A stretch of DNA of 41,516 nt from Rubellimicrobium sp. GTDB taxonomy: Bacteria; Pseudomonadota; Alphaproteobacteria; Rhodobacterales; Rhodobacteraceae. The notes beneath the pieces were generated by a model. That model saw nothing but the letters and a program-made list of their open reading frames with translations. It was not told the DNA's origin and did no database searches. The translations under genes and the position numbers were made by a program. Shown one piece after another: positions 1-41,516 of the stretch (positions are counted from its first letter, which is position 1; the number at the start of each line of letters is the position of its first letter). The stretch spans positions 1 to 41,516 of the forward strand of contig JAFIEN010000002.1 of NCBI GenBank assembly GCA_020832515.1, given 5' to 3'.

Positions 1-90
1 CCCCCCCCCCCCCCCCCCCCCCCGCGGCCCCCCCCCCCCCGCGCCGGCCGCCGGGCGCGCGGGGGGGGGGCCCGCGCCCCCCCCCGGTCC
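1..90. repeat. G/C homopolymer low-complexity edge
   Basis: Runs of C (23, 13 and 9) and G (10) alternate with short GCG islands, and there is no reading frame or recognisable signal. It looks like a contig end built from low-quality or poly-G reads rather than real sequence. Bases 91-156, up to the nadE start, look like normal intergenic DNA. Confidence 0.75.
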
Positions 91-156
91 GCAACCTGCT
101 TTTCACGCCGCATTTCTCTGCTACATGAAGGCCGTCTGTCCAGAGGGTGCCCGCGC

Positions 157-1815
157 ATGTCCGATCACTTCCGCCTCACGCTGGCACAACTCAACCCGGT
201 GCTGGGCGACATGGCGGGCAATGCCGCCCGCGTGCGCGAGGTCTGGGCCACGGCCAGGGCCGAGGGCGCCGACATGGTCGCCTTCCCCGAGATGTTCCTG
301 ACCGGCTACCAGACCCAGGACCTGGTGATGAAGCCCGCCTTCCACCGCGATGCGATGGCGCGGATCGTGGCCCTTGCCGCCGATTGCGCCGACGGCCCGA
401 TCCTGGGCATCGGTGCCCCCTGGTTCGAGGAGGGGCGGCTCTACAACGCCTTCCACATCCTGCGCGGCGGCCGGATCGTGGCGCGCACGCTCAAGCACGA
501 ACTGCCGAACTACAACGTGTTCGACGAATTGCGCCACTATTCATCCGGGCCGATCCAGGGGCCCTTCGATGCCGGCCCCCTGCGGATCGGCACGCCCGTC
601 TGCGAGGATGCCTGGTTTCCCGACGTTTGCGAGGCGATGGCCGAAAGCGGGGCCGAGGCCTTTGTCGTCGCCAACGGCAGCCCCTATTTCCGCGGCAAGT
701 TCCCGATCCGCCTCAACCAGATGGTCGCCCGTGTGACGGAAACCGGCCTGCCGCTGGTCTATCTCAACATGGTGGGCGGGCAGGACGACCAGGTCTTCGA
801 CGGCGGCTCGTTCGTGCTGAACCCCGGCGGCGCGCTGGCCCTGCAACTGCCGCTCTTCGAAGAGGCGGTGGTCCATGTCGATTTCCGCCGCACAAGCGGT
901 GGCTGGCAGGCAGAGACCGGCCCCCGCGCGCTCCTGCCCGAAGCGGTCGAGCAGGATTACCACGCCATGGTCCTGTCCTTGCGGGACTATCTGCACAAAT
1001 CGGGCTTCTCGCGTGCCGTGCTGGGCCTCTCGGGCGGCGTGGACAGCGCGCTCGTGGCATGCATCGCGGCCGATGCGCTGGGGCCGGAGAACGTGCGTGG
1101 CGTGATGCTGCCGTCGGAATACACCTCGCCCGCAAGCCTTGCCGATGCCTCAGCCCTTGCGGGCGCGCTGGGCATCCGCCTCGACACCGTCCCGATCGAG
1201 GGTCCCCGCGCGGCGGTGACCGCGGCCCTCGCCCCCCTCTTCGCCGGCCACGCGCCTGACATCACCGAGGAAAACATCCAGTCCCGCCTGCGCGGCCTTC
1301 TCCTCATGGCGCAATCGAACAAGTTCGGCGAGATGCTCCTGACCACCGGCAACAAGTCCGAAGTGGCGGTCGGATATGCCACGATCTACGGCGACATGGC
1401 GGGCGGCTACAACCCGATCAAGGATCTCTACAAGACCCGCGTCTTCGAGACCTGCCGCTGGCGCAACGCCAACCACCGCCCCTGGATGCATGGGCCTGCG
1501 GGCGAGGTCATCCCGCCCGCGATCATCGACAAGCCCCCCACGGCGGAACTCCGCCCCGACCAGCGCGACGAGGATTCGCTGCCCCCCTACACGATCCTCG
1601 ACGGCATCCTCGAGATGCTGGTCGATGGCGATGCCTCGGTCGCCGATTGCGTGGCGGCGGGCTATGATCCGGCCACGGTGAAGCGGGTCGAACATCTCCT
1701 CTACACCAGCGAATGGAAGCGCTTCCAGTCTGCCCCTGGCACGCGCCTGACCCGCCGCGCCTTCTGGCTCGACCGGCGCTACCCGATGGTCAACCGCTGG
1801 CGCGACGGGGGCTGA
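157..1815 (+). CDS. nadE: Glutamine-dependent NAD+ synthetase
   Basis: This 552-residue cytosolic enzyme catalyses the last step of NAD synthesis, amidating deamido-NAD with ammonia released from glutamine. The N-terminal half (about 1-265) is a nitrilase-fold glutaminase with a visible Glu-Lys-Cys triad: E45 in FPEMF, K113 in LKHELPNYN and C149 in PVCEDAW. The C-terminal half is the NAD synthetase, with the ATP-pyrophosphatase motif SGGVDS at 292-297 and later TTGNKSE. Length matches the two-domain bacterial form. The ATG at 157 follows a GAGGGTG ribosome-binding site. It stands alone, with a 350-base gap after it. Confidence 0.96.
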   Translation: MSDHFRLTLAQLNPVLGDMAGNAARVREVWATARAEGADMVAFPEMFLTGYQTQDLVMKPAFHRDAMARIVALAADCADGPILGIGAPWFEEGRLYNAFHILRGGRIVARTLKHELPNYNVFDELRHYSSGPIQGPFDAGPLRIGTPVCEDAWFPDVCEAMAESGAEAFVVANGSPYFRGKFPIRLNQMVARVTETGLPLVYLNMVGGQDDQVFDGGSFVLNPGGALALQLPLFEEAVVHVDFRRTSGGWQAETGPRALLPEAVEQDYHAMVLSLRDYLHKSGFSRAVLGLSGGVDSALVACIAADALGPENVRGVMLPSEYTSPASLADASALAGALGIRLDTVPIEGPRAAVTAALAPLFAGHAPDITEENIQSRLRGLLLMAQSNKFGEMLLTTGNKSEVAVGYATIYGDMAGGYNPIKDLYKTRVFETCRWRNANHRPWMHGPAGEVIPPAIIDKPPTAELRPDQRDEDSLPPYTILDGILEMLVDGDASVADCVAAGYDPATVKRVEHLLYTSEWKRFQSAPGTRLTRRAFWLDRRYPMVNRWRDGG

Positions 1816-2167
1816 AACCCTTGCCGGCCTCGCCCCGCCATCCTGGGCAACAGGCCGATGACCACGCCCGGGGGCCACGATGGCACGGGCCTCGCCGCCG
1901 GGATTTCGCCCCGCATAACGCAGCTGTCGTTCCCCCTCATGCCTCTTGACGCCTGCCACGAGGGCTGCGTCGCGCCGCCCCGCTAGCGCCCTGCTGCGGC
2001 AGCGCCGCCCCCCCATTGGGTTTCTTTTGTTTCCAAATATCCCGGGGGGAGCCCCGCAGGGGCGGGGGGCAGAGCCCCCGGCTGCGGCCCCCACGCGCGA
2101 CAGGCTGGACGCGCCGGGCGCAGGGTGCCACTCTTGTTTCGCTATTTCCCTTGCGGACGGGGCGGCC
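1816..2167. other. Intergenic region after nadE
   Basis: This 352-base stretch has no supportable gene. Its only structure is a dispersed repeat copy at 2021-2079. The open frames crossing it are continuations or shadows of nadE and of the next gene. Confidence 0.6.
2021..2079 (+). repeat. Dispersed intergenic repeat, copy A (diverged)
   Basis: The copy starts with TTTCTTTTGTTTCCAAATAT, followed by a C/G-rich core ending GGGGGGCAGAGCCCCC, which can fold. It has the same plan as the copies at 29661 and 36081 (pyrimidine-rich head, AAATA, GGGGGGAG, GGGGGGCAGnGCCCCC) but the head has diverged. It lies between nadE and the next gene. Confidence 0.6.
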
Positions 2168-2584
2168 ATGCGCACGATCGACATCGACTTCGACATCCAC
2201 CGCCTGATCCAGCTCGAACGGCGCAGCTTCGACGAACCCGAATATGTCGCGCTCCGTCGTCTCCTGAAGCTGGGCCCGCCTCCCGAGGACGAGACGCCGC
2301 AGAAGGACAAATCCATGCGCCCCTGGTCCAAGGGCGGGATAACCTTGCCGCATGGCACGGAATTGCGGATGGAATACAACGGGATCCTGCATCTGGGCCG
2401 GATCGCCGACGGGATGTGGGAGGTCGAGGGCCACCGCGAGAAAAGCGCCTCGGGCGCGGCCAGCGCCGTGGCCCGCACCCGCGACGGGGGCAAGGTCAAC
2501 ATCAACGGCAAGGCCTATTGGCAGGTCCGCCGCCCCGGCGATACCGACTGGACCCCCTATGCCGATCTCAAGCGCAAGCGCTAG
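2168..2584 (+). CDS. Hypothetical protein, RAMA/DUF2924-like C-terminal domain
   Basis: A 138-residue soluble protein I cannot assign by name. The N-terminal third is charged and probably helical (MRTIDIDFDIHRLIQLERR). The C-terminal part, from about residue 60, reads GTELRMEYNG, then HLGRI..GMWEVEG, an alanine/serine patch and a final WQVRRPGDTDW. That order (LPxGTxLxxxYxG, xxGxI, SxSxAA, NGxxYW) resembles small RAMA or DUF2924-type domains thought to bind DNA or modified DNA; this is inference from motif order only. The ATG at 2168 follows a GGACGGGGCGG stretch. The gene is monocistronic and convergent with the next. Confidence 0.75.
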   Translation: MRTIDIDFDIHRLIQLERRSFDEPEYVALRRLLKLGPPPEDETPQKDKSMRPWSKGGITLPHGTELRMEYNGILHLGRIADGMWEVEGHREKSASGAASAVARTRDGGKVNINGKAYWQVRRPGDTDWTPYADLKRKR

Positions 2585-2628
2585 CTCCCGGCACTCGGGA
2601 AGATGACCGCGCAAGACCGCAAGGCCTG

Positions 2629-3357
2629 TCATTCAAGGTGCCGCCGCATATCCCGGTAAGGGCAGACATCGTCTTCGAACGGCACATGGCGGCGGCGAAA
2701 ACGCGTGCCAGCCACTGCTTCGGGATCGCTGATCCGGTCCATGCGGAAATGGCGAAAGCCCGCCCGCCCGGGATCCCATCCGACAAGATACCACAGTGGT
2801 GGCAGGATCAGCATGGCTTGCGGCTCGACCTCGCGCTGCGAGGTCCGACCCTTCGCATCGCGATAGGCAAAACGGATGAGCGCGCGCCCCAGAAACGCCG
2901 TTTCGAACGCCGGCAGCAGGTCACGGTCGATCCTGCCCATGTCGGACAGGTTCTGCAGCGGCGACAGCTGACCGATGTGCAGACAGTCAAGAAGGGCCCG
3001 CAGATCCCGCACCTTGTCGGCGGGCAAGGACTTCTCGATCCGGGCAAGACCGGCATCCGCAAGTTCCGAGAACGGCAGGTTGCCCGTCGCCCGCATGGCC
3101 GCGACACTGATGATCAGGGCAAAGACCTCGGGCACCGATAGCCTTGCCGTCGTCTGCATGGCGTGCGGATCAAGCCGCAGCCCGCCGCCGCGTCCGACGT
3201 CCGAATGGATCGCATAGCCCTCCTCGCGCAGCGCGCCGATGTCACGCAACACGGTCCGGCGCGAGGTGCCGACCGCCTGCGCCAGCGCGTCGACGGTCGA
3301 TGTGCCGTTGCGGCGGAGTGCGCGCAGGATGGCGTCTTGCCGGATGCGGATGCTCAT
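2629..3357 (-). CDS. YafY/WYL-domain transcriptional regulator
   Basis: This 242-residue DNA-binding regulator has an N-terminal DeoR-like helix-turn-helix (about 20-45, TVDALAQAVGTSRRTVLRDI) and a C-terminal WYL ligand-sensing domain. The WYL triad itself is visible at W189-Y190-L191 in PPLWYLVGWD. The ATG at 3357 begins MSIRIRQ; a longer in-frame extension would run into the divergent RidA gene. The 87-base divergent gap to ridA suggests it controls ridA and itself. The effector is unknown. Confidence 0.9.
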   Translation of the reverse strand: MSIRIRQDAILRALRRNGTSTVDALAQAVGTSRRTVLRDIGALREEGYAIHSDVGRGGGLRLDPHAMQTTARLSVPEVFALIISVAAMRATGNLPFSELADAGLARIEKSLPADKVRDLRALLDCLHIGQLSPLQNLSDMGRIDRDLLPAFETAFLGRALIRFAYRDAKGRTSQREVEPQAMLILPPLWYLVGWDPGRAGFRHFRMDRISDPEAVAGTRFRRRHVPFEDDVCPYRDMRRHLE

Positions 3358-3444
3358 GACCCTACCTTGGGGCAAATGGTGACAATCCTTGGCACTGTTT
3401 CGCGTCACAGGCTTTCGGGCAATGCAAAACAGGAGATTTGCACC

Positions 3445-3840
3445 ATGGAACGGACAGCGGTGAACCCTTGGGAATGGTCGACCAAGCTGGGCTACAATCA
3501 GGCCGAAGTCATCACTGGCGCCACCCGTCAGGTGATCTGCGCGGGCCAGACAAGCGTCGACGGTGACGGCAACCCTCGGCATCCCGGCGACATGCGGGGC
3601 CAGATCGGCCTTGCCCTCGACAACCTCGAGGCGGTTCTGGGGCGCGCGGGCATGGACCTTGGCAATGTCGTGAAGCTTGGCATCTATGCAACCGATGTCG
3701 ATGAAGCGCTGAGGAACTTCGACCTGATGGGTATGCGCTTCGGCCCGCATCGGGTGGCCCCGCCGATGACCCTTCTTGGCGTGACGCGGCTTGCCATCCC
3801 CGGACTGCTGTTCGAGGTCGAGGCGACGGCCATGGCCTGA
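3445..3840 (+). CDS. RidA family enamine/imine deaminase
   Basis: This 131-residue protein belongs to the YjgF/YER057c/UK114 trimer family, which hydrolyses reactive enamines such as 2-aminoacrylate produced by PLP enzymes and serine/threonine dehydratases. The catalytic arginine position is kept (R115 in GVTRLAIPG, followed by VEATA, the usual end of the fold). The ATG at 3445 follows an AGGAGA site. It is divergent from a WYL regulator and lies near the serine synthesis genes, with a serine dehydratase 15 kb on. It is a RidA paralogue rather than a clear orthologue of E. coli RidA, so its substrate is uncertain. Confidence 0.9.
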   Translation: MERTAVNPWEWSTKLGYNQAEVITGATRQVICAGQTSVDGDGNPRHPGDMRGQIGLALDNLEAVLGRAGMDLGNVVKLGIYATDVDEALRNFDLMGMRFGPHRVAPPMTLLGVTRLAIPGLLFEVEATAMA

Positions 3841-3955
3841 GATCAGGCGGAGCGGTGGTTCGAGGCAAGCCCGCGAATGACCGCTCCGTCCTGCGGGGGC
3901 TGATCTTCACCGTTCTTCGGGGCTGGTCGAAGGGAACCACCCGTCGGAGACGTCG

Positions 3956-4831
3956 CTAGGTCACAAACTCGGACCGCGCATATCCCTGCAGGAACAGCAG
4001 CGCCGACAGATCGCCGTGGTTGATGCGGACCTCGCATTCGGCCGCGACCATGGGCTTGGCATGCAGCGCCGCCCCGGTTCCGGCGCGCGCCAGCATGCCA
4101 AGGTCGTTGGCCCCGTCGCCCACGGCCAGCACGTCTTCGGCCCCGATCCCCAGCCGCGCGGTGATCTCGTCCAGCGCCGTGACCTTGGCCTCGCGGCCCA
4201 GGATAGGGCGGGCGACCTCGCCGGTCAGCAGACCACCCTCGATCAGCAGCGTATTCGCGCGATGCTCGTCAAAGCCAAGCGCCGCCGCCACCCGCTCGGT
4301 GAAGGCCGTGAACCCGCCCGAGACCAGCGCGGCATGGGCACCATGGGCCTTCATCGTGGCGACGAGTTCGTACCCGCCGGGCATATGGCTGATACGCTCG
4401 TCCAGCACATGGTCGATCATCGCCGCAGGCAGACCCTTCAACAGCGCCACCCTCTCGATCAGCGCGCCCTCGAAATCCAGCTCGCCGTTCATCGCCCGCC
4501 GCGTGATGTCCGAGACCTGCTCCCCCACGCCCGCCACGAAGGCCAGTTCGTCGATACATTCCTGCCGGATCATCGTGCTGTCCATGTCGGCCAGCAGCAT
4601 CCGCTTTCGGCGGCCTTCTTCGGGCTGGAGGATCAGATCGACACCCGTGCGCTGCAGATCCTCCCAGACCTCCCAGCGATTCGCCGGCATTGCCGGCAAG
4701 GAAAACTCCGCCGCCTCCCCGACCGAGAGCCAGCGACTCTCGCCCCCACCCCAGGCATTGCGCACCGCCTCGAGCAGCGCGGGTTCGAGCGGGCCTTCGG
4801 ACGGATTGCAGAGCAGGGTTGCAATGATCAT
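3956..4831 (-). CDS. serB: Phosphoserine phosphatase
   Basis: A 291-residue HAD-superfamily enzyme that hydrolyses O-phosphoserine to serine, the final step of the phosphorylated pathway. HAD motif I is DMDST at 82-86 (nucleophile D82, acid D84). Later come the VSGGFTAF motif II region and [11 protein letters not shown], motif IV. An N-terminal ~75-residue regulatory region precedes the catalytic domain, as in other proteobacterial SerB. The ATG at 4831 (MIIATLL) has an AAGAGG site upstream and fits better than the one at 4894. It is divergent from serC over 155 bases. Confidence 0.95.
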
Positions 4832-4986
4832 GCGGCCTCTTGCGGTTCCGGCGTGGTCCGCAGGTTGCGGCACTCCGCCATCCCCTAGCGACATTTTGGT
4901 TCTTGCGAAAGCCCGCGCCGGGGCCTAGGCGTCGCGGTGGGACACGCCCCCCCAACGGGGCGCGCTTATCTGGAAGGGTAGCACCG

Positions 4987-6141
4987 ATGGCTCTGACGAC
5001 CCCGGCAACGCGGCCGGCGAACCCGCGTTTTTCCTCTGGCCCCTGCGCCAAACCCCCGACATGGACGCTTCAAGCGCTGGCCGATGCGCCGCTTGGCCGG
5101 TCGCACCGCGCAAGCCCGGGAAAGGCAAAGCTGGCCGAGGCGATCGAGCTGACGGCCAGGATTCTTGGTGTACCCGAAGGGTATCGTGTCGGCATCGTGC
5201 CGGCCTCGGATACCGGCGCGGTCGAGATGGCGATGTGGACGCTTCTGGGCGAACGGCCTGTCGAGATGGTCGCCTGGGAAAGCTTCGGCGAAGGTTGGGT
5301 GACGGATGCCGTCAGGCAGCTCAAGCTGGATGCGCGGGTGCACCGGGCGGATTACGGCGGGATCGTCGACATGGGCCTTCTGGATTACGATCGCGATGTC
5401 GTCTTCACCTGGAACGGCACGACAAGCGGCGTGCGGGTGCCGGACGGGAGCGTGATCCCGGCGGATCGCAAGGGCCTGACCATTTGCGACGCGACCTCGG
5501 CGGCCTTCGCGCAGGATCTGCCCTGGGACAAGCTGGATGTGACGACCTTCTCCTGGCAGAAGGTGATGGGCGGCGAGGCGGCGCACGGGATGCTGATCCT
5601 GTCCCCCCGCGCGGTCGAGCGGCTGGAAAGCTACACGCCCGCATGGCCCCTGCCCAAGATCTTTCGCCTGACGTCGAAGGGCAAGCTGATCGAGGGGATC
5701 TTCAAGGGTGAGACGATCAACACCCCCTCGATGCTGGCGGTCGAGGATTACCTTGTCGCGCTGAAATGGGGCCAAGCCATCGGCGGGCTGCCGGCGCTGA
5801 TCGCGCGGGCGGATGCGAATGCGCGGGCGGTGTGGGATTTCTGCGCGGCCCGTGATTGGATCGACAATCTGGCCGAGGATCCGGCGACGCGGTCGAACAC
5901 CAGCGTCTGTCTGAAGTTCACCGATCCGCGCATCGCGGATGGCGCGGGATTCGCCAGGGCGGTGGCCGAGCGGCTCGAGGCCGAGGGCGTGGCATATGAC
6001 ATCGGCGCCTATCGCGACGCGCCGCCGGGCCTTCGGATCTGGTGCGGGGCGACGGTCGAACTGGCCGATGTCCGGGCGATGCTGGACTGGCTCGACTGGG
6101 CGTTTCAGGCCGAGATCGAAAGCCTCAGCGCCGTGGCCTGA
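4987..6141 (+). CDS. serC: Phosphoserine aminotransferase
   Basis: A 384-residue class-V PLP aminotransferase that converts 3-phosphohydroxypyruvate and glutamate to phosphoserine and 2-oxoglutarate. The PLP lysine is K192 in [11 protein letters not shown], preceded by [11 protein letters not shown]. The N-terminal [10 protein letters not shown] and [13 protein letters not shown] motifs mark the longer alphaproteobacterial SerC type. The ATG at 4987 follows GGAAGGGT with good spacing. serA lies 143 bases downstream on the same strand, beyond a strong hairpin, so the two genes may be only partly co-transcribed. Confidence 0.95.
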
Positions 6142-6154
6142 CCGGGCGGGTGGC

Positions 6155-6246
6155 GGGGTGAACCCCGCCTGACCCATGTGCCGATCAATGGTGGGGTGAA
6201 CCCCGCCCTACACATTCGCATACCGCCGTAGGGCGGGGTTCACCCC
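6155..6246. repeat. Palindromic GGGTGAACCCCGCC element with 19-bp hairpin
   Basis: The motif GGGGTGAACCCCGCC occurs at 6155-6169 and again, as GGGGTGAACCCCGCCCTAC, at 6193-6211. A perfect inverted copy of the latter lies at 6228-6246. The 19-bp arms with a 16-base loop make a very stable hairpin between serC and serA. It has no following T-tract, so it may act as a REP-like mRNA-stabilising element or a processing site rather than a simple terminator. Confidence 0.85.
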
Positions 6247-6265
6247 CCCCCCCCCCCCCCCCCCC
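6243..6265 (+). repeat. Poly-C tract of 23
   Basis: Twenty-three consecutive C residues begin within the last bases of the hairpin arm and end 19 bases before the serA ATG. The serA ribosome-binding site (AGGGA, 6271-6277) lies after it. The tract is either a read artefact triggered by the hairpin or a slippage-prone tract before serA. Confidence 0.9.
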
Positions 6266-6284
6266 ACACACAGGGAAACACCCG

Positions 6285-7880
6285 ATGCCCCCCAAGGTTC
6301 TCATCTCCGACGCCCTCTCGGATGCCGCCGTACAGATCTTTCGCGATCGCGGGATCGAGGTCGATTTCCAGCCGGCGCTGGGCAAGGACAAGGACAGGCT
6401 CCTGCAGATCATCGGCGATTACGACGGGCTTGCCATCCGCTCGGCCACCAAGGCGACCGAAAAGCTCATCGGTGCTGCCACCAACCTCAAGGTCATCGGC
6501 CGCGCCGGTATCGGGGTGGACAATGTCGATATCCCCGCCGCCTCGAAAAAGGGGATCATCGTGATGAACACCCCCTTCGGCAATTCCATCACCACCGCCG
6601 AACATGCCATCGCCATGATGCTGGCCACCGCGCGGCAGATCCCCGAGGCCAATGCCTCGACCCATGCCGGCAAATGGGAAAAGTCGCGCTTCATGGGCGT
6701 CGAACTAACCGGCAAGACGCTGGGGGTGATCGGCGCGGGCAATATCGGGTCGATCGTGATCGACCGGGCGCTGGGCCTGAAAATGAAGGTCGTGGCCTAT
6801 GACCCCTACCTCTCCGAGGATCGCGCGCTCGAGATCGGGGCCGAGAAGGTGGATCTCGACACGCTGTTCCAGCGCGCCGATTTCATCACCCTGCATGTGC
6901 CCCTGACCGACCAGACCCGCAACATCCTGTCCGCCGGGGCGATCGCCAAGCTGAAACCAGGCGTGCGCGTCATCAACTGCGCCCGCGGCGGTCTGGTGGA
7001 CGAGGACGCCTTGGCCGAGGCGCTGAAATCGGGCCATGTCGCGGGGGCGGCCTTCGACGTCTTCGCCGTGGAGCCCGCGACCGACAGTCCGCTGTTCAAC
7101 CTGCCGGGTGTCGTCGTCACCCCGCATCTGGGCGCCTCGACGACTGAGGCGCAGGAGAATGTGGCGCTGCAGGTGGCCGAGCAGATGGCCGACTATCTGC
7201 TGACCGGGGCCGTGTCGAACGCGCTCAACATGCCCTCGGTCACCGCCGAGGAGGCGCGCGTCATGGGGCCGTGGATCCGGCTTGCGGGGCATCTGGGCAA
7301 TTTCGTGGGCCAGATGACGGACGAGCCCATCGCCGCGATCAACATCCTTTACGACGGTGTCGCCAGCACGATGAATGCGGTGGCGCTGAACTGTGCGGTG
7401 ATCGCGGGCATCCTGCGGCGGGCGAACCCGGATGTGAACATGGTCAGCGCGCCGGTGATCGCCAAGGAACGCGGCATCCAGATCTCGACCACGCGGCAGG
7501 ACCAGACCGGCATGTTCGAGGGCTATGTGAAGGTAACGGTGGTGACGGGCCTGCGCGAACGCTCGGTCGCGGGGACGGTGTTTTCCGACGGCAAGCCGCG
7601 CTTCATCCAGATCAAGGGCATCAATGTCGATGCCGAGATCGGCGCGAACATGGTCTATACGACGAACGAGGACGTGCCGGGCATCATCGGCGCGCTGGGC
7701 CAGACCATGGGCGAAAACGGGGTGAACATCGCCAACTTCACCCTTGGCCGGTCCGCGCGCGGGGGCGAGGCGATCGCGATGCTTTACGTCGACGATCCTG
7801 TGCCCGAGGCGGTGCTGGACAAGCTGCGCGCAACGGGGATGTTCAGTCAGGTCAAGGCGCTCAGCTTCGACATGGCCTAG
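6285..7880 (+). CDS. serA: D-3-phosphoglycerate dehydrogenase
   Basis: A 531-residue type-I enzyme that oxidises 3-phosphoglycerate to 3-phosphohydroxypyruvate with NAD, committing carbon to serine. It has a substrate-binding half, a Rossmann insert with VIGAGNIGS, the catalytic arginine R234 in NCARGG and the catalytic histidine H281 in PHLGAS. A ~130-residue intervening domain and a C-terminal ACT domain (EDVPGIIGALGQTMG) follow, so feedback by serine is likely. The ATG at 6285 follows CAGGGAA. With serB and serC beside it, the whole serine pathway from phosphoglycerate is clustered here. Confidence 0.96.
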   Translation: MPPKVLISDALSDAAVQIFRDRGIEVDFQPALGKDKDRLLQIIGDYDGLAIRSATKATEKLIGAATNLKVIGRAGIGVDNVDIPAASKKGIIVMNTPFGNSITTAEHAIAMMLATARQIPEANASTHAGKWEKSRFMGVELTGKTLGVIGAGNIGSIVIDRALGLKMKVVAYDPYLSEDRALEIGAEKVDLDTLFQRADFITLHVPLTDQTRNILSAGAIAKLKPGVRVINCARGGLVDEDALAEALKSGHVAGAAFDVFAVEPATDSPLFNLPGVVVTPHLGASTTEAQENVALQVAEQMADYLLTGAVSNALNMPSVTAEEARVMGPWIRLAGHLGNFVGQMTDEPIAAINILYDGVASTMNAVALNCAVIAGILRRANPDVNMVSAPVIAKERGIQISTTRQDQTGMFEGYVKVTVVTGLRERSVAGTVFSDGKPRFIQIKGINVDAEIGANMVYTTNEDVPGIIGALGQTMGENGVNIANFTLGRSARGGEAIAMLYVDDPVPEAVLDKLRATGMFSQVKALSFDMA

Positions 7881-7898
7881 GGCAGGCGCGATCCGGCC

Positions 7899-8033
7899 CG
7901 GTGACGGGACCGCGGCGGAACCCCCCCCCCCAAACGGTGACGCCATGTACGCCCGGACCGGCGCACACCACGCCCCAGCGGGGCCGCCCCCCCCCCCGGC
8001 CATCCGGTGACGCGATGTCCGGCGGGACCGGCG
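7899..8033 (+). repeat. Degenerate tandem repeat with C11 tracts
   Basis: CGGTGACG appears at 7899, 7935 and 8005. The last two begin 29-base copies (7935-7963 and 8005-8033) that match at 25 of 29 positions, 70 bases apart. Each is preceded by a run of 11 C (7921-7931 and 7987-7997). It lies between the ends of serA and the DNA ligase gene. Confidence 0.7.
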
Positions 8034-8055
8034 AAGCCCGCGCGCCCGCCGGGCA

Positions 8056-9645
8056 TCATCCTTGCGCCTCGAGCAGGGCGCGCAGGCTTTCGATCGTGTC
8101 GATCTCGGCGACCGGTTTGTCGCGCCGCCAGCGCAGCATCCGGGGAAACCGCAGCGCGATGCCGGACTTGTGGCGGGGGCTGTGCTGGATGCCTTCGAAG
8201 GCGATCTCGAACACCAGTTCGGGCGGCACCTGCCGGACCGGGCCGAAGCGTTGCAGCGTGTTCTTGCGCACCCAGCGGGTGATCTCGTGGAATTCGGCAT
8301 CGGTCAGGCCGCTGTATGCCTTGGTGAAGGGCACCAGCGCCTCGCCATCGCGGACTGCGAAGGTGTAGTCGGTGTAAAGGTCTGCGCGACGGCCGTGGCC
8401 GGCCTGGGCATAGACCATCACCGCATCGACCGTCATCGGCGCGACCTTCCATTTCCACCAGTCGCCCCGCTTGCGCCCCGCCAGATAGGGGCTGGTGCGG
8501 CGCTTGAGCATCAGGCCCTCGGCGCCCATCTCGCGCGCGCCCGCGCGCAGGCGGGCAAGGTCCTCGAGGCTCGCGAAGGGCAGGGCGGGCGAGAGGCGGA
8601 GGGGGGCCGTTGCGGGCAGAGTGGCCGAGAGCGCCTCGAGCCGGGCGCGGCGGGTGGCAAATGGGTTGGCGCGGATGTCATGGCATTCGTGTTCCAGAAG
8701 GTCATAGGCCATGATCAGGGCCGGGGCCTCGGACAGCAGCTTGCGGGGCACGCTCTTGCGCCCGATCCGCTTTTGCAGTGCAGCGAAGGGCAGGGGGCGG
8801 TCGTTCCCCCAGGCCAGAAGCTCGGCGTCGATGACTGTGCCGGGGGGAAGGCGGTCGACCAGTTCCGCGATCTCGGGGAAGCGGTCGGTGATGAGCTCTT
8901 CGCCCCGGCTCCAGAGGTGGTGTGTGCCGCCGCGCAGGACAAGCTGGGCGCGGATGCCGTCCCATTTGTATTCGGCCGACCAGTCGGAAGGCTCGCCCAG
9001 ATCGGCGGGGTCGTCCAGCGCATGGGCAAGGTAGAAGGGATAGGGACGTGCGAGATCGGCCTCGGGGGCGGGAGCCTCGATCAGGGCGTACCAGTCGGTG
9101 GTCGCGGGGGTCCAGTCGCCCATCAGGCGGTGGGTCAGTTCCGCCTCGTCCCGCCCAAGCGCGCGGGCAAGCGCACGGACCATCAGCGTCTGGCTGATTC
9201 CCACGCGGAAGCCGCCGGTCAGGAGCTTGGTGAACAGGAACCGCTCGGCCGGAGGCAGGCTGTCCCAGGCCTCCAGAATGCCCGCTTTCGCCTGATCCTC
9301 GGGCAGGGTCGAGAGGTGGCGGATCCGGGCGATCCAGTCGGCAAGGCTGTCGTCGCTGTCGCGCCCGGGCGGCGGCAGGATGAGCGAGATCGTCTCGGCC
9401 AGGTCGCCCACGACGGCGTAGCTGTCCTCGAACAGCCAGTCGGGCAGGCCCGCGCGTTCGGCCGCCCAGCGGCGCAGCACGGTGGCGGTGATCGTGCGGC
9501 GCGGACGGCGGCCGGAGAAGAGCGCGACGGTCCAGAGCCGGTCCGGCTCCGGCGCCTCGCGGAAATAGTCGGCGAGGGCTGTGACCTTGGCATTGGTGCG
9601 GGTCGTTGTGTCGAGCGCGGCGAAGAGTGCGGCGAAGCGTTTCAC
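8056..9645 (-). CDS. ATP-dependent DNA ligase, ligase-exonuclease type
   Basis: This 529-residue ligase belongs to the group known as cisplatin-damage-response or PP_1105-type ligases. The nucleotidyltransferase motif I is KWDG at 227-230, with K227 the adenylated lysine. Around it are an N-terminal ligase DNA-binding region, EGLMLKRR (motif IV) and WWKWK (motif V), then an OB-fold tail. The start is GTG at 9645, overlapping the end of the exonuclease gene by four bases, so translation is coupled. Members usually sit with an MBL-fold exonuclease, a DEXH helicase and the endonuclease PdeM; only the exonuclease is here. Expected role: DNA repair. Confidence 0.93.
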   Translation of the reverse strand: MKRFAALFAALDTTTRTNAKVTALADYFREAPEPDRLWTVALFSGRRPRRTITATVLRRWAAERAGLPDWLFEDSYAVVGDLAETISLILPPPGRDSDDSLADWIARIRHLSTLPEDQAKAGILEAWDSLPPAERFLFTKLLTGGFRVGISQTLMVRALARALGRDEAELTHRLMGDWTPATTDWYALIEAPAPEADLARPYPFYLAHALDDPADLGEPSDWSAEYKWDGIRAQLVLRGGTHHLWSRGEELITDRFPEIAELVDRLPPGTVIDAELLAWGNDRPLPFAALQKRIGRKSVPRKLLSEAPALIMAYDLLEHECHDIRANPFATRRARLEALSATLPATAPLRLSPALPFASLEDLARLRAGAREMGAEGLMLKRRTSPYLAGRKRGDWWKWKVAPMTVDAVMVYAQAGHGRRADLYTDYTFAVRDGEALVPFTKAYSGLTDAEFHEITRWVRKNTLQRFGPVRQVPPELVFEIAFEGIQHSPRHKSGIALRFPRMLRWRRDKPVAEIDTIESLRALLEAQG

Positions 9646-10667
9646 GCGGGCTCGGCCTCGGTGCGGTCCAGGCCCTCGCCATCGTAGTCGGTGCTCACGA
9701 CATGGGCGTCGTAGCCCTGCTCCGAAAGGTATCGCCGGAAGCTGGCGGTATAGCCATGGGTGACGAAGACGCGGGCGGCCCCGGTGGCGCGGATCGCATC
9801 CGTCAGGCCCGCCCAGTCGGCATGGTCCGAGACGACGAAGCCCCGGTCCGCGCCCCGCCTGCGGCGGATGCCGCGCAGCGCCATCCAGCCCGAGGCAAGG
9901 CCGGTCGCGGGCCCCATACCCCCTTGTCCGAAACGCCGCGCCCAGGGGCCCGCCAGCGCCGAGGGCGGGGCGAGGATCAGCGCACCCTTGAGGGCCTTGA
10001 GATCGGTTGCGGGGGTGACCTGTTCGGTGGCAGGCAGGGCCAGTCCCTGCGCGCGCAGCGTGGCGTTGGTGGCCTCGATCGCGCCATGGGTCAGGATCGG
10101 GCCGATCGAGGGGTCGAGCAGCTTCAGGAGGCGCTGCGCCTTGCCCAGGGCATAGGCGCCAAGCAGGGTGAAGCGGCCCTCGGCGGCCGTCGCCGCCCAC
10201 CACTGGTTGATCTCGCGGGCGAGCACATCCTGCGGGGTCCAGGTGAAGACCGGCAGGCCGAAGGTGCATTCGCTGACGAAGGCATGGGCGCGGACGGGCT
10301 CGAACGGGGTGGAGAGGCGGTCGTCCACCGTCTTGTAATCGCCCGAGACGACCCAGACCTCGCCCCCGCGCTCGACCCGGATCTGGGCCGAGCCGGGGAC
10401 ATGGCCGGCCGGGTGGAACGAGACGGTGACCGACCCGATCCGGCGCGCCTCGCCATAGCGGATCGTGTCGAGGGTGATGTCGCCCAGGCGCTGGCGGATC
10501 ACGGGGGCGGCAAGGTCGGTCGAAAGATAGGCGCCCATGCCGGGGCGGGCATGGTCGGAATGGCCATGGGTAATCAGCGCGCGGGGGACGGGGCGCCATG
10601 GGTCGATGTGGAAATCGCCCTCGGGGCAATGGATGCCGCGGTCGGTGAAGGTCAGAAGCGCGCCCAT
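9642..10667 (-). CDS. Ligase-associated DNA exonuclease (MBL fold)
   Basis: A 341-residue metallo-beta-lactamase/beta-CASP-type nuclease, partner of the ATP-dependent ligase. The metal motif HxHxDH is HGHSDHA at 34-40, and a later histidine is in FVTHGY near the C-terminus. The ATG at 10667 begins MGALLTFTDRG, typical of the family. It is the upstream gene of a two-gene operon and its stop overlaps the ligase start. Inferred role: processing DNA ends before sealing. Confidence 0.93.
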   Translation of the reverse strand: MGALLTFTDRGIHCPEGDFHIDPWRPVPRALITHGHSDHARPGMGAYLSTDLAAPVIRQRLGDITLDTIRYGEARRIGSVTVSFHPAGHVPGSAQIRVERGGEVWVVSGDYKTVDDRLSTPFEPVRAHAFVSECTFGLPVFTWTPQDVLAREINQWWAATAAEGRFTLLGAYALGKAQRLLKLLDPSIGPILTHGAIEATNATLRAQGLALPATEQVTPATDLKALKGALILAPPSALAGPWARRFGQGGMGPATGLASGWMALRGIRRRRGADRGFVVSDHADWAGLTDAIRATGAARVFVTHGYTASFRRYLSEQGYDAHVVSTDYDGEGLDRTEAEPA

Positions 10668-10699
10668 GGCGTGAGGATAGCGCAGGGGACAGGCCGGGG

Positions 10700-10727
10700 A
10701 AGTGAGTATTTGGACCAAAGCGAAAGG
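10700..10727 (-). repeat. Dispersed intergenic repeat, copy D (head only)
   Basis: Read on the minus strand this is CCTTTCGCTTTGGTCC followed by AAATACTCACTT. It matches the head of copies B and C but lacks the GC-rich foldback half. It lies in the 120-base divergent gap between the exonuclease and aldolase genes. Confidence 0.7.
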
Positions 10728-10787
10728 GGCGGGATTGCGCTTTTGGTCGGGGCGTGGTCGCTTTGCTTGAGGTTTGGGAGGGAGGCC

Positions 10788-11561
10788 ATGGCGATGAGTG
10801 GGGCAAGGACCGCGGGTCTGAAGGCGCGGATGGCGGCGGGCGAGCGGCTGGTGGGGACCTTCGTCAAGATCGCGGATGTGAGCGTGATCGAGGTGCTGGC
10901 CCAGGCGGGGCTGGATTTCCTGTGCCTTGACGGCGAGCATGCGGCCTGGGACCGGGGGCGTCTGGATGCGGCGCTTGCGGTGGCGCGCGCGCTGGATCTG
11001 CCGGTGCTGGTGCGGGTGGCGGCGGCGACGCCGCAGGATGTGCTGGCCGCGCTCGATCTGGGGGCGGTGGGGGTCGTGGTGCCGCATGTCTCATCGGTCG
11101 CCAAGGCCGAGGCGGTGGCGCATGCCGCACATTTCGGGCGCGGCGGGCGCGGTTATGCCGGATCGACGCGCTGGGCGGGATATGCGACGCGGGCGATGGC
11201 CGATGTTCTGGCGCAGGATGCCGAGACGATCGTCGTGGCGCAGATCGAGGAGCCCGAGGGGGTGGAGGCTGTGGAAGCGATTGCCGCGGTGCCGGGGATC
11301 GACGCGGTCTTTGCGGGGCCGGCCGATCTGAGCGTGGGCTATGGCGAGACGGCGGTGGGCAGCCCCGCGCTGAGCCGCGCGCTGGCGCGGATCGGGGTGG
11401 CAGCGGCGGGGGCCGGCAAGGCCTATGCGACCTGGGTGCCGGATGCGGCCACGGCGGCCGACTGGGCGGTGCACGGGGTGACGGTCTTCGTCGTCGCCTC
11501 GGACCATTCATGGATGCGGGGGGCGGCCATGGGTGCCGTGCAGGCGCTGCGCGAGGGCTGA
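10788..11561 (+). CDS. HpcH/HpaI family aldolase
   Basis: A 257-residue class-II pyruvate aldolase-like enzyme with the TIM-barrel signatures FLCLDGEHAAWD, the metal-binding glutamate region VAQIEEPEGVEAV and FAGPADLSVGYG. Family members reversibly cleave 4-hydroxy-2-oxo acids to pyruvate and an aldehyde using a divalent metal. The ATG at 10788 lies after a strong GGGAGGGAGG site; a second in-frame ATG follows at 10794. No catabolic partner genes are beside it, so the physiological substrate is open. It is convergent with the hydrolase, only four bases apart. Confidence 0.9.
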   Translation: MAMSGARTAGLKARMAAGERLVGTFVKIADVSVIEVLAQAGLDFLCLDGEHAAWDRGRLDAALAVARALDLPVLVRVAAATPQDVLAALDLGAVGVVVPHVSSVAKAEAVAHAAHFGRGGRGYAGSTRWAGYATRAMADVLAQDAETIVVAQIEEPEGVEAVEAIAAVPGIDAVFAGPADLSVGYGETAVGSPALSRALARIGVAAAGAGKAYATWVPDAATAADWAVHGVTVFVVASDHSWMRGAAMGAVQALREG

Positions 11562-11565
11562 GGCC

Positions 11566-12525
11566 CTAGCCGGCCGCTTCGACGAAGAAGGCGGCGATGT
11601 CGCGATGGACGCGCGCGCGTATGGCGGGGGTCTCCATCAGGACCTCATGCCTGGCGTGGTCGATGACGATCATCCGGCTGCCGGGCCAGGTGACCATCCG
11701 CTGGCCGATGGGGGCGATGTCGACGATCTCTTCCCGGGTGCCGAGGATGGTCAGGGCGGGCACTGCGGGCGCGGGCAGGCGACGGAGGCGGCGCATCTCG
11801 GACAGGGCTTCGAACAGCCATTGCAGCGATGGCCCGCCAAGCGCAAGGTCGGGATGGGTCTGCAATTGCCGCTGCATGTGGCGGAACATCTCGGGATCGG
11901 TGGTGAGGTCGTTGCCCTCGAACGGTGCGCGGATGAGGTAGGTCTCGGCCTGTTGGCCGGGGGTGAGCAGATGGCCCATCCGGACCTGTCGGGCAAGGGC
12001 GGACAGGCTCCAGGCGACGGGGCGCATGGCAGGGCCGATGCGGATGCCCCACATGGGCCCGGTGAAGGCCGCAGCCGCGACCGGCAGCCCTTCGATCAGC
12101 GCGCGCAGGCCGATGCAGCCGCCCATCGAATGGGCCAGCAGGAACCACGGGCGGGGCAGGTCGAGCGCCTGGGCCTGTGCGACCAGCGCCGCGACATCGT
12201 GCTGGTAGTCGGAAAAGCGCCAGACATGCCCCAGCGTCGGGTTGGGCAGAAGCCGCGCGGCGATCCCCTGTCCGCGCCAGTCGACCGCCATGCTGGCGAA
12301 CCCGAGCCGGGCAAGCTCGCGCGCGGTGCGGCCGTATTTCTCGACGAATTCGGTGCGCCCGGGAAAGATCAGGACTGTCCCGGTTGCGTCCGCACGGGGC
12401 CAGAGGGCGGTGCGGATGCGCAGGCCGTCGGATGTGATCAGGAAATGCGCAACCGCGCCTTCGGGGCCGTCTGCCACATCGTCGAAGAACGGCGCCGGTC
12501 GGGCCGAAGGGAAGGTCGCGGTCAT
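11566..12525 (-). CDS. Alpha/beta hydrolase, lysophospholipase-like
   Basis: A 319-residue serine hydrolase of the PldB/monoacylglycerol-lipase type. The nucleophile elbow is AHSMGG with S133, the oxyanion region is FPGRTEFVEKYG, and the acid and histidine lie in the TILGTREEIVD and DHARHEVLMETP segments. There is no signal peptide, so it is probably cytosolic. The ATG at 12525 is eight bases after the SCP2 gene stop, which suggests a two-gene operon acting on lipids. Confidence 0.9.
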   Translation of the reverse strand: MTATFPSARPAPFFDDVADGPEGAVAHFLITSDGLRIRTALWPRADATGTVLIFPGRTEFVEKYGRTARELARLGFASMAVDWRGQGIAARLLPNPTLGHVWRFSDYQHDVAALVAQAQALDLPRPWFLLAHSMGGCIGLRALIEGLPVAAAAFTGPMWGIRIGPAMRPVAWSLSALARQVRMGHLLTPGQQAETYLIRAPFEGNDLTTDPEMFRHMQRQLQTHPDLALGGPSLQWLFEALSEMRRLRRLPAPAVPALTILGTREEIVDIAPIGQRMVTWPGSRMIVIDHARHEVLMETPAIRARVHRDIAAFFVEAAG

Positions 12526-12533
12526 GGTCGTGT

Positions 12534-12824
12534 TCAGGCCAGGATGGATGAAAGCCTGAGCGCCATGCCCATATCGCCCGAAATCGAAAGCTTGCCGCTC
12601 ATGAAGGCCGAGGTCGGGTGCAGCGCGCCTTCGAAGATGGCGCGAAAAGTCTCGGGACTGGCGGTCAGGGTGACGGCCGCCTCCTCGTCGGCAAGGCGCA
12701 CGCCTGCGGCGTCGATCATCATCGCACCTTCGCCTTCGAAGACGAACTTCGCGCTGCCGTCGAAATCGCGGCCTTCGGTCCGTTCGCGCATCATTGTGGC
12801 GGCCTGTGTCATGATCTCGCTCAT
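12534..12824 (-). CDS. SCP2 sterol-binding domain protein
   Basis: A 96-residue single-domain protein with the SCP2 lipid-carrier pattern: FVFEGEGAMMID, VTLTASPETFRAIFEG and the typical C-terminal AFMSGKLSISGDMGMALRL. Family members bind fatty acyl or other hydrophobic ligands. The ATG at 12824 has an AAGGA site 11 bases upstream; the ATG at 12848 is less well placed. It is first in an operon with the lysophospholipase-like gene and divergent from the TPR gene over 73 bases. Confidence 0.9.
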   Translation of the reverse strand: MSEIMTQAATMMRERTEGRDFDGSAKFVFEGEGAMMIDAAGVRLADEEAAVTLTASPETFRAIFEGALHPTSAFMSGKLSISGDMGMALRLSSILA

Positions 12825-12897
12825 CTCGGGTCGGTTCCTTTCCGTCATGTGATGGCTGCCCACTGGTGCATGCCAGAGTTTGAACTACACTTGCGAT

Positions 12898-13473
12898 ATG
12901 AAGATTGCGCGACCCGGTTTCAAACCCATCCTTGCCGCACTGCTGATCACAGTCGGGTTTTGCGTGCCGCTGAGCGCGCAAGAGGGCGTTGCCCTGTCGC
13001 GCCTTGACCGGCTTCACGCCGAACTTGTCGAGAGCGAGGATCCGCTCGAGGCGCAGCGGATCGTCCAGCAGATCGCGACGGAATGGTCGCGCAGCGGATC
13101 GCCGGCCATCGACCTTCTGCTGCAGCGGGGCGAGGATGCCCTGGAACTGGGCGATTTCGTGACCGCGTCCGAGCATTTCACCGCCGCCATCGACCATGAC
13201 CCAGACTTTGCCGAGGCCTGGCACGGGCGGGCAGCCGCCTATTATCACCTCGACCTGGTAGGCCCCGCGCTGGACGATCTGCGCGAGGTGCTGGTCCTGA
13301 ATCCCCGGCACTTCAACGCGCTGCGCGGCTTTGCCGTGATCCTCGAGGAACTGGGGCTGGCGCAAGAGGCGCGCGAGGCCTATCTGCGTGTGCAGGAACT
13401 GCATCCGCAGGATGTCGAGGCGGCCCGGGCGCTGCAGCGGCTGGACGCGGAACTGGACGGTACGGCGCTCTAG
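12898..13473 (+). CDS. Exported TPR-repeat protein
   Basis: A 191-residue protein with a signal peptide (charged KIARPGFK, hydrophobic stretch 11-25, likely cleavage after LSA at 27) followed by at least three tetratricopeptide repeats between about 75 and 185 (ASEHFTAAIDHDPDFAEAWHGR, the next helix pair, and AREAYLRVQELHP). It is probably periplasmic and used for protein-protein contacts. The ATG at 12898 is preferred over a TTG at 12880, although no clear ribosome-binding site is visible for either. Confidence 0.88.
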   Translation: MKIARPGFKPILAALLITVGFCVPLSAQEGVALSRLDRLHAELVESEDPLEAQRIVQQIATEWSRSGSPAIDLLLQRGEDALELGDFVTASEHFTAAIDHDPDFAEAWHGRAAAYYHLDLVGPALDDLREVLVLNPRHFNALRGFAVILEELGLAQEAREAYLRVQELHPQDVEAARALQRLDAELDGTAL

Positions 13474-13511
13474 CCCATCGGGCCGGGCCTCGGACCTTGG
13501 GGAAAGGTCTC

Positions 13512-16500
13512 ATGAACGCGCCCCCGCATCCCATACTCAGCCCCCGCCTGAATTCGCGCGTCACCGCCGTCCTTGGCCCCACGAACACGGGCAAGACGCA
13601 TTACGCGATCGAACGGATGCTGGGCCACCGGACCGGGGTGATCGGCCTGCCGCTGCGCCTTCTGGCACGCGAGGTCTATGACCGGATCGTCAAGGCGCGG
13701 GGGCCATCGGTCGTGGCGCTGGTCACGGGGGAAGAGCGGATCGTGCCCGACCGCGCGCAATACTGGGTCTGCACCGTCGAGGCGATGCCCGAGGGGATGG
13801 GCACGGATTTCCTGGCCGTGGACGAGGTCCAGCTCTGCGCCGACCCCGAGCGTGGCCATATCTTCACCGACCGTCTTCTGCATTGGCGCGGGCGGCAGGA
13901 GACGATGTTCCTTGGCTCGGACACGATGCGGGGGGCCATCGCGGCGCTGGTCGACGACGTGACCTGGATCCGGCGCGAACGGTTTTCGACGCTAAGCTAC
14001 ACAGGTTCGAAAAAGATAAGCCGTCTGCCGGAGCGCGCGGCGATCGTGGGCTTTTCGGTCGAAAATGTCTATGCAATCGCCGAATACATCCGCCGCACGC
14101 GGGGCGGGGCGGCGGTGGTCATGGGCGCGCTTTCCCCCCGGACGCGCAATGCGCAGGTCGCGCTCTACCAGAATGGCGATGTGGATTATCTTGTCGCCAC
14201 CGATGCCATCGGCCTGGGGCTTAACCTCGACATCGCGCATGTCGCCTTTTCGAGCCTGACCAAGTTCGACGGGGTGCGGATGCGGGCCCTGGGCCCGGAC
14301 GAGCTGGCCCAGATCGCGGGCCGTGCAGGCCGTCATCTCAGTCCGGGCACCTTCGGCGTCACGGGCGAGGCGCAGGAACCCGAGCCCGACGTGATCGCCG
14401 CCATTGAAAGCCACCAGTTCCGGCCGATCGGCCGTCTGCAATGGCGCAACGCCCGGCTTCAGTTCGGCTCGGTCGGCCGGCTGATCCAGTCACTGGAGGA
14501 GCGCACGACCCATCCCTGGCTGACCCGGGTGCGCGACAGTGACGATCTGACAGCACTCAAGGCCTTGGCCGACGATCCGGAGATCCGCGCCCGCGCAAGC
14601 GATGGCCGTGCCCTGCGCCTGCTGTGGGATGTCTGCCGGATTCCCGATTTCCGCGGCATCTCGCACGGGGAACATGCCGCCCTTCTGGGCACGATCTTTC
14701 GTTTTCTGCATCAGTCCGGGCAGGTTCCGGCCGATTTCCTTGCTGCCCAGATCCAGAGGATTGACCGGACCGAAGGCGATATCGACACTCTTTCCAAGCG
14801 GCTTGCCTATATCCGCACATGGACATACGTCGCCCAGCGCCATGGATGGACCGCAGACGAATCGCATTGGCGGGGGGAAACCCGCGCTGTAGAAGACCGC
14901 TTGTCGGATGCCCTTCACGAGGGGTTGACGCAAAGATTCGTGGATCGCCGGACCAGCGTTCTGGCCCGGCGGCTCAGGCAGAAGGAGGTCCTCGTGGCCG
15001 AGGTGAACGACACGGGCGAGGTCAGCGTCGAGGGCGAATTCGTCGGTCGGCTGGAAGGGTTCCGCTTCCGCATCGACAAATCCGGCAGCCCCGACGAGGC
15101 CCGCACCCTCAGGCAGGCTGCGGCCCAGGCCCTTGCCCCGCATTTCCACTTGCGCGCGGACCGCTTTTACAACGCCCCCGATACGGAGATGGACTTCACC
15201 GAACAGGGTGGGCTGATGTGGGGCACGGCGGCGGTCGGTCGCCTGACCGCCGGGCCCGATCCGCTGCGCCCTCAGGTCGTGGCCTTCGTCGATGACGAGG
15301 CGGGGCCGGACGTCGCCGCCAAGGTCCAGCGGCGGTTGCAGCATTTCATCGATCGCAAGATCGCGACCGCGATGGAGCCGCTTCTGGCCTTGCAGCGCGA
15401 CGAGGCGCTGACGGGGTTGGCACGCGGCTTTGCCTATCGGCTGGTTGAGAATTTCGGGATCATCCCGCGCGGCGACGTGACCGAGGATGTGCGCGCCCTC
15501 GATCAGGAGGCGCGTGCGGCGCTGCGCAAGCATGGCGTGCGGTTCGGGCAGTTCACCGTGTTCCTGCCACCGGTCCTCAAGCCTGCGCCGACGCGGTTGC
15601 GGCTGGTGCTCTGGGGGCTGGCGAAGGGGCTGGACGAGTTTCCCGAAAGCCCGCCCGCCGGTCATGTGACGGTGCCCGCCACCCGCGATGCGGTCCCGGG
15701 CTATTACGCGATGGCAGGCTTTCGTGCGGCGGGCGAGCGGGCGATCCGGATCGACATGCTTGAACGGCTGGCCGATCAGCTGCGCGAGCGCGACGCCCGC
15801 GCCGGGTTCGAGGCCGTGCCGGCCATGTTGTCGATCACCGGCCTTTCGCTCGAGCAGTTCGCCGGGCTGATGAGCGGTCTGGGTTACCGCGCCGACCGGC
15901 GCGAGCGGCCCAAGGTCAAGGCCGCACCCGAGGGCCCCGCATCGACCCCCACCCCTGACCCGTCTGCGACGTCTGCGGCCGACATGGCGCCTGGTATGGC
16001 GGCTGAGGCGGAGCCGGATGCGTCGTCCGGGGCGCCGCAGGACGCGGTGCCCGAGCCGGCCCCTGATGCGTCTGCCGAAAGCCCGACCGGATCACCCGAG
16101 GAGCCGGCGACCGGGCCGGTCAGCGCGGTCGCGGCAGAGGCTGAAGCGCAGGATGCAGGGACCACGCCCGAAGCCACGCCAGAAGCCACGCCCGAGACGG
16201 CCCCCGACATTTTGCCCGCCGCCGTGGCATCGGATGCGTCGCATCCTGCCGCGGACGAAGGGCCGCTCGAGACCGAGGTCTATTACGTCTTCACGCGAAG
16301 CGCCCGCCCCCCCCGACGCGAAAAGACCGGAGCCGATGGGCCATCCGCCGGGGACAAGGGCCGGGGCAAACCGCGCGGGCGTGGTGCGGAGCGTGCCGAG
16401 ACAGCTGGCTCCCGGGCGGGCGGCGCGGAAGGGGCAAAGGCTGCGCCCGAGGCGCAAGATGCCCAGCACCGCCGCACGCATGAGGACAAGTCCGGTCATC

Positions 16501-16709
16501 GCCGCAGCGGCAAGCCCGATGGCAAGTCCGGTGGCAAGGGCGCGGGCAAGCCGGGGTCGAAGGGGCCGCGGCAGGGCGATACGAAGCCGCAGGTCTTTGC
16601 CGCCACGCCGCCGCGCGACAACGCGGGCGGGAAGGGTGCTGGGCGGGGCAAGGCGATCGACCCGGACAATCCTTTCGCGGCGGCTCTGGCCGGATTCAAG
16701 GCGAAGTGA
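13512..16709 (+). CDS. Suv3-like DEAD/H RNA helicase with long disordered tail
   Basis: A 1065-residue protein related to the mitochondrial degradosome helicase Suv3. The Walker A motif is GPTNTGKT at 22-29 and the DEAD-box equivalent DEVQ is at 104-107. The second RecA domain carries GLGLNLDIAHV and the arginine-finger region QIAGRAGRH, followed by Suv3 C-terminal helical domains up to about residue 795. The remainder (about 800-1065) is low complexity: an Ala/Pro/Glu-rich acidic part, a short island VYYVFTRSARP near 922, then a Gly/Lys/Arg-rich basic part. The ATG at 13512 follows GGAAAGG. It is followed 21 bases later by the S4 gene. Likely role: RNA unwinding in decay or ribosome-related work. 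Confidence 0.92.
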   Translation: MNAPPHPILSPRLNSRVTAVLGPTNTGKTHYAIERMLGHRTGVIGLPLRLLAREVYDRIVKARGPSVVALVTGEERIVPDRAQYWVCTVEAMPEGMGTDFLAVDEVQLCADPERGHIFTDRLLHWRGRQETMFLGSDTMRGAIAALVDDVTWIRRERFSTLSYTGSKKISRLPERAAIVGFSVENVYAIAEYIRRTRGGAAVVMGALSPRTRNAQVALYQNGDVDYLVATDAIGLGLNLDIAHVAFSSLTKFDGVRMRALGPDELAQIAGRAGRHLSPGTFGVTGEAQEPEPDVIAAIESHQFRPIGRLQWRNARLQFGSVGRLIQSLEERTTHPWLTRVRDSDDLTALKALADDPEIRARASDGRALRLLWDVCRIPDFRGISHGEHAALLGTIFRFLHQSGQVPADFLAAQIQRIDRTEGDIDTLSKRLAYIRTWTYVAQRHGWTADESHWRGETRAVEDRLSDALHEGLTQRFVDRRTSVLARRLRQKEVLVAEVNDTGEVSVEGEFVGRLEGFRFRIDKSGSPDEARTLRQAAAQALAPHFHLRADRFYNAPDTEMDFTEQGGLMWGTAAVGRLTAGPDPLRPQVVAFVDDEAGPDVAAKVQRRLQHFIDRKIATAMEPLLALQRDEALTGLARGFAYRLVENFGIIPRGDVTEDVRALDQEARAALRKHGVRFGQFTVFLPPVLKPAPTRLRLVLWGLAKGLDEFPESPPAGHVTVPATRDAVPGYYAMAGFRAAGERAIRIDMLERLADQLRERDARAGFEAVPAMLSITGLSLEQFAGLMSGLGYRADRRERPKVKAAPEGPASTPTPDPSATSAADMAPGMAAEAEPDASSGAPQDAVPEPAPDASAESPTGSPEEPATGPVSAVAAEAEAQDAGTTPEATPEATPETAPDILPAAVASDASHPAADEGPLETEVYYVFTRSARPPRREKTGADGPSAGDKGRGKPRGRGAERAETAGSRAGGAEGAKAAPEAQDAQHRRTHEDKSGHRRSGKPDGKSGGKGAGKPGSKGPRQGDTKPQVFAATPPRDNAGGKGAGRGKAIDPDNPFAAALAGFKAK

Positions 16710-16730
16710 CGATCGGATGATCCGGGCCCG

Positions 16731-17060
16731 ATGCCAGTCGACCGGATAACGGCCTCTGCGGGGCGCGAGACGATCCGGCTGGACAAATGGCTTTGGCAGG
16801 CCCGTGTATCGCGCACGCGCAGCCAGGCGGCGGCGCTGGTGTCCGAAGGGCGGGTGCGGGTCAATTCCGAGCGCGTGACCAAGCCTGCCCGTGCCGTTGG
16901 GCCCGGCGATGTGCTGACCTTCGCGCAGGCGGGCCGGATCCGGGTGGTCCGCATCCTTGCCACGGGTGAGCGGCGCGGTCCGGCATCCGAGGCGCAGGAG
17001 CTTTATGAGGACCTGTCGGGCGACGGGGGGCAGACGGCGGGGGAACGGCTTGCGGAGTGA
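16731..17060 (+). CDS. S4-domain RNA-binding protein (Hsp15-like)
   Basis: A 109-residue protein whose N-terminal half is an S4 RNA-binding domain (IRLDKWLWQARVSRTRS, then VSEGRVRVN), like Hsp15, which binds stalled 50S subunits carrying peptidyl-tRNA. The basic patch and the LDKWL opening are typical. The tail is short and acidic. It follows the helicase gene on the same strand within 21 bases, a common alphaproteobacterial order that suggests a joint RNA-related role. Confidence 0.9.
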   Translation: MPVDRITASAGRETIRLDKWLWQARVSRTRSQAAALVSEGRVRVNSERVTKPARAVGPGDVLTFAQAGRIRVVRILATGERRGPASEAQELYEDLSGDGGQTAGERLAE

Positions 17061-17178
17061 GGTGCAAGGACCCCGGCAGGTGGACCATTGGTCGCGGGGT
17101 GGCCTTCGCGCGCCGCCGCGCTTGAATGATCCGGCGGAAGGTTCTAGCTAGCCTCCGACGGCAATCGCGGCAGGGACC

Positions 17179-17514
17179 ATGACCTATATCGTCAACGACA
17201 ATTGCATCGCCTGCAAATACACAGATTGTGTCGAGGTCTGCCCCGTGGACTGTTTCTACGAGGGCGAGAACATGCTGGTGATCCATCCCGACGAATGTAT
17301 CGACTGCGGCGTCTGCGAGCCCGAATGCCCCGCCGATGCGATCCGCCCCGATACCGAGCCGGACATGGAGAAGTGGGTCGAGTTCAACCGCAAATGGGCG
17401 GCGAAATGGCCGGTCATCGTGACGCGCAAGGACCCGCTGCCCAACGCGGAAGAGATGGACGGAAAGTCCGGCAAGATCGAGCTGTTCTCCGAAGCGCCCG
17501 GAGCCGGGGGCTGA
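17179..17514 (+). CDS. fdxA: 7Fe-8S ferredoxin FdxA
   Basis: A 111-residue electron carrier with one [3Fe-4S] and one [4Fe-4S] cluster. By comparison with the Azotobacter-type 7Fe ferredoxin, C9, C17 and C50 would hold the 3Fe cluster and C21, C40, C43 and C46 the 4Fe cluster; all seven are present. C12 and C25 are extra. The C-terminal region, [18 protein letters not shown] onward, is the family's usual extension. It is 118 bases after the S4 gene and about 300 bases before carD. Confidence 0.95.
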
Positions 17515-17685
17515 GTGACTGCCGTCGGACGCCTCTGACCCGATTCGGGCAGATCCAGCGCCGGGCGGCAGGATGAAACTGCTGTGCCGGGCCGGATGGT
17601 CCGCGAGGGCCTGAATGCAAACGGCCGGTCCATGATCCGGGGCGCTTGGCCCAAGGCCAAGGCGGCCCTTTCGCGAGGGTCGATT

Positions 17686-17705
17686 TTGTGATATGCTCGT
17701 CACAA
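17686..17705. promoter_or_regulatory. Palindrome TTGTGA-N8-TCACAA upstream of carD
   Basis: A perfect 6-bp inverted repeat with an 8-base spacer containing TATGCT (17692-17697), a possible -10 element for carD. The half-site resembles CRP/FNR sites but the spacing is longer (CRP uses 6), so the binder is not known. It lies about 105 bases before the carD start. Confidence 0.5.
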
Positions 17706-17748
17706 TGTCGCTGCCCCAGTTCTGAAACTGCCTTACCGCTTGTCACCT

Positions 17749-17775
17749 GACGGAAACCGTTCCGTCGGGTTTCTT
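17749..17775 (+). terminator. Hairpin with GGGTTTCTT tail in carD leader
   Basis: GACGGAA (17749-17755) pairs with TTCCGTC (17760-17766) around the loop ACCG, followed by GGGTTTCTT. The stem is short but the layout is that of an intrinsic terminator. It could end fdxA transcripts or, if carD starts near 17700, act as a leader attenuator. Confidence 0.5.
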
Positions 17776-17810
17776 GCGGCCTGAGCAGTGAGCCTCCCGG
17801 AAGGATGTCC

Positions 17811-18320
17811 ATGAGCAAATCGAAGAAGAACGAGTTCCGCCCGAATGACTATGTGGTCTACCCGGCACATGGAGTTGGCCAGATCATCTCGATCGAGGAA
17901 CAGGAAGTCGCGGGTTTCAAGCTCGAGCTGTTCGTGATCTCGTTCGAGAAGGACAAGATGACGCTGCGGGTGCCCACTCACAAGGCGACGGAAGTGGGGA
18001 TGCGGTCGCTGTCATCGCCCGATGTTGTGGCCCATGCGATGAAGACGCTGAAGGGCAAGGCCAAGGTCAAGAAGGCAATGTGGTCGCGCCGCGCGCAGGA
18101 ATACGAACAGAAGATCAATTCCGGCGACCTGATCGCCATCGCCGAAGTGGTGCGGGACCTGCACCGGGCCGATGACCAGCGCGAGCAGAGCTATTCGGAG
18201 CGTCAACTCTACGAGGCCGCGCTCGAGCGCCTGACGCGCGAGATTGCGGCTGTCGCCGGCAATGACGAGAATGCTGCGGCAAAGGAGATCGGCTCTGTCC
18301 TGGTGGGACGGGCCGCCTGA
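17811..18320 (+). CDS. carD: CarD family transcriptional regulator
   Basis: A 169-residue RNA-polymerase-binding regulator. The N-terminal RID/CarD-TRCF domain reads FRPNDYVVYPAHGVGQIISIEE through VPTHKATEVGMRSL. The helical C-terminal half would contact promoter DNA. In alphaproteobacteria CarD stabilises open complexes at promoters with weak -10 elements, including rRNA promoters. Two in-frame ATGs exist; the one at 17811 lies seven bases from GGAAGG, while the one at 17805 is too close. Confidence 0.93.
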   Translation: MSKSKKNEFRPNDYVVYPAHGVGQIISIEEQEVAGFKLELFVISFEKDKMTLRVPTHKATEVGMRSLSSPDVVAHAMKTLKGKAKVKKAMWSRRAQEYEQKINSGDLIAIAEVVRDLHRADDQREQSYSERQLYEAALERLTREIAAVAGNDENAAAKEIGSVLVGRAA

Positions 18321-18330
18321 ACGACGCGCC

Positions 18331-18365
18331 CGGCAGGACGGGATTTGCCAAATCCCGTCCTGCCG
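18331..18365. terminator. Terminator hairpin after carD (16-bp stem)
   Basis: CGGCAGGACGGGATTT (18331-18346) pairs perfectly with its complement at 18350-18365 across a 3-base loop and is followed by ATTTTT. It starts ten bases after the carD stop. It is strong enough to end carD transcription. Confidence 0.85.
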
Positions 18366-18382
18366 ATTTTTGCAAAATCGGC
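18362..18382. terminator. Second hairpin GCCGATTTT-TGC-AAAATCGGC
   Basis: Nine-base arms at 18362-18370 and 18374-18382 with loop TGC. Its left arm shares four bases with the end of the first hairpin, so the two cannot fully form together in one transcript. Confidence 0.6.
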
Positions 18383-18413
18383 AATGGATCCACGCTGAAC
18401 CGTCAAGCGGGGG

Positions 18414-18434
18414 GCGGAATTTTGCAAATTCCGC
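18414..18434. terminator. Third hairpin before the end of sdaA
   Basis: GCGGAATTT (18414-18422) pairs with AAATTCCGC (18426-18434) around TGC. It lies 13 bases beyond the sdaA stop and probably ends transcription from the opposite strand. Confidence 0.6.
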
Positions 18435-18446
18435 GGCGCGCCAGGC

Positions 18447-19820
18447 TCAGCAGTTCGGCACGTTGACCGCCAGACCGCCCAGGGCGGTTTCCTTGTACTT
18501 GTGGCTCATGTCCGCGCCGGTCTGACGCATCGTCTCGATCGCGGCATCGAGCGGCACGAAATGCGTGCCGTCCCCCCGCATCGACAACGAAGCCGCGGAC
18601 ACCGCCTTGATCGCGCCAAGCCCGTTGCGCTCGATGCAGGGCACCTGAACCAGACCCCGGACCGGGTCGCAGGTCATGCCGAGGTGGTGTTCCAGCGCGA
18701 TCTCGGCCGCGTTCTCGACCTGTTCCGGCGTGCCGCCCAGCACCGCCGCCAGCCCCGCCGCCGCCATGGCCGCGGCGGAACCCACCTCGGCCTGACAGCC
18801 GCATTCCGCCCCCGAGATCGAGGCATTGGTCTTGATCAGCCCCCCGATCGCCGCCGCCGTCAGCAGGAAGTCCGGCAATTGCCGCAGGCTCGCCCCCGGC
18901 ACGAAATCCAGCCAGTAGCGGATCGTCGCGGGCACCACGCCGGCGGCCCCGTTGGTGGGGGCCGTCACCACCTGCCCTCCGGCCGCATTCTCTTCGTTGA
19001 CGGCCATCGCATAGACCGACATCCAGTCGTTGATCGTGTGGGGCGCGGTCAGGTTCATCCCACGTTCAGCCAGGAGCTTTTCGTGAATCCCCTTCGCGCG
19101 GCGCTTCACCTTCAGGCCCCCCGGCAGGATCCCGTCGCCCTGCAGCCCCCGGTCGATACAGGCGTGCATCACTTCCCAGATGCGCATCAGCCCCCGGTCA
19201 AGCTCGGCCGCACCCATCCGCGTCAACTCGTTGCGGCGTTTCATCTCGGCGATCGACAGGCCCGTCTCTGCCGCCATGTCAAGCATCTGCGCCGCGGTGC
19301 GGAAGGGAAAGGGCACGGGCGGGCCGCTTTCTGCGCCCTCCCCATTCGTCAGTTCGCCGGCTGTTTTCACGAAGCCGCCACCGATCGAGTAATAGGTGAT
19401 CTCGGTGACCACATCGCCCTGCGCATCAAGGCCCCGCAGGATCAGCCCGTTGGCATGGCCGGGCAAGGCGGGGCCATAATCGAACAGCAGATCCGTTGCG
19501 GGATCGAAGCGCAATTCGGGCAGGTCGACCGGGCGGACCAGGCCTTCGGCCTTGATCCGGGCCAGTTCCGCCTCGGCCTTTTCGGCGTCGTAATCGTCGG
19601 CCCGGAACCCGGCGAGGCCCAGGATCACCGCCCGGTCCGTCGCATGGCCCACCCCGGTAAAGGCAAGGCTGCCGTGCAGCGAGGCGCGCAGTCCCGCAAC
19701 CCCGAACGGCTGTGCGCGCAGATGGTCGAGAAAGCGGGCCGCCGCGACCATCGGCCCGATCGTATGGGACGACGAGGGGCCGATGCCGACCTTGAACATG
19801 TTGAAAACGGACAGAAACAT
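18447..19820 (-). CDS. sdaA: L-serine ammonia-lyase (iron-sulfur type)
   Basis: A 457-residue single-chain L-serine dehydratase that converts serine to pyruvate and ammonia through a [4Fe-4S] cluster. The N-terminal beta domain carries [13 protein letters not shown] and the alpha domain [12 protein letters not shown]. Candidate cluster cysteines are C340 and C342 (AECGCQ) and C384 (MTCDPV). The protein ends in cysteine, C457 (VNVPNC), as in the Legionella enzyme where the terminal Cys occupies the cluster's free site before substrate arrives. Its ATG overlaps the GST stop as TGATG, so the two are coupled. Confidence 0.95.
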
Positions 19821-20518
19821 CAGATCGGGCTCCCTTCGGGGGGGTCTGGGGGTTCGGGCCGTGAAAAGGGCAGCGGTCCCAGTCCTTCGGCACGAGACGC
19901 AACACCGGTGATCGGCCGGGCGTCCATCCGTGCGGCGACGGCCTGCAGTCCGGGCCAGCGCGCGGGCTGGTACCAGCCCGTGCCGCCCTCGGGATAAAGC
20001 GCCATCCAGCGCAGCATCGGGCACAGGTAGCAATCGAGGATCGACACCTCCTCTGCCCCGAGCCAACCTTCAAGGCGGGGCAGGGCTGCTTCGAGCGTGT
20101 CCAGCATCCTGCCGATCTGTTCATGATTGGATCTGGCCATGTCGCTGCGGGCCGCAGGTCCGGAATACTGTTCGGGGTAGAACAGGACGCGCAGCGCCGG
20201 ATGCAGCGTGTTCGACAGCCAGAACAGCCAGCTCAGCATCGACCCCCGCGCGGCATCGCCGGGACCGGGGAACAACCCGCCGTGCCGGTCTGCCAGATAG
20301 AGCAGGCAGGCTGCCGTCTCGAACACGGTGCCGTCCGGGGTTTCCAGCGCCGGGACCAGCCCGCCCGGATGCAGCGCGCGATAGGCGGGAGTGTCCTGTG
20401 CGCGGATGGAGCGGTCGACCAGCACCGTCCGGAACGGCAGGTCGCGCGCCAGAAGCGCCAGCCGCAGGCAAAGCGAGGCATTGTCGGGCGCGTAATGCAG
20501 GCGATAGGGCAGATCCAT
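19820..20518 (-). CDS. Glutathione S-transferase family protein
   Basis: A 232-residue protein with an N-terminal thioredoxin-fold GST domain (YRLHYAPDNASLCLRLAL; cis-proline region GLVPALETPDG; FETAACLLYLAD, the glutathione-binding ES/ET position) and an all-helical C-terminal domain. The substrate is unknown. The ATG at 20518 starts MDLPYRL. It is the first gene of a coupled pair with sdaA, which is an unusual partner. Confidence 0.88.
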   Translation of the reverse strand: MDLPYRLHYAPDNASLCLRLALLARDLPFRTVLVDRSIRAQDTPAYRALHPGGLVPALETPDGTVFETAACLLYLADRHGGLFPGPGDAARGSMLSWLFWLSNTLHPALRVLFYPEQYSGPAARSDMARSNHEQIGRMLDTLEAALPRLEGWLGAEEVSILDCYLCPMLRWMALYPEGGTGWYQPARWPGLQAVAARMDARPITGVASRAEGLGPLPFSRPEPPDPPEGSPI

Positions 20519-20617
20519 CCGCGCATCATCGGGCGGCCTGCCCTGCCGATCCAGCCGGAAAACGACCATCGCGCGACAAATTCCCCCGCGCTTGCCTCCG
20601 GGGTGGGGCGTGCCCCC

Positions 20618-20646
20618 TCGTCACCCGGGCCCGGCTTGCCTATAGT
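20618..20646 (+). promoter_or_regulatory. Putative rpiA promoter
   Basis: TCGTCA (20618-20623) and TATAGT (20641-20646) are separated by 17 bases, a reasonable housekeeping promoter about 29 bases before the rpiA ATG. Confidence 0.5.
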
Positions 20647-20674
20647 GCAGGAGTTCGCCGCGCAGAGGCCCGCC

Positions 20675-21463
20675 ATGACATCCGATCTTTCCCCCATCGA
20701 CAAGGCCAAGCTGGCTGCCGCAAGCCGTGCCGCGGATCTTGTCGAGCCGGGCATGAAGGTCGGCCTCGGCACCGGATCGACCGCCGCCTGGCTGGTGCAT
20801 GCGCTTGGCGAACGGGTGCGCGATGAGGGGCTCCGGATCACCGCCGTCCCGACATCGACCCGCACCGCAGAACTGGCGCGCGCGGCGGGGATCGAGGTCC
20901 TCGGTCTCGATGCCCTGCGCTGGCTGGATCTGACCATCGACGGGGCGGATGAGTTCGACGGGCAACTCAACCTGATCAAGGGCGGGGGCGGGGCGCTTCT
21001 GCATGAAAAGGTCGTGGCGACGGCCAGCGACCGGATGGTGGTGATTGCCGACGCCTCGAAACAGGTCGAGACGCTGGGCGCCTTTCCCCTGCCGGTCGAG
21101 GTGATCCCCTTCGGCTGGCAGACCACCAAGACGCTGGTGGAAGAGGTGCTGATCGGGCTTGACGTGCTGGGCCGAAATGCGGTCCTGCGGATGAATGGGG
21201 ACGCGCCTTTCGTGACGGACGAGGGCAACCACATCCTTGACCTGCATCTGCACCGGATCGGTCAGCCGCGGCAATTGTCGCTGGTGCTGAACCAGATCCC
21301 GGGCGTGGTCGAGAACGGGCTTTTCATCGACATCTGCGATGCCGTGGTGATCGGCTATGGCGACGGTCGGGTCGAGTTGCGCGACATCACCGCAGGCACG
21401 GTCGAAAAGGCACGCGTCGCCCTGCCCGAGCGGGACAACATCTTCGGCGACGTGTCGGATTGA
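20675..21463 (+). CDS. rpiA: Ribose-5-phosphate isomerase A
   Basis: A 262-residue enzyme interconverting ribose 5-phosphate and ribulose 5-phosphate in the pentose phosphate and Calvin pathways. Three diagnostic stretches are present: GLGTGSTAAW, DGADEFD and KGGGGALLHEK, the last holding the catalytic region. The ATG at 20675 begins MTSDLSPID after an AGAGG site. Glutathione reductase lies 239 bases downstream on the same strand; the gap has no evident feature. Confidence 0.96.
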   Translation: MTSDLSPIDKAKLAAASRAADLVEPGMKVGLGTGSTAAWLVHALGERVRDEGLRITAVPTSTRTAELARAAGIEVLGLDALRWLDLTIDGADEFDGQLNLIKGGGGALLHEKVVATASDRMVVIADASKQVETLGAFPLPVEVIPFGWQTTKTLVEEVLIGLDVLGRNAVLRMNGDAPFVTDEGNHILDLHLHRIGQPRQLSLVLNQIPGVVENGLFIDICDAVVIGYGDGRVELRDITAGTVEKARVALPERDNIFGDVSD

Positions 21464-21702
21464 TCCGCAGGCCGGTCGACGCCCCCGAGCGAATGCCGCA
21501 GGCGGGTCCGGTATGTTTCACCCACGCGACCGTTCCGGCATCTTGACGATGACTGCGATCGGGGGCCCGGGCTTTACCATCGCCGGATCCTTGCGGATCG
21601 CATCAACCTTGGTGCGCGCCGAGGCCCGCCGAAACCGCGGGTGACTCTGGCACCCCGGCGCAAGCTGTGGAATAGAGCGCGCGGCAACGGCGGGAGATGT
21701 AG

Positions 21703-23124
21703 ATGGGCTTCGACTATGATCTCTTCGTGATCGGCGGCGGCTCGGGCGGGGTGCGCGCGGCGCGGATGGCGGCGGCGACGGGGGCGAAGGTCGGGCTGGC
21801 CGAGGACAGCCGCATGGGCGGGACTTGCGTGATCCGCGGCTGTGTGCCCAAGAAGATCATGGTCTTCGCCTCGTCCTTTCCCGATGCCATGCGCGAGGCC
21901 AGCGCCTATGGCTGGGGCGCCGAGGTCGGTCCCTTCGACTGGCCGGCCTTCCGCACCCGGCTTCATGCCGAGCTTGACAGGCTGGAGGGCGTGTATCGGG
22001 GGCTTCTGGACGGTGCTGGCGTCCCCCTCCACGACCACCCCGCGCGGCTGGCGCTTGCGCATACGGTCGTGCTTGCCGACGGGACCCGGTTCCGCGCGCG
22101 GCATATCCTGATCGCCACCGGCGGCGCGCCGGACCGGCCTGACCTGCCCAACGCGCGTCTGGGCTGGGTCTCGGACGACATCTTCGGGATGGAGCGCCTG
22201 CCGGAGAGCATCCTCATCGTCGGCGGTGGCTTCATCGCATGCGAGATGGCCTGCATCCTTGCTGGCCTTGGTGTGAAGGTGACGCAGTTCTATCGCGGTG
22301 CGCAGATCCTGCGCGGCTTCGATGACGAGGCCCGGGGGCTGGTGGCCGAGGCGATGAAGGCGCAAGGGATCGACCTGCATACCGGCACGAACATCCTGGC
22401 CATGGGCCCCGACGGCACGGCGCCCACCATTCCGGTGGGCGAAGCGATGGCCCCCGCCCATGAAGCCCCCCCCGGTGCACCGGGGCCGATCCGGGTCAAG
22501 GCCACGAACGGCAGCGAGCAGGTCTTTGATGCGGTGCTTTTCGCCACGGGGCGCAGGCCCAACAGCGCGGGGCTGGGGCTTGAGGACATCGGCGTCCAGA
22601 TCGGCCGCCGGGGCGAAGTGGTGGTCGATGACTTTTCCCAGACCGCCGTCCCTTCGATCTTTGCCGTGGGTGACGTGACCAACCGCATCAACCTCACGCC
22701 CGTCGCGATCCGCGAGGCGATGGCCTTTGTCGCGACCGTCTTCGAGGGCCGGCCCACACCCGTCGATCATGCGCTTGTCGCCTCGGCCGTCTTCACGCGG
22801 CCAGAGCTTGGGACCGTGGGCCTGACCGAGGAAGAGGCGCGCGGTCAGGAAGAGATCGAGGTCTATTGCACCTCTTTCCGGCCTATGCGATCGGCCTTTG
22901 CAGGCGATATGTCGCGGGTCCTGATGAAACTTGTCGTCAGCCGCGCCACGCGCCGCGTTCTGGGTTGTCACATCGTCGCACCAGAGGCCGGCGAAATGAT
23001 CCAGCTTGCTGCAATCGCAGTGAAAATGGGGGCCACGAAAGAGGATTTCGACCGCACCATGGCGGTCCATCCGACCATGGCCGAGGAACTGGTCACCATG
23101 CGCAAGCCCGTGAGAACCGCTTGA
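21703..23124 (+). CDS. gor: Glutathione-disulfide reductase
   Basis: A 473-residue FAD- and NADPH-dependent flavoenzyme that reduces oxidised glutathione. The FAD motif GGGSGGVRAA is near the start, the redox-active pair is C42/C47 in GGTCVIRGCVPKK, the second Rossmann motif is GGGFIACEMA, and the C-terminal HPTMAEE carries the catalytic histidine. A proline/alanine-rich stretch at about 236-265 (GEAMAPAHEAPPGAPG) looks like an insertion in a surface loop and makes the protein slightly longer than usual. The ATG at 21703 follows GGGAGA. Confidence 0.94.
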   Translation: MGFDYDLFVIGGGSGGVRAARMAAATGAKVGLAEDSRMGGTCVIRGCVPKKIMVFASSFPDAMREASAYGWGAEVGPFDWPAFRTRLHAELDRLEGVYRGLLDGAGVPLHDHPARLALAHTVVLADGTRFRARHILIATGGAPDRPDLPNARLGWVSDDIFGMERLPESILIVGGGFIACEMACILAGLGVKVTQFYRGAQILRGFDDEARGLVAEAMKAQGIDLHTGTNILAMGPDGTAPTIPVGEAMAPAHEAPPGAPGPIRVKATNGSEQVFDAVLFATGRRPNSAGLGLEDIGVQIGRRGEVVVDDFSQTAVPSIFAVGDVTNRINLTPVAIREAMAFVATVFEGRPTPVDHALVASAVFTRPELGTVGLTEEEARGQEEIEVYCTSFRPMRSAFAGDMSRVLMKLVVSRATRRVLGCHIVAPEAGEMIQLAAIAVKMGATKEDFDRTMAVHPTMAEELVTMRKPVRTA

Positions 23125-23200
23125 ATTCACGGGCAAGACGCACAACTATCGAAGGCGACGGGCCGGTTGGCCCCGCAGGAGCAACGGAGAAAGAAGGCAC

Positions 23201-24397
23201 ATGGCTGCACAGAACGGAGGCCCCTGGGGTGGTGGCGGCGGCAACCGCGGGTCAGGCGGGGGGGACGACGATCGTCGTCCCGATCGCAGACCTGGATCGG
23301 ATGGACCGTCGATTCCCGAGATCGACGAACTGATGAACAAGGGCCGCGAGCAGCTTCGTGTCCTGATGGGCGGCGGTGGCCGCCGTGGCGTGAATGGCGG
23401 TGGTGGCGGTGGCGGCGGCGGTCCGCGACTGACACGCGGCACGCTGGGGCTGGCCGCGCTTGGCGCGCTTGTCCTTTGGGGGACGATGTCGCTTTACACC
23501 GTCCGGCCCGAAGAGCAGTCGGTCGAACTGCTGCTGGGGCGGTTCTCGTCCATCGGCAGTCCGGGTCTGAACTTCGCGCCCTGGCCCTTCGTGACATACG
23601 ACATCGTGAACACGACTTCCGAGCGGACCGAGCAGATCGGTTCCTTCGGTGGCCCGCGCGATGACAGCGGGCTGATGCTGACCACGGATTCCAATATCGT
23701 GGACGTCGCCTTTCAGGTCGTCTGGAACGTGAACGACCCTGCCAAGCTGCTGTTCAACATCCGCGATCCGCAGCTGACCGTGCAGGCCGTGTCGGAATCG
23801 GTCATGCGCGAGATTATGGCGACACGGAACCTTGCGCCGATCCTGAACCGCGACCGCGGGATCATCGCCGATACGGCGCTGATGGAGATCCAGCAGACTC
23901 TGGACGAATACGACAGCGGGATCAGCATCGTGCGCGTCAACCTCGACAAGGCCGATCCGCCGGCCGAGGTGATCGACAGCTTCCGCGCCGTCCAGGCCGC
24001 CGAGCAGGAGCGTGACCGGCTGCAACGGCAGGCAGATGCCTATGCCAACACGGTCGTCGCAGAAGCCCGTGGTCGTGCCGCGCAGATCCTTGAACAGGCC
24101 GAGGGCTATCGCGCATTCACGATCAACAACGCGCTCGGTCAGGCCAGCCGCTTTACGGCCGTGCTGGGCGAATACATGAACAATCAGGAAGTGACGCGGC
24201 GGCGCATCTATCTCGAGACGATGGAGCGAATACTGGCCGATGTCGACAAGATCATCCTCGATCCGCTGGTCGCGGGTGGTGGCAACGGAGAGATTGGCGG
24301 CAGTGGCGTCATTCCCTTCCTGCCGCTGAACGATCTGATGCGCAGCGGGACCGTGCCCACTTCGGCGGCTGCAGCAGCAATCACGGCGGGGAACTGA
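23201..24397 (+). CDS. hflK: FtsH modulator HflK
   Basis: A 398-residue SPFH/prohibitin-family membrane protein that forms a large periplasm-facing cage with HflC around the FtsH protease. The N-terminus is glycine-rich and cytosolic, with poly-Gly near 57-74. One membrane segment lies at about 80-100, followed by the SPFH domain (VRPEEQSVELLLGRF) and a long coiled helix (VQAAEQERDRLQRQADAYAN). Its stop is three bases before hflC, so the pair is an operon. Confidence 0.95.
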   Translation: MAAQNGGPWGGGGGNRGSGGGDDDRRPDRRPGSDGPSIPEIDELMNKGREQLRVLMGGGGRRGVNGGGGGGGGGPRLTRGTLGLAALGALVLWGTMSLYTVRPEEQSVELLLGRFSSIGSPGLNFAPWPFVTYDIVNTTSERTEQIGSFGGPRDDSGLMLTTDSNIVDVAFQVVWNVNDPAKLLFNIRDPQLTVQAVSESVMREIMATRNLAPILNRDRGIIADTALMEIQQTLDEYDSGISIVRVNLDKADPPAEVIDSFRAVQAAEQERDRLQRQADAYANTVVAEARGRAAQILEQAEGYRAFTINNALGQASRFTAVLGEYMNNQEVTRRRIYLETMERILADVDKIILDPLVAGGGNGEIGGSGVIPFLPLNDLMRSGTVPTSAAAAAITAGN

Positions 24398-24400
24398 GCC

Positions 24401-25321
24401 ATGAACAAGACCGTTTACATCCTTCCGGTCGTCGCGATTGCGATCATCCTCCTGCTGTCGTCGATCTTCGTCGTGGACGAGCGTGAAAAGGCGCTTGTGC
24501 TCCAATTCGGCCAGATCCGGCAGGTGCGCGAAGACCCCGGTATCGGCTTCAAGATCCCCCTGATCCAGGAGGTCGTGCGCTACGACAAGCGCATCCTGTC
24601 GCTGGATACCGACACGATCGAGGTGACGCCCTCGGATGACCGTCGCCTCGTCGTCGACGCCTTCACACGCTACCGGATCGTGGATGTCGTGCGGTTCCGT
24701 CAGGCCGTGGGCGTTGGCGGCATCCGTGCGGCCGAGGATCGTCTGTCCTCGATCCTGAACGCCCAGATCCGCGAGGTGCTGGGTGCCGATCAGGTCACAT
24801 CGGACACGATCCTGTCGGCCGAGCGGCGGGTCCTGATGAACAGGATCCGCGATCAGTCGCGTGCGGCCGCCCTGTCGCTGGGCCTTGACGTGGTGGACGT
24901 GCGGCTGAAGCAGACCAACCTGCCTGCGCAGAACCTTGACGCGACCTTCGCCCGGATGCGGGCCGAGCGGGAACGCGAAGCCGCCGACGAGATTGCGCGC
25001 GGTAACGAAGCGGCCCAGCGCGTTCGCGCGCTTGCCGACCGGACCGTGATCGAGACCGTCTCGGATGCCGAGCGCGAGGCGCAGATCACCCGAGGCGAAG
25101 CCGATGCCGAGGCTGCCGCGATCTTCAATGCGGCCTATGGTGCGGATCCGCGCTTCTTCGACTTCTACCGGTCGCTTCAGGCCTATGAACAGGCGCTGCT
25201 GGGGGTGAACACGACCATGGTCATGACACCGACCAGCGAGTTCTTCTCCTACCTCTACGCGGCAACTCCGCCTGAGGTGCAGCCCGCTCCGCCCGCCCGC
25301 CAGGCCGTCGTGACGGAGTGA
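24401..25321 (+). CDS. hflC: FtsH modulator HflC
   Basis: A 306-residue partner of HflK with an N-terminal membrane segment at about 5-23 and an SPFH domain starting VVDEREKALVLQFGQI. A long alpha-helical region (AEREREAADEIARGNEAAQ) and the conserved GADPRFFDFYRSLQAYEQAL segment follow. The complex regulates FtsH degradation of membrane proteins. It is followed by a DUF2065 gene one base after its stop. Confidence 0.95.
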   Translation: MNKTVYILPVVAIAIILLLSSIFVVDEREKALVLQFGQIRQVREDPGIGFKIPLIQEVVRYDKRILSLDTDTIEVTPSDDRRLVVDAFTRYRIVDVVRFRQAVGVGGIRAAEDRLSSILNAQIREVLGADQVTSDTILSAERRVLMNRIRDQSRAAALSLGLDVVDVRLKQTNLPAQNLDATFARMRAEREREAADEIARGNEAAQRVRALADRTVIETVSDAEREAQITRGEADAEAAAIFNAAYGADPRFFDFYRSLQAYEQALLGVNTTMVMTPTSEFFSYLYAATPPEVQPAPPARQAVVTE

Positions 25322-25322
25322 C

Positions 25323-25520
25323 ATGATGGAGACGGCGCTTCTGGCGCTGGGACTCGTGCTTGTGGTGGAGGGGCTGGTCTATGCGCTGGCCCCTTCACTT
25401 GTCGAGGAATTGCTCGCGGCACTTCGGGCCCTTGACCATCAGCAGCGCCGGCTGATCGGGCTGATCGCGCTTGCTCTGGGGGCCTGCCTGATCGGCATGG
25501 CGCGGGCGCTCGGGGCCTGA
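25323..25520 (+). CDS. DUF2065 family small membrane protein
   Basis: A 65-residue protein with two predicted membrane helices (about 5-22 and 43-62) joined by an amphipathic linker ending DHQQRRLIG. This matches the small DUF2065 family found with hflKC. Function is unknown; position suggests a link to FtsH-HflKC quality control. It starts one base after the hflC stop. Two ATGs are adjacent at 25323 and 25326. Confidence 0.88.
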   Translation: MMETALLALGLVLVVEGLVYALAPSLVEELLAALRALDHQQRRLIGLIALALGACLIGMARALGA

Positions 25521-25678
25521 ACGCCTGCCCAAGTCTGCCGCACGATTTTGCCCGGGCTGTTCACGCCCGCTTGACATGTGACCAAGGGTGATTGCGTTCC
25601 GCCCCGCACAACCTACTTTCAGCGCAGAGTTGGAAAGCGGCCCCAGCGGACCGCCTGTTTCGTCCAAAGGATTTAGCC

Positions 25679-27205
25679 ATGACATCCAAGACCCTTGCCC
25701 TGTCTCCCGACACCCGCCTGACGAAACTGGCGGGGACGCTTTTGCTGGGCAGCGCGCTGACGCTGATGCTGGTGTTGCCCGGCTGGTCGCAGGACGATGC
25801 CGCCGCCACGCCGGATGGCGCGGCCCTGACCCTTGACGAGCCGGTCCTGACCCCGGATTCGATGCGTCCCATGACCTTTGCCGATCTGGCTGAACGGATC
25901 AGCCCGGCGGTCGTGAACATCACCACGTCGACCGTGGTGTCCAGCCGGACAGGGCCACAGGGCATCATCCCCGAAGGTTCGCCCTTCGAGGATTTCTTCG
26001 ACCGTCTTCCGGGCCAGAACAACTCGCCGCGCAGGTCGTCAGCGCTGGGTTCGGGCTTCGTCATCAGCGATGACGGCTTTGTGGTGACCAACAACCACGT
26101 GATCGAAGGCGCCGACGAGATCGAGATCGAGTTCTTCTCGGGCGAACGTCTTCGCGCCGAGGTCGTGGGCACCGATCCCAACACCGATATCGCGCTGCTG
26201 CGCGTCGAGGCCGAGGGCCTTCCCTTCGTTGAATTCGGTGACAGCAACGGTGACGGCGCACGGGTGGGTGACTGGGTCATGGCCATGGGCAACCCGCTGG
26301 GCCAGGGCTTTTCCGTCAGTGCGGGCATCATTTCGGCCCGCAACCGGGCACTGTCCGGCACGTTCGACGACTACATCCAGACCGATGCCGCGATCAACAG
26401 GGGCAACTCAGGCGGGCCGCTCTTCAACATGAATGGCGAGGTGATCGGCGTGAACACCGCGATTCTGTCGCCGACCGGCGGGTCGATCGGGATCGGCTTT
26501 GCGATGTCATCCCAGGTGGTCAAGACGGTCGTGGCCCAGCTGAAGGAATTCGGCGAAACCCGGCGTGGTTGGCTTGGCGTGCGCATCCAGGATGTGACGG
26601 CCGACATGGTGGACGCGATCCCCGGGCTTGAATCCGCCGCCGGCGCCATGGTGACCGATGTTCCTGAAGGGCCTGCAATGGACGCCGGAATGCTGGCCGG
26701 CGACGTGATCCTCAGCTTCAACGGCAATCCCATCCGGGACACGCGCGAACTGGTCAATCTGGTGGGCAATTCCGGTGTCGGTCAGGCCGTCCCGGTCGAG
26801 GTGCTGCGCAATGGCGATGTCACGGTGATCGAGGTCGTCCTTGGCCGCCGCGAAGAGGCCGAGGGTCTGCTTCCTGCACCGTCCGAGCCGATGGCCGAAC
26901 CTGAAACCGCCGAGATGCTGGGACTGACCCTGTCCGAGATCACGCCGGACCTGATCGAAGAGCTGGGCCTGCCCGAGGGCATGTCCGGGCTGGTCGTGAT
27001 GGATGTCGACGCCATGTCGGATGCCGCTGCCAAGGGCATTGCAGTGGGCGATGTGATCACCGAAGCCGGTCAGCAGGCGGTCATGTCGGTCGCCGACTTC
27101 GAAGACCGCCTGACCGAGGCGCGGGATGCGGGCCGTCGTTCGATCCTGCTGCTGGTTCGCCGCGGTGGCGATCCGCGCTTCGTGGCCGTCACCATCGACG
27201 ACTGA
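25679..27205 (+). CDS. Do/DegP-family periplasmic serine protease
   Basis: A 508-residue HtrA protease. A signal sequence (hydrophobic about 19-37, cleavage near WSQ) leads to the trypsin-like domain with the triad H140 (TNNHVIEG), D170 (NTDIALLRV) and S244 (GNSGGPLF). Two PDZ domains follow, at about 285-380 and 405-505. Expected role: degradation and chaperoning of misfolded envelope proteins. It is 158 bases after the DUF2065 gene. A TTGACA at 25571 has no good -10 partner, so the promoter is unresolved. Confidence 0.94.
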   Translation: MTSKTLALSPDTRLTKLAGTLLLGSALTLMLVLPGWSQDDAAATPDGAALTLDEPVLTPDSMRPMTFADLAERISPAVVNITTSTVVSSRTGPQGIIPEGSPFEDFFDRLPGQNNSPRRSSALGSGFVISDDGFVVTNNHVIEGADEIEIEFFSGERLRAEVVGTDPNTDIALLRVEAEGLPFVEFGDSNGDGARVGDWVMAMGNPLGQGFSVSAGIISARNRALSGTFDDYIQTDAAINRGNSGGPLFNMNGEVIGVNTAILSPTGGSIGIGFAMSSQVVKTVVAQLKEFGETRRGWLGVRIQDVTADMVDAIPGLESAAGAMVTDVPEGPAMDAGMLAGDVILSFNGNPIRDTRELVNLVGNSGVGQAVPVEVLRNGDVTVIEVVLGRREEAEGLLPAPSEPMAEPETAEMLGLTLSEITPDLIEELGLPEGMSGLVVMDVDAMSDAAAKGIAVGDVITEAGQQAVMSVADFEDRLTEARDAGRRSILLLVRRGGDPRFVAVTIDD

Positions 27206-27231
27206 CACGGGGGAACGGCACGGCACATGAT

Positions 27232-27276
27232 CAAGGGCCGTGGGTCTGCCGCTTCTGCCGGCGCCTGCGGCCCTTG
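27232..27276 (+). terminator. Possible terminator after the DegP gene
   Basis: CAAGGGCCG (27232-27240) pairs with CGGCCCTTG (27268-27276) around a 27-base loop, with TCTGTTT following. The long loop makes this only a moderate candidate. Confidence 0.4.
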
Positions 27277-27320
27277 TCTGTTTCCGGATGTGGCCCTCGG
27301 CCAAGCGTTCCGCAGGGTCG

Positions 27321-27851
27321 TCAAAGTGCGTCGATCTCGTCCGGCGACAGGCGCACAAGACCCAGACGCCGCGCCGCCTGGATCGACAGAAGGGGGCTGT
27401 CTGGTCCGTCGCGGCGCTGAAAATCCTGCACGGCGCGGCCGGTCGCGACATCCATCACCCCGTTGACAGGCCCTTCATAGAAGCCCCGGACAGCCAGCGC
27501 CCGCTGGAGCGATTCGACGAAGGCGGGGGTATAGGCCGGCGGGCAGATCGTCTCGAAATCCACCTCCTCGCGTTCCCGGACGATCTGCTGGCGCGTCACG
27601 GTGCGGAACACGGCCGGGGAAAGCTGACTGCCGTCCGGTGCGAAGGTGGCGGGACGTTCGATCTCTTGCGCGGTCACCGTCTCGATCACCGCGGGCTGGA
27701 CATCGCGGCCAAAGCAACGGCCCTCCGCGTCGGTCTCGATCGCGGCACCCAGAAAGGCGGGCGGATTCGACGCGGGCACCGGGACCGTCCCGCAGCCCGC
27801 GCCGAACACCAGAACGACGAAGACGGAAAGGTGCAGGCGACTCAAGGTCAA
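27321..27851 (-). CDS. Peptidoglycan-binding lipoprotein
   Basis: A 176-residue protein with a lipoprotein signal (hydrophobic stretch, then GAGC with the lipidated cysteine at 20) and a C-terminal peptidoglycan-binding domain (VESLQRALAVRGFYEGPVNG, TGRAVQDFQRR). It is likely anchored in a membrane and touching the cell wall. No in-frame ATG exists before an upstream stop, so translation must use a TTG at 27851 or 27845; neither has a clear ribosome-binding site. It is convergent with the DegP gene. Confidence 0.8.
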   Translation of the reverse strand: MTLSRLHLSVFVVLVFGAGCGTVPVPASNPPAFLGAAIETDAEGRCFGRDVQPAVIETVTAQEIERPATFAPDGSQLSPAVFRTVTRQQIVREREEVDFETICPPAYTPAFVESLQRALAVRGFYEGPVNGVMDVATGRAVQDFQRRDGPDSPLLSIQAARRLGLVRLSPDEIDAL

Positions 27852-28016
27852 GATGGCGCTGCCATGTCGGTGGACGATGCGGCCAATCTAGCCCAAGGGG
27901 TGGCCCGGCGAAAGCCGGTCGGCCCGCCGCGGCCCCCGATTGTCGCGCCTCTCCCACACTGCGCGGACCCTTCGCGCGATTGAGACTGGCGGGCTGGGGG
28001 ACAAGGGCCTAAGTAG

Positions 28017-28373
<357 letters not shown>

Positions 28374-28449
28374 GCATACAGCCTTCCGGCAGGGCCGGCA
28401 CGGCGTCTCAAGCGGTCCGATACGTCCGCCGAACCGATCGGCGCCGGCC

Positions 28450-29496
28450 TTACCGACTGGCGCCGCTCTCTCCCTCGATGGCCTGGCGCACCCTCTCCTG
28501 AAAGTAATGCACGCCCTTTTCGTGGCGCGACGACAGAGGGCCGGGCGAATAGACACCAGCGGCATAATTCGCATGGGTGTCGATACAGACCTGATAATCC
28601 TCGCGCACGACGGCCAGGTTGTCCTCGATCGTCTTTGCCCGCGCGGCCGCCCGGGCGTCCGATGTATCGGCGAAATGGAAGTGATAGACCTGCTCCGTCC
28701 GGTCCACGCCCAAAGGGTTGATGCGCGACGTGTTCATCCCGCCCTCGAACAGCGACAGCGTCCAGTTCGGCCACATCCACAGCCATTTGCCTCGATAGAA
28801 GAGGCCGGCCTTCGGCGGCGCGGTCATGCGCACGAAACCGCGATGCGCCGTCGTCTCGAAGGCTTCGAAGTCGATCGCGGCGAAAAAGGCCGGATGCGTG
28901 CCGGGGATGTGGTAACCCTCGACGAAATTGTCGGCATAGACCTTCCAGTTCGCGTCGAATTGCACCCGCGCGGTATCGGTCGCAACATAGCTTTCCAAGG
29001 GTTCCTCGGCGAGTTCGGCGACCAGATCGCCCAACTGGTCGGTCAGGCTTTCCACCGGATCGACCGCAGCGAACAGAAGCCCGCGCCAGATCTCGACCGT
29101 GACCGGCTCCAGCGGCCAGTCCTCGGGAACGATGGCCGGGTCGGTGCCGAACCAGGGCGCCTGCACAAGCCGCCCCGTATCGGAATAGGCCCAGTGGTGA
29201 TATGGGCAACGCAAGAGGCTGCAATTCCCCTGGCCCTCGGGCAGAAGTCGCGCGCCCCGGTGGCGGCAGACGTTGCGAAACCCGCGCAGCACGCCGTCGC
29301 GGCCCCGGATCGCGATCAGCCCCATCCCCGCGACATCGACAGACAGATACTGCCCCGTCTCGGCCACCGCACTGGCCGGCCCCAGATACTGCCACGCCCG
29401 CCAGAAGATCGCCTGCCGTTCGCGCTGATGGGCCTCGGCCGAAACATAAAGCGCGGGGTCCAGGTTAAGCGGGTGGCTCTGGCGCTGGTCGTCCAT
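28450..29496 (-). CDS. Rieske ring-hydroxylating oxygenase, alpha subunit
   Basis: A 348-residue oxygenase. The N-terminal Rieske 2Fe-2S centre has C77, H79, C97 and H100 (CRH...CPYH). The catalytic domain has the mononuclear iron facial triad H196, H201 and a candidate D300 (GYHIPGTH; VRED). Such enzymes oxidise aromatic rings or N-methyl groups of quaternary amines; the substrate cannot be told here. No beta subunit or reductase is adjacent. The ATG at 29496 has better spacing from GAGGG than the in-frame ATG at 29505. Confidence 0.88.
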   Translation of the reverse strand: MDDQRQSHPLNLDPALYVSAEAHQRERQAIFWRAWQYLGPASAVAETGQYLSVDVAGMGLIAIRGRDGVLRGFRNVCRHRGARLLPEGQGNCSLLRCPYHHWAYSDTGRLVQAPWFGTDPAIVPEDWPLEPVTVEIWRGLLFAAVDPVESLTDQLGDLVAELAEEPLESYVATDTARVQFDANWKVYADNFVEGYHIPGTHPAFFAAIDFEAFETTAHRGFVRMTAPPKAGLFYRGKWLWMWPNWTLSLFEGGMNTSRINPLGVDRTEQVYHFHFADTSDARAAARAKTIEDNLAVVREDYQVCIDTHANYAAGVYSPGPLSSRHEKGVHYFQERVRQAIEGESGASR

Positions 29497-29660
29497 GTCG
29501 GTCATGCCCTCGCGTGGTGGATGCCCCGGCAGGGTTGCGCAATCCAGGGGCAGGATCAAGACCGGTCGGGTCACGATCGCTTCGCCCCGACCGCATGTCG
29601 GCCATCCCGATGCCGAAGGCCGGAACGATCCCCCACCACCCTGCGGCCCCTGCTGTCTGC

Positions 29661-29723
29661 CCTTTCGCTTTGGTCGAAATACTCCGGGGGGAGGGCCGAA
29701 GGCCCCGGGGGGCAGCGCCCCCC
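29661..29723 (+). repeat. Dispersed intergenic repeat, copy B
   Basis: The head is CCTTTCGCTTTGGTCGAAAT, followed by ACTCCGGGGGGAGGGCC and a GGGGGGCAGCGCCCCCC foldback. It is nearly identical to copy C at 36081. It lies between petR and the Rieske oxygenase start, inside a 259-base gap that otherwise shows nothing. Confidence 0.85.
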
Positions 29724-29764
29724 GCCCCGTCCCGGGTCGCACCGCGCAAGCCCCGCGGCACCAC

Positions 29765-30460
29765 TCAGTCCGGCGCCAGCATGTAGCCCTCGCCGCGGAC
29801 CGTCTGAAGATAGCGCGGCTGGCGCGGGTCGGATTCGATCTTTCGCCGCAGCCGGGTGATCTGCACATCCACCGCGCGCTCCTGCGCCTGCCCGCCGCCC
29901 CGGCCCAGCTCCTCGACCAGACGGGTCCGGGTGAAGGCCTCGCCCGGACGGCCGGCGAAGATCCGCATCAGATGGCTCTCGGTCGCCGTCAGCCGCACCA
30001 GCGCATCGCCCTGCCACATCTCGCCCCGCTCGATATCGTAGCGCACGGGGCCAAGATGCAGGACCTTGGGCACCACGACCGTTGGTTCGGCCGGGGGGGC
30101 GCGGCGCAGGATCGCGTTGATCCGCAGCAGCAACTCGCGCGGCTCGAAGGGTTTGGGCAGGTAGTCATCCGCCCCGGCCTCAAGTCCGGCGATCCTGTCC
30201 TGCGCCTCGCCCCGGGCTGTCAGCAGCAGGATCGGCACCGAGGTCTTGCCCCGCAAGTCGCGGCAGAGCGAGATCCCGTCCTCGCCCGGCATCATCACAT
30301 CGACGATCAGCAGATCGAACTCCAGCCCGGCAAGAAGCCTGCGCGCATGCGCGGCATCGCGCCCGGTCGTCACCAGAAAGCCTGCGCGCGCAAGAAACTT
30401 CTGAAGCAGGGTCCGGATGCGCTCGTCGTCATCGACGACCAGTAGATGTGGGGCCTCCAT
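29765..30460 (-). CDS. petR: OmpR-family response regulator PetR
   Basis: A 231-residue two-component regulator. The receiver domain has acidic D10/D11, phosphoacceptor D54 (LLIVDVMMP) and K103 (YLPKPFEP). The C-terminal winged helix spans about 135-231. Together with the MarR-type gene four bases upstream and the divergent ilvE, it matches the petP-petR pair of Rhodobacter, where PetR is needed for respiratory and photosynthetic growth. No histidine kinase gene is nearby and the cytochrome bc1 genes are not in the window. The ATG at 30460 gives the usual length. Confidence 0.88.
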   Translation of the reverse strand: MEAPHLLVVDDDERIRTLLQKFLARAGFLVTTGRDAAHARRLLAGLEFDLLIVDVMMPGEDGISLCRDLRGKTSVPILLLTARGEAQDRIAGLEAGADDYLPKPFEPRELLLRINAILRRAPPAEPTVVVPKVLHLGPVRYDIERGEMWQGDALVRLTATESHLMRIFAGRPGEAFTRTRLVEELGRGGGQAQERAVDVQITRLRRKIESDPRQPRYLQTVRGEGYMLAPD

Positions 30461-30464
30461 TCCG

Positions 30465-30974
30465 TCAGCGCCCCTTTCCGTCGCGCAGTCCCTCGTACTG
30501 GCGGCGGATATCGTCATCCATCATCGCCTCGAGCACCTTGCGAAAGCCCGCCACCGCCTCGGACCCGGCAGCCCGATATGCCGCCCGCATCCTGTCGCGC
30601 TGGGCATCCGAAAGCGACCGTTCAAGCGCCTCGCCAGCGGACGTCAGGAACAGGTGCCGCTCGCGCTTGTCCACCCGGCCCACTTCCGAGCGGACAAGGC
30701 CGTCTTCCATCAGGCTGCGCAGCACCCGGTTGAGCGACTGCTTGGTGACGCCCAGGATCGACAACAGGTTGTTGACCGTGGTGCCCGGGCTACGGTTGAC
30801 GAAATGCAGCGCACGGTGATGCGCGCGGCCATAGCCCTTTTCATGCAGGATCCGGTCGGGATCGGCCGTGAAGCCGCGATAGGCAAAGAACATTGCCTCG
30901 ATCCCCTTGCGAAGTTGTTCGTCGGTCAGGAAAAGAAGCGCCTCGCCGCTTTGCGATGCTGGTCCGTCGGCCAT
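30465..30974 (-). CDS. petP: MarR-family regulator PetP
   Basis: A 169-residue winged-helix regulator (recognition region TVNNLLSILGVTKQSLNRVL, then the wing VDKRERHLFLT). It precedes petR with a four-base gap, and context identifies it as PetP. The ATG at 30974 follows GGGAGG. A palindrome in its own promoter suggests autoregulation. Confidence 0.88.
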   Translation of the reverse strand: MADGPASQSGEALLFLTDEQLRKGIEAMFFAYRGFTADPDRILHEKGYGRAHHRALHFVNRSPGTTVNNLLSILGVTKQSLNRVLRSLMEDGLVRSEVGRVDKRERHLFLTSAGEALERSLSDAQRDRMRAAYRAAGSEAVAGFRKVLEAMMDDDIRRQYEGLRDGKGR

Positions 30975-30998
30975 GATCGGGATCCTCCCCTCGGGACG

Positions 30999-31027
30999 AC
31001 AATATGTCAGCCTTGTTGACATTCCAA
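30999..31027 (-). promoter_or_regulatory. petP promoter with operator in the spacer
   Basis: On the minus strand, TTGGAA (31022-31027) and TATTGT (30999-31004) are separated by exactly 17 bases. Those 17 bases are the inverted repeat TGTCAACAAGGCTGACA, a MarR-like operator. A bound dimer would cover the space between -35 and -10. Confidence 0.65.
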
Positions 31028-31044
31028 GACTCAACTGCTAGCGA
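31016..31044 (+). promoter_or_regulatory. Possible ilvE promoter overlapping the operator
   Basis: TTGACA (31016-31021) is followed after 17 bases by TAGCGA (31039-31044), a weak -10. The -35 overlaps the right half of the palindrome at 31004-31022, so one regulator could affect both directions. Confidence 0.4.
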
Positions 31045-31067
31045 ACCCTCGATTTCGCGCAACATTG

Positions 31068-31082
31068 TGTCCAAAGCTGACA
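31068..31082. promoter_or_regulatory. Second TGTC-N7-GACA site
   Basis: TGTCCAAAGCTGACA has the same half-sites as the operator at 31004-31022 and lies 38 bases before the ilvE ATG. It may be a second, weaker site for the same regulator. Confidence 0.4.
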
Positions 31083-31119
31083 TTTCCGCGAAACGAATGC
31101 AAATCCGGAGGAGGATTCC

Positions 31120-31989
31120 ATGGCAGGCGCTTACGATGATCGGGACGGCAAGATCTGGATGGACGGGGCGCTGGTGGAATGGCGCGATGCCAAGGTCCAT
31201 ATTCTGACCCATGCCATGCATTATGCGTCAAGCGTGTTCGAGGGCGAACGTTGCTACAATGGCCGCATCTTCAAGTCGCGCGAACATTCCGAGCGTCTGC
31301 ATTTCTCGGCCAGCTGCCTCGATTTCGAGATCCCCTATTCGGTCGATGAACTCGAGGCCGGGAAAGCCGCGGTCCTGGCGGCCAACGGCCTGACCGACGC
31401 CTATGTCCGCGCCATCGCATGGCGCGGCGCGGGCGAGGATATGGGTGTGTCCGCCCGCCGCAATCCGGTGCGCACGGCCATCGCCGTCTGGGGCTGGGGC
31501 AATTACTATGGCGATGCCAAGACCAAGGGCGCCAAGCTCGACATTGCCCGCTGGAAACGCCCCTCGCCCGAGACGATCCCGCATCAGGCCAAGGCAGCGG
31601 GCCTTTACATGATCTGCACCATGTCCAAGCACGAGGCCGAGGCCAAGGGCTGTTCCGACGCGATGATGTTCGACTATCGCGGCTATATCGCCGAGGCGAC
31701 GGGGGCCAACATCTTCTTCGTCAAGGATGGCGAGGTGCATACGCCCAAGCCGGACTGCTTCCTCAACGGTATCACCCGGCAGACGGTCGTGGGCATGCTG
31801 CGCGACATGCAGATCAAGGTCCACGAACGTCACATCATGCCGGATGAGCTTGAAAGCTTCGAACAGTGCTGGCTGACCGGCACCGCCGCCGAGGTGACGC
31901 CGGTGGGCCAGATCGGCGACTACAATTTTGAGGTGGGCAAGCTGACACTTGACGTGGCCGAAGCCTATGAAAGGCTGGTCCGGGCCTGA
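31120..31989 (+). CDS. ilvE: Branched-chain amino acid aminotransferase
   Basis: A 289-residue class-IV PLP aminotransferase that interconverts leucine, isoleucine and valine with their keto acids. Family markers include HYASSVFEGERCY, the EATGANIFFVKDG segment and the C-terminal GTAAEVTPVGQIG. The ATG at 31120 follows a strong GGAGGAGG site. It is divergent from petP-petR. Confidence 0.93.
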   Translation: MAGAYDDRDGKIWMDGALVEWRDAKVHILTHAMHYASSVFEGERCYNGRIFKSREHSERLHFSASCLDFEIPYSVDELEAGKAAVLAANGLTDAYVRAIAWRGAGEDMGVSARRNPVRTAIAVWGWGNYYGDAKTKGAKLDIARWKRPSPETIPHQAKAAGLYMICTMSKHEAEAKGCSDAMMFDYRGYIAEATGANIFFVKDGEVHTPKPDCFLNGITRQTVVGMLRDMQIKVHERHIMPDELESFEQCWLTGTAAEVTPVGQIGDYNFEVGKLTLDVAEAYERLVRA

Positions 31990-32054
31990 CCGGACCGGCT
32001 GCGGGTCCGGTCGCCACCGAAGCACAGATCCGGCCCGGCAAGGACGCTTGCCGG
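31988..32054 (+). terminator. Two hairpins after ilvE
   Basis: GACCGGA (31988-31994) pairs with TCCGGTC (32006-32012). Further on, CCGGCAAG (32035-32042) pairs perfectly with CTTGCCGG (32047-32054) around GACG. Neither has a clear T-tract. Confidence 0.45.
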
Positions 32055-32096
32055 ACCGGAAACGGCAAGGACTGACGCGAGTGGGTGCAATCGGCA

Positions 32097-32122
32097 TCGG
32101 GAACGTGCACAATGGTTCCCGA
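32097..32122. promoter_or_regulatory. Operator-like palindrome before the BetI-like gene
   Basis: TCGGGAAC and GTTCCCGA form perfect 8-bp arms around a 10-base spacer, 60 bases before the regulator's ATG. Size and position fit a TetR-family operator. Confidence 0.6.
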
Positions 32123-32182
32123 CACGCGCGCCCGAAACCTGGCCGTGTCGCCAACAGATGCGAACCGAACCGGACCTGAACG

Positions 32183-32887
32183 ATGACCCAACCGCGTGGG
32201 GCAAGTACCCGAAACGACCGCAAGGCCAACGCCGAACGGCGCAGGCGGCAATTGCTGGATGCGGCGCGCCGGTCGATCCTGCGTCATGGGCTGGCCCGCA
32301 CGACGCTTGCGACGGTTGCCGAAGAGGCCGGGCTGTCGCAGGGCATCGCCGTATTCTACTTCAAGTCCAAGGCCGGCCTTCTGACCGAGACGCTGCGCGA
32401 TCTGCATGAAGGCTACCAGGCCCACTGGATCCGCGCCCTCGACGCGGCAGGCCCGTCGCCGCGTGACCGCATCACCGCCCTGATCGACGCCGATTTCGCG
32501 CCCGAGGCCTGCGGGCCCGAGGTCCTGCCGCTCTGGTTCGCCTTCTGGGGCGAGTCGCAGTTTTCAAGCACCTATGCCGAGGTCGATGCCGAATATGATG
32601 TATACAGGCGGGCTGTGCATGCCCGGATCTGGGCCGAACTTCTGCCCCATCGCAGCCCCGAGGCGGTCGTCGAACTTGCCGAATGGGTCGAGATGCTGAT
32701 CGACGGCTACTGGCACCGGCTGCAACTTTCGGCGGGACGGCAGGACACGGCGCATGCCCGTGCCGCGACATGGTCCTGTCTTGTGCGGCTGGTGCCCGAG
32801 TTGGATCACCCCGGCTTTTGCGGACAGGCCAGCGCAGAGATGCGCGACCTGTCCGGCCAGGCCCGCCGATCAAACCCCGTCAAGTAA
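32183..32887 (+). CDS. TetR-family regulator, BetI-like
   Basis: A 234-residue regulator. The N-terminal helix-turn-helix (TLATVAEEAGLSQGIAVFYFKSK) and the LPLWFAFWGESQ ligand-domain segment resemble BetI, the choline-responsive repressor. No choline oxidation genes are adjacent; instead an amine oxidase follows 56 bases downstream, which may be its target. True BetI function is therefore not assured. Confidence 0.87.
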   Translation: MTQPRGASTRNDRKANAERRRRQLLDAARRSILRHGLARTTLATVAEEAGLSQGIAVFYFKSKAGLLTETLRDLHEGYQAHWIRALDAAGPSPRDRITALIDADFAPEACGPEVLPLWFAFWGESQFSSTYAEVDAEYDVYRRAVHARIWAELLPHRSPEAVVELAEWVEMLIDGYWHRLQLSAGRQDTAHARAATWSCLVRLVPELDHPGFCGQASAEMRDLSGQARRSNPVK

Positions 32888-32943
32888 CGGGTGGCGTTTG
32901 ATCGACGTTTTGGTGCAGGTTGACCAAGGGGAGGGACCTGACC

Positions 32944-34266
32944 ATGACTGACGAGGTCGATGTCATCGTGGTGGGGGCCGGGGTCGCCGGCCTGTCCGCC
33001 GCGACGGAACTGGGTCGGCTGGGGCTGACCTGCGCTGTGATCGAGGCGGCTGACCGCATCGGCGGCCGGGCCCACACCCGGGAGATCGCCCCCGGCGTCT
33101 GGTTCGATCTTGGCTGTGCCTGGCTGGTCGATGGCGAGGCCAATCCCTTCACCCGGATCGCCGACAGGCTTGGCATCCCGCTGGTGCGCGACAGGAAGGC
33201 CGATTTCACCCTTGCCCGGCATCGCTTTCACCGCAACGGCGCGGCGCTGTCGCCCGAGGATCGCCGTGCCTGCCTTGCCTATTTCGACGCCTGCGAACGC
33301 GCCATCGCGCAGGCCGCCGATGCCGGCCGCGATATCGCGGTGGCGCAGGTCGTGGACACCGACACCCCCTTCGCGACGCCCTTCAAGGGCTATCTCGGCG
33401 CGGCCTGGGGGCAGGATATCGACCTGATCTCGACCGTCGATTACGCCTCGTCCGAGGGCAGCAACGATTATCGCCTGCTGTCGGGCCTGGGCAATCTGGT
33501 GGCGACCTGGGCAAAAGGCATCGACGTCCGGCTGAATGCGCCTGCGCGCCGGATCGACTGGTCGGGTGGCGGACCGGGCAAGGCGGTCACGGTGGAAACC
33601 CCGCAAGGCACGCTGGCGGGGCGGCACGTGCTGATCACCGTCTCGACCGGCCTGCTGGCGTCGGGCGAGATAAGCTTCACCCCCGATCTGCCCGACTGGA
33701 AGCTGGCCGCCGTCGAGGGGCTTCCGATGGGAACCGAGAACAAGGTCGGCCTGCATTTTGACCGCGATGTCTTTGGCCCCGAGGGGCGGGCCTATTACAC
33801 CTCATGGGCCGATGGCGCGGTCCCGGCCAAGGTCGATGCCGGGGTCGTCGGGCAGGACATGGCCGTCGTCCTGTTCGGCGGGCGCCACGCCGTCGCACTC
33901 GAACAGGAGGGTCCCGCGGCGCTGGGCGCCTTCGCGCTGGATCGCGTGGCCGACATCTTCGGGGCCAACATCCGCCGCCACCTGACCCGCGCCTTCCCCA
34001 CTGCCTGGAGCACCGATCGCTGGACCCTTGGATCATGGTCCTGCGCGGCCCCCGGTCAGGCGCATCAGCGCGCAGCCCTTGCCCGCCCCGTCGACGAGCG
34101 CCTGTTCTTTGCCGGCGAGGCGACAAGTATCGGCGGGCAGGGCACCTGTCATGGTGCCTTCGCCACGGGTGTCCGCGCCGCGCAAGAAATCGCCTCGCTT
34201 CGGCAGGACGGGCGTGACGCGGCCCCCCCGGCGGCCGCCGTGCCAGAGGACGGCCGCCCCGGCTAG
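32944..34266 (+). CDS. FAD-dependent amine oxidase family protein
   Basis: A 440-residue flavoprotein. The N-terminal dinucleotide motif is GAGVAGLSAA, followed by EAADRIGGRAHT. The C-terminal FAD-closing motif is LFFAGEATSIGGQGTCHGAF. This is the monoamine/polyamine oxidase fold; the substrate is not determined. The ATG at 32944 follows GGGAGGG. It probably forms an operon with the BetI-like regulator. Its TAG stop shares the palindrome CTAG with the stop of the convergent lrp-type gene. Confidence 0.9.
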   Translation: MTDEVDVIVVGAGVAGLSAATELGRLGLTCAVIEAADRIGGRAHTREIAPGVWFDLGCAWLVDGEANPFTRIADRLGIPLVRDRKADFTLARHRFHRNGAALSPEDRRACLAYFDACERAIAQAADAGRDIAVAQVVDTDTPFATPFKGYLGAAWGQDIDLISTVDYASSEGSNDYRLLSGLGNLVATWAKGIDVRLNAPARRIDWSGGGPGKAVTVETPQGTLAGRHVLITVSTGLLASGEISFTPDLPDWKLAAVEGLPMGTENKVGLHFDRDVFGPEGRAYYTSWADGAVPAKVDAGVVGQDMAVVLFGGRHAVALEQEGPAALGAFALDRVADIFGANIRRHLTRAFPTAWSTDRWTLGSWSCAAPGQAHQRAALARPVDERLFFAGEATSIGGQGTCHGAFATGVRAAQEIASLRQDGRDAAPPAAAVPEDGRPG

Positions 34267-34721
34267 ATCGGCAGCGCAGTCGTCTGCCGCACGGTCCTGA
34301 GCGCAAAGGACGACTGGATCTGTGCGATCCCCGGAAGCGTGGCCAGCGCGCGCCGGTGGATGCGGGCAAAATCCTCGGTGTCGCGGGCCACGACCTTGAG
34401 CAGATAGTCCGCCGATCCAGCCATCAGGTGGCATTCCAGCACTTCCGGCACGCGCGAGACCGCCTTCTCGAATGCGTCAAGCACCTCGTCCGCCTGACCG
34501 CTCAGCGTGATCTCGACGAAGACGGTGGTCTGCCTGCCCAGCTTGCGCGGGTCGAGCAAGGCGACATAGCCACTGATGTATCCTGTCGCCTCGAGGCGCT
34601 GCACGCGGCGGTGACAGGCGGATTGCGACAGATGCACCTCCTCGGACAGTTCGGCATTCGAGATGCGCCCCCGCTTCTGCAGCGTCTCGAGGATGCGCCG
34701 GTCGATGCTGTCAAGTTCCAT
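34263..34721 (-). CDS. Lrp/AsnC-family regulator
   Basis: A 152-residue regulator with an N-terminal helix-turn-helix (LDSIDRRILETLQKRGRISNAELSEEVHLSQSA) and a C-terminal RAM ligand-binding domain. Divergent placement next to alanine dehydrogenase (134-base gap) is the classical arrangement of an AldR-type activator. Its 3' end overlaps the amine oxidase gene by four bases. Confidence 0.93.
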   Translation of the reverse strand: MELDSIDRRILETLQKRGRISNAELSEEVHLSQSACHRRVQRLEATGYISGYVALLDPRKLGRQTTVFVEITLSGQADEVLDAFEKAVSRVPEVLECHLMAGSADYLLKVVARDTEDFARIHRRALATLPGIAQIQSSFALRTVRQTTALPI

Positions 34722-34759
34722 TCGTGCAAGATTCCTTCGTCGTCCATGCCGATGCGCCG

Positions 34760-34780
34760 ATTTATCTTGCGTAATTTATC
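34760..34780. promoter_or_regulatory. ATTTATC direct repeat between lrp and ald
   Basis: ATTTATC occurs at 34760-34766 and 34774-34780, separated by TTGCGTA, in the only AT-rich patch of this gap. Binding sites for Lrp-family octamers are often AT-rich and repeated, so this is a candidate control site for ald. Confidence 0.5.
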
Positions 34781-34855
34781 AGGATGTCCGGAAAGATTCA
34801 CGGGAATTTGCGGCACCTCCGCGCAATCCTGTTGGTCAGAGACGGAGGACCCGCG

Positions 34856-35971
34856 ATGAAGATCGGATGCCCGAAGGAAATCAAGCCGCAGGAATATCGC
34901 GTGGGCCTGACGCCTGACGCCTCTCGCGAGGTCGTGGCGCGTGGTCATCAGGCACTGGTCGAAGCCGGCGCGGGCCTTGGCGCGGGCTACACCGATGCCG
35001 ATTACCAGGCCGCAGGTGCAACCATCCTCGCCACCGCCGACGAGGTTTTCGCCGCCGCCGACCTGGTCGTCAAGGTGAAGGAGCCGCAGGCCACCGAGCG
35101 GGCGCGGCTGCGCGAGGGGCAGGTGCTCTTCACCTATCTCCACCTCGCGCCCGATCCCGACCAGACCCGCGACCTTCTGGCAAGCGGCGCGACCTGCATC
35201 GCCTACGAGACGGTGACCGATGCCACGGGCGGGCTGCCGCTTCTTGCGCCGATGTCCGAGGTTGCGGGCCGCCTCGCGCCACAGGTCGGGGCCTGGGCGC
35301 TGCAGAAGGCCAATGGCGGGCGTGGCGTGCTTCTGGGTGGGGTGCCGGGGGTTCCGCCGGCGCGGGTTCTGGTCATCGGCGGCGGTGTCGTGGGCACCCA
35401 TGCGGCGCGGGTCGCAGCCGGGATGGGGGCCGAGGTGACGGTGCTTGACCGTTCCCTGCCGCGTCTGCGCCAACTGGACGAGGCATTCGGCGGCGCGCTC
35501 CGCACGGGCTATTCAAGCGCGGGAATGCTGGCCGACCATCTGGCCGAAGCCGATCTCGTGGTGGGTGCGGTCCTGATCCCCGGTGCCGCCGCGCCCAAGC
35601 TGGTGCGCCGCGTTGATCTTGCCCGGATGAAGCCCGGCGCGGTGCTGGTGGATGTCGCCATCGACCAGGGTGGCTGTTTCGAAACCTCGCGCCCCACCAC
35701 CCATCACGACCCGATCTACGAGGTCGATGGCATCGTGCATTACTGCGTGGCCAACATGCCCGGCGCGGTGGCCCGCACCTCGACCTGGGCGCTCGGCCAT
35801 GCAACGCTGCCCTTCCTTCTGGCACTGGCCGACAAGGGCTGGCGCCGCGCCTGCGCGGAAGATCCGCATCTGCGCGCCGGTCTCAATGTCCATGCAGGCC
35901 GGCTGACCAATCTGCAGGTGGGCGAGGCGCTGGGCCTTGCCGCCATGGCCCCTGAAGATGCGCTGACCTGA
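34856..35971 (+). CDS. ald: Alanine dehydrogenase
   Basis: A 371-residue NAD-dependent enzyme that interconverts L-alanine with pyruvate and ammonia. It opens MKIGCPKEIKPQEYRVGLTP; the pyruvate-binding KVKEPQ and TYLHLA histidine are present, as are the Rossmann GGGVVGTHAA and the catalytic aspartate region VDVAIDQGG. The ATG at 34856 follows GACGGAGGA and matches the standard family start. Confidence 0.95.
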   Translation: MKIGCPKEIKPQEYRVGLTPDASREVVARGHQALVEAGAGLGAGYTDADYQAAGATILATADEVFAAADLVVKVKEPQATERARLREGQVLFTYLHLAPDPDQTRDLLASGATCIAYETVTDATGGLPLLAPMSEVAGRLAPQVGAWALQKANGGRGVLLGGVPGVPPARVLVIGGGVVGTHAARVAAGMGAEVTVLDRSLPRLRQLDEAFGGALRTGYSSAGMLADHLAEADLVVGAVLIPGAAAPKLVRRVDLARMKPGAVLVDVAIDQGGCFETSRPTTHHDPIYEVDGIVHYCVANMPGAVARTSTWALGHATLPFLLALADKGWRRACAEDPHLRAGLNVHAGRLTNLQVGEALGLAAMAPEDALT

Positions 35972-36080
35972 CCCTGCCTGGCCGGCTGCGCTGCAGCCTC
36001 GCTTAGCCGCGCCCCGTGCCGCGCCCCCTGCGGTCAAACTATCCGCCATCCCCGCAGCTGCAACCCCGCAAGACCTTCAT

Positions 36081-36142
36081 CCTTTCGCTTTGGTCGAAAT
36101 ACTCCGGGGGGAGGGCCAAAGGCCCGGGGGGCAGCGCCCCCC
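36081..36142 (+). repeat. Dispersed intergenic repeat, copy C
   Basis: CCTTTCGCTTTGGTCGAAAT is followed by ACTCCGGGGGGAGGGCC and GGGGGGCAGCGCCCCCC. It differs from copy B by only a base or two and one indel. It lies between ald and the GST gene; the rest of the 256-base gap is unremarkable. Confidence 0.85.
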
Positions 36143-36227
36143 TGACACCGCAGGGGCGCAGTCGGGGGCTTTCGTCCGGCCTGTCACCCTCTATGTTGAC
36201 GTGCGAATGTCCAGGCAAGGAACCGTC

Positions 36228-36923
36228 ATGCCCGCCGATCTGTCCGGTTTTCCGATCACCCGCCGCTGGCCCCCCGCCGATCCCGGGGTGATCCAGCTCT
36301 ATTCCTACCCCACGCCGAACGGCGTCAAGGTTTCGGCCGCGCTCGAGGAACTTGGCCTGCCCTACGAGCCGCATCTGGTCACCCTCGCCGATGCCGATGT
36401 CAAAAGCCCGGAATTCCTCTCGCTCAACCCGAACAACAAGATCCCCGCCATCATCGACCCGAACGGGCCGGATGGCGAACCGATCGGCCTGTTCGAAAGC
36501 GGCGCGATCCTGATCTATCTGGCGGAAAAGACCGGCCGTCTGATCGGCCGCACACCGGCCGAGAAGTACCGCGTCATCCAGTGGGTGATGTTCCAGATGG
36601 GCGGGGTTGGCCCGATGTTCGGGCAGTTGGGCTTCTTCGTGAAATTCGCCGGAGCCGAGATCGCCGACCCCCGCCCGCGCGAGCGCTACATCAACGAGGC
36701 CCGCCGCCTGCTGGGCGTGATCGAGGGGCAGCTTGACGGCAAGGACTGGATCGCGGGCGATTTCTCGATCGCCGATCTGGCACTCGCACCCTGGATCAAC
36801 GGGCTTGACTACTACGGCGCAAGGCCGATGGTCGGCTGGGACGATCTGAAGCACGTCCCCGCCTATGTCGAACGTTTCTACGCCCGGCCGGCCGTCGACA
36901 AGGCCAGGAGCATTCCCGGCTAG
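36228..36923 (+). CDS. Nu-class glutathione S-transferase (YghU/YfcG-like)
   Basis: A 231-residue GST-fold protein. The thioredoxin domain has LYSYPTPNGVKVSAALEELG, with the TPNG stretch typical of YghU/YfcG, and the cis-proline and ES motifs NNKIPAIID and LFESGAILIYL. In E. coli such proteins act mainly as glutathione-dependent disulfide or peroxide reductases. The ATG at 36228 follows AAGGA; an in-frame ATG exists at 36207. Confidence 0.9.
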   Translation: MPADLSGFPITRRWPPADPGVIQLYSYPTPNGVKVSAALEELGLPYEPHLVTLADADVKSPEFLSLNPNNKIPAIIDPNGPDGEPIGLFESGAILIYLAEKTGRLIGRTPAEKYRVIQWVMFQMGGVGPMFGQLGFFVKFAGAEIADPRPRERYINEARRLLGVIEGQLDGKDWIAGDFSIADLALAPWINGLDYYGARPMVGWDDLKHVPAYVERFYARPAVDKARSIPG

Positions 36924-36968
36924 GGTGGGCACCGACAGGCCTATGGGCAAGCCTGCGCGCCCGCGCTA

Positions 36969-38030
36969 ATGGGGGACATGCCACTTGCCTTCGACAGCCT
37001 GCCCGCGCTTCTGGCGCATGGGTTCGACACGCTGATCGACGTGCGCTCGCCCGCCGAACATGCCGAGGACCACATCCCCGGCGCGCTCAACCTGCCCGCG
37101 CTTTCGAACGATGAGCGCGCCCGCGTCGGCACCATCTACAAGCAGATTGGCGCCTTCGAGGCACGCCGGATCGGTGCCGCGCTTGTCGCGCGCAATGTGG
37201 CGGCCCATCTCGAAGGGCCGCTTGCCGACAAGTCGGGCCCCTGGCGGCCGCTGGTCTATTGCTGGCGCGGCGGGCAGCGATCCGGATCCGTCGCGACGAT
37301 CCTGACGCAGGTCGGCTGGCGGGCCGAGACGATCACCGGCGGCTATCAGGCCTTCCGGCGGCTGGTACATGCCGCCCTCTACGGGGCACCGCTGGACCAT
37401 CGGGTGATCCTGCTTGACGGCAATACCGGCACCGCCAAGACCGAGGTTCTGCAGCGTCTGGCCAGGCATGGCATCCAGGTGATTGACCTCGAGGGTCTTG
37501 CCCGACATCGCGGCTCGCTTCTGGGTGCCCGCCGCGACGGACAGCCCGCGCAGAAGGCCTTCGAGACACGCATTGCCGCGGCGATTGCGGGTCTCGACCC
37601 TGACCGTGCGGTCGTGATCGAGGCGGAAAGCAGCCGGATCGGCCGGCTGATCGTGCCGCCTGCGCTCTGGGCTGCGATGTGCCGGGCCGGGCGGATCGAA
37701 CTGACCGCTCCGGTTCCGGCGCGGGCCAGCTATCTGGCGCAGGGCTATGGCGATGTCGCGTCGGATCGCGCGTGGCTGTTGGCCCGTCTGGATGCGCTCC
37801 GGACGTTGCGGGGCCATGCGGTGGTGGACCGCTGGCAGGCCCTTGTCGCCGCGGGCGAGGATGCGGCGCTGGCCGAGGCGCTGATCACGCAACATTACGA
37901 CCCGGCTTATGACTGCGCACGCCGGACCCATGACCGGCCGGTTCTGGCCCGGATCGGTGCCACCTTGCTTGACCGCGCCGGGATCGACGCGCTGACTGCG
38001 GATGTCGCCCGCATCGTCACCCAAGCCTGA
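36969..38030 (+). CDS. selU: tRNA 2-selenouridine synthase
   Basis: A 353-residue enzyme (SelU/MnmH) that replaces sulfur by selenium in the wobble 2-thiouridine of certain tRNAs. The rhodanese domain has the catalytic C98 (LVYCWRGGQRSGS), followed by a P-loop domain with GNTGTAKT. The selenophosphate it needs would come from the convergent SelD. The two genes' 3' ends overlap by 14 bases. An alternative start is the ATG at 36978. Confidence 0.94.
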   Translation: MGDMPLAFDSLPALLAHGFDTLIDVRSPAEHAEDHIPGALNLPALSNDERARVGTIYKQIGAFEARRIGAALVARNVAAHLEGPLADKSGPWRPLVYCWRGGQRSGSVATILTQVGWRAETITGGYQAFRRLVHAALYGAPLDHRVILLDGNTGTAKTEVLQRLARHGIQVIDLEGLARHRGSLLGARRDGQPAQKAFETRIAAAIAGLDPDRAVVIEAESSRIGRLIVPPALWAAMCRAGRIELTAPVPARASYLAQGYGDVASDRAWLLARLDALRTLRGHAVVDRWQALVAAGEDAALAEALITQHYDPAYDCARRTHDRPVLARIGATLLDRAGIDALTADVARIVTQA

Positions 38031-40170
38031 GGCCCGCACCCTCGACCATCCGGCCGATGATCGCTGCCTGATGGCCCGTCGCGCAGAGCCGCGCAAGCAG
38101 GGCTGCGGCCCGGTGTTCGGGAACCGCAGCCAGAAGCCCGCCGCAGGTCTGCGGATCGAACAGAAGCTCTGCCCGCGTCCCCCCGGTTTCGCCCGCGATC
38201 GGCCCGACGGCCGCACGGTTCTCGGGCCAGAGGCTGGACCGGACGCCCCGTTCGGCCAGATCCAGCGCCCCCGGCAGGAGGGGGATTGCGGCCAGGTCCA
38301 GCTCCGCGCCCAGACCCGAGGCATCGGCCATTCCCGCAAGATGACCGGCAAGTCCGAAGCCCGTCACATCGGTCATCGCATGGGCGACGGTGGCCAGAAG
38401 GCGCGCGGCCTCGGTCTGGGGGCGGGTCATCGTGGCGTGGCAGGCGATCACATCCCCCGCCCGCGCAAGCCCGCGCATCTCGGCCGCAAGAACGACGCCC
38501 GTCCCGATCGGCTTGGTCAGGATCAGCACGTCGCCCGCCGTCGCACCGGCAAGCGTGATCGGCGGCCCCTCGCAAAGGCCCGTCAGGGTGAAGCCGATGG
38601 TCATCTCGGGCCCCTGCGCCGAATGCCCCCCGGCGATGGCGCCTCCGGCGGCGGTGATCACCTCCTCGGCCGTCGCCATGATCTCGGCCATGGTGCGGGC
38701 CTGCAGCGCAGGCGACAGCGGCGGCAGCGTCAGGCTGACCAGTGCGGCCTGCGGCTCGGCCCCCATCGCCCAGATATCGCCCAGCGCATGGACCGCCGCG
38801 ATGCGGGTCATCAGGACCGGATCCTCGGTCACGCTGCGCAGGTGATCGGTGGTGATGACCTGACGCACCCCCCCGGTCAGCAGGATCGCCGCATCCTCGC
38901 CCGCGGGCCGGAGCACATCGGCCCGAGGTGCCGACAGGCCCGCAAGCCCCGCCTGAAGCGCGCGCCTGCCCAGCTTGGCCCCGCAGCCCCCGCAGGGCGG
39001 AACATCGCCCATCGCCTCGGCCACGCCCTGCGCCACGGTCAGCGGGACCTCGGGCGGTGCCATCGGGGGCAGATTTCCAAGTTTGTCGACAAAGACCCGG
39101 TCGATCCGGTCCTTGACCCGCCAGAACGCCGCGCCGCCTTGCACCCGCCCCCATTTCACCGCCATCGCGCGGCGCCCGCCAAGCGACACCAGCTTCAGGT
39201 AATCGCGCTGGGGCCGATAGGGCCGAAGCTGCCCGCCCGACAGCCGCGCGACCAGATTGTCGTAAAGGACCGGGGCCTGCCGCACGGCAAAGACGCCCGC
39301 CTTGGGGCGCGGGCTTGCCGCCATATGCGCGCAATCTCCGGCGGCAAAGACGCCCTCGTCCGTGCTTTGCAGGAAGGCGTTCACCGTGACGAAACCGTCA
39401 CTCAGCCCCAGGCCGGTCCTGGCAAGCCAGTCCTGCGGCCGTGCGCCCGCGGCGCCGACTGTCAGGCGGGACGGCAGTTCGCTTCCGTCCGACAGCATCA
39501 CCCGGTCGGCCAGGAGCTGTGTCACCGTCACGCCCTCGACAAGCGTGATCCCAAGCGCCGCCATCTCCCGAAGCAGCAGCGCCCGCGCACCATCCCCCAG
39601 CCCGGTCAGCGCGCGGTCCCGTTCGACGATCGTCACCTGTCCCCCGCGCGGCTTCAACGCATGGGCCATCGCCATCGCCAGTTCGGCCCCGGCCACGCCA
39701 CCCCCGATCACAACGGCAAGGGGCGGCGCATCGCCGTCGCGAAACGCGCTCCATCGGTCGGCGAAGCGGCCCAGCGGCTTGGCCGCCACGCCATGGTCGG
39801 CAAAGCCAGGCAGATCGGGCAGGTCCGACGTCACCCCGATGTCAAGCGAGGCCACGTCGAAGACCACCGGTGGCCGGCCCGGCACGGTCACCCGGCGCGC
39901 GGCAAGATCGATCCCGGTCGCAGGCTCGACGATCAGCCGCGCCCCGGCGAAACGGGCAAGCCGCACAAGGTCGATGTCCAGATCATCCCGTCCGTAATGT
40001 CCGGCGACAAAGCCCGGCAGCATCCCCGAATAGGCGGCGGTGGGCGACGGGTCGATCACCGTCAGCCGCGTCCCCGGCAAGGGCCGCATGCCCCACATCC
40101 GCAGGATCAGGGCATGCGTATGGCCGCCGCCGATCAGCACAAGGTCCTGGGCAAGGGGAAGGGTCTGCAT
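38017..40170 (-). CDS. selD: FAD oxidoreductase-selenophosphate synthetase fusion
   Basis: A 717-residue two-domain protein. Residues 1 to about 370 are a pyridine-nucleotide-disulfide oxidoreductase-like FAD domain (LVLIGGGHTHA, VVIGGGVAGAE, GVFAAGDCAHM). From about 385 it is SelD, which makes selenophosphate from selenide and ATP. The glycine-rich loop is CGGCGAKLG: C396 and K399 correspond to the essential Cys17/Lys20 of E. coli SelD, while the second loop cysteine is alanine. The NADH-oxidase-like half may deliver reduced selenium or sense redox. Such fusions occur in several proteobacteria. Confidence 0.94.
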   Translation of the reverse strand: MQTLPLAQDLVLIGGGHTHALILRMWGMRPLPGTRLTVIDPSPTAAYSGMLPGFVAGHYGRDDLDIDLVRLARFAGARLIVEPATGIDLAARRVTVPGRPPVVFDVASLDIGVTSDLPDLPGFADHGVAAKPLGRFADRWSAFRDGDAPPLAVVIGGGVAGAELAMAMAHALKPRGGQVTIVERDRALTGLGDGARALLLREMAALGITLVEGVTVTQLLADRVMLSDGSELPSRLTVGAAGARPQDWLARTGLGLSDGFVTVNAFLQSTDEGVFAAGDCAHMAASPRPKAGVFAVRQAPVLYDNLVARLSGGQLRPYRPQRDYLKLVSLGGRRAMAVKWGRVQGGAAFWRVKDRIDRVFVDKLGNLPPMAPPEVPLTVAQGVAEAMGDVPPCGGCGAKLGRRALQAGLAGLSAPRADVLRPAGEDAAILLTGGVRQVITTDHLRSVTEDPVLMTRIAAVHALGDIWAMGAEPQAALVSLTLPPLSPALQARTMAEIMATAEEVITAAGGAIAGGHSAQGPEMTIGFTLTGLCEGPPITLAGATAGDVLILTKPIGTGVVLAAEMRGLARAGDVIACHATMTRPQTEAARLLATVAHAMTDVTGFGLAGHLAGMADASGLGAELDLAAIPLLPGALDLAERGVRSSLWPENRAAVGPIAGETGGTRAELLFDPQTCGGLLAAVPEHRAAALLARLCATGHQAAIIGRMVEGAGLRLG

Positions 40171-40229
40171 CTGGCTTTCCTAGCCGCAGAAGCCGCCCGG
40201 GGCCATGGGCAGTCGGCGCGCCGCCGCCG

Positions 40230-40787
40230 TCATGGGGCCAGCCAGTGGCCCGTCCAGTCATCGGCCCGCGCAAAGACGGCACGGCGATGGGATGTGCCAA
40301 GATGCAGGAGATCCATCCGCGCGATGCCAAGGCGCAGGACAGCGAACGCGGCGGGATCGGTTCCGGGGCGATAGTCCAGCGCAGCCGGAATCGGCTGGCC
40401 GGGTGCAGGGTCCGAGCCGTAGCTGATGCGCGAGGCAGCCGGGACGCGGCCCCATTGGGACGCGACCTCCTCTCCGGTCAGGATCACGACGTTTGCCGCG
40501 ATCCGGATCTGCAGCCGGGCGCGATCATCCCAGACATGCAGTGCGACGCGTGGATCGGCGGCGATCTGCGCTGCCTTCGGGCTGCGCAGATCCGTGTGGA
40601 TCTCGAGCGTTCCCGCCTGTGGATCGGCCGCGCGCAGCACGACCGTCCGCAGCTCGGGCGCGCCGTCGGGCCCGGCTGTGGCCAGCGTCGGGTGGCGCGC
40701 CGCAGCATGCCGGTCGGCCACACCACGCACAAGGCGCGTCCAGGCAAGCGCGTGGAAGGCCGGCAGGGTTTCGGGGTGATCACTCAT
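40230..40787 (-). CDS. Pyridoxamine 5'-phosphate oxidase-like protein
   Basis: A 185-residue split-barrel flavin-binding protein. The N-terminal PTLATAGPDGAPELRTVVLR strand pair and the HTDLRSPKAAQIAADPRVALHVWD segment fit the FMN-binding PNPOx fold. It is not clearly the biosynthetic PdxH, so the function is unassigned. Its start overlaps the upstream AttH-like gene by eight bases. Confidence 0.86.
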   Translation of the reverse strand: MSDHPETLPAFHALAWTRLVRGVADRHAAARHPTLATAGPDGAPELRTVVLRAADPQAGTLEIHTDLRSPKAAQIAADPRVALHVWDDRARLQIRIAANVVILTGEEVASQWGRVPAASRISYGSDPAPGQPIPAALDYRPGTDPAAFAVLRLGIARMDLLHLGTSHRRAVFARADDWTGHWLAP

Positions 40788-41516
40788 GGCCCGTCATCTC
40801 AAGGTAACCGCGCCCCTGATGGCTGCCCGTCAGGGTGACCGGCCCCTCCCAATAGGGAATGCTCACATCCATCCAGCTTTGCGCATTCAGCGCCGTGACC
40901 GTCGCGTCCAGCACCTTGTCGGGAAGCAGCACCTGCCAGACAACCGGCACGTCGCGCCCGGCCACGCGCTCGGTGCGGACAGGGCGGGCGGTGAAGGCGC
41001 CGTCGGGGAAGGTCTCGGTGCGCCCGTCGGGATGGATCCAGGTGGCCTGGGTGAAGGCCGTGCCGTCGCGCTGGCGCAAGAGGAACCCCATCATCCGCTC
41101 GCCCGTATCGAACTGGAGCGAGAACCAGTCCCAGCCGGTCTGATCCTCGGACAGGGGCTGCGACGACCATTCCCGGTCAAGCCAGGCAGTGCCGGTCACA
41201 GAGACCTCGCCCTCTGGCAGGGTCAGCATGCCTTCTGCGGCAAAGAATGGTTGCGAGTAATAGTAGGAAGCCTGTCCATCAGCGGATTTGACCGAAAATC
41301 CGCCCTCGCCATGAAAGATCAGCGGGCCATTGGCCTGAAGTCGAAGGTCATAGGCGAAGTCGGTCCCGGTTGCCCGCAGCCGCAGCCGGTCAAAATCCGG
41401 CCCGGCCATTTCCCAGTCGTCGATCCAGGCGCGGAATGGATCGGCCTCGACCCCGGCCTGCCCGATGCCGCCGCGCGCCAGACGCTCGGCCACGAAATGC
41501 GCGTCCTGCGTGGTGA
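40780..41516 (-). CDS. AttH/CrtC-like lipocalin-fold protein (partial)
   Basis: The reading frame runs off the window, so the N-terminus is missing; at least 244 residues are visible. Motifs such as GLxFxGEGG-like FHGEGGFSVKS, YYYSQPF, VTGTAWLDREWSSQPL, GWDWFSLQF and WxHPDG are those of the AttH / carotenoid 1,2-hydratase-like family. The frame stays open through 41514, reading TTQDAHFVAERLARG, so the apparent GTG start at 41493 is internal. Family members are often exported and their substrates are poorly known; here it is co-transcribed with the PNPOx-like gene. Confidence 0.85.
   Translation of the reverse strand, partial: TTQDAHFVAERLARGGIGQAGVEADPFRAWIDDWEMAGPDFDRLRLRATGTDFAYDLRLQANGPLIFHGEGGFSVKSADGQASYYYSQPFFAAEGMLTLPEGEVSVTGTAWLDREWSSQPLSEDQTGWDWFSLQFDTGERMMGFLLRQRDGTAFTQATWIHPDGRTETFPDGAFTARPVRTERVAGRDVPVVWQVLLPDKVLDATVTALNAQSWMDVSIPYWEGPVTLTGSHQGRGYLEMTGHE

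Follow-up and report, generated by a model that had tools for sequence, protein, structure and literature searches.

A conserved palindrome between petP and ilvE, a predicted operator of the MarR-family regulator PetP in Alphaproteobacteria

The petP-ilvE intergenic region

The window, that is, the whole 41,516-nt stretch of Rubellimicrobium sp. DNA analyzed here (contig JAFIEN010000002.1), carries petP and petR divergent from ilvE (Table 1). The petP ATG is at position 30974 on the minus strand, after the sequence GAGGGGAGG. Farther along, downstream of ilvE, the window encodes a BetI-like TetR regulator (32183-32887, plus strand), a flavin amine oxidase (32944-34266, plus strand), and an Lrp/AsnC regulator (34263-34721, minus strand).

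A sequence-only reading of this DNA had placed a 17-base palindrome exactly between TTGGAA and TATTGT and noted that it overlaps a possible −35 element of ilvE; all of these coordinates were confirmed. On the minus strand, TTGGAA (31027-31022), TGTCAACAAGGCTGACA (31021-31005), and TATTGT (31004-30999) abut exactly, giving a spacer of 17 bp. On the plus strand, TTGACA (31016-31021) is followed by a 17-bp spacer and TAGCGA (31039-31044), with a TG at 31036-31037, and the whole of this candidate −35 is contained in the right arm of the dyad. The dyad is imperfect. Its arms, TGTCA and TGACA, are extended by one inner pair, and a conserved non-complementary G/T pair lies beside the arms; the conserved core is GTCA-N7-TGAC, whereas the outermost T/A varies. 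A second palindromic sequence, TGTCCAAAGCTGACA (31068-31082), is separated from the dyad by 46 bases. Each of the two palindrome patterns occurs once in the window, where shuffled sequences are expected to yield 0.41 and 0.44 occurrences, and the palindrome match by itself is not significant. With about 0.4 matches expected per window, the sequence alone is weak proof, and the significance of the site rests on its conservation. In the 4.18-Mb genome (88% complete), the site in the window is the only match with three or fewer mismatches to TATGTCARCNNNGYTGACATA, the 21-base class consensus.

Table 1. Genes and predicted regulatory features of the petP-ilvE region (window coordinates)
Feature	Position	Strand	Remarks
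petR, OmpR-type response regulator	29765-30460	−	Internal ATG assumed as start
petP, MarR-family regulator	30465-30974	−	Pfam MarR_2 above gathering score, E 2e-12
petP Shine-Dalgarno sequence, GAGGGGAGG	30984-30992	−	Sequence reading
petP −10, TATTGT	30999-31004	−	TAWWNT in 89/114 family sequences
Operator A, proposed PetP site, TGTCAGCCTTGTTGACA on plus strand	31005-31021		Class-wide dyad reaches 31003-31023
ilvE −35, TTGACA, within operator right arm	31016-31021	+	TTGAC in 114/114 family sequences
petP −35, TTGGAA	31022-31027	−	99/114 family sequences
ilvE extended −10, TG-C-TAGCGA	31036-31044	+	17-bp spacing; TA in nearly all family sequences
Element B, predicted ilvE leader, contains TGTCCAAAGCTGACA (31068-31082)	31055-31104	+	Family consensus
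ilvE, branched-chain amino acid aminotransferase	31120-31989	+	NCBIfam NF005726 above cut-off

Conservation of the palindrome and its association with petP

Within the window's family, the survey covered the best 30 petP loci, each from a different genus. ilvE adjoins petP divergently in 29 of them, and all 29 carry a recognizable element. Base-level conservation was read from 114 distinct family sequences, which were selected for a site within three mismatches, so that the figures describe site-bearing loci. In these, GTCAG and TTGAC are 96 to 100% invariant, TTGGAA and TAWWNT are found at exactly 17 bp around the operator in 80 sequences, and the ilvE −10 reads TAGCGA or TATCGA in 74. The predicted promoter-operator-promoter arrangement is a trait of the window's family.

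The site itself extends much farther. The sequence-only reading had proposed looking for the same palindrome before petP in relatives, and it was found class-wide, with a site of three or fewer mismatches upstream of ilvE in 108 of 118 petP loci across Alphaproteobacteria. In a class survey of 80 petP loci, mostly from different alphaproteobacterial families, 68 had a site a short distance upstream of petP that deviated at no more than 3 of 14 informative positions. This site was almost always between petP and ilvE. Control stretches of the same length reached three mismatches in five cases and were never better. The two genes are divergent in nearly all class loci; seven petP loci adjoining ilvE were without a good site. 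Operator A reads TATGTCARC-NNN-GYTGACATA, and the consensus outside the window's family is TTTATGTCAGCCATGTTGACATATT. The surroundings of the site differ outside the family: TTGGAA is absent around it, and CAT, the petP start codon read on the plus strand, lies inside it in 58 of 71 sequences. In the window's family, the petP start codon appears to have been shifted away from the operator, with a petP promoter built around the latter.

This difference bears on the possibility that the regulator acts as MerR does, by activating from within the petP spacer through realignment of the −35 and −10 elements. The operator does lie exactly between these two elements. However, MerR promoters have spacers of 19 to 20 bp, whereas the petP spacer, at 17 bp, is already optimal; PetP is a MarR_2 protein and not a MerR protein; and in loci outside the window's family it is the start codon that the site covers. 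With a 17-bp spacer and a MarR fold, a MerR-type spacer operator was rejected, and such a mechanism is barely conceivable here.

It must also be asked whether there is an operator at all. Two independent constraints could have produced the palindrome as a by-product: the ilvE −35 TTGACA would account for the right arm, and either the petP promoter or the opening codons of petP (M-A/T-D-I) for the left arm. In favor of this, the ilvE −35 and the right arm do coincide, and in loci outside the family petP codons 2 to 4 lie in the left arm. Several findings argue against this explanation. First, the codons in the left arm are locked to particular synonyms, most of them rare ones: alanine is GCT in 35/35 (background in ilvE from these loci, 7.8%), threonine is ACT in 14/14 (background, 5.8%), aspartate is GAC in 55/55, and isoleucine is ATA in 29 (background, 4.5%). 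Second, the left arm is non-coding in the window's family and yet is as invariant there as stated above. The fixed synonymous codons and the non-coding arm together rule out coding constraint as the cause of the palindrome. Third, genomes without petP retain the promoter and lose the left arm. A good example of this is seen in four petP-less loci (L280, L288, L289, and L293), which keep a TTGAC-N17-TA ilvE promoter but have no left arm. Counting against the operator reading, a search of the dyad for compensatory substitutions at positions 7/11 found none. From this pattern of conservation, a mere by-product is highly improbable, and the palindrome is almost certainly a real operator.

Further comparison showed that the site follows petP. 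None of 32 genomes with an ilvE orthologue but without recognizable petP, many of them small or incomplete, has a site with three or fewer mismatches, compared to the 108 of 118 above (Fisher p ~3e-24, phylogeny ignored). In 25 of these 32 genomes petR stays divergent beside ilvE without the site, which means that the site follows petP and not petR or ilvE. One locus looks like an intermediate state of this loss: in G063 (L271, contig C13), petP was not found, petR is directly divergent from ilvE, and a decayed operator, CGACAGTCATGTTGACT, remains.

The same comparison weighs on the identity of the binder. PetR is encoded together with petP, and it, or an unlinked factor, could occupy the site instead of PetP. 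OmpR-type regulators usually bind direct repeats, whereas the near-symmetric dyad suits a MarR dimer. PetR is ruled out by the petP-less genomes that retain petR beside ilvE without the site, and for an unlinked factor the loss of the site together with petP would be unexpected. A binder other than PetP is therefore very unlikely. The proposal that PetP is the likely binder is supported by the conservation of the site with petP, and on these comparative grounds PetP is very probably the protein that binds the palindrome.

Loci in which the gene arrangement has changed are also informative. In one genome (L306, G205:C12:27304-31000), petP-petR is kept, and the threshold applied in the search gave no ilvE of this type; the operator there is a perfect dyad, TATGTCAG-TAATT-CTGACATA, with 8-bp arms, in which TTGAC became CTGAC. 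This suggests a compromise at the usual non-complementary inner pair, with the right arm presumably having to serve the operator and at the same time provide TTGAC for the polymerase as part of the −35. Two observations run against the association with petP. In another locus (L323, G034:C1:3577500-3581500), an insertion of ~1.5 kb parts petP from ilvE, and the operator is found at ilvE and not at petP. No recognizable site was found in three other genomes with petP and no ilvE (G071, G062, and G313). Paralogues of petP away from ilvE (L310 in G141:C2; L307 to L309 in G069, G198, and G296) have no good operator upstream and may use other sites.

The second element, downstream of the predicted ilvE start

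The TGTC-N7-GACA sequence at 31068-31082 had been taken for a second PetP site, and this does not hold. At this position relatives show TGTCCG-NNN-CGGAC and not the operator A consensus, and a second PetP operator was rejected on this ground. In 103 family loci the motif is TTATGTCCG-NNN-CGGACNTAA, with GCGCAA repeats on its flanks that are spaced by roughly three helical turns, and in 94 of these loci the motif lies 61 bp from operator A. The whole array, TTTTGCGCAAC..TTATGTCCG-NNN-CGGACNTAA..GCGCAA..TTTGCAAA, here called element B, lies at a constant distance from operator A in the family of the window and is downstream of the predicted ilvE start; loci read from outside the family showed no evident counterpart. 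The copy in the window, TGTCCAAAGCTGACA, has diverged, and its resemblance to operator A is due to chance. A pair of TTGCGCAA occurs at ilvE in 4 of the 5 genomes hit, which share no second target. Element B has no match in Rfam, and its pairs are nearly invariant, so that an RNA hairpin and a DNA dyad are not separable. It is perhaps an Lrp/AsnC-type array.

Predicted control of petPR and ilvE by PetP

As dimers, MarR proteins typically recognize palindromic sequences in the promoters of their own genes, and these promoters are often divergent (PMC5487221). Three features of such a divergent operator are found here: a winged-helix MarR protein is encoded next to the site, the palindrome lies in the predicted promoter of that gene and is conserved with the regulator, and the predicted target gene, ilvE, is divergent. 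Furthermore, the recognition helix stretch TKQSL.RVL is invariant in 7 of 7 diverse aligned PetP proteins, paralleling the invariant operator. Taken as a whole, the explanation that PetP, encoded just downstream, uses the palindrome as its operator is judged highly likely.

In the predicted mechanism, a PetP dimer would bind the dyad and keep RNA polymerase off both promoters. At petPR, where the center of the site is near −21 of the start predicted at about 30992 on the minus strand, this would amount to negative autoregulation; at ilvE, where the center is near −38 of the start predicted at about 31051 on the plus strand and the −35 would be covered, it would amount to co-repression. PetP would be freed from the operator by a ligand, for which a branched-chain amino or keto acid is one possibility. 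The sequence-only reading had predicted that PetP regulates its own gene, with cross-talk to ilvE. The autoregulatory part is strongly supported by the comparative data, and autorepression of petP is likely; control of ilvE is also likely, and its repression by PetP is somewhat favored. Alternatively, PetP could repress itself and activate ilvE. Class II activators are centered at −41.5, and a center near −38 is close to that position. Some MarR proteins do activate, for example, LdtR (PMC3999280). However, at ilvE the −35 hexamer itself is covered, which is the usual position of a repressor, and TTGACA is already a consensus −35. Activation of ilvE is therefore unlikely, and repression of both promoters by PetP is the preferred reading.

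A wider PetP regulon was not apparent, with one site within three mismatches in this genome. Secondary matches inspected in relatives (L031, L032, L034, L038, L042, and L048) have no consistent neighbor. One of them, L048 (G027:C14:104395-104409), is an exact operator-like match, GTCAGTATTATTGAC, near the start of a PLP-dependent aminotransferase-like ORF; no consistent recurrence was seen, and the match is possibly due to chance.

Among known systems, the closest in layout is HucR-uricase of Deinococcus radiodurans (PMC5487221), in which a MarR-family gene is likewise divergent from a metabolic gene with a single palindrome between them. The petP locus differs in having ilvE as the partner, petR downstream of petP, and class-wide conservation of the site. 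LdtR of Liberibacter asiaticus (PMC3999280, PMC5481520) is, like PetP, an alphaproteobacterial MarR protein, and it binds its own promoter; in contrast, it has a large regulon and activates ldtP from upstream of the −35. Its motif, ATATTCCTTGTATTTTAA, is unrelated to operator A, and an LdtR-type operator was rejected for that reason. PetP and PetR of Rhodobacter capsulatus (Tokito and Daldal 1992, cited in PMC9603854) are presumed orthologues; the comparison covered gene order, in which a MarR-type gene precedes an OmpR-type response regulator. R. capsulatus petR was originally reported upstream of the bc1 operon, whereas the neighbor here is ilvE. A full-text literature search that covered little of the subscription literature returned no description of a PetP operator or of a petP-ilvE link. 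The MarR-type switch is familiar, but the petP-ilvE site and the link to amino acid metabolism appear to be undescribed. For a divergent MarR autoregulatory operator, the predicted site is unusually conserved, and it is notable for the depth of this conservation and for its pairing with ilvE.

These results provide a precise candidate operator for a MarR regulator whose distribution spans Alphaproteobacteria and whose most conserved neighbor is ilvE. With this neighbor, branched-chain amino acid metabolites become candidate ligands, and the pairing suggests that amino acid status is linked to the petR operon. A broader scenario, which we consider speculative and rather doubtful in its entirety, is that PetP is a class-wide, single-target sensor of branched-chain amino or keto acids, with one operator tying ilvE to petPR and thus to PetR, a respiratory regulator; the operator would, in Rhodobacteraceae, have been rewired from the petP start codon to the promoter spacer, and ilvE would have gained element B as a second, independent control array. 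The apparent move of the start codon in Rhodobacteraceae, together with the new promoter that encloses the operator there, would offer a clean case of regulatory rewiring under a fixed operator.
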